Under the pieces are notes generated by a model. That model saw only the letters and a list, made by a program, of their open reading frames with translations. It was not told the DNA's origin and searched no databases. From Limnoperna fortunei (lineage: Eukaryota; Mollusca; Bivalvia; Mytilida; Modiolidae): DNA of 64,000 bases. Below, one piece after another: positions 1 through 64,000 of the stretch; the stretch's first letter is position 1; each line of letters starts with the position of its first letter. The translations under genes and the position numbers were made by a program. Location: NCBI GenBank assembly GCA_944474755.1, contig OX104123.1, positions 63,109,898 to 63,173,897 on the forward strand, read 5' to 3'.

Positions 1-47
1 AAAATAATTTTAATTGTTTAGAAGTCGTCGAGACCAAGTTGTTATAA

Positions 48-533
48 CCAGGTGTCGTCTTGGTCATACCAGGACGACTCATAGTTATTTATATTTTAAA
101 TAACGATCAACGACCCGAGTGTGTGCCATGCAACTGTCCATACACAATCAGGCATGTCTTGATGGACTGTGTGGACGTGGCCCACATTCTGGAACGTTTT
201 TTATGCTGTGAATTCCTACTTTAATTTGTTTACAACTGTCGCTGGCGACAAAATTCTACAGTTCTCAAAAGAAATTAATTTGTATAATAAAATATAATCG
301 TGTATCATAACATTGCTGTTATTTCATATTTTATTATTTTAATCACGTTATTTTTATGTGTATATACCCTCATACTATTGTGTGAGATTACAGTTTTACT
401 ATATTTCGACAGGGTTGTTTCTATGCCAACTTTCTAATTATTAAACATCATCAATTTATAAAATTGCTCACGTCCTGAATATAGCTGAAATATTGCTTGC
501 TGGACGTTAAACATCAATCAATCAATCAATCAT
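48..533 (+). mobile_element. 3' end of an RNase H-bearing non-LTR retrotransposon (LINE)
   Basis: The plus frame from 48 to about 230 encodes a Cys/His-rich tail, with the core ECVPCNCPYTIRHVLMDC at 117-170. This C-x-C-x-C...H-x-L-x-x-C pattern is typical of the extreme C-terminus of jockey/I-type pol proteins that carry RNase H. A 3' UTR of about 290 bp follows and ends in a short hairpin (470-507) and an (ATCA)n tail at about 511-530. The 5' part is missing or lies outside the window. The tail abuts an oppositely oriented fragment of the same kind of element at 526, so the copy was either inserted there or joined by rearrangement. It is not functional. The family call rests on motif recognition only. 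Confidence 0.7.
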
Positions 534-1279
534 CTGACGAAGCAATAATTTTTAGTGCTAGAAGGATAGCTTGCGCTTCTGCACTAAATACAGAAGAAGC
601 GGAAGGAAGACGGCGAGTTTGAACACGCTCTCCAAAGACAGCGGCCGATGCAACTTTATCGCCGTCCTTCGATCCATCTGTATAAATTGCAGAATGGTCA
701 GTATAGTTATATTTTATTTCTGCAAAGTGTTGTTGAATAATTAAAGGGTTTGTGTCAGACTTTTTATGGTTTCTAAGGTCAAAAATAAATACCGGTTTGG
801 GGTTTAACCATGGTGGGTTATGAGGAATTTCAATAGCAGCAATTTCATCTATATTTATACCAGAATTTTTCAAATGATGTTTTATTCTGATGCCAAAAGG
901 TTGAATTTTGTTTGCATGCTTTTCAAAAATGTTGTGATAAAGAGGTTTGAAAACACAGTCGTGGGCGGGGTTGCCAGGATAATGCCTTCAATTTGGTTGC
1001 ATATTGCAAAGCGAGCTTTATCCTTCTTTGATACAAAGAAGGCTCGTTTGCTTCTACATATAAACTATTTACAGGTGTGGTTCTAAAAGCTCCAAGACAT
1101 AGTCGCAATCCCTGATGGTGTATAGTATTAAGGATTTTGACATATGAATTGCGAGCAGAACCATAAATAAAGCAACCGTATGGAAAGCCGCAGTGAACCC
1201 GTCGACGACAATGATAATTTCTATATAAAATGGTCATTATTATCGTCGCCGATTTTTTGTCAATTTGCGGAGACGACAA
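526..1279 (-). pseudogene. Non-LTR retrotransposon fragment: RT connection region plus N-terminal RNase H
   Basis: Two minus-strand open stretches belong together. The one at 1279-923 contains the post-RT region with the motif LNTIHHQGLRLCLGAFRTTP, typical of jockey-like pol. The one at 873-526 contains the RNase H start IYTDGSKDGDKVASAAVFG, with the first catalytic Asp, and the helix SAEAQAILLALK with a catalytic Glu. A frame break lies between them at about 874-922. The protein ends in SSDD just where the (ATCA)n tail of the plus-strand copy begins, so the rest of RNase H is missing. At the upstream end the similarity fades into the GACGACAAT tandem array near 1205-1240. This is a dead fragment. 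Confidence 0.75.
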
Positions 1280-1812
1280 TCTTTACACCAATAATTATGA
1301 TCGTCGATTTGTGTTTATTCAGCGGAGACGACAATCTTTACTATAATTATTATGATCGTCGATTTTTTTTCTTCAGCGGAGACGACAATCATACACTCAT
1401 CATTATGATCGTCGATTTTGTTTTATTGAGCGGAGACGACAATCTATAACACTCATCATTATTATCGTCGAATTTTTAACTCAGGGGAGACGACAATCAT
1501 AATAACACTCATCATTATGATCGTCGAATTTTAATTCAGCGGAGACGACAATCATAACACTCATTATTATGATCGTCCAATTTTTTTCTAACGGAGACGA
1601 CAATCATAACGTCTGACATTATGATTGTCGATTTTTTTTCTTGCGAGACGACAATCATAACATAACACGCATCATTATCGTCGAGCTTCTACATGAGGTC
1701 GACAATCTTGGCGGAAAAATATCCGAAATTGATTTTAAAGTAGTCCGATCATGTTCTACGAACTACTCTGCTCATCATTATTATCGTCGACCAGTGCGAC
1801 AATCTTGGCGGA
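1205..1812. repeat. Palindromic tandem repeat, about 55-60 bp unit
   Basis: Each unit begins with GAGACGACAATCATAA and ends with TTATGATCGTCG, separated by a T-rich linker, so each can fold into a hairpin. Seven to nine units are recognisable from 1205 to about 1690. Degenerate copies run on to about 1812 (a gacaatcttggcggaaa unit occurs twice). Open frames here only reflect the repeat. Confidence 0.75.
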
Positions 1813-3477
1813 AAGGTAAAACATACCCGACTTTGTTTTACAGTTACATGATTGTAAACTTCCGGTAATTAACGGGGTATGCATGGTAAACTTGAAACGG
1901 GTTACTACTATTACTGACTATTGTCGAGTAATCAACCACTAAAATCTTATTTATCCCTGCCAGGCGAGTGTTTTAACGGGTAACTGCTATGTGATAATCA
2001 ACAACAAAAGTCGCATGATTGCAAGCACTTGCCTCTTATATAGTGTGACACTGGCAGGTGGTATTTTTAAGTTCAATTACATGTAGGCCATTTCCCACAT
2101 TTTTTGGCCCATGGCCATTTTTCCTATCTGTATCGGGTATGTTCTTCCCGGTACTCATTCACCTTGAGTCTGTTCGTCCTACTATAGTCAATTTTACCGT
2201 GTCATTCCGACGGGATTTTGCTTCACAAAATGGAAAACTGCTACCGCGTTTGGTCGAGTTTAGGGTCCTTTAGTACTAGTAGATCTTTTATTCCACAAAG
2301 TAACAATTATTTTCCGCAGTTAATCGGTTTTAGAAATGCTTACACAGCAGGGGTTTTAATAACATCTTCAATTAGATTTTAACACCTGCAATTAACATAA
2401 AGCATTAAAATTTATCACAGATAATTGCCCATTTCATAAGTTTTCATCAGGCCAAACTGCTGCCATAGCCGCAGTTTTTAGTACCGGAAGTGGACACTAG
2501 GTGGTGTTTTTTTTAAATTGGAAAGTCATCAATTCAGTTATACATGTAGTAAAATTAAATTTAAATGCAGGTCAAATATATTTTACAAAATAAACTCCTT
2601 TTTAACTAAATTATAGACTTGCCTCTCAAAGCGTTAGTGGGGGAGGGTTATCGGATCTAATTTAATGCATGTGCATTAGGATACAAATATACATTTGTAT
2701 TGCATTTGTTTTACATGACTTGGCAAAAATGACTCAGTGGGTTGCGTTTTTATGCCCCATCTAAGGGGCATATAGTGTTGGGGTTTGTTTATCTGTATTA
2801 TGTCTCGCTGACATATTCTTGTTTAATACTATTTCTAGAGACAAGGTGTTTTGGATATTTGAATAAGATTGGTTGTAGGTAGTGCTTTGTACATGTAGGA
2901 CATCTCCTGCACAAACTCAAGTCTGCTGAGTTCACTCACAATTACAAAAGTGTAATACAAATAAATTTCTTTGAAATAACTTATTTAGACAAAAATGCAA
3001 AATTCACCTGTAATTTATTTGTAATTAGTTAAGTTCGCTGTATTTAAAACTCGCTGTATTGATATACGTGTACTACAAGTACATATGTATCACTGTTTTG
3101 ATAGTTGTTTTTTTGAAAATTGACTTTGTAAATGCAACTCCTAAATCGATAAACAGAATATGACGAAACTTACTTGATGAACATGATGAAATAAGTACAA
3201 AATATATACAGTAATTGTGCATTTAATCTGTGTAATTTTGTTACTAAAGAATTATTCTGTTATGCATTTTTGAAAAAAAATTGTTACATAATTATGATGA
3301 TAATCAATAATAATATTCTGGACAAATACATGTATATCTTGCATTGGCTATTTTCCACTGAAAATGGACATTTATGAAAGAATGATAGATCTATCAGATA
3401 CATGTACATGTATATCCATCCATTCACTTTATTATAAAGATCCTTAAAGTTTTTTTTTCATTGATATTTTCAGAGAC
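1813..3477. other. Intergenic DNA upstream of the BTB gene
   Basis: I see no coding region here. A dispersed-repeat remnant with the palindromic head TATGCCCC...GGGGCATATA lies at about 2752-2775. A segment at about 3125-3180 (gcaactcctaaatcgat) resembles one at 7666-7690 and is probably the same dispersed family. A pyrimidine-rich tract ending in TTTTCAG at 3468-3474 looks like a splice acceptor just before the BTB start codon, which implies an unseen upstream 5' UTR exon. Confidence 0.5.
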
Positions 3478-4731
3478 ATGTCTTTAGCAAACAAACTGAC
3501 GGATGCATATGACAGAGACAATTACTGCAACATCAATTTAATTTGCAAAGACAAACAGATCATAAGATGCCATGATGTTGTGTTGAAAATATATAGTGAA
3601 TATTTTGTTCAGCATTTGTCAAAGAGATGGAATAATTCTGATGAAAATTCTACAGACAAAGTTATTGAAATTGACTGCTCATTATTTAATTACCAATATG
3701 TTAGAATTATGACTGACTTCATGTATAATAAATCTGTAGACATTGTTTGCAAAAATGTGAATGACGTTCTTCATGTTGCTAATTTCTATCTTGTAAATGA
3801 TTTAGTTGAATATTGTTCTCAGTTTCTTAAAAAGGTGATAAGTGTTGATAATGGATTTTCCATTTTAAGCATGGCTGATAAATTTTCATTGTTTGAAGTG
3901 AAAAATGTAGCTTTTAACTTTATTGATCAACATTTTGTTACACTTTGTGTATCTTGTCAAGAAGATTTGATGCATCTCTCTGTTGATTTGATAATTGATA
4001 TTCTCAAGAGGGATTCTCTTGTTGTCAGTGAAGAATTTCTCTTCAACATTATAAATACTGTATGTTCTTCAGAAGAAGACTTATGGGAGAAATTTGTTCC
4101 CTATATCAGATTTGGGATGATGAGTACTCAATTTTTTGCTAGTAAATGCGTTTTTAGTAATATTTTAAACCATAAAATGTGTACTGAAATTTTTAAGTAT
4201 TTGACGTGCTCGGAAACAAGTCCTGTTGTGGATGGATTAAATAACTCATTAAGAAAGCATTTCTGTGAGAACGACTTTGTTCTCAAACGTTTTGCACAGA
4301 AACACTTTGACGAGGCTGTTAAGACAAATTCTATTAATGCTGAAAAATTGACATTTTCCTTAGATAAAGATTGTTTTATGAGATCTGTTTGTATATATGG
4401 AAAAGAAACCAGCTCTTTTATGTTAAATTTGAAATTGTTTAAACTAGATAATGAAAGTGTAATTGTAGAGGTACACAGGAGAATTTATTGTAAAGATGAT
4501 ATTTTTCCAATTATATTTCAATCTCCTGTGAAAATTAGTTGTAATACTATGTATACAATACAACTGTTTTTGGAGGGTTGTGAATTTCATGTTGGCAAAT
4601 TTGGATCAAAAAGCAGATCATGTATGAATGCAGAGGGTTCAACTCTGAAAGTTACTTTCAGTGGACCAACAGGAGGTTACACTGACTGTAACAAAGGCCA
4701 GTTTCCAGTCCTTGTTTTTTACTCTGAATAG
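3478..4731 (+). CDS. BTB-BACK-PHR domain protein (BTBD1/2/3/6-like)
   Basis: A 417-residue protein encoded in a single uninterrupted exon. Residues 1 to about 120 form a BTB/POZ domain (IRCHDVVLKIYSEYF at 29-43, then VNDVLHVANFYLVNDLVEYC). Residues 125 to about 240 look like a BACK domain. Residues 280-417 resemble a PHR beta-sandwich (VKISCNTMYTIQLFLEG, then GQFPVLVFY at the C-terminus). In known BTBD1/2/3/6 proteins the BTB and BACK domains bind Cullin-3 and the PHR domain recruits substrates, so a ubiquitin-ligase adaptor role is likely but inferred from family. The start is supported by a splice-acceptor-like TTTTCAG four bases upstream, which suggests a leading noncoding exon. The reading frame is intact and its length is close to the family's. 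It is probably one of the many lineage-expanded BTB genes of molluscs. Confidence 0.85.
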   Translation: MSLANKLTDAYDRDNYCNINLICKDKQIIRCHDVVLKIYSEYFVQHLSKRWNNSDENSTDKVIEIDCSLFNYQYVRIMTDFMYNKSVDIVCKNVNDVLHVANFYLVNDLVEYCSQFLKKVISVDNGFSILSMADKFSLFEVKNVAFNFIDQHFVTLCVSCQEDLMHLSVDLIIDILKRDSLVVSEEFLFNIINTVCSSEEDLWEKFVPYIRFGMMSTQFFASKCVFSNILNHKMCTEIFKYLTCSETSPVVDGLNNSLRKHFCENDFVLKRFAQKHFDEAVKTNSINAEKLTFSLDKDCFMRSVCIYGKETSSFMLNLKLFKLDNESVIVEVHRRIYCKDDIFPIIFQSPVKISCNTMYTIQLFLEGCEFHVGKFGSKSRSCMNAEGSTLKVTFSGPTGGYTDCNKGQFPVLVFYSE

Positions 4732-7409
4732 ACTTTTTATATCACCTTGCCCAAGTTAATGTGAACTACTGTCATCACTATGTGTCCATTGTAAACTTTA
4801 AAAAAATATGTTATCCTCTGAAATAACTGATTGCATATTTGCATGAAATTTTGCAGTAATCATCTATAATATTTTGGTATAAAGTTTACTTGTTTTGGAA
4901 AGAGTTTATGTTAAGAGTTCAAAATGTAAAATGTGTATAACTTTGAATTTCAGCTCTATCAGAGACTACTAAAAGTAAATGTATCTAACACTTTTACATT
5001 GATCAACCAAAGGTTCAAATGTTTGTAATCTATACTTCTTTGAGGGCATTGAGGTCTTTCTTTAGGCTTCTTCGCAACAGCACATTCTTTAAAATTAAAT
5101 TCTTTGATTGCAAAGAAGATGGTCTAAATGAATCTGTAATTTAAACGGCACCTTCAAGCTTTATATAGCTTCATATACATTTGTACATCTGGTCATGAAA
5201 GAAGAAAAAAGATTGATTGCAATTATTGTTAGAACATGTTTTCTATAATTTATCATAATAATTGTATCCAGTTTGGTCATCAAAAGTCAAATTTAAAACA
5301 CATTCTTACTTTACTTAAACACAACATGTACTAAACAGTAAGCTTTGATAGTCATTTTTATAACTGTAAATGACCTCCACCGCGGATGCATGTCTAATAA
5401 TGGTTGGATACGTCATTTACTACAATGATATCCAGGAGTGTTAACTTTATCTTAAAACACAAATCAGTATACATTTTGATTTTAAAAGAGTAAAACTGAA
5501 GAAAATTCTGACTTAGTTTACACCAGTAAAATACCTCAGACAGTAGGATATGTCAGCCATCTTTAAAATGGCTCCCATTTTGGATGTCGCAGGTGGATCA
5601 GTAGCTAATATTTCTTTTGAGTACCTTAGTATTTGTACCATGCCATATATTTTATCACAAATTACAATTTTATAGCAATCAGCTGACATACAGTATATTC
5701 CAGTACACTCCCTGCCTGATATCTTAATACAGAATCATGATTCATTTAAATTTTTTAATTTTATTTTGCTTTTACGCACATTTAGTTTGATCATGCAACT
5801 ATGGGTGTTATATAACCTTAAATACAAATTGCTTTGATAGTTTTTATGTACAAAAATCTATTCACATTTACATGTACTAGTAGATATTCACATGTGACTT
5901 GAATATATTTTATATCATGTTTTCTTGTTTGGATATTCACATGTGACTTAGCTTAGATCTTTTGTTTCATGTATTCCTGCTTGGACACTTTCACATATGA
6001 TTTTCTTATAGTATCTGCTGTGTAAATAAATTTTAAATATTATTTTGGTTTTTTTTCCTTTGCAATAAATATCATATCCTCCACATGGACTTGCTCCCCT
6101 TTATCAGTATTTTGTTATAGGAAATAACACATTGATTCCTTTACCGAATTTGACGAGCTGAATAGATCATCAGCATGTGACAGGTGTGTTGCAACAAGCA
6201 GAAACTGCTTACCCTTCCAGAGCACCTGAGTTCACTCTTGTTTGGACTTGAGTTGCTTCTTTGTGTTTTCGTTTGTGTTGACCTCTTTATTCTTGGCTTT
6301 TTCAGACTTTAGACACTTGAATGTCCCATAGGAACTTCTTGGCTTTAACAAAATATTGATAGAGGGGAGCAAGTCCCCGTGATCCACACCTTATGTTGTT
6401 TGCAATCATATCCTCAAACTAATGTTTGATTATAAATACACTGATTTACTGATTGTTGTCTGTTTAACGTTCAGCCACAAAATTTCATGTATGGGTCATG
6501 TATAATCAAGACGGGGAACAAATTTAACAATACATCAAATCGAAAAAAAAAGAAAAACCATGGAGGGGATGCCAAGATGAGCAAACCAAATTTTTAAAGA
6601 CAGCTGGTAAACGGGACGGATCGATATATATGGGCAGAAATTAAGCCTTTCATGGTTGGCTGAACCCCTATTTATAGTAAATACCACACAATGGATTTTT
6701 AATGTTGAATGCATGAGGCGCAGAATGCTCAATACACAGTACTCTCTCTGGTATAGCTCAGGCTATCTGCATTATTACCAGACTACCCTCTGATCTTATG
6801 ATGTGGAGGCCCAATCACCCATCTGGGGATGTGCACAGGTATTTCAGTTGGTTGAGAAACTCTCCCTAAAGAGATGTCCCAGGTATGGTAACACAAGTAA
6901 GATATAAACATGCATTTTATATTATAACCCCACTCTTTATAGAGGGTACTATATTGCAATCACCTTGTCCATTATTAATTAGTCTGCCAGTTCGTCCGAA
7001 ACTTTGGTAACAGATTTCTTAGCCTCTGTTGAAGGGATGTATTTCAAATTTGGTATACAGCTTTACCACGATAAGTTGTACCTTGATTCCCCTTTCCAGC
7101 CTTTTGGACTTATACTAGTACTACTTGTTTGCAGAGCTGCCCTCGGCAAATTTTCAGCTAAAATGCACATTTCAGATTTTTGGTCACAGATTTCTAAGCT
7201 TCAACTGAAGGGATTTATTTCAAATTTGGTATACAGCTTTACGATGATAAGTTGCACAATGCCGCCCCTTTCCAGTCTTGTCGGACATATATACTTCCTG
7301 TTTGTTGAGCTGACTGGTGTTGCACGCACTGAGTGGGGGCATGCTTAGCATGATAACGCATTTAATTTCTTGATTTTATTAGTTTATCACTTCATTCCTT
7401 TATTTGCAG
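4732..7409. other. Intergenic DNA between the BTB and integrase genes
   Basis: No convincing exon was found. A 60-bp remnant at 4739-4800 (tcaccttgcccaag...gtcatcactatgtgtcc) matches the start of the dispersed repeat at 11367. A second dispersed element runs from about 6450 to 6890 and begins with tgtctgtttaacgttcag. At about 7004-7340 a module of roughly 175 bp occurs twice in direct orientation (each with agggatnTATTTCAAATTTGG); the open frame over it is fortuitous. Confidence 0.5.
7004..7340. repeat. Two-copy direct repeat, unit about 175 bp
   Basis: The segments at about 7008-7130 and 7180-7310 share cagatttct(t/a)agc, tatttcaaatttggtatac, agctttac and gataagttg in the same order. It is probably part of a dispersed element whose head (ttataaccccactctttatagaggg) lies near 6926. 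The source family is not identified. Confidence 0.6.
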
Positions 7410-7440
7410 GTTTTCCATCCATTGTTGTACTACAGATAAG

Positions 7441-10400
7441 ATGTTAGAAGGTAAGGAAATATGCTCAACAAGTCTGGAAGTTGGTTATGAAAATAGTATT
7501 TAACAATGTAATTGATATCAATAAAGTCCTTTAAACTAAAACATAGATACTAGTATTAATGTTAAATAACAGATACGACCAACAATGGCTAAAATATCTG
7601 GCTTTGGGGGGGGTATATAGGAATCACCCTGTCTGTCTGTCCATCTGTCCACATCCCTTGTAAGCGCAACTCCTAAACCGCTTGACGAAATGAAACTTAG
7701 CATAAGGGAAGTACATTATATGTAGATGTGGATGAAGGATTTTTATTATTTTTTATTTACCTCGGATAACATTAAGGGTAGATAACTTGAAAGGTGGGGG
7801 GGGGGGTACAGTCTACACTTGCTTAAATAGGTTAACTGGTAAAAGGCGTGGTATATTTGTTTCGTAAAGTAATTCAATCATTTAAAATGTATTGGACATT
7901 ATTGTTGTCAGAAGATCAAGTGCCAGCTGGTCAGTTCTATGTATTTCATTTAATGCTTCAAATGACCGCAAAAGATACAGAATAACTTTAAAGTTGTTTG
8001 CTTATACCATAGCTAAGCTTTGTTTACTGTAATGTGTTTGAATGGGGATTCTTATTAGGTGATGGGAAGCAATGGTTTAGTGAGAAACGTCTTATGTTAA
8101 AAATGATTTTGATTAACACACAGATTAAGTGGGATTAATCGATAAAAATATCAAAGGCAAAATGTTTATTATGTTACAATACTTTCTACACCCTGTTGTT
8201 TTGATCACCCTCTATGAGGACAATTTCAGTAATCTTTGTCTAAAACCTTGTCTATTTAATTTAAGCTCCATATTTAATATTTAATAGGAGAAATTTTAGT
8301 TAAAGTAATTCAGCGATGACAACTTATTTGAAAAGATGTCTGATAAGTAACTGCTGGCCAAATTCAGTAATTGTCAGACTATAATGTATATATATATAGT
8401 ATTCAAGTATAGTACACTAAGGAAGGCCATGAGGCTGAATGTTCGGAAAATTAAACAGAGTTTTTATATTTATTCTTTAAGAGACTATGTTTATATATAC
8501 ATATAAATTTTTTTTATTGTATTGTAGGCTAATGAAAGACTAGTTCTACATAATGATACCAGAAGGTTCAGTAATTATTTAAATTGTGATAATATGTTGT
8601 TTATGTGAGACACACTAATGATCAGTATTTTAGGCGGAAGTATTTTTGGCCAGGTTGCACGGAGTGCAAACCAGGATTACAGTATGGTGAAGTAGGGCGG
8701 GAAAAATGGGGTATCTATTTTGTGTAATCAACTCCTCCCACAGTTGTCAACCCAGACCTCTGAAACTTCACAGAAAGATTGCACATGTATTGAAGTTGTC
8801 CACCTAATATTATGGAATTATTTCAGGATTTTTTGCCTAATTTTTCAGACATGAGCACTAAGTCATTTTTCAGGACATTTGAAGAAGAAAGTACCTATTT
8901 TGTGTAATCAACTCCTACATTTTTTTACACAGACCTAAAACTTTCTGCCAACAAATTGTAAACCATTTCCTATTTATAAAGGCACTTGGATTTGCAACCC
9001 AGCAATTTCAGACTTTTTTACTATTAAAAGTTATATTTTGCTAACTATCTGCTTGTTTTATTCATTATTGTAATTGCAGGCAGGGTCTGCAGGCAGTAAC
9101 TGTAATTGGCCAGGATTGACAGGCTTTCTGCCGTAGGTCTGGGTTTTTCTATTCAAATAAAATCTGTATTATACTAGTATGATACAAGTATAGTTGACAA
9201 ATTGGTCAAAGTGATGTTAAACTCCATTCAAACCATCATTGATGTTAACCATATTTATTTGTGTAATATTGATAGGTATAAAGAAAAGCATAAAAGAAAT
9301 GTTTGAAAAGGGATACACTTACAGGACAATACACTATATACTGGAAAAGCAACACAACTACAGATTGAGGTAACTTTTGAATCTCCTGATGTTATCAAGA
9401 TCTTTTTGATTTGAATTCTTTGTCCACTGGGATTAAAAGAAAGGGTCTCACAGGTAATTGTGAGTTTTATGGAAATATATGAATCACATTTCTGTGTATC
9501 GGTAGCTTTAATGTTTACTAAACTGTAATTTTATAACATTGACAAATTGGTAATTTACATTCAACTGATAAATCTTGGCAATATATATTCCTGTATAGGT
9601 TTCTTTACCAGAAAATATGTTATATTCACCCAGTCTCTACATCAGGTAAATGTTCATTTTTGAGGGTTGAGAAATACAGATAGTTACTGCATGATATCAA
9701 AATAAAGTAAGTAATTGTTTTATTACAATGTACATACATGTATTGTAAAACAACTTGACTTGAGATAATGATATGTAAATGTTGTCAACAACATTAATTG
9801 TATAAAATATGAATGCATTTTCAACTTCAGTGTTTTAACAACCCTCTTTTCCATTCAATAGTTTTCAGTACTTGCAACACAAAGTCATTCCAAAGTTAGG
9901 CTTGAAAAGAAGAAACATTGGTATTGACATAGATAGAATTTTTGACATGGCCGTGGTAAGAAATATGAACTAGTCAGAAAACGTTGAAGATGTATACTTA
10001 TTTCTGATCCCTATATGTACTTGTATGTTTTGACAACCCCAACTACAATACTGAAAGGAATTTGATGAAACGTGCACATAATCTTTGTCACATAGTGCCA
10101 TTTTGCATCTGATATTTAACATTTTGATCGAAATTACATTTAGAGTTTACCATAGAAAAACATGGACTGCCCATTCTTTTACATATGGGTACTTGCTTTG
10201 TGTGATCAACTCCTTTACATTTTTCTACTAAGATGTTTTGAACATGGGACGTGGGGGGTCACAGTTTTTCTAGTTTTTTTATAGTGTTGGGCTTTTTTTT
10301 TCTACATAGACAAAACTGAAACATTCTTTAATGATTGGTTGACACATTTATTGTTGCTTTAAAAAAATAGTAATAGATAATCACAAATTTTCATCTTATT

Positions 10401-13400
10401 TTTCAGAAAGAAATAAAGAATGGATGTTCTGGATGCGAAAACCTAAGATATATGCTTAAGCTGAAACATCACTGTCAAATTAAAAGGTAAAACAAAACAT
10501 TTATATGTTGAAATCATGTAATACAGTTACATTTTATTAATACATTTTGTTTACTCATGTATATTGTTCTGAATAAACAATACTTGAATATTGAAACAAA
10601 TTGAAGTAAATTTTAGTATAAATTCAGCAGTTTATTATACCCCACTTGATAGAAAGTTGCTGGAAGCGCATTATATATATGTGAATCCTGTGGCGGTGTC
10701 CAATTGCTAAATAATAAGTTTTTGGATTAAGTCGCTTCCTCCATAACCATGCATATATATTTTTGTATGCAATTAACAGGAGTTTTTATTTCCTCAGTAT
10801 TGTCTTTGCAGATAATAGAATTTTGGTTTATGGAGAGTATATGAAATGGTTTTATGTTTTGGTTTTATATATTAAAGAGAATTGTGCAATTAAGCGATAT
10901 GCAATTAGTGGAGTCCACTGTATTATTATTGAAATGGATATCTCATATGTTTCCAATACATACTAAAGACTGTTTTTCATACAGTTTCTACTGTGCATGT
11001 TGATTTATCTCATTTGGCTAAAACCTAATGCAGTGTCTATTTGGTGATGTAATCTTTCACAGTAATTTATTCACAAATCTGTTGAAACAAAAAAGCAAGT
11101 TTTAATTAACCTGTGGTTTAGAAAAGAGATTCTGATTTAGCGTGTGGTGTAGCAAAATTAAGATAGGCGTATAAAGGAAACATTGTATGAACAAAAAGTT
11201 GAAACTAAGTTTTGTTAACTTTATAAAATAAAGATTATATGTCTTTAAACTAAATGCATTGGATCTTTAGTAAAAGGAAAGAAAATGCTTCACATTTAAC
11301 ACAAGTTTGTAGACAAAAGATGTTCTGCAAACAAATCAGTAATCTCAATAAAACACTACTGTTGTTAGATCACCTGACCCAAAGGGTCATGTGAGCTATT
11401 GTCATCACTTTGTGTCCGTCGTTGTCGGTGGCGTATGTAAACTTTTTACATTTAATCTTCAGTGCATATACAATTACATGTTGTTCATTGGATGGACCTT
11501 TACAAAGTTTGTGTTTGTTTTATTTGGATTGGAAAACTATTATGGCCGTTACCACAGGACTTAGTTTAACAAGGAGCCCATGGTAAAAAAGTTTAAAAAG
11601 GCTTTTTTTTTCTAAAACAGGTTAAACAATCAAAAGAAAACTTATTATCAATATTGTTTGGATAGTCCTCTAAAAAGTTTTTGTATTTTATGCCAATTGG
11701 AAATTCAAAATTGCTGCCACTGCAGGACTAACAAATGACCCTATCAGAAAAAGTTTTAAATTGCATGTTCTCTAAAACCAGTTAACCAACAGAAACAGAA
11801 CTTGCTGGCAGTAGTGTTTGGATGGGCCTCCTTGAAGTTTATGTTATTTATACAAATAAAAAATTCAAAATTGGTTCCAATGCATGACTTAAATAAGTTA
11901 ACATAGGGCCCTATGGGCAATTTAAAAAAAAACTCTTCTCTGAAACCCGTTATCCAATGGAAACAAAACTTACTAGCAATATTTTTGGATGGTCCTCTTT
12001 AAAATTTCTTGAAAATTACAGGACCTAGTTTGATTTCAGGGAAATGCCATCTTCATTGCCTATAAAATCTGGTGAGCAATACAGGCTATTGAGAGCCTCT
12101 GGTTTGTATTGTTATTGAATATAAGTGTAAATTTTTTTTTAAACTAAGGTTTTTGAGGACAGGTAAATTTAGTGTAAAAAAATTGTTATGTAGATAACTC
12201 CAAGTAATTACATTTATTCATAAAGACAGTCCCAAGTTATACCATAAAGAAACATTCCTACGTTACATTGATATACATGTATCTTTATGTAGACATTTGT
12301 TGGCCAAAGAAAACCCATCTTTTTAAAATATTACTATTGTTTTGTACAATTTAGAGAATTGTCACGAGACCTTGTAAGGTTGTTAGATCCAAGGGGTATC
12401 CAGCGAAGAAAGGCTAGAAGGTTAAGAAGAAGGCAGTATATTTCAAGGGTAAATGGTCATATTATTATGTAGGATTGAGAATGACCCTATGTTGTAAACG
12501 TTTTTGGCTACATTGCATTTTATGGCCCTCTTATTTATGTATTTCTAGTATTGATCATTAAAGAGTTCTACCTGGGTAATCCCTCTTTCTCCATGGTTAA
12601 TAGATGAAAAAATGCTGAAAAGGTGGAAAAATATTTAATATCTAAACATTATTATACCCCGCTTTGAAGAAGATGTGGGTATATACTGTTTTTCCCCTGT
12701 CCTTCCGCCTAATACACAACTTTTGTAACAGTTTTCTCAGCAACAACTTATCCCAACCACTTGAAATTTTATATGTGATCTAACCATGTGGTCCTATATT
12801 GTGAGTACCGATTTCAGAATATCTAATTCCTGTTTACGAACTTAGTCAATTCAACGATGTGATTAGTGGGGTATACTGAGTGAGCAGTAGCTCACAGGTT
12901 CCTTCTTTTCATTCAGTTTCAAGTTGTATTCTGTCTGCAGACAACACATTTCTGTCATATATAAGATACCTATCAACATTATCAATCACCTTTTCATATT
13001 GAACACTAGAATAAATATAGAAAATATGCTTTCTCTTTGTATTTTTATGCACATTAATGACATGTCTTCTGTTTTAGGGCCCGAACTATGTCTGGCATAT
13101 AGGTATGTAAAAAAATGTTTTTTTTATGTAACACTACCTTAGCAGTTTTTTTTTAAATATATCATGGTGTCCATATTGTTCTGTCGAAACACCCAATGTG
13201 AAGTACATATTAAAATTAAACAACTACATGTAATTGTATATGGACTGAAGAATATTTATAATAAAGTACAGCCTTGTTTGGGACGTCATTTGTATAAGTG
13301 ATCTAGTACTTACAATGAGTTTTTTTTGGTCCAATATGACCAGGGTGTGCTTGACTCCAAACTTAATTGACCAGAATTGTTATACTTCATAGTTTTCAGC

Positions 13401-16400
13401 TTTGTGGTCCAGCTTCCTAAAAACTGGACATACTGTAGAAATAATGACAGAATTTTAAGTAATAAATAATAACAAATATTTTTCAGATGGTTACGACAAG
13501 TTGAAACCTTTTGGCATCAGTATTCATGGATGTATTGATGGGTAATTTTTAATATTTAAATAGCACTTAAAGGGTTTGAAGACTAATAAAAGTTCTTCTT
13601 TATCTGAATAAAAGGTTTGGTTTAGCATTTAAAGAATGTTTTATTTCAGCAAGAATTTATGCGAGGAATAAGAGAGAATGTATATTTATTCAAAGAGGAT
13701 TTTTAACTATACTTGTATTCCACAGTTTCAACTACATGTATTAGCATGTTTTTGATGTGTGCTAGTATGCCAATGTACTTTTTGCCTTTTTAAAAAATAG
13801 GTTTTCACGGAAAGTGTTGTGGATTGAAGCTGGTCCTACAAACAAAAGACCAGAAGTGGTTGCACATTACTTAATGAACACAGTAAATAATTTGAAAGGT
13901 ATTGATTTTATTCAAATACTTATACCCTGCTTTAATGAAGAGGGGTTATATTGTTTAACCATGGTCTGTTCATCTGTAAAAAATTTCGTTGCAGTTTTTT
14001 AAACAATTATAGCCTGCAAAAGCCTGATATTTTGGATACTGCTTTATCCTATACCTTATGATGTAAAGCTAAGTAATGCTCCTTGGGCATCTACTTCCTG
14101 TTTACCGAATAATTCGATTTTTAAACATTGTTAACATACATGCAAAATTTTTGGGAAAGCAGTGTATCACTATCTGCATTACCTCTCTTGTTTTGTCAAC
14201 ATCCTATTTCATATAATTTACTATGGAAAATTACCTTTTTTTAATTTTTATTAACAAATTGCCAAATTCTCCTATTATTACATTAGTGTTTACATTATCA
14301 TGCAATAACTGTTACAATTGTTTACATTATTAGGTCAGTAATGTCAATTATCAACAATAGAAAAACTGGTGAAACTGACCATAGTAAAGATACGGAAACA
14401 ATATAAATGAATTGATACATCTTGTGTATCAGTAGTCATGTTTCAAACAAAACTCATTCTTTGGAGATCACCTTAAAAATTTGTTTATAAAGTAATAAAC
14501 TCTGTTCAAAACAATGAAAAAAACTATTTTGTGGTACAAACACTTTTATACATAGATGGTTGATCGGCTGTTGCTAATTATCCAGTGAGCAATATTCCAG
14601 CCACATTCAGGGCATGACCAGTTTGCAATCGATAAATACTTATTGCAATTGCAATTATCTAAGGACTATAGATATTGGTAACTTGGTGAAAAAAACTAGA
14701 CCAAAAGAGCTAACAACACTTGTTTTAAATTTGCTCTTTATGTATATAGGTTTTCCGACAAAGATAAGAGCTGACCCTGGTACTGAGAATGGTATGATTG
14801 CTACAATTCAAGCCACATTTACGTCAAACTTGAATTCTGTTATTTCTGGTTCCTCAGTATTAAACCAGGCAAGTTGTTGGTTCATTCCATCTACAATAAT
14901 TAATTTTTAGATTACAGTGTAACAATTCTAAAGACTTGAAGGATTAAAAGTTTACAGCTTAGAATAAAAACTGGACAAGTACAATGTATGATTAGATATA
15001 TTTAATCTCAGACTAAAGTAGAACTGAGTGTGGTGCTGAAATTGAATTTGTACATGTAATCTCAAATAAATTTAACGATATTTGATTACTTTTTTATTAA
15101 TAATATACAATTAATGACTTCAATATAGGTAGATTTATCAGCCAGATAAAATGTAATATTCACAGAGACGCTAGGCAAGGGTGAATATACATTTTTGAGG
15201 GCTGATAAAAACCATATATCGAAGTCACTAATTCTTTTATTACATGAATAAAACCATCATCCCCCTTGATAAGAAAAACAGAGGATGCCTTTTCTACAGG
15301 AGCACCTGCTTACATTTTGTATAATTGTTGTAATGCTACTTACCATTAATATTTTTTATTAAATACTGCATTTTGATATCAATTTGCTGATAGTCCTGAA
15401 ATTCAAATATTCAAATATCAAAATATTGCAAGTGTAAGAATGAATCAATATATCACAGAGCCGACATTTATCCCATTTGTTGACGACACGAGCAATGTAT
15501 GTGTAGCAGACATCAATGAATTGTGTACAATACAATTAATACAATCGATTTGTTTGGACAAATGAATTTATTAAGACGGCAATTCTTATTGGCTAAAACA
15601 TAAAAAACTGGTCAATATGGGATTTCGCAGCGGAATCGTGCAGCATACAAACATTGTATGTAATTTTAGTACTGTTGCGACTTATCGTTACCTGAAAATT
15701 GTTTTTAGACCAATCAAAACACCCAATAATTCTATTAATGTAATAATATATTTGTGTTTATATTTTAGCGTATCGAGAGATGGTGGGGTTGGCTACGTCA
15801 GGCAAAATCAGATTTCTGGATTAATCATTTCAAGGTGTGTTTAGTTTTCTTTTGGGAAGATGCAGTTAATAATATGGTATCCAAATAACTCACTTTGAAA
15901 AAAGTGACCAGCAATATAGAAATTTTTTATTTACCAATTCAATATTGCGGGTAGTAGACAGAAACTGGAAGGGTCCACTTACACTATCAGTGGCAAGTTT
16001 ACCATGCCTACCATGGTGACTAGAAGTTTTCTTTACTTGATTGAACTTATATATGCAATGTTATCTGTAATTTTGTCGAACAGATTTTTTATTTTGTTTG
16101 ATAAAAAATGGGACAAAGGTTCTTGGTTTTCTAGCTATAAGAAATATTTTTTGTTATTACAATTTTAGCTTCCATTTAAACAATGTATCTCTCACTAACC
16201 CATATATTGTTATATTTCACAATTGTGAGGTTATAATAACAAGTGATATTGCATGGCTGGCAATGTTGCTATATAAATGAAATCCAAAAAATGTTTTATC
16301 CATGCAATATCACTTGTAATCAAAGTTTAGCCGTGCAATATTGCTTGTTATCAAAACGTCAGCCATGCAATAACACAATATGTTAATATTTTTGAAATAT

Positions 16401-19217
16401 TCACTCTAAAAAAATTTTCTGCAGAAAAATTATAGCAATTTAACCCTTAAAAAACAAATATTGACAAAACGCATTACTTTGTATAAAAAACACCAATATA
16501 TTAAGAAGACCAAAAAATTAAAGAGGAACAATTACAGTGAAACATTTATGGCATCTCAGTGCATTCGATATCATGTTTTATGGAACATTTCAAAGGAACA
16601 TCGCCCCATGAGGGATCCGGGTGCCTAAAAGAATAGACCGCAGTCGCGCTAGGTTGTCGTAAAAGGCGACTAAATAGCACCCAGTACCCTGACCGGCGTG
16701 CCAGGTCGGTTTGCCTAAAGACTGACTGGGATGTGTGCCCCAGGTGGTTGAATGGGGTAACCCTGGCAAGCTGGGGTTGTCAGGCCATAATACAGAAAAC
16801 CTGACCGCAAACCATATTAGTGCACCGTGTTCGGAAAATGCCACGTTCCTCGCACGTTAAAGAACGCTGCTGTAGTATTTGCTATGAGTAAGGATTTCGA
16901 TCCCTCTACAGGAGGCTAAATTGGCGGACCCAATCCATCCTCCCATTTGCCAGTGGCAATCTAAAATCCGTTACCCCTTTTTTCCTTGTGTCCCATCCCA
17001 TTTTCATTCATCATCATTTTATGTTCATTTTATCATCCATTTCATGTTCATCGCCTGAATATAGCTGAAATATTGCTGCTCTGGCGTTAAACACCATTAT
17101 TCAAGCAATCAATAAATCAATCAAAGGAACATCTACCTAAGCCGTTGGCCTCGGTAGATCTCTCTTTCAAGTGTTCCATAAAACATGATATCGCATGACC
17201 TGAGCTGCCATAATTGAATAGAAGTATTCTTTATGCATCATGTGTATTTGAATAGATTTATCATTTGTCATCTTGCTGCAGTTGAAACAATTGTCAATTT
17301 ATTAAGTCAAGCCCCTTGTTAGATGAGAGCATAACAGCATGTATATTTGATAGTTTTTTTCATAACTAGTGTTTTGAAGCGGAGGGAATTCTGGTACCAA
17401 ATAATATTATTCACAGGTAAATATGTAATATTACTTGTAGTTTTGAAGTATTTATTTAAATCGTATCAGATAACGGATGGTCACACCATACATTATTAAA
17501 CATTCTTATATGATGTTCTTTTGAGACCACTATTTTCGAAAGTGAAACTTATGATTACATTTGACTTGTATAGCTAGCTGTTCCAATTACTTGCCATAGA
17601 ATGCACATTTCTCTACTTGTAAACACACACATCACATTCCTTTTCAGTTGCTTTTAATACCTTGTTATTCATTCTTTACAAGTGTAGAAGTGTTTTTCAT
17701 TGTTTTAAAAGACATTGAGGTCCCAAAAAATTACAAATGTATGCAATTATCCTATTATGGTCAAAATTCAATGAGATGTCGGGTATTTTCTACCTTTTGG
17801 TCAAAGTACAGATAACTGCTCCATCAGCTGTTTAAAAAACTGCTTTAATCTGTTTTCTTTAAAGCTCTTCATCGGTAATAGTTTGAAGTTGCAGCCATGT
17901 AGGCATGACTCTGATAAAACAAAACTTCCAACTTGGTTCACCTGCAGTATACCATATGATAGTTGCTTCATTATTGTAAAATCATGGCAAATTGTAATGT
18001 AATGTGCTCATTTTTTCAGGACATGCCTACAGTTTGCATACTTACCACTTATTAGAAAGGAACTGAAAGAAATACAATTAATGTGGAATTCCCACAGGAT
18101 CAGAAGACAAAACAAAGGGGATACACTGTCTGGAATTCCTGATGTTATGTACTCCAATCCAGAGATTTTTGGTAGGTCTTACTTATTGCTATGAGACAAA
18201 AAACTTGTGATGCAAACAGAAATATGTTGTTTATTTTCAATCTTTTTGAGGTCTTAAAAAGTATGGCTGCTGTAGATAAATGTGGAATAATGGAAACAAC
18301 ATGTAATGGGGGATGGAAAATCGGTTTTTACATTCGCATGAAAGCTGTGTTTAATTTGTGTTGATTTTTCATTGAACTGCCATGTTTCCGTTAACTTAAA
18401 ACACATGGTTGTTACAAACATTTTCAGGGGCCTCTGTGGCCGAATGGTCAAGGTAGTTCGTCTACTATTGATCTCGTGGTCTGTCAACACTGAGGGTGCG
18501 GGTTCGAGTCTCACTGCGGGCAGGGTGTACTCGACTCCAATGTTAATTGACAAGGATTGCCAGTTTTCCCACCGAAGGTCAAGGGTTCTCTACGGGTACT
18601 CCGGCTTCCTCCCCCAATAAAAACTGGACGCCATGACATAGCTGAAAAATTGCTGTAAGTAGCGTTAAACATCATACAAAACAAAACAAACAAACATTTT
18701 CCATATTAATCAATTCATGGTTCAGATTATTTATGGGTAACTACTCTTATGATCAATTCTAGTAGTAATATTTACATTGTTTTCATTGATTCACAAGTTT
18801 ATGTATTATTTATTTAATTTTAACAACACCATATTTATGTTTTATGATAGTCATTGGGTTCCTCCGCAGTAAAATTTTTGAACCATACATTTTCACTGTA
18901 TTTGTCTATCATCACTGCTGTTTAATTTAAATCATAAACACGCCAAAGAAATATTTTGGTAATGGAATACGTAATGTTTTTACATTTTTGTTTCAGATTG
19001 TAAAGATTATATCTTACCTGCCGGCCAGCTGGTCATAGATTTTTTTAAAAACTTGTGTCAGACTGAAGGAGAACTTTACAATGAGATAGATATTGACATT
19101 GCAACAGTTTTAAAGGACATATGCCACAATTCAGAAATTTTAACAGAGGCAGAAAATATAGAAGATGCCAAACATTTGTTTGTTTATTTAAAAGAAATTA
19201 TGGAAATTATGTTGTGA
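7441..19217 (+). CDS. Intron-rich DDE integrase/transposase-like protein, 13 exons, catalytic triad intact
   Basis: Coding segments joined by splice signals and frame are: 7441-7450, 9276-9369, 9862-9955, 10407-10486, 12355-12448, 13078-13102, 13487-13541, 13801-13898, 14750-14868, 15769-15834, 17370-17416, 18020-18171 and 18997-19217. Their sum is 1155 nt, or 384 residues plus TGA, and all phases agree. A 5' UTR part starts at 7410 behind an acceptor. Residues 5-66 look like a helix-turn-helix region. Residues 108-126 are a basic stretch (GIQRRKARRLRRRQYISRGP). The rve-type catalytic core follows: D133 in WHIDGYDKLKPFG, D192 in IRADPGTENGM and E226 in QRIERWWGWLR, giving D-x33-E. Every intron is GT-AG except the one after 14868, which starts with GC. 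The family is a widespread, poorly named metazoan integrase-core group. The intact frame and 12 introns argue for a host gene (domesticated integrase) rather than a fresh transposon. Function is unknown. Confidence 0.88.
7600..9130. repeat. Dispersed-repeat remnants in intron 1 of the integrase gene
   Basis: The stretch at 7600-7830 has the run ggaatcaccctgtctgtctg followed by gcgcaactcctaaaccgc, a pattern recurring near 3125. Two related blocks at about 8700-8760 and 8890-8940 share TTTTGTGTAATCAACTCCT; the same phrase reappears near 10200. These are short decayed copies and have no coding content. Confidence 0.5.
9580..9720. repeat. Degenerate relative of the foldback element at 15085
   Basis: The phrases tatattcaccc, ttcatttttgaggg and gttgagaaatacagat resemble the right half of the foldback at 15085-15265. 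It lies in the second intron of the integrase gene. Confidence 0.35.
11363..12112. repeat. Dispersed non-autonomous element, about 750 bp
   Basis: It begins with gatcacctgacccaaagggt followed by catgtgagctattgtcatca and ends with ggtgagcaatacaggctatt gagagcctct. Head and tail are partly complementary (gtgagctattg against caatagc...). Internal modules (gaaacaaaacttactagcaa and variants) repeat every 150-160 bp. I recognise this as a common molluscan interspersed repeat, but I have no family name. It sits in intron 4 of the integrase gene. Confidence 0.6.
12650..12905. repeat. Dispersed element with TATACCCCGCTTTGAAG head
   Basis: It starts with attataccccgctttgaaga and ends with ggggtatactgagtgagcag followed by tagctcac. 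The same head recurs in degraded form at 6926, 10637 and 13918 (taccctgctttaatgaagag), so it is an interspersed family. It lies in an intron of the integrase gene. Confidence 0.6.
13343..13432 (+). mobile_element. Fragment of tRNA-derived SINE family A
   Basis: The string cagggtgtgcttgactccaa, then cttaattgaccagaattg, then cagcttcctaaaaactggac, matches the body of the SINE at 18426-18689 in order. The tRNA head and the 3' hairpin are missing. It lies in an intron of the integrase gene. Confidence 0.6.
15085..15265. mobile_element. Foldback (palindromic) element in an intron
   Basis: The left arm (attaatgacttcaatatagg ... tttatcagcc) pairs with the right arm (ggctgataaaaaccatatat cgaagtcactaat). 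An inner pair, aaaatgtaatattcac and gtgaatatacattttt, flanks a loop of about 17 bases. There is no coding capacity. It is probably a non-autonomous DNA element. Confidence 0.6.
16225..16376. repeat. Cluster of inverted copies of a 20-bp motif
   Basis: The motif aacaagtgatattgcatggc at 16239 occurs in inverted form at about 16301 (ccatgcaatatcacttgt), 16331 (ccgtgcaatattgcttgtta) and 16363 (ccatgcaataacac). The segment can fold into alternative hairpins. Confidence 0.55.
16549..17212. mobile_element. Foldback element split by a SINE insertion
   Basis: The left arm at 16549-16602 (cgatatcatgttttatggaa) is the reverse complement of the right arm at about 17155-17212 (ttccataaaacatgatatcg). The interior is interrupted by the element at 16603-17120, flanked by a duplicated target. 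Without the insert the foldback would be about 130 bp. Confidence 0.7.
16603..17120 (+). mobile_element. SINE-like retroposon (family C, about 520 bp) with LINE-type 3' tail
   Basis: The element is flanked by an 11-13 bp direct repeat, tcaaaggaacatc, at 16590-16602 and 17121-17133, which I read as its target-site duplication. The head contains a small hairpin, ggttgtcgtaaaaggcgact. The tail carries the hairpin 17052-17086 (cgcc ... ggcg around ATAGCTGAAATATTGCTG), then GTTAAACACC and an ATCA-like tail. That tail matches the LINE end at 470-530. It is non-coding; the minus-strand open frame in it has no protein resemblance. A possible degenerate pol III B box is gatttcgatcc near 16893, but this is weak. 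Confidence 0.7.
18426..18689 (+). mobile_element. tRNA-derived SINE, family A, full length
   Basis: The head resembles tRNA-Ser/Leu: A-box-like TGGCCGAATGG at 18438 and B-box-like GGTTCGAGTCTC at about 18501. A body follows (ctcgactccaatgttaattg, then ggcttcctcccccaataaa) and the 3' hairpin acgcc ... agcgt around ATAGCTGAAA. It ends in a CAAA-rich tail. A perfect 12-bp direct repeat, acaaacattttc, at 18414-18425 and 18690-18701 is its target-site duplication. It lies in the last intron of the integrase gene. It is not a functional tRNA. Confidence 0.88.
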
Positions 19218-19954
19218 AGACATTCTTTTGCTTCTTCAGGTTTTTTTACCGGTCTTATTTTCCTGGCATCAAAATGTAACACTACAGATTCTGAGTACAA
19301 TGTTTTATTGACAAATTAACATTGCATTAAAGTAAATGTCAATTCACTAAATTAACACATTTTGAAAGCATTTCAATGATTAATTGCTATTAAAGAAATC
19401 ATATAAATTCATAAAATGATTATTAACCAAATTTTCTAATGGAAAATAAGGTTTGTTTATTTTTGGATGTACTGTGGCAGGTGGCTGTTAAAACTTGTTC
19501 ATTTAATAACTTGAACAAAGTTTCGTGGCTTCTTTTTTACCGTCCGACCAAGGGCATTAAGTTGTCGGTGTAGGACGTAAAAAGCTCCCAAAGTCAGTCA
19601 GTGGCTTCTTTTGAAATCGTGATACATGTATGTTGTTTCTAGTGATAAAAAAAAGTCAAGATTAATTTAAACATTAATCGCTTCATTCGTTTCTTAGTTT
19701 GGGCCATTTTTTTGAAAAAGGGGGAGATTATATGTAAGATAATTTGGTTTTCTGTCTTGCTGACAGCCTCTTGTCTAATATTCCAATAGTCTTTTATTTG
19801 CTTCTTTATGAATGTGTCCAAATGTTTTGTCCAAACATAATTTCTGCATGATTCTAGACATTTTCCTCATTTGTTGACTGCACAATCCTATTACCTTTGT
19901 TATTGGGCTATTTAAGGGTGCTATACATCGTAAATGCAACAAAGTAAATAAATT
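19218..19954. other. 3' flank of the integrase gene
   Basis: AT-rich sequence without a recognisable exon. AATAAA-like signals are scattered. A minus-strand frame of 60 codons at 19639-19821 has no recognisable motif and is probably chance. Confidence 0.4.
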
Positions 19955-20075
19955 TTGTATGATTATGGTGACATTTTCTTAGTATTGGTAACATTAATAT
20001 CCAATTTGTCACACTTCAGATTTTACTGTGTGTACAGTAGCACAAAAATATGTCATTCAGAAAGCAATAATGTGA

Positions 20076-20617
20076 CCTTAAGGTCAAAGGTCAACAACCA
20101 CGGTATGCAACACACCACCTTGATAAGTCTAGTGAAAGATTCAAAAGCACAAAAGGCATTAAAGGAAGTAGTGTTAGACAAGCCTTTGAGAAAGGACATT
20201 CGGCAGTTAAGTGAATTTTGTCATACAGGAAATTTAGAAGTTTTTCATAGTTTGTTACTAAAATATACACCAAAGCGACAGGAGTTCGATAATGATCAGA
20301 TGTGGACACGCACTGCTTTGGCTGTCTTAGATCATAATTTAAATCAAAATCGTGACCAAAAGATCAACAAAGATTGTGAAAAGGCATATAAACTGGTATG
20401 TCCAAAAGCAACCGGACATTGGGTAGCAAAGCCGGTTTTTAATGACAAATCATATCAGTGGGTATTTGCTATGATTGAAAATGTATTAGTTCAAAATGAA
20501 ACTATGGTACTGCCAGTCAAGGAAAGGACACAGGAAGGAAATATTGCTCCTGTGCCTGTTCCATCTAAAACAGATATGATTCAAAATTTATTTTCCCGAT
20601 TTGAAAAATTGACATGA
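20076..20617 (+). CDS. C-terminal part of a transposon-associated protein family (HTGxLEVxHSLLLKY motif), partial
   Basis: The open frame runs from 19955 to 20617, but only the part from about 20076 looks like protein. It contains CHTGNLEVFHSLLLKYTPKR at residues 89-108 of the frame, then TRTALAVLDHNLNQNRD and CPKATGHWVAKPVF. I recognise this signature from large families of uncharacterised proteins in fish and molluscs that look transposon-derived or domesticated and have a longer N-terminal zinc-type region. That N-terminal region is not visible upstream, so this is either a last exon behind an acceptor such as the one ending at 20019 (cacacttcag) or a truncated copy. There is no internal stop or frameshift. 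Function is unknown, and it lies 860 bp after the integrase gene on the same strand. Confidence 0.6.
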
Positions 20618-20754
20618 ACATTTCCAGGTTTTCTTTCATAGTTAAAAAATTATATTGGTTTCTGCTTGGTTTGAACATGGTTTAACACTACTTTTAGAAA
20701 TTTTTCAGCTTTATCATGGTAATCTTAAAAATTATATTGATTGATTTTGCTAAG

Positions 20755-21795
20755 CATCCAGCAAGCAATGTTTTGTACAGCTATATTTAGGACAAGAACA
20801 AGTTTATAACCAATAAATCAACAGGGGAAGAGGATAGTCCACTGAAACGAAATTTTGACTTGCCACTAGCAAAGTATTGATGGAATGTCTGCTTTACATC
20901 CACCGAATAATATATTGAACAGCTTTATTCAGGAAGAGAGCAAGTTAATAAACAATAAATTAACAAGAAAACTGGATTGGCCACAGGGAAAAAAATGTTG
21001 ACTGCCACTGGAAAAGTTTGCTTAACATCAGGCGAATAATGTATCGAACAGCTTTATTCAGGACGAGAACAAGTTAACAAACAATAAATAAACAAAAAAA
21101 GTGGATTGGCTACAGGGAACAAAATTTTGTCTGCCACTGGAAAAGTTTGCTTAACATCAGGCGAATAATGTATTGAACAGCTTTATTCTTGGATGCGACC
21201 AAGTTAACAAACAATAAATCAACAAAAAAGTGGATTGGCCACAGGGAACAAAATTTTGACTGCCACTGGAAAAGTTTGCTTAACATCAGGCAAATAATGT
21301 ATTGAACAGCTTTATTCAGGACGAGAACAAGTTAACAAACAATAAATCAACAAAAAAGTGGATTGGCCACAGGGAACAAAATTTTGACTTCCACTGGAAA
21401 AGTTTGCTTAACATCAGGCGAATAATGTATTGAACAGCTTTATTCAGGATGCGAACAAGTTAACAATCAATAAATCAACAAAAAAGTGGATTGGCCACAG
21501 GGAACAACATTTTGACTGCCACTGGAAAAGTTTGCTTAACATCAGGCAAATAATGTATTGAACAGCTTTATTCAGGATGCGAACAAGTTAACAAACAATA
21601 AATCAACAAAAAAAGTGGATTGGCCACAGGGAACACAATTTTGACTTCCACTGGAAACGTTTGCTTAACATCAGGCGAATAATGTATTGAACAGCTTTAT
21701 TCAGGACGAGAACAATTTTATTAACAATAAATCAACAGGAAAAGTGGAGGAGCCACAGAGAACAAAATTTGGACTGCCACTGGAAGAGTATGTGG
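20755..21795. repeat. Tandem satellite, unit about 128 bp, about 8 copies
   Basis: The landmark gaacagctttattcagg recurs near 20916, 21044, 21175, 21303, 21432, 21559 and 21687. Each unit also has aacaataaatcaacaa, gtggattggccacagggaac and gccactggaaaag. The outermost copies are the most diverged, as is usual at array edges. No coding capacity. Confidence 0.88.
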
Positions 21796-21799
21796 TATT

Positions 21800-22265
21800 G
21801 GGTAAGGAAGGAGAACCGAGCCTTTTGTAGCAGCTACATTTAAATAACTCTTTTTCGAAATCTGTTATACTAGTATATGACGGGCTTTGCTTATTATGAC
21901 CTGACCAACAAACCCTCCGCCCCCAACGAGAGGGTCTCCACTATCTGTTACATAGTGCAGGCACTAGTCAGCACTCGGGGGAAAGCACTGAGAACCCTGG
22001 CAGTATTTGTTCCTTGAAAAAAGTATTAAAAATTTATGATATATGCAAGATATGATAACTTTGTCTAGGAATAACTTGGTCTTGAATAGAAATAATAAAT
22101 ATTTGTTTTATATATATATATGTTTGTAGCAGTCATTCTTTAAACAGTTTTGTATATGTTCTAAATAGAGAGTTAAAACATAAATGTATCACATGGAAAA
22201 TATTGGCTCAATCTAGATCTATGGATCACAGATGAAAACTCCCTAACTCTTTTATAACAAACATT
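21800..22265. other. Flank of the satellite
   Basis: I see no gene. The stretch 21813-22010 is unusually GC-richer than its surroundings (cctccgcccccaacgagagg, then gcaggcactagtcagcactc) and may be a decayed repeat. A short (TA)n tract lies near 22110. Confidence 0.35.
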
Positions 22266-23127
22266 TCATAAAAATAGATCTTGTGTATCCACAGCTGCTT
22301 GAAATCCTGTGTTCTCTGGAAAGGTGTCTCTAATGTCTGAAACTACACAAGAAGGAATTACAACTCTTCTTCTTCTTCCGAGCTTTTCGCCCTTAAGCAT
22401 CCAACAAAAAAATTGTCGGTATGTAAATTTATAAAATGTAATTCACTAAAGGTCTACTTACTCTTTGGTTTTGTCTTTTTCACTTTTGTCATTTGCAAGC
22501 ACATATATGAGATTAATAAATAAGACGGAAAATGAGAACTTTATATATTTTTATTTTGATGTTGCAAACAAGATACTTTTTTAAAAGTAGTCTCTGGACA
22601 AACTACCAATTATCGTGTTTCAACTTGTATTCATGGAAAATACCTCACCCCTCCCCCTTTTTTTATTAAATTTACCATACCGCAAATAGTTAATTTCTTA
22701 ACTCATAACTGATTTTAATTTAAGGAAAGAAAACTTCACTGTTCGATTATTTTTTTTTAAACTTTACAAAATGTATACATGAAAAAAAATTACCGATTGT
22801 TCAATTCCTCGGGTGCTCGTCCTTGCTGTCGCTTGAACATCATCATCTGAATGTACGCCAGTGATAATACATCTGGATTTAGAATTAAGGTGTCGTAACT
22901 TGGGTGCATTGTTATGCAGTTGTGATCTTCCAAGTTCGGTAGCACCAAATGGGATTCTCGACTACAAACTTTTTTTCTGTGGTAGGCATTTCTCGACAAT
23001 TGTCACATTCGCACTATTCTTCCAACGTGCGCAATCTAACTTTTGAAGATGCTAAAGCAGCTTGATTTCACTCCTCAAATTCTTCAGCAGAAAGCTCGGG
23101 TTCAAAATTGTAAGGGACAAGACCCAT
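22266..23127 (-). pseudogene. P2X7-type ballast-domain protein, decayed, two exons
   Basis: On the minus strand, exon 1 (about 23127-22794) encodes CECDNCREMPT and then CITMHPSYDTLILNPDVLSL, the Cys-rich pattern of the cytoplasmic zinc-binding ballast domain known from vertebrate P2X7. Invertebrates have many stand-alone copies. A GT donor follows at 22793. Exon 2 (22445-22266) starts behind an AG acceptor and encodes YRQFFCWMLKGEKLGRRRR and then VVIPSCVVSDIRDTFPE, the conserved end of the same domain. Exon 1 has two in-frame stops before CECDN and a frame change at the seven-A run near 22970-22977. Exon 2 needs another frame change at its start. No ion-channel part is present. I call it a pseudogene; sequencing error in the A run cannot be excluded. 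Confidence 0.75.
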
Positions 23128-23576
23128 CTGTTTTTCGTTGCTTTAGTTTTCCATATCGATTCCCGAAAGTAACAAATATTTTGGAAAGTTGATTAAAAGT
23201 TAAAGATGCTGAGACAGGTAAACCGGAATAGTAGGTGTGACGTCACGGATTGTACATAAATGGCTGCCTCCATGGAGGCGGGAATTTCAAAATTGATTGT
23301 TACAAAATATTAATTTATTTCGTAATAGTGAATTTTTTTAATAGGAAAGATTTTAGAAATATGTTTATATAACAATTCTCTGCAAATATTTTCAAAAATG
23401 TTTGGTTGGTTTCCTTCCCCTTTAAACTATTATGTATCAAAGCTTATAAAAATATGTAAATCAACCGGTTTATGTCTTATGAATGGCCGTGACCAACGTA
23501 CGTGGATTTTCAAATGAATTTACGTTTTGTGGATCTAGATCTCTCAGTCGTGGGCTATTTCATATCTGGGCCTTAA

Positions 23577-25463
23577 TTGTTAGCCTACGTAAATAACTTT
23601 ATTGTTTCGAATTTTACTCAGCATTCTGATCATGCAAGTTTACATTTGGAGCTGATCGTAAAGCATTCGAATGTCAGTTCTAATGAAAATTGTGAAGAAA
23701 AACAGGGAAGTCTCGGTAGAAAAAGTTATCGATGGCAGGATCAGTACAGCGCTACATGTAAAGAACTACTGTTTGATAACATTGACCGTTTGAATTCTTT
23801 TATAAACTTGTTTACATTTAGAAACAAAGAGGATGTCAATAACTCAGTCCGGGAATTCAGTCAATTCTTAGTAAATTTATAGTCTCCCCTCTCCGAGGTG
23901 AAACCCGTTAGAGAAGATATCCGTCATGTTCAGTCTTCTACTTGTTTTTCCAATACCGTGAACAGCTTTGATAAACCGTGGTTCAACGATGAATGCAAAC
24001 GATTTCACAAAGTCTATTTGGGATCTCTTAGAATTTTTAATGCTAATAAAAGCAGGATAACCATTTAAAGCTTATAAGTGATAAAAATAAGTATAAATGT
24101 TATGAAAATAGATTAAAGCGACAATACAAACAAGAAGAAGGAAATATGCTTTCGCAGTTAAAGGTCGTTAATCCGAAATTGTTCTATCGAAAATTCTCAC
24201 GTCATAAAACGAAGGCCTCAATACAGGACTTCTTTAACCATTTTAAACGATTAGCTTCAAATCTAGATTTGAGCCAAAATAGCGTTGATTTAGATGTTAC
24301 ATATAGCGAGGAACCTATTTTTAAGGAATTGGACGTAGAGATCTCTGTTTATGAAATTGACAAAGCAATAAGGCACCACCCAAAACGGAATAAAAGTCAT
24401 GGTATTGATGGATTATTGAATGAATATTTCATCGAGTGTAAAAGTTTGTTGTTGCCTGTCTTAAGTAAATTATGTAATGAAATTTTGTCTCCATGACTTT
24501 TTCCAGCGTCATGGTCTGTTGCAATTATGATTCCAGTTCATAAAAATGGGAGATGCGTCGGATCCTAATAACTTTCGAGGTATAAGCTTGGTAAGCTGTC
24601 TAGCTAAACTGTTTACTCATGTTTAAACAGACTGATTGAATGGTCAAAGAAATATGATACTATTAGTGATGCGCAATTTGGTTTTAGATGTGGTCACTCG
24701 ACTGTCGATGCCATTTTTGCTTTATAAACCCTTATAAACAAGACTCTTGGGAAAAAAACGATTATTGTTGTTTTATTGACTATTCCAAAGCTTTCGACTA
24801 TGTTGACCGCTTAAATCTATGGTATAAACTGTCAAGACTTGGGATTCCAGGAAAGCTTCTTAAAGTAAATATACACATGTAAAAACTTGTGTTTTGGTGA
24901 AAAATGTATGTACAGATTTTTTTGAAAATAATATTGGGCTAATGCAAGGGGAAGTATTGTCACCTATTTTGTTCTCAATAAACGTAAATGATTATGAGAT
25001 GGAATTTTTAAAGAATGGTTGTAATCATGTTGAACTAAAGGACTTATCTCTATTTTTACTTATGTATGCAGATGATATGGTAATTTTTTCAGAAAGTGTA
25101 GTAGGGTTACAAGAAGTGTTAAATTCACTGTATACTTATACAAATAAGTGGAAGTTATCTGTAAAGGTGGAATAGTAAAGGACTGCGAACAGTGGTTTTT
25201 TGGAGGTACAAAGATAGAAATTGTTGACAAGTTTACATATCTTGGCGTTTTGTTAAATTTTAATGGTAAATTTAGTGTTACTCAAAAGCATATCGCTGAA
25301 CAGGGAAGAAAATGTATGTTTGCTCTTCTAAAAAATGTTACCAATTTTGCATTTAATCATACAACACTGTTGTCACTTTTTTATACGTATGTTAGCAGTG
25401 TTCTCAGTTATGGATGCGAGGTATGGGGCTTCCATAATGCCACTGACATAGAGAAGGTAAATC
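23577..25463 (+). pseudogene. Non-LTR retrotransposon ORF2, decayed (endonuclease end plus reverse transcriptase)
   Basis: In order: the last part of an APE-type endonuclease (FTQHSDHASLHLEL near 23619-23660); the linker and RT start (24146-24496, HPKRNKSHGIDGLLNEYF); PASWSVAIMIPVHKNG just after 24496 in a shifted frame; RT palm FIDYSKAFDYVDRLNLWYKL (24770-24830); GLMQGEVLSPILFSI at about 24936-24980; the catalytic box MYADDM at about 25061-25078; and FTYLGVLLNFNGKF then YTYVSSVLSYGCEVWGFH in the thumb. At least five frameshifts or stops separate these pieces. The 5' end (ORF1, most of the endonuclease) and everything beyond DIEKV at about 25463 are missing. The element class matches RTE/CR1-like families abundant in bivalves; I cannot settle the clade. 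Confidence 0.82.
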
Positions 25464-25577
25464 TAGATCCTGAAAACGTAACTAAGCCGGAAAGCGTAGG
25501 GATATGCAAAACATAGTACCAAAGGAATCGCGGTTCTGTAGATATTGATAGGAAAAAACAAAATGAAACACTAAATT

Positions 25578-25802
25578 GTATTTATATTGTATTTTATTTG
25601 AAATCAATCGATTTTGATTGGAAACCATTGGGGCAGAGAAAACATTGTCCCCTCTCCCAGACGATACGCTAGGAGGACGCCATCTTGTTTACATTGGATA
25701 CTGCAAGTAATCCTCTCAGAGGAAATATCGATATATAAATTATCTGAGAAGACGCCATTTAGGCGTTTTTATCCAATCAAAGCACTTGATATAAATAAAT
25801 TA
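25578..25802. mobile_element. MITE-like element with about 35-bp terminal inverted repeats
   Basis: The left end tttatttgaaatcaatcgat ... ttgattgg is matched in inverted form by the right end ccaatcaaagcacttgatat aaataaa. The inside is about 150 bp and non-coding. It lies just downstream of the dead reverse transcriptase. Confidence 0.55.
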
Positions 25803-26337
25803 CAGCATGAATAGATTTGTTATCTCATAAACCATAAAAGAAATAACCAGACAATAAATGGGAAAAATACTCCTCTTATCGAAACCTTCATTTGGTACAT
25901 GTGCCCCAAAGCTGTGCGATGAACCGTTTTCGGCACTTGACGCGTTTCGGTTAATCGTTTTTTTTTGTTAAAACTTTTAAACGTTTAGAGATAATATTGT
26001 AAATATATAGGATTAACATGATCAGTAGGAAAGTACCTTCAATTTAAGCAAAGGTCAAAAGGTCCTTATTGTATATGCGAAGATGTAATAAATAAAAGAA
26101 TAAATTATTGTGACTGTGTAAAATAATTGAAGAAAACTTAAGAACTACTCTTTTGTAGCATTTCTAACATCTTCACGTGAATAATAGGTGTGAGCGTAAG
26201 CATACAAATAGCACAAGGCGCTCGCTTCATCAAGTTCATAGTAACCAGGAGACGCTGAGCTGATATTGTTTTAGTTAATACATGTCTTAAACTTGTAGAT
26301 TGCATTAGTACACATAGTTTGGGATAATAAGTTACAC
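25803..26337. other. Spacer between MITE and SINE
   Basis: AT-rich non-coding sequence. I recognise no gene, repeat or RNA. Confidence 0.4.
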
Positions 26338-26598
26338 CGGGGCCTCGGTCTGTGATTGGTTAAGGTAGTTAGTCATTTACTTTTGATCATGTGTCAGTCA
26401 ACACTGAGGAAGCGATCTTTACTGCGGGTAAGGTTATCCCCGACTCTTACCTTAATTGACAAGGACTGTCAATTGTCCTGCCTATGGTCGGAGTTTTCTT
26501 ACCTTCCCCAAAGGAAAGTAATAAAAAACTGGACGTAATGATATAGCTGCACATTTAATGAAAGTGGCGTTAAACCCAATTAAAACAAACTAAACAAA
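26338..26598 (+). mobile_element. tRNA-derived SINE, family A, diverged copy
   Basis: It has the same layout as the copy at 18426: a head ggggcctcggtctgtgattg gttaagg, the body ttaattgacaaggactg, and the tail aaaactggacg ... atgatatagctg ... agtggcgttaaac. The A and B boxes are mutated (the B region reads gaagcgatctttac), so it is probably silent. No clear target duplication. Confidence 0.75.
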
Positions 26599-29548
26599 CA
26601 ATAAGACATGCAAAAATGATTTGTCCCATAACAGTTCCTCTTTGTGTTTGTTGATATTAGTCACGAATTTCTCTTATGGCTGCAATATTCATTTCGTTAA
26701 ATGCATATTGGAATGCTATACATATATTATTCCATTGAATGAAAACTACATGATGTAGTCCCGGATCGCACACAAAACGACGAAACATGCTGTAACCTAC
26801 GAACGTGTTGGCCTACTGCCGCTCACTCATCATTTACATTGAGTACCAGCTGAAGGATACCATTATGTTTTTAAAGAATCGGAGGAACAAGATTATTGTT
26901 ATCATCCTCTATATCAATAAAATCATTTACATTGTAGAGCTCCAATGAGGAGACTTGTTACAAAAACAAGGATAAGAACTATAAATTGAAGATGTCCAAT
27001 GAGGTGACTTGTCACCAAAGATCCATAAAGATAGTTGATGTTTATAATAAGTATATATTAATTTTACTCTTATAAATATTTAATGTCCACACTCTTGCTT
27101 ATGGTGAAAATTTTTTATTTTACCGTCGCCTTTTTTGTATCTGTACTCCGGTTCCTTGTCAATCAAACGTAAATGCTTATTGAAATACTTCGTTTCCAGT
27201 TTTATGCAGGAATGTTACGATGCTTTCAATATAATATTTTTCCCTGGTTTGGAGAACATTCCCAGTTATAACTTCTGCCAAACACTAACAATCTCCTGAC
27301 ATTCAATGCAGGACTGCATTTGTGTTTTTAAACAAAGACAGATGTATGTAAACAAGGACATGATATCTTTTATTATTATATACCTATTGATATACATTAA
27401 ATATCGTTTTACATAAAATGTAGAGCGATTGTTGGCGAGGCTTATTGCTTGCGATATTTCTAATGACGCAACCAAAGGTCTGGCAGTAGTGATTTTGTTG
27501 ACAGCATGAATCATTTATCTGGAGATTTCAAGAATATAATTAAGTACTAGAATTTCTTGAAATCATGGACAGATGGTGGAAAAAAGCCTCTGACTGCAGT
27601 TGTATCTTTATTTTAGTTATATTTTAGCGTCGAGTTCTTCTCCTTTTCTTTTGATGAAAAAAGCTCTACACTATCTAGATCATTAAGAATTTAAATATTT
27701 TGTGGGTATGAGAGAAACGAATGAGACTTGATTAGATGTAACTCGAATCTGGCGTAGTAAATTTTATAACGTTGGTATCTTGAGTCTTTCTTTGACTCTA
27801 ACATGATTTGTCTGTCACTATTTAAGGTATCCGACCCATAATTGACCACGTGATCATATTTGGTGTCCCGGATGTCCATTGTTTGTCAATGGAGCAGACC
27901 TCGGTAATGTTCGGCAAAACTGTTAACATTGACTCAAAGTAAAACAATATATTTAATTTGTATCATTAATTACTAATATATTGATTAAATAAAGCTGCAT
28001 GTCTTGGTCTAAAAATAAAATTAAACGGTGACGTCAATTATGGGTAGGATACCTTAAAGCAGACTTGCGTTTTGTCCAATTAGTACTCATAACTGGTAGT
28101 CAAATGAATCATATTACTACCAAAATATTTCACGAAAAAAACATAAAACACTATTAAACATGTAGTAACTCATCTTGCTAAACAGTGATTGTTTTTTAAT
28201 TCATATCACGTACAAGAAACGTCTCTTCAAATCCTTTCCGCTTTTCAGACATGTTTACGTACCTTTCATTAGGAAGCGGGCAAGTAATGTATTCGATATA
28301 GAGAAATTTGTCCTTAACAGATTTAGTATGAAACCGTTTTTATACGAAACAAATCACAATATTAAGAGCTCCAACTTCTGGGAATGTGTCGCAGTAAGTA
28401 CTTACGACGAACGATTCCTTAATTCATGTGTGTAAACTGTTCTATAAATAGTCTACAAAGTATCTACAATCAATAACAACAAATTTGATTTATTGAAATA
28501 TAACACCTGGTTTCGAATGCTTGTAACAAGTCATGTGACATAATTTCAAAAAGAGTTATATGATGTAGAATGTATTTCATTATCTTTGTTGGGGAGAACC
28601 ACATTTAATATATACAAATCTTTGATTTTATCTATCTACTTCATATTTAATTTTTTTAACAAACACACTTCCTGTCGAATCCGAGTTACTTTTAATGAAA
28701 ACAATGTATTTAAAAAGAGTGCACTTTTCCGCATATTAGGGACAAATGACAAACGGAAAAATTATTCATTTTAGTCGGAAAATACTGACCTAACAAAGCG
28801 AAAAGCGTAAAAAGCGTCGAGTACTCCCTTGATCTTTAATAGAAGGTATGATATGAAGTGTATAACTCAGAATAAGTGTTCAGCATTTGTACTAAATATT
28901 AAATTGTAAATAGATTCAAAAATACAAGACATGCATAAAAGAAAAACAGGACACAAGTAAAATAATGTACAAGATACAAAGAAAGAAATATACAATGTCA
29001 TATAATTTTTTTTAATTACGTACAATATTTTAACCTTTTGTAATTCTACAAAACAACAGAAATAAAAATAAAAAAAATCATATAGCGCATTCAATAATTA
29101 TTACACTGGTATTTAAGTGTTACATAAATTGTTATTTCAACAAGTAATAACGCACTAATTCATATCGTCAAACATTATGATATATTTTACCTTTGGTCAT
29201 GAATACAAGAAATCTCTGTTAAACAACCTCGTTGTATTTTAGATAATGTCAGTATTTGCAGTATTTGTTAGTGTCAAGGTATCAGTGGATTGTCGGAAAA
29301 TGTATATGCCAACTTGTGACATCTGGATTCCAGGTTTTTCTAATTATTTTTGTATTTAACTTTTGTAGTTCTTTTTACTACAGCCAAACAATTTGAGATA
29401 CTATCAGGAGATGAATAAATACATCCCATATCTATATTTTAAAAATTGCATAAAAATTCCTGACAAAAAACGCCAGTTTCCTGTGTTAAATTTCAAATAG
29501 AATAGATAATTAAATCTTTTTATTATTAAAAATACAACTATATCCTAA
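26599..29548. other. Long non-coding stretch upstream (3' side) of the GPCR gene
   Basis: Apart from the MITE at 27822-28057, I see no gene with recognisable protein. Short open frames at 27266-27514, 28175-28435 and 28867-29094 lack motifs and codon structure. The tracts at about 26940 and 27000 (ccaatgaggagacttgt, ccaatgaggtgacttgt) form a small direct repeat. Confidence 0.4.
27822..28057. mobile_element. MITE flanked by TTAA, about 228 bp
   Basis: TTAA at 27822-27825 and 28054-28057 flank inverted ends of about 21 bp: GGTATCCGACCCATAATTGA at the left and tcaattatgggtaggatacc at the right, with one mismatch. TTAA target duplications are characteristic of piggyBac-type elements, so a piggyBac-related MITE is possible. 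The termini do not start with the classic CCC/CCY of that group, so the assignment is tentative. No coding capacity. Confidence 0.65.
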
Positions 29549-30598
29549 TTATTGACACATGAGACAAAATACTCTCGATAATAAACTCAATAATGTCTTT
29601 CGAATCGGCTGGACAGAGATTGAGCATACCACAGAATGAATAAAAGAGTAAACACATAATAATAACATTGCAAGCCAATACAAATCGGCCCTTCTATCAA
29701 TATGAAAGATAAATAATACTAATATTACAACAGAAGACAAAGAAACTACAAGATGGTATATAATATTAATACATACAATCCTCAGAGCGTTCACCTTCAC
29801 TCTCATATTTCCCTGAACAGAAGGGGATGGGTAATAACTTCTGTGCACATCTAACTGTTCGTCGGTTCTTAAGTTTACCATCGTTATATTAACAGTTCTA
29901 CAGTTTTGTGGTATACTGTTTCTGTGTGCACTAGACGATCCAACAGGTCTTAAATTATTCATTGTAATTCCAACAGATCTACAGTTATTTCGTACATTTA
30001 AATATGCCTTTAAACAGAATGGTATATTGACGAAAAACCCCAAAATAATTATAACAGTTATTATAATGACACTCACCACCATTGGTTCCGTTCTGTACAG
30101 TTGGTCAGTGCTGCAAGGAACATTTCTCCATTGAATGTACGTTACTGTTGAGCAGAAAACATACGTGATAACAACAGCAATAAATACGATCTTTTCAAAT
30201 CTTTTTCTTCTCTTTAACATTACTGATGGCGGCAAAGAAGCGGTCATGTTATACCTGTCGATAGATACTGCTGTTGATTGTACCAGACACGTTGCAGAAC
30301 CAGAAACACCAGCAATGCGTGAAACAACACACACAAGTGGTACTGTTTCTTCATTTAAGATAGCTTCTGATTTCAAGAATAATCCAACGGCAATAGTTGT
30401 ATTCATCAAATAAGCAATCAACATAAGTCTACATAATAAATTCGATCTACAAGTTTTATTTGTTACACAAATGACAATAAGCACTAAATTCGCAAAAAAA
30501 CTCAAGGCTGAGATAACAATTGACATATAGATAAATGATGTAAGATTGAGATCATCCCAAGATAAAATTGAACTATTCACATTTTTTAAACGATTCAT
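29549..30598 (-). CDS. Orphan class A (rhodopsin-like) GPCR, intronless
   Basis: A 349-residue protein with seven hydrophobic segments at roughly 22-45, 54-75, 88-112, 136-157, 172-200, 268-298 and 305-328. Class A landmarks are N37 in TM1 (FFANLVL), Cys90 and Cys162 as the likely TM3-ECL2 disulfide, and the DRY motif at 114-116 (SIDRYNMT). N8 and N18 sit in N-glycosylation sequons in the short extracellular N-terminus. TM6 lacks the usual CWxP and TM7 lacks NPxxY (HSVVCSISVQPIRK instead). Intracellular loop 3 holds two copies of a module of about 28 residues (NCRSVGITMNNLRPV at 205-219 and NCRTVNITMVNLRTD at 232-246). It should act at the plasma membrane; ligand and G protein are unknown. 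The frame is intact with no intron, so it is probably a lineage-specific receptor. Confidence 0.82.
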   Translation of the reverse strand: MNRLKNVNSSILSWDDLNLTSFIYMSIVISALSFFANLVLIVICVTNKTCRSNLLCRLMLIAYLMNTTIAVGLFLKSEAILNEETVPLVCVVSRIAGVSGSATCLVQSTAVSIDRYNMTASLPPSVMLKRRKRFEKIVFIAVVITYVFCSTVTYIQWRNVPCSTDQLYRTEPMVVSVIIITVIIILGFFVNIPFCLKAYLNVRNNCRSVGITMNNLRPVGSSSAHRNSIPQNCRTVNITMVNLRTDEQLDVHRSYYPSPSVQGNMRVKVNALRIVCINIIYHLVVSLSSVVILVLFIFHIDRRADLYWLAMLLLCVYSFIHSVVCSISVQPIRKTLLSLLSRVFCLMCQ

Positions 30599-31221
30599 TT
30601 TTGCAAGTTGATTTCAATTTTTGTTCTTTTGAACGTTTGGTATGTAGTTTTTAATCTAAAAAATTTGCTCGTACATAGCGCTCGTCTAAATTACTCTAAC
30701 GAAATTGATCCTTTGCGCTTAAAATAATTAATTAGATGTGCTGTCTTTTCAACAGAACTATCATTTTTATTTGAGTCTTCCACGTCATTTCACATAAACC
30801 AATCCAAAAGATGTAGCATAAATACATGAGATAAATCAATGTAACCAAAGATCAAAAAGGTTTCTGTAAAAAGATATTTGTAATTTGATAATTTACATTT
30901 AATCTGTAATTATTTTATAGCCTTTCAGAAACACAAAAGTTTAAATGTACATAAAGATGTAAGGAGTTCAAGTCGTTAGTCATTTGTGCATTTATAACTG
31001 AAACGTGTTTTCCGAAATAAACCATGTAGCCATGAGTGCAAGCAATGAGATTTTGTTTATCGCTTTGCAGGTTTTAGCTGTCTATTTTGTGAACGAAAAT
31101 GTAAACTAATCATTTGAACAAATCATTTTTTTGTTAATTTTACATATAATGAATTCGAGTTTTCTTATCGACATGCACCAAAATACTACATGTTATTTGA
31201 TTTTTTTGTTTCTTTTGAGTA

Positions 31222-31300
31222 CTGTTTAACGCCACTTTAAGCAATTGTTCAGTTGTGTCATGGCGTTTTCTATTAGGAGAGGAAGCCAGAAAACGTTGAG
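31222..31300 (-). mobile_element. SINE family A 3' remnant
   Basis: Read on plus, tactgtttaacgccacttta agcaattgttcag ... catggcg ... gaggaagcc is the reverse complement of the family A tail, including the hairpin stem acgcc/ggcg. The rest of the element is missing. Confidence 0.65.
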
Positions 31301-32028
31301 TGAATTTGACATTGTTGTAATCGGAATATATAGCACAAAAGACAGTTCCACTTGAAAATGCTCCGATGGATGGTTTCGTCGTTGGAGAGTGAATCGAAAA
31401 CAGATACCATATGGTAAACCGAAAATAAATAAACAGCTAACAGTGCAGTAAATATCCGCTGCAGAATGTTCAAGAGAACAATATTTGAGAGAATGATATC
31501 GTGCAAATATCAGGTCATAACAATAAGTTTTTCATTGACACCAGCAAACACGTTCCCGTCTTTTGTATGAATTCCAAGTCGTCGTTGACAATTGAGGACT
31601 GTCTTGGCTAATAGTCGCATCCAGCCAGACTGCTGAATCAGAATCCAACCCTGCAGAAGCCACTATTATTGTTTCCGAAATGCAGAGTTCAGCCATAGTA
31701 GTTTATAACGATATAAAACGATATATACCGGTGATATTGCCTTCTACTTGCTCCACAAATCGCGTCAAGTTACATAATGATCTGGACCTCCTAGACAATA
31801 TTCCTCTGCTACCATGAAAAAAACTAAATGGGGAGCAGGAGTCTTCAATGGTAATAAAATATAAAATAATATGTCCACATCTTTCTGAAATCTGTTGTTT
31901 TTTCCACATTTTACCCAAAGAATGGTATGAATTGACATACATATAAAAATCAAAACATCACCATTCCTCAAACTAGTGTGTATCTACTCAAACTAATCAT
32001 ACTTTACTCCATGACAATATTTATAGGT

Positions 32029-32143
32029 TATTTACTTTTTTGAAACGAGATGCGTTTTCTCGTTCATATCTGATCGAAGGGCGACAGTCCTGAGATAAGA
32101 TGACGAGAAAATGCATCGAGTTTCATAAAACGTAAATAATCTG
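32029..32143. repeat. Inverted repeat, about 42-bp arms
   Basis: The left arm ttatttacttttttgaaacg agatgcgttttctcgt pairs with the right arm gacgagaaaatgcatcgagt ttcataaaacgtaaataa, leaving a loop of about 26 bases. No coding content. Confidence 0.7.
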
Positions 32144-32409
32144 TTTTGTAACATTGTGACGTCACAGTGTTACTTAACGACGTCTTGACAGCGAGCTGAG
32201 ATGGGCCCATCTTAAGCTAGTAGAGTGAGATGGAATAATATCGCACACAACGATCAACGGAAAATACTGCAAAATAGCGATAATATAGATTTTGACAAAA
32301 AATTACTACAAATAACAACGTAAAAAAACACGTGACGTAATACACTTCTTATGGAATTTTATGTGGAGGGTCTCGACCGGGAATGAAGTAAATATTAAAA
32401 ACACAATTA

Positions 32410-32582
32410 TTACAGAATTATCAGGAATAAACGCTTATTTTCGGTAATTGATGGATGTATGAACGAGGTCGACTCACTCACAAACTTATCATAAACGGCT
32501 TTCGACCGTTTATTTGTTTGTGAGTGAGTCGACCTCGTTCATACATTTATCAATTACCGAAAATAAGCGTTTAATCCTATAA
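32410..32582. mobile_element. Long near-perfect foldback element
   Basis: The arms are 32410-32484 and 32511-32582. The inner part is almost exact: gaacgaggtcgactcactca then caaac, against gtttg tgagtgagtcgacctcgttc. The centre, aaacggctttcgaccgttt, makes a second small hairpin. It is a foldback/MITE-like element without coding capacity. Confidence 0.8.
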
Positions 32583-33569
32583 TGAATACCTGGCTTTTAT
32601 ACACGATAGTGTAACAGATGAATTAATCAACTTTACACGTAAAATGCGTGGGTTTTTTTACAATAATACTTACTTAAAACAAAAAAAACTACAAAAAAGT
32701 TATATTTCATATATGCGTTTCTGGTATTGCAGTGTAGCTATGTTATCAAATTATGGAATAAATAAAGAAGTTTATTCAAAGAGTCATTGCATAGCTATCA
32801 ATTATTACTAATAACAGAAATATACAATACCAAATAAGCTACAAAGCTATCCCAGAATGAAAGTGTCACTAAGCATCATCTCTATGAATACAAGCCAATC
32901 TGCATATTGTCTCAACATTTCGTTTACCACGATGACATACAGTTCTCTTTTCTTACAGCGTATTGTCATTAGCATCCTCATCCTAAAGTTAAGCTAAGTC
33001 AAAACACTAAACATATACAATATATCAGACTTTTAAGACACTGTTTCATCCAAAAACTGCAGTAATTTTTCCCTTCAATTCCACTTCAATAACCAAAGTT
33101 TTGTAAATATTGTTTCTACAATCATTTCTTGAAATTGATTATTTTTACATTGAAACTCGTAAGCATCAAGATAAACAATATGTTACGAGTAATAAGTACT
33201 GAAGAGCCATCTTTACTTTTATGATTAATAATTATAAAAGCTAAATCAGTGCGATCGCGAGAAGCCTGGAGCTCGGATATAGTTGAACTAAGCTATCAGT
33301 CGATAAAAAAATAATTCTGTAGTAAAAGGACTATAAATACCGCTGTCTGCTGATGCTAAACTAGATAAAGTAAAAGTGGCATTCATTCTCAAACTGGAAA
33401 AATGTACTTTCATCTCTATCCAACTAGCGTATAACTCAGATTCTTGCTGATTTTTTAAACGATGGCGCAGGAAAAGTTCTAAAGGAATGTTTTTGTTGTA
33501 ACTATTTGCAACAATTGAAACAAAACCAAATACTTGAAAGAATCACGCGATATTCTTATTATTTATTGA

Positions 33570-33838
33570 TTGTTTGTTTGTTTGAATGGTGTTTTAACGC
33601 CACTTTCATCAATTTTTCAGCTATTTCATGGCGTCCAGATTTTATTGGGGGAGGAAGCCGGAGTACCCGGAGAGAACCCCCGACCTGCGGTAGGAAAACT
33701 GGCAATCCTTGTCAATTCAGATTGGAGTCGAGTACACTCTGCCTGCAGTGAGAATCGAACCCGCAATCTCAGTGTTGACAGACCACGTGATCAATAGTAA
33801 ACGAACTACCTTGACCACTCGGCCACCAAGGCCCCTAG
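33570..33838 (-). mobile_element. tRNA-derived SINE, family A, full length
   Basis: This is the reverse complement of the family A layout. On plus it shows the hairpin acgcc ... ggcgt (33597-33634), then gaggaagccggagtacccgg, gattggagtcgagtacactc, B box gaatcgaacc at about 33752 and A-box region cactcggccacc near 33820. A 10-bp direct repeat tatttattga at 33560-33569 and 33839-33848 is the target-site duplication. Open frames over it are fortuitous. Confidence 0.88.
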
Positions 33839-34020
33839 TATTTATTGACAAAGTTTAAATACATATATACAAGACTAAAAGATCATGCAACGATACAAAT
33901 GACATTGTTTCTTGTCAAAACTATAGACACAGACTGACCAATGAATGGCCTTAGTCATTGAGTTTTAATATAAATAATTGACGTAAACAAATCATAACAT
34001 ATTGATTTTGATTATTTTCA

Positions 34021-34400
34021 CTCCAACTGAACCCAAAACTTCTAGATATATTGCTTCCCCGTCGGCCACCCGCGGACGCGCTGTTACTTGGCTTTGCTCA
34101 AATATTCCACCAAGATGTAATCAAAATTACCAAGGTGACAAATTCATTACGCCAGACTAGCGTTTCGTCTATCCAAGACTCATCAGTGACGTTTAACTCT
34201 AAAATGTTTCATATTTTTTCATCGGGAGATGGAATAATATAAATTCACTCGGATCGTGTAAATACACAATACATGCTGTTTAAAATATTATATAAAGGGT
34301 CTTAAGAAAGCTACCAAACAAGTACACGTATTTAGTATCGGATCGACAAATATTTTTTAACTCCAACTGAACCCAAATCTTCTATATATATTGCTTCCCT
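34021..34400 (-). mobile_element. Retrozyme-like element: 340-bp period with a hammerhead ribozyme
   Basis: A 40-bp segment (ctccaactgaacccaaaact tctagatatattgcttccc) occurs at 34021-34060 and again at 34361-34400 in the same direction, so one full monomer of about 340 bp plus a short overlap is present. Between the two copies lies a complete hammerhead ribozyme on the minus strand (34192-34149). Non-coding tandem monomers with type I hammerheads are the hallmark of animal retrozymes and of Penelope pseudo-LTRs, which move as RNA, sometimes as circles. This copy has no coding capacity. Whether it derives from a retrozyme or a PLE repeat cannot be decided from sequence alone. A minus-strand transcript is required for activity. 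Confidence 0.7.
34149..34192 (-). ncRNA. Hammerhead ribozyme, type I
   Basis: On the minus strand all core elements are present in order. Stem I 5' strand is ACGTCA, then CTGATGA (34186-34180), stem II GTCT-TGGAT-AGAC, then GAAA (34166-34163), stem III AC-GCTA-GT and the cleavage triplet GTC, followed by stem I 3' strand TGGCGT. Stem I pairs over six positions with one G-U. Stem III has only two pairs, as in the minimal hammerheads of animal retroelements, which often work better as dimers. Cleavage is predicted after plus position 34155, between 34155 and 34154 on the minus strand. Confidence 0.85.
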
Positions 34401-34479
34401 TTATAAATATATAATATATCTATCCACCAGATTTCTGAACCATCAAAAATACAGGGTTAATATTTAATATGTATATATA

Positions 34480-34760
34480 CGTCGACAAATTAAGCCCAAT
34501 ACTGTTAGAATTAGACTTCTAACACTGTCAAATGTTTTCTTACCCTCAGAGGAATTTGAACTCATACTGTTGTGACACTGTGGCACAGATTCGCCTGCAC
34601 TATGTCAAGCGGTCTGGACCCCTTGTTCAAATCCGCTATATAAAAAAAACATTAGCTTCATTAACCGGGGTGAATCGTAGACATAGACATATTACATGTG
34701 TACTAGCGGGTGACGATGGAATTTTCGTAACCAATACGTATTAATCTGACAGTATTTAAA
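34480..34760 (-). mobile_element. tRNA-derived SINE, family B (copy 1)
   Basis: On plus: cgtcgacaaattaagcccaa, then gaatttgaactc (B box complement), gcctgcactatgtcaagcgg, then caaatccgct (A-box side), then tgacgatggaattttcgtaa ccaatacgtatt. The tRNA-like part is mutated relative to the copy at 39589. Together with the next copy it forms a tandem duplication with a period of about 433 bp. Confidence 0.65.
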
Positions 34761-34912
34761 TTCAGCATTTTTTTATATATAATATAGGATGACTAAGTTA
34801 CTCGTCATACAGTCACAGTAAGTAACTTATATACAAACGCCTAAGTATTGTGACAACTATAATATGTCTATCCAGCGGATTTAAATAAATACAGGGTTAA
34901 TATCTTATACAT

Positions 34913-35128
34913 ACGTCTACAATTAAGACCAAAACTGTTAGAATTAGATTTTTAACACTGTCAAATGTTTGCTTACTTTTAATGGGATTTGAACTCCGTT
35001 GTGCCACTGCGGCACCAATTCGCTAAATGAAAAAAATTACCTTCATCGACCGGGTTGAATCCTAGACGTAGACATAGTACATGTGTACTAGCGTGTGTAG
35101 ATGGAATTTACGTAACCAATACGTATTT
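34913..35128 (-). mobile_element. tRNA-derived SINE, family B (copy 2, degenerate)
   Basis: It is similar to copy 1, including atacagggttaatat upstream (34890-34904) and gtaaccaatacgtattt at its end, but part of the tRNA-like region is deleted. The matching flanks show a segmental tandem duplication rather than an independent insertion. Confidence 0.6.
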
Positions 35129-36170
35129 AACTTTATATGTACACAGTCTTTGACAATATTTCAAATGATTTCATCCTAAAGTGTTGAGCTTTAAATCATT
35201 GACATTATTTGTCAACAGATGTTTACACTTTCATAAAACAGACAGCAAAATTACTTTCATGCACAAAACTTGATTAGAAATTCTATACGTGATAGTTATG
35301 TATACCAATATTACAAGCGAATTTGAATCAATAACAGGAATTTCATTGAATATATCTTAAGACATTAAATATGCTTGAAATTTTCGTCCCTTTATAATAT
35401 CCGAAACGCAAACGAAGTCAAGCAAATAAGATGATCACAGTCTTATTTCCCAAAACTTACTTAAATTTTTCATTATTTTAAAAAATTACACATTTTTGTA
35501 TCTATGTACTGCGAACAATCTGATATAATGTGTTTTTCCGATTTCTATTCAATTTTGTCTAAAAAAGAATAATGAGTGTTTTCTAAAAAAAACTTGGGTC
35601 TAAATACTTGTCTGATATCTATCTTTTAAACATTAAACATAGCAGCCAAAACACAAATTATTACTTTTTTAGCTTTCCAACAGTACCAAATTTCGTTTTT
35701 CATGAAGTTTCATTGTCATCTTTGTCAGAAGACCTTCCAAACGTTTTTATTTGAATGTACATTTTCTACAGTTACATGATAATTAAAAATGTTAATTTCT
35801 TCTGTGAAAAAAAACCTAGGCAACCTGATTTCTTCTAAACGAAAAGATATATCTCTAGGTAACATAATTTTTAGAAGATGATATCGTAGCTAAAATTGCT
35901 TTTGTGGATTCATCTTAAAATATTGCCCCCCCCCCCCCCCCTAAAAAGAGAAGAAATTTTTTTTAATTTATATTAATTTATCAAGTTTTAAATAATTTGA
36001 TGTTAATAAAAAATTTATTTTCAGAGCCTGCTATCCAAAGGGGATAAAAACCCTTTCCTCCTGGTTCATATTTTTTGTTATATTGCAAGAAGCATTGAAA
36101 TAAATCTGTTTATATATACAACTGTAAAGCAAAATTTTCCCTTAATCAAAAAATTGTGTTGTAACCTTGA
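35129..36170. other. Non-coding spacer
   Basis: AT-rich sequence without recognisable exon or repeat family. A homopolymer tract of about 18 C lies at 35924-35941. Confidence 0.4.
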
Positions 36171-36404
36171 GTTTGTTTGTTTGAATGGGGTTTAACACCA
36201 CTTTCAGCTTATCATGTCGTCTTTATTAGAATTGGAACCCGGAGCATCCGGTGGAAACCTCGACCTTCGGCAGGAAAACTATCAATCTTTGTCAAGTAAA
36301 GGTGGAGTTAAACACACCCTGCCTGCAATATCCCTACCACACGCAACCTCGGTGTTGACCAGTACAAGTAGATGATTACCTTAACAACTCAGCGGCCGAG
36401 GCTC
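36171..36404 (-). mobile_element. tRNA-derived SINE, family A, diverged
   Basis: On plus: tggggtttaacaccactttc agc, then ttggaacccggagcatccgg, then caatctttgtcaag, and at the head end aacaactcagcggccgaggc. The B-box part is disrupted, and part of the hairpin loop (the attgctgaaa side) is deleted. Confidence 0.75.
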
Positions 36405-36840
36405 CAATAATTTTGTCTTTTCTTCTCGTTTGAAGAAAAAAATGGGCATGCTGTTTTGAGCCTTGTGTGGTTTCCATCAAAGAATAACATGATATACTGG
36501 GATACTATTGTGTTGTATGCATAATTCTTATTTTCGAAAAACCAATCAAAGTGGAATGGAGTTCCACAGTAAATTAATTGACAATTTAATAATGCAGGTA
36601 CAAAATCAATCCGTTACTGCTCAACTGTTGCATACAACAACGTATTTTTTAAATTGATTATCTGTATAATGTTTTGTTGTTTTTTCTGGTAGATAAGACT
36701 GAAAATAGCCGCAACGTAGCGATTCGTCAGTAAACACAATTTTGTTATACTGGCACTATAATACAACAAAACTGGTACAATAAAACATGATTTATCTGTT
36801 TACATATATATTCAATGTGTACATCTACAGCATCGAAATA
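36405..36840. other. Spacer between two SINEs
   Basis: Non-coding. The small inverted pair gtgttgtatgcataa (about 36510) and ttgcatacaacaacg (about 36627) may be foldback remnants. Confidence 0.4.
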
Positions 36841-37112
36841 GCGGGTCCTCGTTGGCCGAGTGGTGAAGGTAGTTCTTGAACTATTGATTACGTGGTCTGT
36901 CAACACTGAGATTGCGGGTTCGAATCTCACTGAGGGGAAGGTTGTACTCGACTCCAATCTTAATTGACATGGATTGCCAGTTATTCTACCGAAGGTCGGG
37001 GATTTTCTCTGGTGTTCCGTCTTTCTCCTCCAATCAAAAAAATGGACGCCATGATATAGCTGAAAAACTGTTGAAAATGACGGTAACCTACATTCAAGCA
37101 AACAAATAAAAA
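36841..37112 (+). mobile_element. tRNA-derived SINE, family A
   Basis: The head has TGGCCGAGTGG (A box) near 36852 and GGTTCGAATCTC (B box) near 36917. The body ctcgactccaatcttaattg and the tail tggacgccatgatatagctg follow, ending in a CAAA-rich tail. The final stem strand is mutated (gacggtaacc in place of ggcgttaaac). The antisense open frame here is an artefact. Confidence 0.82.
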
Positions 37113-38148
37113 CAAACTTCAATGATGTTGACATTTCCAATATGTAGATGGTCTTAAATTGGCAACATAAATAAAAGCTCTAAATTACGTAAATGATTTT
37201 GCCTTCCAATAGTTTTGGTTTTACTGACAGTAATGAGTTACAATCAGACGAAAGAAATATCCAATTAAGTAAAATGGTATTCCCTTAGAATCTTCAAGAA
37301 ATGATTTTAAAAGTATACAATAATATGCGAGACTTTATTTCGTTAATCCCACCCACCGCCTTCTACGCGCAACCAAAAGAAAAACAAAAAATATATTTCA
37401 TTGCATAGTTAAGTTTAAATGAATATATGCCTAATAAAACTTGTTAACTTTGCAAAGGCATTATTTTCCGGCACGCAAAGAAACATTTATTACATTTCGT
37501 CCTAAAATAAATTGTTCATTTGTTTTCGTTGTCACTATCCTCATAAGGAGGATCTAGTTATATGTGTACAGATTTAAAGGTAATCAACTTGAAGAAAAGT
37601 TATTATTTGTCTTCTTAAATCTTGTCACGTGAAGAACTAGACAGACTTCTGCAATAAGGACGTTTGTACCAGTAATCTAAGGAGACTTTTTTTATTTTAG
37701 TATGTTTCTAACATTGAATGGCATTTATCTAGGACAAACATACAATAAACATCAAAATCCTTCACAACATGGAATTCAATCAATAATTTCTACATACCTT
37801 AGCCACTTTGCTAAAGAGGCGTTTAACAGAAACCATCTTAAATAAATTGGTAATATAATCCAAACGTTATGCGTTTACTATCCTTGTTCTATAGTTTGAC
37901 CATCCTCTTTACTATTTGTTATTTACACTCAAAGGAAGTTTTGAGATAATAACTCTACTAACGGACAATAGTTAATTGGTTGCTTTAATTAAACATATAC
38001 TACACTAATAAGTAGCCTTGCTGTGTACAGAACAATAAAATCGACCACAATAGGACATAAAAAAATGTCTAAACAAATTTTATTTCCTCAAATCCTAGAT
38101 ACTAATTAATTTGATAGAAAACATTGATTATCGGTAACATATATACAT
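37113..38148. other. Non-coding flank holding copy 1 of a duplicated segment
   Basis: No gene recognised. The part from about 37795 to 38140 resembles 40612-40800 (catacctt...actttg, acagaaaccatc, ttgctttaattaaac) followed by 45000-45120 (caatcgaccacaata ... atttcctca ... cattgat). The second copy is split by the Gypsy element. Confidence 0.5.
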
Positions 38149-38201
38149 ATATATTTTAAAATCCACATAATAGAATTAGCAACAATAAAAATGTTTGTTT
38201 T

Positions 38202-38240
38202 CCACGACCGGCTTCATCTCTTCCGAGATCTTCAAAGTGG
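38202..38240 (-). ncRNA. Hammerhead-like motif in the left PLE arm (degenerate)
   Basis: This is the inverted copy of the motif at 39287-39325: CCAC, TTGAAGA, hairpin TCTC-GGAA-GAGA, then TGAAG (mutated from GAAA), CCGGTC, GTGG. Two core substitutions make activity unlikely. Confidence 0.45.
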
Positions 38241-38315
38241 ATGTTTTGTATACAATTGACGTCGTTATCAGTAACGTGACGTTACAATGGTCCATAGATA
38301 CTGACGCCGTCAGGT

Positions 38316-38612
38316 ATGGTTAAAATCCGGAACGGAACTGTTGAGACGTGGCCGATATTTATGGATGAATTGTTCTTTATTTATACGAAAAACAACATTC
38401 CGTACAATTTAGCGAGAAGAATTTGCACAATTGTCTCAAACACCAACACCAGAGACGAAAGATTAAAAGAATTAAAAAGTATTCTCTTAAAACGAAAATT
38501 TCCTACCACACTGATAGACACGGGAATTGAAAAAGCAAAGCAAATTAGTACTCAAGAACTAAAACTTGTAAGAAGTAAAACTGAAGAAAAGGTCATCCCA
38601 TTCAACATTTAA
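38316..38612 (+). pseudogene. Chimeric open frame: antisense arm fused to PLE reverse-transcriptase end
   Basis: The first 24 or so codons (38316-38386) read the antisense of the GIY-YIG C-terminus, because the left arm is an inverted copy. Only from about residue 25 (NNIPYNLARRICTIV) is the frame real reverse-transcriptase sequence. The ATG is therefore not a biological start. The frame ends at a stop caused by a one-base shift near 38600. Confidence 0.75.
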
Positions 38613-38749
38613 CCCAAAGAATGCTGAAATTTTTACACACATTTACCAAAATTTACCAATTTTAAATACAGACGAGAAAATGAAGAAAATCATAGAGAAT
38701 AATGCTATCATCAAGAGTAAAAGACAGTCGAAATCTCTAAAAAAACATT

Positions 38750-39217
38750 TTGACATCAGCAAAATTACCGCAGGAAAACTTAGTCAGGAAAGTTATTAAG
38801 TGCAATAGACCAAATTGTGGAGTTTGTGCATATTTAATGGAAGGATCAGAATTCCAGTTCAAAAATGGAAAAGTTTTTAAAATAAAAAATAATTTTACTT
38901 GTTCATCTAGCAATTTAATTTACGTCATCACATGTAAAGGATGTAAAGAAAATTATATAGGACAAACCGGCATGACATTACGCCATCGCATGACTGTACA
39001 TCGGCAACAAATTCGTGATGTCAATACTAGACAAATAACACTAAGCGAGCATATTGAATTGTGTGCCGGTCATTCTTTACCTAATTTTTCTATTTTCCCA
39101 TTTTATAAATGTTCAGACTCTACGACAGAAGAACAACGTATAAATAAAGAACAACAATTCATCCATAAATATCGGCCACGTCTCAACAGTTCCGTTCCGG
39201 ATTTTAACCACACCTGA
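38750..39217 (+). pseudogene. GIY-YIG endonuclease domain of the Penelope-like element
   Basis: The 155-residue open part has a Cys cluster CNRPNCGVC (18-26), then IYVI (57-60) and YIGQTGMTLRHRMTVH (69-84). It thus holds the GIY-like strand, YIG, and the conserved Arg and His of the nuclease. It ends with KEQQFIHKYRPRLNS. In PLEs this domain nicks target DNA for reverse transcription. The domain itself looks intact, but the upstream RT is cut off by two frame changes and the truncation. Confidence 0.85.
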
Positions 39218-39286
39218 CGGCGTCAGTATCTATGGACCATTGTAACGTCACGTTACCGATAACGACGTCAATTGTATACAAAACAT

Positions 39287-39325
39287 CCACTTTGAAGATC
39301 TCGGAAGAGATGAAACCGGTCGTGG
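39287..39325 (+). ncRNA. Hammerhead-like motif in the right PLE arm (degenerate)
   Basis: Order of parts: stem I 5' strand CCAC, one extra T, TTGAAGA (consensus CTGANGA, with C3 changed to T), hairpin TCTC-GGAA-GAGA, then TGAAA, self-complementary CCGG, TC, and stem I 3' strand GTGG. The layout matches PLE-type minimal hammerheads, but the C3 change and the extra U before GAAA suggest decay. Confidence 0.5.
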
Positions 39326-39448
39326 AAAACGAACATTTTTATTGTTGCTAATTCTATTATGTGGATTTTAAAATATATTGTGACATTCATTTCCGGATTT
39401 ATATTTTCTTTATATACTTTTCTTGTATAGTTTTACTGACAAACTATT

Positions 39449-39451
<3 letters not shown>

Positions 39452-39482
<31 letters not shown>
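39452..39482. repeat. (TA)n microsatellite
   Basis: An uninterrupted TA run of about 30 bp. It lies beside a hammerhead-like motif and a SINE tail. Confidence 0.9.
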
Positions 39483-39484
<2 letters not shown>

Positions 39485-39526
39485 CAAATAAAAGTCCAAT
39501 ATAACTAGAATTTCTGCATTCTTTAA

Positions 39527-39567
39527 TTCACTAGTACTTTCATGCCTTCCAGCAATCTTCAGGTGAA
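39527..39567 (-). ncRNA. Second hammerhead-like motif (minus strand)
   Basis: On minus: TTCAC, CTGAAGA (exact CTGANGA core), TTGCTGGAAGGCAT as stem-loop II, GAAA, self-complementary GTAC, TA, and GTGAA, which pairs fully with TTCAC. All core blocks are in the right order. Stem II is weak (three pairs with a U-U next to the core). It is probably the end of a different Penelope-like family. Confidence 0.5.
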
Positions 39568-39588
39568 TATATATATATATATATATAC

Positions 39589-39850
39589 TTCTACAAATTA
39601 AGCCCAACACTGTTTGAATTAGATTTTTAACACTATCAAATTTTTGTTTACCCTCAGCGGGATTCGAACTCACACCGTTGTGACACTGTGGCACCAAATC
39701 GCCTGCACTATGTCCAGCGGTCTAGACCCCTCGGCCAAATCCGCTATATGAAAATATAGCTTCATTAACCGGGGTGAAACGTAGACATAGACATAGTACA
39801 TGTGTACTAGCGTGTGACGATGGAATTTTCGTAACCAATACATATTAATT
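39589..39850 (-). mobile_element. tRNA-derived SINE, family B, best copy
   Basis: On minus the tRNA-like head reads AGCGGATTTGGCCGAGGGGT (A box TGGCCGAGG) and, about 70 bp on, GTGAGTTCGAATCCCGCTGA (B box GTTCGAATC). The tail attcaaacagtgttgggctt aatttgtagaag runs into a (TA)n tract (39567-39588). The head resembles a tRNA-Leu/Ser type. A 5' extension up to about 39850 matches the copies near 34.5-35.1 kb. Confidence 0.75.
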
Positions 39851-39956
39851 TGACAGTAATCTAATTCAGCATTTTTGTATATATTATATAGGATGACAAA
39901 GTTACTTGTCATTCAGTCTCACAGTAAGTAAATTATATACAAACGTCTAAGTATTG

Positions 39957-40804
<848 letters not shown>

Positions 40805-40980
40805 AAATATTCATTCCGGGCTCTAAGTATAATAAAAACATGTTTACATTTGCGAGACTAAATATATTCTAAAAATCATTCACACGGTTCAGACATACAG
40901 GATTTAGTTGTCAAAAGTAATTAATGTCCAGAGCGATGAGGAAAACAGATATTTACACAAGGTCATACTCATACATTACA
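40805..40980 (-). repeat. 3' LTR of the Gypsy element, with internal inversion
   Basis: On minus it begins TGTAATGTATGAGTATGACC and matches the 5' LTR to about 40912 (CATTAATTACTTTTGA). The remaining part, about 40808-40908, is the reverse complement of the matching part of the 5' LTR (gaatgattttTAGAATA...). The TG start directly follows the polypurine tract. Confidence 0.75.
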
Positions 40981-40999
40981 TCTCTTCCTTTCTTTAAAG
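40981..40999 (-). other. Polypurine tract of the Gypsy element
   Basis: On minus CTTTAAAGAAAGGAAGAGA directly precedes the LTR start TGTAATG. It is the primer for plus-strand DNA synthesis. Confidence 0.75.
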
Positions 41000-41256
41000 T
41001 AATTAACTTTCTCTAATTTTGACGTAATATTTCAACCGCTTGACCGGTGTGGAAAAAATATTTCTCGTCACTAGTGAATTTGTTTTTCTCAGCATTTAAT
41101 TTGGTTAAAAATAATAACGTCACAAAAAGAACTCATGACGTCATAAACAAAACACCTTCCATTTACCGCGTATTCAAGTCATGAACGTAAAATTGGGGTT
41201 GGGAGAATTTGTACTTCGTTTCGCAAATTTACTACGTTTTAAAATTAGAGAAACAG

Positions 41257-41408
41257 AATCTTACATTACTCTTGGATTATTGGGTTTCTCCAATCTGGAT
41301 AGTTAAATTATGGAAATTTAAGTCCTCGCCAAGGCTCGGACTTAAAATTCCATAATTTAACTATCTCGATTGGAGAAATCTGATAATCCACTCGTACCAA
41401 TGTAAGAT
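41257..41408. mobile_element. Foldback element nested in the Gypsy 3' UTR
   Basis: The left arm ggtttctccaatctggatag ttaaattatggaa pairs with the right arm ttccataatttaactatctc gattggagaaa, and the outer ends cttacatt/aatgtaag also pair. The centre is ccaaggctcgg-like. There is no coding content, and it is probably a later insertion. Confidence 0.75.
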
Positions 41409-41572
41409 ACTATATTTAGCTAACGGATTTGTTACATATGATTTGTTTAAGCTCTACTAGATATTTACTGTTCATTAGAAAAATGATTTCAAGAATTAAA
41501 TGTAATCAAAAATGTTAAAACTATTATTCACATTCACTCTATCCATTAAAACTTAGTCCTAACAAAGGGTTC

Positions 41573-42034
41573 TTATTCCTCACTCCTAAACAGATGTGGC
41601 TTGACATGTGTTGTGTTCCGGTAGTACGTTTGTCCATCTCTCGTTAACCTAACTTGTGTCCCTCTTTGGTCACGTACAACAATCACCACGAATAAGTATT
41701 CACCTCCTGGGTACGGTCCTAATAAGTCTATGCCTAATCGTTCCCATTTTTGTTGCGGTAGTTGAGACGGTTGTAAAGGCGGTGGTCGTGACGGATTCTG
41801 TACTATTTGACAAGCATGACAAGTCGCAATAAGACTTTCTACGTCTCGAGCAATTCCTGCCCACCATACTTTTTCTCTTAACAGTTGTTTTGTTTTTACT
41901 ATTCCTAAGTGCGATTCATGTGCGATTGACAGGACGCGTGCCTGTGATAATTTCGGAATAATTAATTGTGTTCCTCTCAGTAGAATGTCGTCTTTTACTG
42001 ATAATTCATTTCTCACTTTTCTATAGAGTTTCAA
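41573..42034 (-). pseudogene. Gypsy integrase with deleted catalytic core
   Basis: On minus the frame holds the H-x-H...C-x2-C zinc finger (HESHLGIVKTKQL, then CHACQIV) and the start of the core with its first Asp (GIDLLGPYPGGEYLFVVIV). It then jumps to the C-terminal strand VRLTRDGQTYYRNTTHVKPH. The second Asp and the Glu of the DDE triad are missing, so about 150 residues were lost by an in-frame deletion. Confidence 0.85.
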
Positions 42035-42039
42035 TTCTT

Positions 42040-42765
42040 CATTATTAGGCCATTTATCACTTTCTATAGCTGTGATAATCTCCCTAATTGTTTTATCTTA
42101 AGCAGACTCGGCCTTGATTTCGGACAAAGTAATTGCTCTTGGTGCATTATGTTCTGTTAAATAGTTGATGAAATGTTCTACTTTTTCACCTGCATCGTTA
42201 CCAGTTTCTTTGAACTCATCGGGGAATGTGAAAATACATCAGCGGCATTCAGTTTTCTTGACCTGTAAATCACTTTAAATTTGTAAGATAACAAATTGTG
42301 TAGCCACCGTTTTTTCTAGTTCGTGGGGGGGGGTTCATGTTTTGCCGTAAATATAGTTTCCAACGGTTTGTGATAAGTAGTGACAGTGAAATCAGTCCCA
42401 TACAAATAGACATGAAATCGTATTATACTCTAGTAAATTGCCAATGATTCACATTCAATTTGTGAATATCTACGTTTGGTTCAGAGTTCTACTTGCATAC
42501 GCCGCAACGGGTCGAAATTCTCCATCCTTCTGTTCAAATATCGTCCCTAGACCGAATGGACTAGCATCAACTATGAGACGTGTTTCGGATTCTGGGTTAT
42601 AGAATGCCATTACTTGTGCGCTAGTCAATATACGTTTTAAAGAATCGAACGAAATTTGATGTGATTGTTCCCAACAAAATTCCTGATTCTTTCTAGTAAT
42701 ATTTCTAACAGGTTCTGATACTGTTGCGAAGTTAGGAATAAATTTTGAACAGCACGAGACGAGTC
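42040..42765 (-). pseudogene. Gypsy RNase H region, decayed
   Basis: In shifting minus frames I can read ECESLAIY and, further on, GTDFTVTTYHKPLETI, typical of Ty3/Gypsy RNase H, between many stops. The first frame break is just after RT. Nothing functional remains. Confidence 0.65.
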
Positions 42766-43681
42766 CTAAGAATGATTCAACTTCTTTTGCTTTTTTGGTT
42801 CCCCAGTCTTTGAAACGGCTTTGATCTTTGAATCTTGTGGTTTAAGACCATCTGCGGTAAGTGTATGACCAATAAATGATGATGTTCTCTTGTTGAATTT
42901 ACACTTTTCTTTGCTAAGCGTAAGGTTTTTCTCTCGTAAACGTGTAAGTAATGCTTTGTCGTGAGTTTTCTGATTTTTCCCAAATACGATTTTATTATCT
43001 GAGATGTTTCGACAGCCTGGGATATCAAGAACAACCTGCTGAATTATTCTTTGGTAAATCTCTGGGGCCCATGAGATACCAAACATGAGCCTTTTGTTTC
43101 TATAAATACCATTATTAGTAACAAAAGTTGTAATTTCTCGCGTTTCTGGGTCCAATTCAATCTGATGAAAACCTTGTTTCAAATCGACTTTGCTAAATAC
43201 TTTAGCGCCTTCATTTCTTCTATATTTGGCAACGGGAAGCGTTCACGCTCTGCTGCGGCATTTGCCCTACACATGTCTACACAAATACGGATGTCATTAT
43301 TTTGTTTTGGTATAACAAGGGAAGATACCCATGGGGTAGGACATTCGACTCGTTCAATTAAATCTTACGCCATGAGGTCATTTAATTTTGCCTGTACTTG
43401 TTTTCTAATTTTGAATGGCATTTTTCTTGCTGGTTGTGAAATCGGTTTAACTTCAGTTGAAAGTCTTTAAGCTTTCCCATACCCACAAAACGATCAGAAA
43501 ATTCTGTTAAAATAGCATCACAATTGTCAACTGAAAGTTCATTCACATTAATTCTCAAAATACCTAATTTTGTGGCGCATAGTTGTCCAATGAGTGCCTT
43601 GCATTTACGGTCAAAAACATGAAACTCAATTAAGTGGGTGGAGTCACTGATTGCCAATTTACGAAAGGTGGAGCCTAACAA
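42766..43681 (-). pseudogene. Gypsy protease-RT region, broken
   Basis: The piece 43681-43382 covers the protease end and RT linker (LRINVNELSVDNCDAIL, FSDRF.GMGKL). The palm follows at 43182-42766 after further breaks (KQGFHQIELDPETREITTF, MFGISWAPEIYQRIIQ). The catalytic box reads ISDNKIVFG, so the second Asp of the usual DD pair is Asn. Several frame breaks separate the two pieces. Confidence 0.85.
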
Positions 43682-43739
43682 TTTGAGTGGCTTTGTAGAC
43701 GCATATAAGACTAAATCTTAGTATTTGATGTCTTAAGAA

Positions 43740-44697
43740 CTACTTTCGCCGTTTCGGCGATTTAACATCATTGTATGTCTGTTTACCAATACAATTTACG
43801 GTAGCGCCAGAATCAATCAAAATTTTAACTGGTTTGCCTTCAATTTCTACGTTTATATGAGGTGACGACAAATTATTAGTATTTACCCGGAATACATATT
43901 TATTTTCGCTTACATCATCCTCTGCGTGATAATCGATGAATCTGACTACGTGATTTTGAACGGGTTTTGTTCTGCACATTTTCGCGAAATGTCCAACTTT
44001 ATTGCACACGTGGCAAGTAATATTGCTATATTTCCTGCATTCCTGTCCTGAGTGTCTTCTATTACCACAACGAGAACATGTTTTTACTCCCGGTCCTGAC
44101 CTCGGAGCGAATTTCGGTTTGAGACGAGTAATAAATTGTTTATGTTTGCTTTGAACAGTATTTACAGTTTCTTGTTCTGATTTCTGTTCCATTTTTGATC
44201 CGTGCATCTCTGAAAGTTCCGATGCTCTAGCAATTTCTTGAACTTTCTGAAGTGTCAAGTCTTTTTCGGGCAATAACCTTTTGCATAATTCCTTTGACTT
44301 ACACTTTTCAATCTCTTGGTCTCTTATCATGGCACAAGACACAGATAATTTCTTAAGGCGGATGATACAATTGTCCACCGTCTCGTGTTATTCTTGTCTC
44401 ATTTTTCGAAATAGATGTCTCTCTAACGCACTGTTTTTGATTGGCGTGAAAGAGGCTGTTGACGCGTCTTTTGCGTCTTTGTACGACACCCCTACATCAA
44501 TTTTCGAAAATGTCTTGCACCTCTTCACCTGCTAAATGCATTTGCAAAGCACGTTTCTGATCATCCTTAGAAACTCCTGTTGCCGTTAGATAATATTCAA
44601 ATCCTTTAATGTACAGCTTCCAGGATCTCGCGATGTTAGTGTTCTCTCCTAACACCTTGAAAGGAGGAGGTGGCGGCAAATTTAATTTTGCTGCCAT
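43740..44697 (-). pseudogene. Gypsy gag and protease start, broken
   Basis: It begins at ATG 44697 with MAAKLNLPPPPPFKV. A frame shift occurs near 44500 (after EEVQDIFEN), and a TAA lies just before 44378. The longest part, 44378-43740, has two CCHC zinc knuckles of C-x2-C-x4-H-x4-C type (CSRCGNRRHSGQEC and CHVCNKVGHFAKMC) and then the protease active site ILIDSGATVNCIG. Gag packages the RNA and the protease cleaves the polyprotein; neither can be made from this copy without correction. Confidence 0.85.
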
Positions 44698-44786
44698 TTA
44701 ATTATGTTATATCCGGAGAATAGACTGACTTTCTTAATTTAATCCAAGCACACTAGTTTAAATCAAAGATTCCAAATATTAAAGTA

Positions 44787-44803
44787 TCCCATCCTCGTCG
44801 CCA
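44787..44803 (-). other. Primer-binding site, tRNA-Ser(GCU) type
   Basis: On minus TGGCGACGAGGATGGGA follows the 5' LTR end (...GTTTTCA) with one base between. It is complementary to a 3' end TCCCATCCTCGTCGCCA, which fits metazoan tRNA-Ser(GCU) as I remember it. Confidence 0.75.
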
Positions 44804-44804
44804 T

Positions 44805-44979
44805 TGAAAACATATCCTGTATGTCTGAACCGTGTGAATGATTTTAGAATAGAATTAGTCTCGCAAATGTAAACATGTTTTTATTATACTTAGGGCCCGG
44901 AATGAATATTTCAAAAGTGATTAATGTCCAGAGCGATAGATGATGAGGAAAACAGATGAGGTCACACTCATACATTACA
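44805..44979 (-). repeat. 5' LTR of the Gypsy element, about 175 bp
   Basis: On minus it starts TGTAATGTATGAGTGTGACC and ends near GTTTTCA. A TATA-like AAGTATAATAAAAAC lies in the middle. It is short for a Gypsy LTR. The two LTRs match directly only over their first 70 bp. Confidence 0.75.
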
Positions 44980-44981
44980 TG

Positions 44982-46822
44982 TACTAGATTGAAAAGAACA
45001 ATCGACCACAATACTAAATAAAAAGGTAAAACACACATTATTTCCTCATATTCTAAAAGTCTAAATATTATTCATTTCATAGATTTTAATACATTGATCG
45101 TCGGTAAGATGACAAAAGGAAGGTTTGTAAAACATTGAACATGGGCATTTGCAACAATTAGAATTCCCCAGTTTCATGTCAAACATAAACTACCCCAAAA
45201 ATGAATATGCAATTTTATGGAAATTTATGGGAATGCATAACACAGCGGTGTGTATAGGGCAAAAAATGTCAACTACACAGTTTAGAGCAATTAATTGTGT
45301 AAAAAATGAAACATGGAGATTTTACCATTATAAGAACATAGTTTCAGAGCGATTTTCAAACCACGAGTAGTTTAAAAGATTGATCAAACGAGTCACTCAA
45401 AACGTTCCTTGGACTGTGGTGTTACGCAACTACAAGCAGTTTTGTGGATATATAATGAGGTCAAGTTTCTATTGGGGACAACGCAGCAGTAGGCTGTGGA
45501 AAGTCCATGGGTTGTTTAAAAGAGTGATCAAACGAGTCACTCATTATTCTTACCGTAATGTATTTTCATTTAAAAAAGTAAATTATAATGGAATTCAAAC
45601 AATATCCATGGTTTAATTTACTAGATTCTAGTCTATTTTGTTAATTTTGTTAGTTTATTTGCTGTCACTGTCATCAACAATTACATCTTGTGTTATAGCC
45701 AATCTCTACACATACGGGATAGTTATAGTGTTTTACATACGGTTTGTATGGATTCTGTTGCAATGCGACATTAATAAAGGTAAACAGCTTAAGCCGTCTG
45801 CATCTGCATAAGACTTCCGTGAACTAAATAATGGACGTAAAAGTTGTTAACTGATAGTGATCGGTAACCGGTAGCATCTAAGTTTGCACGTTTTAAAACA
45901 TAAATAACATAACTATTGTCCGTCATGATCGTAAACGGGATCCATGCAGGTAATCCTTAAACTTGTCCACAACGGTCCATTTCAACGTCACATAATCACT
46001 CTTGTGTGTTGCATAATTCCCCCAGCCTTGACAATCTCCAACTTGCATAACTGATGACTGGTTTCCCCTAAACTGCGTCCACATCATCTTATGAGGCATC
46101 AGTACACGTATCCGAATAGGCAAGAATTTCTGTTGTAATTAATTTTCGTTCAGCATTTGAAAAGTTTTTCTAAGTCTTTTCGCCTCTGCCATACTGCTTG
46201 ATTTTAGTTTTATTTTTCTGCTTTGTTTCCGTTGATGGCTTGATATTTTATGAACTGTCCAAGAAAACTTAGAATTTGGCGAATGACGTGTTATTTATTT
46301 TTGCCGTTATGTAACATCTTTATACTTTATAACTTTATACATATTTTATTTTTCTTTTGAAAAAAATTACTTTATCCAGGTGCAAGCATTACATTGGCTT
46401 TTCTGATTTAATCAAAGACTAATTTAAAGTTCCTTAAATGTTCTTGTTACCAAATATATTAATATCGTCAATAAATATGCATCATATTTTTTAAGTTGTA
46501 ATCTCCAAGTATCTCTTCCAATTATCTCTCGTATGAAGGAAAGAAATTTGTTTACCCAAAAGGTAACCGATTATACTAATAAAATCATGTGTGCCTGTAA
46601 ATGCTGTTTTATTCTTTGTTTTCCAGTCGATAATACCCAGATTTCATGTCCACTCTCAAAAAGTAAACACAATTAAACAAACAAATTGTTCCTTGATTTT
46701 AGGTATAACGTTACTATCCTACTGTTTGTTGGTGTTAAATTGACGATCATCCAAACAGAATCACAAAGATCTACCTTTCGTCGTTACTTTTATTATATTT
46801 ATTTTTTTTTTGTTTGAATTTT
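44982..46822. other. Non-coding flank right of the Gypsy element
   Basis: 44990-45120 is the right part of duplicated-segment copy 2. At 45371-45399 and 45514-45543 the phrase gtttaaaagagtgatcaaac gagtcactca occurs twice. Open frames at 45149-45616 and 45923-46123 (minus) show no recognisable domain; the minus one, with a TQFRGN...VMQVGDCQGWGNYA stretch, could be an exon, but I cannot support it. Confidence 0.4.
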
Positions 46823-47052
46823 TGTTTTAATATCGTTTTAATGCCACTTTCAGCAATCTTTCAGTTATATCATGGCGTCCAGTTTTTATTGGGTGAGGAA
46901 GCCGGAGTACCCGGAGAAAACCCCCGACCTGCGGTCGGAAAACTGGCAATCCTTGTAAATTAAGATTGGAGTCAAGTACATCCTGCCCGCAACCTCAGTG
47001 TTGAAAGACCACGATGTAGACGAACTACCTTAACCACTCGCAACCGTAACCC
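46823..47052 (-). mobile_element. tRNA-derived SINE, family A, B box deleted
   Basis: On plus: tttaatgccactttcagcaa, catggcgtccagtttttatt, gaggaagccggagtacccgg, then gattggagtcaagtacatcc tgcccgcaacctcagtg. The expected gaatcgaacc part between gcctgcc and gcaacctc is missing, so the pol III B box is lost. The A-box end is also mutated (cactcgcaaccgtaacc). Confidence 0.8.
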
Positions 47053-47699
47053 CAGTACTACTTTTGAGGAACTATCTCCTTCTGCAAAATATCCTTGAAT
47101 GAATTGTTGAGATCATTTCCTTGCTGAAACTCTTAGCACTGGGTAGGATAGAAATATTATGATGCATTCTGAAAAAATACTGTCTACTGTTCCTTAAGTT
47201 TTCCAATAATAACGTCTAAAATATTTGTTCCTAGCAAAAGTGTAGTCTGGTATCCTGACTTAATATTTTCTTAATATAGTCCATAAGCGGACTTCCGGTT
47301 CGAACATAAAGTCATGTCACCAGCAATGAATCCCGTAAAATTTTCACCGGTTTGCAACATTCAAAATACCTCAAAATTTACGCGAGTATTAACTCTAACT
47401 GACGTAATTACCGATAAAAAGACATTATTGCGCAATCAAATTCAAATGAAAAATACAATTTATTAAAATAATGCTTATGTAAAAGTCGGAAAACAAGAAC
47501 AAGGTATCTACTCTATTTAAATTGTATTCTGACAGACATTTTTGACGGAACAAAAGGCGCGAACGGTTAACTAAAACATGCCGTTTTGAACAACCAACCA
47601 AACTGAGTAGAAGACTGCTGGTAACCTGGTGTTATATTTTAAAGTGAAGCTTGCGTAAATGAAAACTATTGCACCAGAGGACCAGGTTTAGCAAAGGTT
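47053..47699. other. Spacer before the minisatellite
   Basis: Non-coding, no recognised feature. Confidence 0.4.
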
Positions 47700-49003
47700 A
47701 TACTACTTGGTTGTATTGGCTATCAGGTTAGGCTACTATTGGTTGTATTGGCTATCAGGTTAGGCTACTCTTGGTTGTATTGGCTATCAGGTTAGGCTAC
47801 TACTTGGTTGTATTGGCTATCAGGTTAGGCTACTCTTGGTTGTATTGGCTATCAGGTTAGGCTACTCTTGGTTGTATTGGCTATCAGGTTAGGCTACTAC
47901 TTGGTTGTATTGGCTATCAGGTTAGGCTACTATTGGTTGTATTGGCTATCAGGTTAGGCTACTACTTGGTTGTATTGGCTATCAGGTTAGGCTACTCTTG
48001 GTTGTATTGGCTATCAGGTTAGGCTACTCTTGGTTGTATTGGCTATCAGGTTAGGCTACTATTGGTTGTATTGGCTATCAGGTTAGGCTACTCTTGGTTG
48101 TATTGGCTATCAGGTTAGGCTACTACTTGGTTGTATTGGCTATCAGGTTAGGCTACTCTTGGTTGTATTGGCTATCAGGTTAGGCTACTCTTGGTTGTAT
48201 TGGCTATCAGGTTAGGCTACTACTTGGTTGTATTGGCTATCAGGTTAGGCTACTACTTGGTTGTATTGGCTATCAGGTTAGGCTACTACTTGGTTGTATT
48301 GGCTATCAGGTTAGGCTACTACTTGGTTGTATTGGCTATCAGGTTAGGCTACTCTTGGTTGTATTGGCTATCAGGTTAGGCTACTCTTGGTTGTATTGGC
48401 TATCAGGTTAGGCTACTACTTGGTTGTATTGGCTATCAGGTTAGGCTACTCTTGGTTGTATTGGCTATCAGGTTAGGCTACTCTTGGTTGTATTGGCTAT
48501 CAGGTTAGGCTACTACTTGGTTGTATTGGCTATCAGGTTAGGCTACTCTTGGTTGTATTGGCTATCAGGTTAGGCTACTACTTGGTTGTATTGGCTATCA
48601 GGTTAGGCTACTCTTGGTTGTATTGGCTATCAGGTTAGGCTACTCTTGGTTGTATTGGCTATCAGGTTAGGCTACTACTTGGTTGTATTGGCTATCAGGT
48701 TAGGCTACTCTTGGTTGTATTGGCTATCAGGTTAGGCTACTACTTGGTTGTATTGGCTATCAGGTTAGGCTACTCTTGGTTGTATTGGCTATCAGGTTAG
48801 GCTACTCTTGGTTGTATTGGCTATCAGGTTAGGCTACTACTTGGTTGTATTGGCTATCAGGTTAGGCTACTATTGGTTGTATTGGCTATCATGTTAGGCT
48901 ACTCTTGGTTGTATTGGCTATCAGGTTAGGCTACTCTTGGTTGTATTGGCTATCAGGTTAGGCTACTCTTGGTTGTATTGGCTATCAGGTTAGGCTACTC
49001 TTG
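47700..49003. repeat. Minisatellite, 32/33-bp unit, about 40 copies
   Basis: The unit is ttggttgtattggctatcag gttaggctact followed by a, c or ac. Unit type b (...ctactc, 32 bp) and type c (...ctactac, 33 bp) dominate and often follow the order b-b-c, giving a higher-order period near 97 bp; type a (...ctacta) is rarer. Copies are nearly identical, with only one internal base change noticed (catgtt near 48891). A run of c units opens a fortuitous frame at 48191-48379. Confidence 0.95.
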
Positions 49004-52000
49004 GATACTTGGGATTAATGTTGGTTTTTGGAATGAAGATAAAGTCTTCTATAAAGCCCTTTATTTAGGAAGGTAATCCACCTGCTGTATCTATAATGAA
49101 TCTGACAGTTGCTACTAAGACAGACAGTGCAATAGTTGAGACAGTTAAACCAATCAAACAATTTTATATTCTCATTCCTTTTCAAATCAAATCTGTTTCA
49201 GTAGAATTGTCTTAAAGTCCAGGTGGTATCATTTAATTATTCCTAATAGTGTAAGCATGTGACAAATTGTTCCTCATGCCTAGAATTGGCTCTTGTCTGG
49301 GGCTTCCTCGAGTATAAAGGTCATCGTTGCTGGTATAGATGTAGTCGACACCTTATTTGCAAGGGAATGTACTGCCCGTACCCTTTGCTTCGCTCTTTCT
49401 AGATTGTTGCTGTGTTTATGATTCTTACTCGATTGGTTGGGTTGATTTATCTTGTTGACGGTAATGATTACTGTTGCGGTTTGGATAAAAAATTTGACTT
49501 TTATTGTTGGTGCCTCTACAATAACCTCTGGTATTCATTTCTACTGTATGCTGCTGGTATACTCCTTTAGCGAGTGTATCTGTTGTGTCCGATGATTAGT
49601 CACCCATTTAAGATCTCCGTATTTAGAATTAGTATACATGTATTAGTATTTTTGTAACAAAACAAACTAAAAATCTCAATAGATCAGATGAAAATATATA
49701 TTGACTTAGCTTCATCTTGATAAATCCATATATCCATATATACCGTAGGGTACGGTCCTAACATAACATACCTGTCAAATTCAAGAGCAGATAGTTTGAC
49801 TTTGTTTTCTTTAAAAACGTGATTAACGTGTTCGAGGGTATACTTGACCCATTATTGGATTATTTTTTCTTCATACTTCATTTGACAACTTTGATTTCTG
49901 TGAACAGTTTTGTCCAATAATAATTTGTTGACAATCGGTTTCATTATATCATAGTTTTGTTTGATCGGCCGTATCGTCAATTTATTTGCTGATAACGAGC
50001 TCTGTTGCAACGACACACATTTGATATTTTTAAAAATTCTACTAAACTTCGGTTTTGATTCGGTTAAATAATTTTATACCGCTACTATAGTTCTAACACT
50101 AAAACGAATCAATCTTGAAACAATAAAGACTAGTAAAACAGTGTGTAGATGCCAACACAAATGTCTCCTAAATAAAGCCCCAGCTTTGTTAGAAAATTTA
50201 AAAGATTGGAAGAACTTCAGGTCAGACACCAACATACTCTCAAAGTTTTGCGTTGATTATATATTGAATCTTTAAAAAAAACAAGCGGACAAGATTAAAA
50301 TGGAAAGAAAAAACAGAAATTAAGAACAATATGTTTCCAAAACTGGCATAAAAACGCACACATACCACACAAGCATAATATATGCATTTGACAATAAAGC
50401 CATTATTGCAATGTAAGTGTTTTTAGCTATCTTAACTAGTTGATAACAATAAAATATTTCCATTTGTTGGTTAAGCTTGCTTATCATTTTGTCTATTTTT
50501 TATGAATCGCATGCTTATGCAAGTTCTTCTCAGTAAAGAGCGTCACTGAGACTTTATACTGTCATAATTTTATAAGACAATATCTCTCAGTTCATGGGTA
50601 AATCTTGGAATATAATAATATTGTACAACTCCTCGACAATCGTAAATGAATTGATATTCTACGAAATTAACCGAATGAAACAAGTGACAATTTTATGTGC
50701 TATTTTCTTACCCTGGCGGTTGGTTATCTGTCTATCTGCCTGGCACGTAGTTCGATGTAAGCATACAATAAATTATAATAATAATTCATAAACTCTGACA
50801 TTTTGTAGCTGCTCCAATATGCTTAATAATTTGTTATCTTGGGATCAGCATGGCAGATTTCACACACGTTACATACTATAGTCCCGTCTAAGCTTTCCTT
50901 TTGAATACAGAACAGTCCAACACGAGAGTCATCACTGTGAAAAAACCAATTCGAAAGAGATGGACCAACGGGCGAAAATTTAGGGTCTGAAAATTTAGTC
51001 TTTTGTAGCGTCTACAATGAGCCTACTCTTATTAACATTTACAAAAGGGTCTTTATCGTGTATCAAGCTTGGCCTACTTCCAACACGTTAACAAATGTGG
51101 TCCTCGGTCATGCTTTTCGTGTTATAACCTGACATCCTCTTACGACAGGGCATCCTAATCAGCCACATCTGGACGGGCTGGCAAGCTCTGTGGGTACAGC
51201 ACTGCGATAGTCGATTCATGTTTTTTCATATGACTTGAGAAGATTCCAACAAGAAGGCATGTTTAATCTGTCACATGTGAAGCTCTAGGCTTGCTCATAT
51301 TTGATTCAAGTTGAGTAACAATACTGCAGCTATAACGAGAATAAGTTGAATAATTAACGACCAATTTTGCTCATTTGGTAAATAGGATGAACGAACTCCT
51401 AAAACAGTTTAAACTTTTGTACTGAACATTTGGTCTACTTTTTTCAATTCTGTGACAAACTAGTCCGTTTCCGTCTGCCGCTGAGACCAACGCAAAAAAA
51501 AAGCGTTGGACGGCAGATGATTCTCGAACTAGTGACAAAAATTGTATTTTCTTATTCATTATTCATGTGCTTAATTTTGTACCGATGCTTGTTATTTTTG
51601 CTGAGATTTTTCAAATAAAAACACTTTTAATACAGGATATAGCTAAAAAGTATTTGGTCATTTGTGTATCGTTGTTGTTAATTATTTCACTTCCGTGACC
51701 AGTAAACCTATTAATTAAGATATTTCCCGCTCACTTTGATTATTTGTCTTTTTTCCGCATACTTTCAAGCATTGCGTGTTGAATTAGATAATCCTGGACA
51801 GCAATTGATTACAACATTTCCATTGCAAGATATATACAAGTTTAAGTAAAACTCTCAATAGGCCGGTTGTGTAAAAAAGTAAAACATCCGGTGAGTTAAA
51901 AAATGAGATATTAATTTATCAGTTGTTATGCAACATGAACATTGCGTAACTGTTGATTTAAACATATCATTAGCCAAACCTTTCACTGGATGTCTGCCGC

Positions 52001-52493
52001 AGTACTTAATGGCAGATAAAATAGACTGCGTCCTAAATATAGTAAAGTATATACTGACCGATGTTGCTATATCAGCAATTTGTGTAGTGAAGTATATACT
52101 GATCACATTATTAAAATCTTTTGGATCTCCTAACATATTCAAACACTTCTTTAAAAATACTATCTCTTTCACACGAAAGTTCTAAAATTGCCACAAGTAA
52201 GCGTATGTAAATTAATATTAGTTCTATAGACATTTACAAAAATGGTTTGCATCTCCGACACAAATACCACATGTGGAATATGAATTAGACATGAGATATT
52301 TGATCTATATAAATCGCAATTAAGAAAGGATGCTGAGCATCTCAACTGTGTTCATATTATATTTTAATTTTTGGGGACTATATGCATAGGTACTTCCGCA
52401 AAACATAATCTTTTTGAAGGGCCAAATAGAATTAACATTTCTTATATTAGAATCAATTCTATTCCATGGCCTAATTGTTGCCGAAATAAATGA
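49004..52493. other. Long non-coding stretch
   Basis: I find no gene I can support. 50990-51230 (ttttgtagcgtctacaatga, then aacctgacatcctcttacga) loosely resembles 21818-21960 and may be an old repeat. The hairpin 51475-51516 is listed separately. Overlapping frames at 51855-52185 on both strands lack motifs. Confidence 0.4.
51475..51516. repeat. Small perfect-stem hairpin
   Basis: CTGCCG ... CCAACGC, a loop of nine A, then GCGTTGG ... CGGCAG. Two stems of 7 and 6 pairs are separated by an asymmetric internal loop (ctgaga against a). The surrounding actagt copies (51469, 51529) are also partly symmetrical. Confidence 0.65.
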
Positions 52494-53400
52494 TTAATTA
52501 GTGAGGGAAAGTCCGCCAAAGATTCCCAACACATTTCGGAATATGTTTATAATCTGGTAAATATAGGCAATACTTTTTCTCAGAACGTTCAAATGCTTCT
52601 TAACATTTATTGTAATATTATAAATATGTGTATTCCATTTAGTATCATTACTACATGTAACCCCTAAGTGTTGATGACAGTTGACAATCGTGATTGTTTC
52701 GCCATTCAATATAAATTTAATGTAAGGGATTTCAGCACTTGATTAAAAAAGATTTCGGTTTTATCAGTATTAAATGACATGCGTTTTGACCATTTATCTA
52801 ACTCCCAAAGACCCCAATCAATCATAGCCTCGATTTGTTCTTGGTCTTGATCTGAGAAGTGTCGTCAGCAAAGAACCTACATAGTGAGGTAAATTTTTCG
52901 TTTATATCATTAATACGGATGATAAATAGCAAGGATCCTAATACAGATCCCTGTGGTACACTGGTAAATATACCACATAATGGCGACGATACTGTGTTAA
53001 TGCTAATTTTTTGTCTCTTCTATTCAAGTCCATCATGCCGAACTTTATCGAATGTCCAATTACAAAATACAAAGCCGTTAATTTCTCTCATCTTCAAAGA
53101 ATAGGATAGGTATGAACGTGTGTATGTATGATTCTTTCAATGACATTACAAACACAGTTAATAAGGGTTTTAGGTCGATAATTTGTGGGTAACGAATGGT
53201 CTCCTTTAAACCAAATTTGTATTACATTTGCAATTTCCAAATCTGAAGGAAATGTGCACTGTTGTAGAGATCTATCAAACAATATTAGAAAGGAATTGCT
53301 GGACAACATGTCGTGTCTAATTATGTCTGGACCCGAAGCTTTATTTGGCTTCAAAGTTTATCTGACACCAACTCTTTCACTTGTTTCTATGTAGACAATT
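52494..53400 (-). pseudogene. CR1/jockey-like reverse transcriptase fragment
   Basis: In minus order: KASGPDIIRHDML and FKGDHSLPTNYRPKTLINCV (53354-53094), then in another frame VPQGSVLGSLLFI, INDINEKF and the catalytic FADDT (about 52960-52850), then NCHQHLGVTCSNDTKWNTHI (52709-52494). The VPQGSVLG phrase is typical of CR1/jockey-type elements. Endonuclease and 3' end are missing and there are several frame breaks. Confidence 0.8.
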
Positions 53401-53523
53401 TTTTTTTCATTATCAAAGTTAGGAATGACAGCATTTATGTCATTCTCTTATAGAATATTACTTTAAAATCATACACCGAAGCGGTGAAATATTTGAAGAT
53501 CCTTTTTTCGACTTTATCTTGTT

Positions 53524-53735
53524 TTTGCTTTGTTTGAACGGTGTTTAACGCCACTTTCAGTCATTTTTCAGGTGTAAATGTCCAGTTTTTATGGGTAGGA
53601 AGCCGGAGTACCAGGATATAACCCCCACCTTCGGTAAGAAATTTGCAATCCATCTAATTAAGATTGTAGTCGAGCGCACCCTGCCGCAGTGACTCGACCA
53701 CGCAATCTCAGTTTTTAGAGACCATGCGATCAAAA
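53524..53735 (-). mobile_element. tRNA-derived SINE, family A, degenerate
   Basis: On plus: acggtgtttaacgccacttt cag, aggaagccggagtaccagga, gattgtagtcgagcgcaccc tgcc, gtgactcgaccacgcaatc. Several small deletions, including part of the hairpin, and the A-box end is lost. Confidence 0.75.
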
Positions 53736-56529
53736 GAAAAAAAGAAAAAGAATACTGTACAAAACTGGACGATTGTGATCAGAAAAGTGGTATCTTTTTA
53801 TAAATTATCAATGGAGAATTACTCAGGTCAAGGTCAATTTATGTAGTTATATGACCAGACGAGAAGACTTTACCTAATTTATAAGTAAAAGACAAATATA
53901 GTAAGATATCATTTTATTTAAAGGCATGTGTTGGGATATAAATAAAGGGATAAGTACTGATTACATTTATATTCTGTGTTCACATTTTTATAGAAACTTT
54001 TTTATATTACAAACATTTCAAAATTTGACGAAACTGTACATTATTGTTAATCATTTCCGTCGTTTTATCGTGGGGTAGAGTCCTTTTATTATCTTTACCG
54101 TGGGTTAGGGTCCTTTTATTTGCGTGGGGTCAAATTTCCTTTGATTTTTTGCAAATATTCGGTTTCTTGTTCAAAACGAGCCAATAGGTTCCTCTGCGAA
54201 ACATTTCTCGGAAGTATATGAAGTTTTTAATCTTCCAATTTCTAATATACAGCTTACTTCAGCTTTACTGTTTTGACTTATTGTAGCAATTACATGTGAG
54301 CGATCAATGTCGTTGTCTGTAATAGTGTTATTATTAGTAGAAGTCAACCCGTCAGGTGACATCGATAGTTATTACGACGCAGTCGGTATATTTTCGAATT
54401 GTGACCTTTGAACTAAAAGACGCTTACCCTTGGTAACGTACTATAATTGAAGACAAACTTGCATTCTGAATGGACAAAAATAGTAAAAAATTCTGCGTTC
54501 GATCAATCTGCTATAATAGTGTACTCTGAAAAGTATCCCTATTCGCATTTCTCAATTATTATTCCAACAGACTGGTGTTTTAAAACAATTAGTAGTCGTA
54601 ATTACACTTCAGAAAATGATTTTTAGGCCAAAGAATGTCATTTAGAACTGATTAACAATAATTAAATGATACAACCATATTTCGTGTATTTTTTCTTATT
54701 TCGTCCGGGGTAGAATTAGTATTTGCTTTGCTGACCATCTAATCTGTAAACAATCCTCACGCGTGTGATATATTTATGCAATATTTTCTTGATTTGACCG
54801 CCTGCACATGCACTCTCTCTCTCTCAATCGATCGTGAAATTATTGTCCTACAAATGATCCTACACAAAGGTATAATTAGGTCATTGGTAATTGTCGGAAC
54901 ACCAAATGACTTACATGGGACACAGTGGTTCGATAACACATGTATTGTTTACTATACACATATAGAATTAAGGATAAAATTCACTGATGGTTTCGTTGCA
55001 AATATTTATCTTCCCCCTCCCAATTTTTATTGAATAGCATACAAATTCGCATCTTATTAGCATTTAATTGACATTTTGTGTTCAGGTTAATACAAGTCAA
55101 ATTTAATTTTGAAGTTCCCATTTTAAAACTAAGATAGTCAAATTACAAAAATAGCAAACTGTAAGGAATATTACTTGATGCATGTAAGTACATATTTGCT
55201 TATGAATTTTCTTAACAAAAATAGCTGTTGTTTTGAAGTTTTAAAATGTTGGCCGGAGCTCTTATTGCAAAGTCTAGGTTTTGATGATACCATATTGCTT
55301 AATACCATGATTAAAAGTCCATGATTAATACATCAATGTAGCAACTTTCTTAGCCTTTTTTTAATGGATACAGTTCGCAGCACGTTAATTAGTTACATCC
55401 TACACACACATTCGTTACTGTTTCTTTAGTTCTTCTGTTTGATAATTTTTTTTTAAGCTTTTTTTTTTGTTTTTTTTTTGTTTTTGCAGTTTTAAATACA
55501 CCTCTAAGAGTTAAATGCGTCGACTATCTTTTTTAAAGATAGTACTTTTTTTCTTTTAGGGAAAATTATCGGTAATCAGTAACGAGGCTTTCGTGTTTGA
55601 TATATCACAGTACATTGGTGTTTTTGTCTAGAACAAATTAAATGGCAGTTAACAAAAATACTTATCAGTTTTCATTCTATCACTAGTTTATCCCTTTTAA
55701 TCCAATTATCTGAGCGATTGTTCAGTGCTCTCAAACCTGTAGATTTGTGAAAGCTGTTGATTGTATGCTTTCAACCAGTGTTGAAAATAAAACACCATGA
55801 TTAGATTTAAAACGGATATTTGATTTGGTGATTATTTTATTTTGTGTATTTAAATTTAAACATATTTATTGCCATAAAGTTATAACACTGGATCGGATAC
55901 AAGTTATGACAACTTATCTTATCCTCTCCAACACAATGAATGCTACATATACATGCATACGTCAGCACATAATTAAGTACATACATACAAAACATTTTAA
56001 CATGTAGGATAAATATCATGCAATATTCTGAACAAATATAATAGCAAAAATACAATTACAATAAAAGAGAAAAAACAGTAAAAGGGGGATGGGTCATGTT
56101 TAACATTAACATTGAACCAGGTATTTAAGGAGAGATGATGCAAATAAAGCGGAAAGTGAGAGGAGCAGAAAGGAATCTACAATAAAGTTAAAATTGTGAT
56201 CAATTAAGTAAATCGTTTTGTTTGTTTGATAAATTGCTGCACTGCTAGAAAAAGCTTTAAGTTGTTATCATAGTTCAAAGTCTCGCTACCAAAAAGTAAG
56301 ATTTCAATGTCTATAATATCAACAAAATTTAGTTTTCTAAATAACTCAGTGCGGGGACCAATGTACAAAGGACATTCAATAAAAACAATGAATCGAATCC
56401 TCAAATACATGACCGCTGTTACAACTTGAATAATCAATTAAGTTTACCCGAAAGAGGTCTGCATTTAGGTTGTTTGATCAATGTCTAAGTTTAGTATGTA
56501 ATATATTTAGTAATCTATTACCAGCCAGA
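53736..56529. other. Non-coding stretch
   Basis: No supported gene. A short two-copy direct repeat (cgtggggtagagtcctttta / cgtgggttagggtcctttta) lies at about 54070-54118. Homopurine/T-rich tracts occur near 55445-55490. Frames at 54171-54362 and 54776-55033 show no domain. Confidence 0.4.
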
Positions 56530-57572
56530 TAAAAATTTGGAGATTTCACAAGATCTTTTTCTTTAATAAAAGTCTTTTGAATATTTGGTATGATTCTGTG
56601 TTTCTTAAAGATTCGTTTAAGTGATTCCACCTTTGAATAGTTGAAGGAAAAAAAGAGTTAGTATATAGCTGTAATCTCTGTCTAGGTACTTGAAATTGAT
56701 TCTGCGTTCTTAAATTCCTGACGCTTTCCCTATAAAAGGGGGATAAACAATCACTCAAATATGAAGGACAGTTATTATATTTAATTTGATGAAACAAATT
56801 CAATTTCCTTCTTTCTCTCCTAGATTGAAGCGTTTCCCATCCCGTTTCAAAATATAACGATTCAATACTCGCAAATTTTGGAAGACCAGTTATTATTCTT
56901 GCAGCTTCGTTATGAACTTGTTCAAGTTTATTTTTATCTTGAACAGAACAGCCATCCCAAAGCTCACAAGATTATTCTAAGATGGGGAGAATATAAGTAA
57001 AATAAATTTTTTCAAGGTTTGATCTACTTAAAATAAATTTAAATTTTCTTAGCACACATAATCTAGCTGATGCGCTATTAATTATGTTCTGTATATGAAT
57101 AGTCCATTTACAGTTTGAAGAAAACGTGACACCAAGATGTTTGTGATTTTCAACAATTTTTACGTTCCATTGTTGAAAATAATATTTAGATTGTTGGTTA
57201 TTCCTTGAGTTGTAAATAATACGCACTCTGTTTTACTGTGATTAAAGCTAACAAGCCATTTTTCAGACCAAAGTTGTATTCTACAAAGGTCAGAGTTAAG
57301 AATAGTTTCAGTATCAGAAATGTTATTAGAGGAACATAATAAAGATGTTTCAACGGCAAATAATCTTGCCAAACTGTCAGTTGTATCAGCAATATCATTT
57401 ATATATATTAAAAACAATAGGGGACCTAATACTGATCACTGAGGTACTCCCCATTTGATTATGCCAACATCTGAGAAAGAATTACCAATACATACTTTCT
57501 GTTCTCTATTACTGAGGTAATTTTCAAGCAATATCAGTAGTTTTCCCGAAATTCCATATGCTTCAATTTTTT
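56530..57572 (-). pseudogene. Non-LTR retrotransposon, 3' half of RT to C-terminus (minus)
   Basis: On minus: IEAYGISGKLLILLENYLSN, then VPQ-stop-SVLGPLLFLIYINDIADTT, CVLFTT, HLGVTFSSNCKWTIHIQNII, and the C-terminal part RNLRTQNQFQVPRQRLQLYT with FPSTIQRWNHL. The second active-site Asp region is mutated (FAVETSLL in place of FADDTSLL). It continues the reading order of the plus-strand half at 57582-58550, so both halves come from one CR1-like element. Confidence 0.82.
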
Positions 57573-57574
57573 AG

Positions 57575-58550
57575 TTAGTCCTTGTTCCTGTCCCTAGCAA
57601 GAAAATGTATTCCTACAAAAGTTGTAACAATTAGACCAAATGATAAACCTTTGTTTAATTCTAAAATAAGAAAAGAAATAAGAATAAGAGATAGGCTGCA
57701 TAAATTCATGAAGAGAAAGCATACTACAACGGCTATTGAAAAGTTCAAAACGCAAAGAAATAAAGTTAATAACATGATAAAATATGCACGTGAACAGTTC
57801 TTTCTAAATGAAAAAAATCTTCTTGATGAGAATAAAAAGAACAACCCGAAAACCTACTGGAAACTAGTTAAATTTCTTAGTAATGGATATAAATCAAGTA
57901 CGATCACCCCTCATTGAAAATGTAAGTGGTATTTTAGTCATGTCCGACAAAGAAAAAAGTAATGTCTTAAATAATTTTTTTTCGTCCATATATGATATTC
58001 AAAATGCCGAAAAGACTGTCCCTTATTTCGAAACCCGTACTGATAAGAAAATTGATATTGACTTTATTACATCTGATGAAATAAAAGACGTATTACAGAG
58101 TCTGCCTCTTGGTAAAGCCGTCGGTGAAGACCGTATAAGCCATCATTTACTGAAATTTACGGCCGCGAGTATATGTATACCGTTACAAATAATATTTAAT
58201 CTCTCACCTTTTAACGCTGAATTCCCTTCAAAATGGAAATTGGCCATAGTTATTCCGCTTTTCAAGAAAGGGGAAAAATCCGATCCAACTAATTACCGAC
58301 CAATACGTTAATTAAGCTGTCTTGGAAAAGTTTTTGAGAGAGTGATTTACTAATACATATACAACTTTCTACTAGAAAATTCCCTTTTATACGAATACAA
58401 ATCAAGATTCATGCAAAAACACTCTACTTTTCATCAGCTCATAGAAATATACCATAATATTTGTATAACATTTGAAAATAGAAAAGTTGTCTGTTCAATT
58501 TTTTGTGATATTTCTAAAGCGTTTGATTCGTGTTTGGCATAAACAACTAA
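57575..58550 (+). pseudogene. Non-LTR retrotransposon, 5' half of RT (plus), inverted relative to the 3' half
   Basis: On plus: KCIPTKVVTIRPNDKPLFNS and the linker NPKTYWKLVKFLS (57582-57880), then after a frame change GKAVGEDRISHHLLK, WKLAIVIPLFKKGEKSDPTN, YRPI (57883-58311), and after a stop SCLGKVFERVI, FMQKHSTFHQLIEIYH and CDISKAFD near 58502-58528. It ends just where the minus-strand half picks up (after AFD comes IEAYGIS). Start meets start at 57572-57575, which is the arrangement expected from twin priming. Confidence 0.85.
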
Positions 58551-58777
58551 CTAAAAACTTATTTTGTGTACAGTTTATTAACAATCCGACCACACCTAAA
58601 TACACCCCGCCCCACAAACACACTCTTAAACAACATGAAAACAAAAGAACATGTAAAAAGGAATAATTATTTTCACGCAAAATAAACAAAATATACTTGA
58701 TTGTTTCATTTGGATGGTATATAGTCGACTTTAAAAAATACCCTTGAAGTAGGGTACAATTGGTATGGTGGCATAAG
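58551..58777. other. Spacer with an ACACC-rich tract
   Basis: Non-coding; it is a direct continuation of the RT fragment that loses similarity. Confidence 0.4.
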
Positions 58778-58912
58778 GACCCGCGGCGGGCCGGCCCAGC
58801 GGACCCCGGGCTCAGCACTTGGGTTGAACAATCGCCCGTCGGTCCTGCCTGTGCCGACCCGCGGCGGACCGGCCCAGAGGACCCCGGGCTCAGCACTTGG
58901 GTTCAACAATCT
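58778..58912. repeat. GC-rich 78-bp tandem repeat, about 1.7 copies
   Basis: The block gacccgcggcgggccggccc agcggaccccgggctcagca cttgggttgaacaatc (58778-58833) recurs at 58856-58911 with a few changes. Between them lies gcccgtcggtcctgcctgtg cc. GC content is far above its surroundings, and all frames crossing it are repeat artefacts. Confidence 0.8.
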
Positions 58913-59814
58913 AAAACAAAAAAAACTAGGGGGTGCTTAACTTTTTTCCATGTGTATATATTACGTATAGATTTCTGTAAAAATATTAATTTTATTTGAT
59001 GACTTTGTTTTCCTTCCAATACTCAATTATTTTCTACCTTTTAATGGTGTCTTTATTTGGATAATTCGGCTTTCTTGTCAACGACACTTGCCTCCTAGAT
59101 GTAGCAGTAACACCCCATTTAAGGTCAACATCAGGGTATACTGGTGGACAGTTTGATAAAGAAATTAATCCATTCAAGGAGATGTTTTATACGTTTAATT
59201 CTTAAAAGTTATTTCCTGCTTCCAAATAAAATCGAGGGGAGTAACGTTCTTGAATTCTGAACTAGAGGGACGCCTTTTTCTCCCCCCACCTTACAAAGGC
59301 AATAATAGTATCAACTAGAAACAGATTTGTTCACACTGAGTACGATGTTTGTTTGAGTTGTAAATAAATTACGAATACTTTTTCTGTTAATAATATTTAT
59401 ATTTTTAATATGTATTTTTAATCACAGTCATATCAACATTATTGATTACGAGTTTGACGTGATACTCCAACTTGAGTTAACAAATATAACAAGTAACTTC
59501 CATGCCGAAGGTCGCATTCTTATTTACCAACAAACAAGAACCACTGAAATTGGGTGGGCGTGCCAATTTAAAGTGTGTTCCATGTACAATGTTGATTGCC
59601 AAAAAACGGTCAGTATGTGTGCGCTGATTGGGTGCTGCTGATTGTCAGAGAATAGCTATACCGTATTAACTGTCACTGTAAACTAGTATATGTGTATTGC
59701 GTTCGGGATGTTTAGAAGTGTATCAGAGTAGATGTTTAAAAGGAATAGAAGCTTTTTTGGAGAAATTTATCGGTGTATATATGAGACTAACTCACTCCAA
59801 AACTGAAGGATAGA
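58913..59814. other. Non-coding stretch
   Basis: No supported gene. The frame at 59459-59641 has no recognisable motif. Confidence 0.4.
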
Positions 59815-59985
59815 GTGTACTCGAATCCAATCTTAATTGACAAGGATTACCAGTTTTCCTACTGCAGGTCGGGGGTTTTCTCCGGGTACTCCGGCTTCCC
59901 CCCCCCCCCCCCAATAAAACCTGGACGCCATGATATAGCTGAAAAATTGCTGAAACAAATTGTTAAACAAAACAAACACTCAAAA
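59815..59985 (+). mobile_element. SINE family A, 5'-truncated
   Basis: It starts in the body (gtgtactcgaatccaatctt aattgacaaggatt) and runs through cgggtactccggcttcc, an expanded C tract (about 59898-59911), tggacgccatgatatagctg and a CAAA-rich tail. The second strand of the tail hairpin is lost (gaaacaaattgttaaac). There is no tRNA-like head, as expected for incomplete reverse transcription. Confidence 0.8.
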
Positions 59986-61545
59986 ACTTTATGATGCCCG
60001 AAGGAATGCATGCAAAGTTTGTTGGTGAGTTGGCGATTTCATACAACGATAAATTCCGTCAAAGAAACTTCTTTACCTTATAATTCTTTTTTTTTCATAT
60101 AGTAAAAATATGTGTGTTTTAGTTGGATAAAGCAAGGTCGTATGGTATTAATTAGTCTTCATCTAATTTGACTCGAGAGCATTATCACGCCGTAGTAATG
60201 CCCTCTGAAGTAATTTATTTTTAATTTGTATAAATGAATATGTATACATGTACAATCTAAATGAAGATAAAAAATGTCACATAATGTTTAGAAAAAGAAC
60301 TGTATGTAAATATCGCAGAATGATATATCATAAAGCAAACAAATACATATAAAATAATACACTCTAAAACACATCGTTTATTTATTCTTCAAATAAATAT
60401 CTTATCTCATCTGTCTCATGGCGTTGCCGTTGGGGCGCTAAAGATGACCTGTCAACCAGTCCTCTCCATCCATCCCTGTCCTTCGCAAATATGACCGCCT
60501 CGCTCAGCTTTAGTCCTGTGCATTCTGTGATAATAAATATAATAGTTGCTTACATAGCTGGCTTTGTAATGCTAGAACTCGAGACAGTAGTATTGTCTTC
60601 AACGTTATCCATGTTTCCAGCTAGACAAGTCTGCTTGTGCAGTTAAGTTATAATGACAAAGGTCTCAATGTAAGCAACGACTGTTTTATTATGGTTTTTT
60701 TTTATAAATGAACGTACTATTTTATTGCAATATTTATTCAAACACTAGACCCGTTCATCGAAATATTTACGATTTACGGTGGACCAATGAATATAACATA
60801 ACAACATACACTTGATCCGTTCATCGAAAAATGTAATATCGCAGTCGACCAATGAAAAATAACGTCACATAACGTTATTTCCCAGGAATTAATGTACAAT
60901 AAGCATGTCCATTTAGAGAGTCATAGATTAAAACAGACAGGATAGCATTCCAGAGAAAAAATAGAACATCGGGAAGGGGATAGTTAATTAATTGTATGAA
61001 TTGTAAAATGTTTATTACTTAACTCAGACACATATTGTGTACAAGAGCAACAACTACATACACGTACATACACAAACACACAAATATATACAGAATATGT
61101 ACAAATATAAGACAAACAACGTATATGTATCAATATAAAATGTGCGATTTATCTATAAGAATGTATTTCTAAAGTAATAAAAGTTCATACAAATTTCCTA
61201 TTTTCTTCAAGGAATAAACTACTGACACTATACCGTGGATAGTGGGAGGCCACAACTTTTAACTAGTACAGTATTTTCAACTACATTTTATGCTAATTAC
61301 GTACGTATTCCTTGTGAATAACTTCTAGGCAATGTGTTTGCATATAAATTCATTAAAAACAATAATTTAGGCTATTTCATTTTGCCCATGTAGGAAACTT
61401 GTACCGGAAAGGGATAAGTAATTAAACGAATTATTCAGAACTTAACAGAAAAATAAGGTACTGCCTAGAAGAATCCTAGACAACTAAATAAAATTCGACT
61501 CGTGTAATTGTTTTCAAGTTTGTTTTTAATAAAAGAATTATCATA
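59986..61545. other. Non-coding stretch with a two-copy repeat
   Basis: At about 60747-60800 and 60814-60870 the block ccgttcatcgaaa ... gaccaatgaa ... ataac occurs twice (period about 67 bp). The rest is AT-rich with a CA-rich tract near 61055. No gene seen. Confidence 0.45.
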
Positions 61546-61863
61546 TCATCCTATATGGTACATTATTAAAGCAAAGATGCTCAGTCGTAGTAAATACGAC
61601 TCCAGTTTGAATTCCTCTTTAAAGACAGAGTAGAATTCTCCTCTGGAGCAGCTATTAACTTGACTGAACCATAACTGAATATATTGGTCTCTTAGTTTTT
61701 GTTTAATTAAATTTTTTAACAGGTCCCTGTTTATCGGGATTTGGTCTTTCCACATAAAACTTAGTCCACAGTTATCGAGGATATCTTTTATGTATGAGAT
61801 CCACTTGAATTTCGTATTATTTTTTATGTGACTTTTAAACATAACCTTATATGAATTATACAT
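61546..61863 (-). pseudogene. C-terminal fragment of a non-LTR retrotransposon pol
   Basis: The 105-codon minus frame contains WISYIKDILDNCGLSFMW, LIKQKLRDQYIQLWFSQV and FKEEFKLESYLLRLSIFA. This matches the region after the reverse transcriptase in RTE/CR1-like molluscan elements (CGLS.IW ... L.DQ..Q.W ... YL..L). RT, the start and the final zinc-type end are absent. It is a short fragment, open by chance. Confidence 0.65.
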
Positions 61864-63324
61864 TTATTGTTGATGTCGAGCTTCTATAAATTCTGTCTTT
61901 CTGAAATAAAAAAAAAATTCTCGAGTTTATTGTAATTTTCCGAAGGCTGGTTTGATCCAATTAAAAGCATTACTGTAACAGTTTTATTCTTCATGGACGT
62001 CTAATTTACTTTTTATAATTTCATTACAGAAAGCTTTAAAAAAATAACTACATGTAACTTTAAAATACCTTTCGGTAATATTGATAGTTTTCCTGACGGT
62101 GTCATTCTGGTTTGCCCACTTTTAATTAGGGGTATATATAACATAAGGTGTTTTGTTGTTTTAGCAGTTATAGTTCATTTCTTGAAAATTATAGTCTGAT
62201 TTTTCAACTTTATAACATTAAAATGATAAAAGTCATAGACATAGTAAACTTTATTTGGATTCGGCATGGTAATAACGAGTAAACATAGGCTCTTATGAGC
62301 TTATCATCGAATATAAAAAGTGTGGCATATACAACACAATTCATATTTATTTTACATATGAACATAAAAGTTGTTTTTTTTATAATTTAAGAGAGAACAG
62401 ATTAAATTCTAAAGGAAAATAATCGATGAAAATTGTATATTGAATAAAAATAAAAGTTTGTTTTAATGAATAACATGGTAAATAACATCAACACAATAAT
62501 CTTGACCTTCTGTTTAATTTGTTTTTTTTTAAACTTTTCAGCTATATCAGCAATTATTTTTTATAGATATAATAAAAATATTCAAATATAAACAAGGACT
62601 CATCAGTGTGATTGACTACACCGATGCAGCATCTTATCTACTGGTTGTGAAGAGTCACCAAAAGTGGACAGGTCAACTTTCCGTTAATATATCAGCATTA
62701 TTTAAAAAAAAATCACAAATAATTGATCCCTTCATGGGCTAAGTTCCCTAAGTCCGGGCTAAGTTCCCTAAGTCCGGGCTAAGTTCCCCAAGCCCGGGCT
62801 AAGCAGTATTTAGACGGACCCCTTATGTACTTGATCTAGATTAACGTTAGTTCTACATTGTATTAAGTGCTATGAAGCTGTATTTGTGCTTATTTCTATT
62901 TTAGTGCTGGTAATTAATTTTTATTGTAATAATATTCAAATTACTCTCAAATATATGGTTTATTTTGTAATAAAAATATTTTGAATGTTTAATATATCCT
63001 TTTTATATATATAGATATCATCAAATAATAAGTAACATTTGTTTAAAATACAATTTCCTATTTTCAACACAAAAATCATATTTCCTGTTTCAACACAAAT
63101 ATAATAAAGTGAGAAAAAGACAACGACCCCATCCCCCCCAACCCAACCCACCCAAACATTTAAAAAGAAATATACAACTATATTATCAGTTTTCTTTCTT
63201 CACTGAGAAATATAAAAACTATATACTTTCTATACATTTTGTAACAAACTTTAGATCTTCATGGTGAGTGAACCCGTTGTCTTTTTTGTTTATTTAACTT
63301 AATTGATTATAAGGCTAATTAAAT
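61864..63324. other. Non-coding stretch
   Basis: No gene recognised. It holds the short tandem array at 62738-62803. The frame at 62960-63151 is an AT/GT-tract artefact. Confidence 0.4.
62738..62803. repeat. 21-bp tandem repeat, about 3 copies
   Basis: The unit gggctaagttccctaagtcc g recurs three times, the last with cccaagcccg. Each unit junction creates a CCGGG/CCCGGG-like palindrome. Confidence 0.85.
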
Positions 63325-63445
63325 GTGGGCAAACCAGGACTAAACCTTTCCTGACAAGGATCTCAGCTTCTTGTCCTTAAACAACACGAGACTGCATGAT
63401 ATAGCTGAACAAAAAGAAAGTGGCGTTTAACTTCAAACACAAACC
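63325..63445 (+). mobile_element. SINE family A, 3' remnant
   Basis: The tail gcatgatatagctgaac ... agaaagtggcgtttaac, preceded by cctgacaaggatctcagctt c, follows the family A layout in order. The stem strand acgcc is replaced by gactgc, so the hairpin is lost. Confidence 0.6.
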
Positions 63446-64000
63446 TTTACTATAGTTTTTAGACAATTTAAAATTTGATCATAGAATATGAAAGTTCTAG
63501 CGGTATATAGGTTGCAGACGTTACATCAATTGATAAAATTATGCTATAAAATGGACAAATTTGTATTTTGCATTTAAAATTCTTAAAGGGCACTTTTTCA
63601 AATTGGACTATTACATATTCATCTTTACCGCAGTGGGAACTGCCAGTTATTTTAGACTCCCAACTTTCCGTGTCCTTCGTATGAAAGGACAAACTAGATT
63701 ATCATGTTATAAGTACAAAAGTATTGATATGATTGCCAGACCCAAACGGGAAAAACTAAAATTAACATGCTTCACTATTTGACGTAAGTTTATATGAAAT
63801 ATCCTACATTAGGTAACAAATCGAACCGAGTGAAGCAAAATTGAACATATACATCCTATAAACAAAATCATAGTTATTATTGTCTTGATATTTTATGGAT
63901 AAATTGTAAAACAGTATATCGAGTTTTTCCCATACAACCTGGGCAAGTACCTCGTCACCGAAACTATAATATACATTTTACAGTTTCAGTGTTTTGTATA
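63446..64000. other. Right edge of the window
   Basis: AT-rich. Frames on both strands at 63468-63782 overlap and show no recognisable domain; nothing can be supported. Confidence 0.35.

Follow-up and report, generated by a model that had tools for sequence, protein, structure and literature searches.

A hammerhead retrozyme family in the golden mussel and its shared non-coding sequence with a Penelope-like element of the same genome

A window of 64,000 nucleotides from the golden mussel, Limnoperna fortunei (C13:63109898-63173897), carries on its minus strand the core of a hammerhead ribozyme set between two direct copies of a short segment. An earlier note on this DNA read the arrangement as retrozyme-like, with a 340-bp unit. 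Is the ribozyme genuine, to what kind of element does it belong, and which enzyme would have copied that element into the genome?

The hammerhead and the extent of the window copy

The minus strand from 34192 to 34149 is a type I hammerhead ribozyme. It matches the full Rfam model RF00163 (Hammerhead_1, model positions 1-45) at 28.3 bits, giving an E value of 0.0002 in 1.5 kb and 0.0085 over 64 kb. A default Rfam scan of the window lists no hammerhead because this score lies under the gathering score of 34 bits; the covariance-model check proposed earlier therefore returned a full-model match, but one below the threshold. Every core block noticed in the earlier note is present in order, as the sequence, RF00163 and a descriptor scan agree: CTGATGA, a stem II of GTCT/AGAC, GAA, and a stem III of AC/GT closed by the loop GCTA, with a stem I of six pairs including one U-G (ACGTCA/TGGCGT). 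C17 is at 34155, and cleavage is therefore predicted between 34155 and 34154. The descriptor (stem I of at least 5 pairs, stem II of at least 4 and stem III of at least 2) is matched once in the window and not at all in 7.68 million strand-bases of first-order Markov simulation. A chance resemblance could be argued from the score under the Rfam gathering score; it is contradicted by the lack of an equal-quality match in the 7.68 Mb of simulated strand and by genome homologues whose hammerheads score over the cut-off, up to 46.1 bits, and we give it next to no weight. The hammerhead in the window is genuine.

The element around it is longer than the span first assigned to it (34021..34400). The whole copy runs on the minus strand from a 5' end near 34397 to a 3' end near 33865. 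BLAST against a 506-bp reference unit (L002:1501-2006) gives 90% over 489 nt (34353-33865) and 87% over 46 nt (34397-34352), and the copy corresponds to positions 291-334 of that unit followed by 1-481. It thus comprises about 1.1 rearranged units with one hammerhead. The direct copies 340 apart are real: they are 45 nt long and 93% alike, the 5' one lying in the partial unit (34355-34399, minus strand) and the 3' one inside the full unit (34015-34059, minus strand). Their spacing arises because about 172 bp are missing from the window copy where the partial unit meets the full one, and these ~172 nt of the partial upstream unit were lost either by deletion or by a template jump. The 340-bp repeat is a local rearrangement.

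The family palindrome of stem III, ACGCGCGT, has changed to ACGCTAGT in the window. The altered sequence is unable to pair fully with a second copy in the hammerhead register, which weakens, for this copy, the earlier argument that a two-pair stem III predicts cleavage as a dimer. With one hammerhead only, the window copy presumably could not excise a circle by itself. Having a single hammerhead, a weakened stem III and a truncated sequence, it is probably inert.

SINE-like repeats, so called for their repetition and for a tRNA match under threshold, and a fragment of a Penelope-like element (PLE) both lie nearby, as first described. The PLE fragment has a GIY-YIG match at 38741-39217 on the plus strand (28.9 bits, over the Pfam cut-off) and inverted arms of 229 nt, 98% alike, at 38149-38377 and 39150-39378. 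Near-tandem copies of a dispersed repeat occupy 34447-35132, directly 5' of the retrozyme copy, and the repeat occurs again at 39567-40066 beside the PLE fragment; at some PLE ends elsewhere a TA tract is likewise followed by sequence resembling it. Satellite arrays occupy 47701-49004 and 20890-21789, and their periods are about 32 and 129 bp. G+C content is 33.3% for the window, 34.3% for the window copy and 33.0-36.3% for three units of the family.

A family of dispersed and tandem copies

We searched the assembly (1,335,373,924 bases in 285 contigs) for relatives. A DNA search with a 386-base stretch gave at least 44 matches (40 scored of 2184 first-look candidates); the full-length matches listed, the window itself aside, are 84-90% identical to the window stretch. 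RF00163 gave at least 57 matches, with all those listed over the cut-off and a best score of 46.1 bits (74 scored of 160719 first-look candidates). Family sequence is present in 29 of 30 loci taken from the RF00163 search and absent, among the matches listed, from one (L032). The hammerhead of that locus (L032:1544-1501, minus strand; C5:58488344-58488387) is solitary and scores 45.3 bits; beyond the ribozyme and its near flank the sequence is not related to the retrozyme unit. In its stem I the core-proximal pair is U-A in place of A-U.

The relatives comprise dispersed copies on different chromosomes and tandem arrays. In the long regular array at C8:863466-866832 the period is 506 bp, and elsewhere units measure about 480-556 bp. 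The proposed search for tandem copies was thus successful as to arrays but not as to a 340-bp length, and a 340-bp unit was rejected. The window element is an animal retrozyme, a known kind of element: the identity first suggested holds in that a family with type I hammerheads occurs in dispersed and tandem form, and fails as to the size of the unit or circle. An apparent array of ~20 kb at C13:68307896-68327698 consists mostly of a ~480-bp unit variant, with many intact-looking hammerheads among the matches listed.

The loci hold 103 distinct hammerhead stretches. CTGATGA and GAAA are kept in 77, and 74 were parsed. Six stem I pairs together with four stem II pairs occur in 48 of the 74, the palindromic stem III ACGCGCGT in 64, and the commonest form (21/74) is ACGCCA-CTGATGA-GTCT-TAAGT-AGAC-GAA-AC-GCGC-GT-C-TGGCGT. 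Stem covariation was not significant in an alignment (A1) of 28 of 34 distinct hammerheads plus that of L032, five with length changes and one other being left out: a single both-sides change was seen in 29 sequences, a count reached by 169 of 500 shuffles. Two doubled units have longest stop-free stretches of 60 and 68 codons, so that the unit is non-coding and has no reverse transcriptase. Retrozyme circles are described in print as highly self-paired; circular folds of three units and of the window 340-nt stretch pair 59-65% of bases and are no stabler than shuffles (z -0.67 to 0.14, 60 shuffles each). Target-site duplications of metazoan retrozymes, when present, exceed 4 bp, and by eye none was clear in 13 insertions and the window.

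After exclusion of overlapping array loci (L003-L008, L035-L037, L044-L054, L056, L059 and L060), the duplicate L061, PLE tails, L032 and ends running off a locus, 70 retrozyme 3' ends remained; removal of eight array-tiling ends (position 551) and two internal ends of one array (L043) left 60 and reduced site 2 from 17 to 15. Nineteen of these ends fall at reference 515-538 (site 1) and 15 at 61-70 (site 2). The two sites thus hold 34 of 60 ends against about 3.7 under uniform placement (binomial 1e-25, a value to be read in the light of site windows picked after seeing the data and of approximate BLAST ends). The other 26 lie at neither site, and a few short rows in the count may be PLE pieces. 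At both sites TAGACT precedes a T/A-rich run that includes TATAT; (TA)n is common in the flanks, which are TA-rich at many of the ends. The window copy ends at reference position 531, within the site 1 cluster, and holds the counterpart of site 2 internally at 34285-34309 on the minus strand (CTTAAGACCCTTTATATAATA; position read from the sequence). The 67 retrozyme 5' ends are scattered. Nine at position 1 are tiling artefacts; seven lie at 50-61, eight at 351-371 and six at 221-244, in the general neighbourhood of the hammerhead cut (reference 227/228), and none of these groups is a sharp peak at the cut.

These ends bear on whether the family is a hammerhead satellite spread at the DNA level, by unequal crossing over or extrachromosomal circles, with no retroelement involved. 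Long regular arrays, with a period of 506 at C8:863466-866832 and of about 480 at C13:68.307-68.328 Mb, are what such a satellite would give. Many dispersed copies, however, sit on different chromosomes and are 1.x units long, their 3' ends gather at two sites (34/60) while their 5' ends scatter, and a reverse-transcribing element has sequence and an end point in common with the unit. We consider a satellite origin quite improbable, and a retrozyme copied through RNA the better reading.

Sequence shared with a Penelope-like element

The ends of the retrozyme copies led to a second repeat with the same end point. It continues upstream into an open reading frame (ORF) ending WIKELCSVHPNGINK, and we read it as a PLE because this ORF matches RVT_1 and GIY-YIG. 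In L076:1-1563 (521 residues, open to the locus edge) the RVT_1 match has an E value of 3.6e-8 and is over the cut-off; the GIY-YIG match has an E value of 0.002 and 18.8 bits against a cut-off of 22.6. A PDB sequence search with the ORF gave no match. Of the 30 loci L061-L090, six (L076, L080, L082, L083, L089 and L090) have a frame that stays open over 521 residues and reaches the locus edge. Several copies stand in tandem, about 3.2 kb apart. At the tandem junctions of L078 and L088 the tail runs directly into the 5' UTR and then the next ORF; in L076 the next PLE has a different start. The stretch from 5' UTR to ORF start is complete in 35 of 42 genome matches listed (40 scored of 399 first-look candidates). 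The PLE fragment in the window, which the earlier note had offered as a source of reverse transcriptase, was rejected as helper: it belongs to a different family from the PLE sharing the retrozyme's non-coding sequence, with 27% identity to it over 110 residues (E 4e-11).

Between a rotated retrozyme unit and the L078 junction the alignment spans 302 columns at 77.5% and scores 205 bits, against 35.4 bits for the best of 1000 dinucleotide shuffles of the junction. With L088 the alignment covers 372 columns at 73% and passes through the presumed PLE ORF start. The match at the ORF start itself (18 of 20 nt) is weak alone (E 0.018) and ends about 16 nt before the retrozyme hammerhead core. The homology of ~300 nt reaches the presumed PLE start codon, and the hammerhead lies a short way past it. 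Each of 59 retrozyme loci out of 59, and the window too, contains parts of both the PLE tail and the 5' UTR at E<=1e-5; PLE tails proper are also present in some of the 59. In all, ~300 nt of the retrozyme unit have a homologous counterpart (77%) in the non-coding junction between tandem PLEs of this genome. We regard this as new; a literature search of titles, abstract openings and passages gave no report of such shared retrozyme-PLE sequence, which is no proof of priority.

Three minus-strand segments of the window copy carry this homology. The segment at 34227-34349 corresponds to the PLE 5' UTR together with the last part of the 3' tail (82.9% over 123 columns against the L078 junction, pairwise E 1e-28). 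That at 33936-33977 corresponds to the PLE 3' UTR (71% over 45 columns); alone it is weak (E 0.046), but it stands in PLE order with the next segment, a 3'-terminal PLE-tail homologue at 33865-33923 (72% over 61 columns, E 2e-6) that stops at 3'-end site 1 (TTAGTCTTGTATATA). Relative to the PLE the segments are circularly permuted, as expected if the copy was made from a circle or tandem RNA. In 26 of 29 loci the PLE copy ends at reference 61-70, which is site 2; this count is biased, since the query used to pick the PLE loci by best match itself stopped at the shared end. In the remaining three the sequence continues into the next PLE (L078 and L088) or fuses with a retrozyme that follows (L084).

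The hammerhead half of the unit behaves differently. In six PLE loci the only match to reference 143-395, which includes the ribozyme, at an E value below 0.1 is a retrozyme piece in L078. PLE tails and the two tandem junctions examined yielded no hammerhead, so the PLE is now without the ribozyme that the retrozyme would have inherited. Motif hammerheads occur in five of the 30 PLE loci (L061, which overlaps L029, L062, L066, L084 and L090), all within retrozyme sequence. The window copy could be imagined as a mere PLE piece, a solo pseudo-LTR with the PLE's own hammerhead, since PLEs bear type I hammerheads at the boundary of pLTR and ORF in the passages of PMC11167929, and the hammerhead here sits just after the stretch matching the PLE ORF start. 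Against this stand the failure of reference 143-395 to match the PLE loci and the tandem arrays that the unit forms without an ORF (at most 60-68 stop-free codons), and we find it hard to credit.

Another machine, a LINE or an unrelated PLE, might instead move the retrozyme, the partner PLE having captured retrozyme sequence or both having taken up a third repeat. Shared sequence alone gives no direction, and the hammerhead half was not found in the PLE loci tested. The shared part, however, is the non-coding junction of tandem PLEs (tail and 5' UTR), its 5' UTR-into-ORF-start stretch is complete in most PLE matches listed (35/42), the homology reaches the presumed ORF start, and the 3' ends coincide. 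We judge another machine unlikely. Descent from PLE to retrozyme is favoured, but not proven, because the ORF-start stretch has been retained.

Retrozymes and PLEs also meet at insertion sites. Two retrozymes, or a PLE and a retrozyme, meet 3' to 3' in or near a TA tract in L031, L062, L066, L077 and L081. Matches lie within 250 nt of the PLE end in 11 of 29 loci, including L078 and L088 (the next PLE unit), L064 and L069. An opposite-strand retrozyme or PLE tail is close to the PLE end in five (L062, L063, L066, L077 and L081) and a same-direction element in two (L074 and L084). Control windows 300 to 1200 nt further on gave 5, 4, 4 and 2 of 29. As TA tracts may be hot spots for both elements, the excess near PLE ends is no more than suggestive.

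A model of retrozyme copying and its relation to known systems

The hammerhead, the unit, the dispersed and tandem copies, the clustered 3' ends and the sequence and end point shared with the PLE are the basis of our reading: the window holds a decayed, 5'-truncated insertion of a non-coding metazoan retrozyme family, most likely copied by the enzyme of a PLE in the same genome (probability about 0.75). We infer the following course. Tandem retrozyme copies would be transcribed, each hammerhead would cut, and the unit-length RNAs would be ligated into circles. A reverse transcriptase, most likely that of the PLE family sharing its 3' tail and 5' UTR with the retrozyme, would begin within the circle, where one of two AT-rich sites had annealed to a TA-rich nick. 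Reading the circle once or several times, it would leave dispersed copies whose 3' end is fixed and whose 5' end varies. A fuller version, which we hold tentatively and rate a little short of an even chance, is that the retrozyme is a PLE stripped of its ORF that kept the tail, the 5' UTR, the ORF start and two start sites, with a strong hammerhead after the start codon region; its circles would be copied internally by the PLE enzyme, sometimes for several rounds, and 3'-to-3' PLE/retrozyme pairs at one TA tract would mark both strands of one break having been primed.

Metazoan non-LTR retrozymes occur as short repeats in runs from dimers to multimers, are expressed as RNA that self-cleaves and takes linear and circular forms, and have units of about 150-450 bp and RNAs of ~170-400 nt as described by Cervera and de la Pena (2020, PMC7229834), which also gives hammerhead-flanked repeats yielding circles of 150 to >1000 nt; we therefore treat unit size as a range and not a bar. 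The same source reports ~5000 hammerheads in Mytilus galloprovincialis, and a golden mussel gene table counts 5,091 ribozyme genes, their kind not given in the passage (PMC10541798). The mussel family resembles Mytilus and other metazoan retrozymes, so far as PMC7229834 describes them, in its type I hammerhead, non-coding unit, tandem and dispersed copies and the PLEs in its genome, and its G+C content falls below 45-50% as theirs does. It differs from Mytilus retrozymes in unit size (about 480-556 bp against ~350-390 bp, compared by description rather than by sequence) and from metazoan retrozymes as described there in its homology to PLE sequence.

The comparison with PLEs is closer at the ends. 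PMC11167929 describes how, for the Anolis PLE PAc, AT-rich DNA is cut, synthesis extends both of its strands and reverse transcription begins at two neighbouring internal sites, with no homology between the start site and the cut DNA. Pairing of the retrozyme with its TA-rich target is, by contrast, likely here, and the likeness is one of kind only. Like the PLEs with pseudo-LTRs described in passages on PAc (PMC11167929) and the Adineta vaga Penelopes (PMC3846280), the mussel retrozyme has AT-rich insertion sites, two 3'-end sites, a hammerhead adjoining the ORF-start stretch, and a fixed 3' end with variable 5' truncation. The two 3'-end sites are about 94 nt apart, against a tail of 30-40 bp in those papers. 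The two-pair stem III with a tetraloop sets the mussel hammerhead apart from those of these PLEs, and the mussel PLE tails and two junctions examined are without a hammerhead, unlike the hammerhead PLEs of the same passages. The mussel retrozyme shares non-coding tandem-junction sequence and a 3' end with its PLE, and differs from it in having no ORF (no reverse transcriptase or GIY-YIG in the unit).

PLEs have been proposed as retrozyme helpers from co-occurrence, shared hammerheads and tandem copies (passages of PMC7229834, PMC7761336 and PMC8969392), and a review proposes that retrozymes arose from PLEs by reduction (in a passage of PMC11722881). At the sequence level, the shared stretch and end point support the published idea that PLEs may mobilise animal retrozymes. 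For the copying of a retrozyme back into DNA, the mussel pair names a candidate helper PLE and two candidate start sites that are testable in vitro. Some SINEs borrow the 3' tail of a LINE helper. The mussel retrozyme is like LINE-tail SINEs in being a non-coding element with a 3' end common to an autonomous helper, and unlike them in that the candidate helper is a PLE and the template was probably a ribozyme-made circle.
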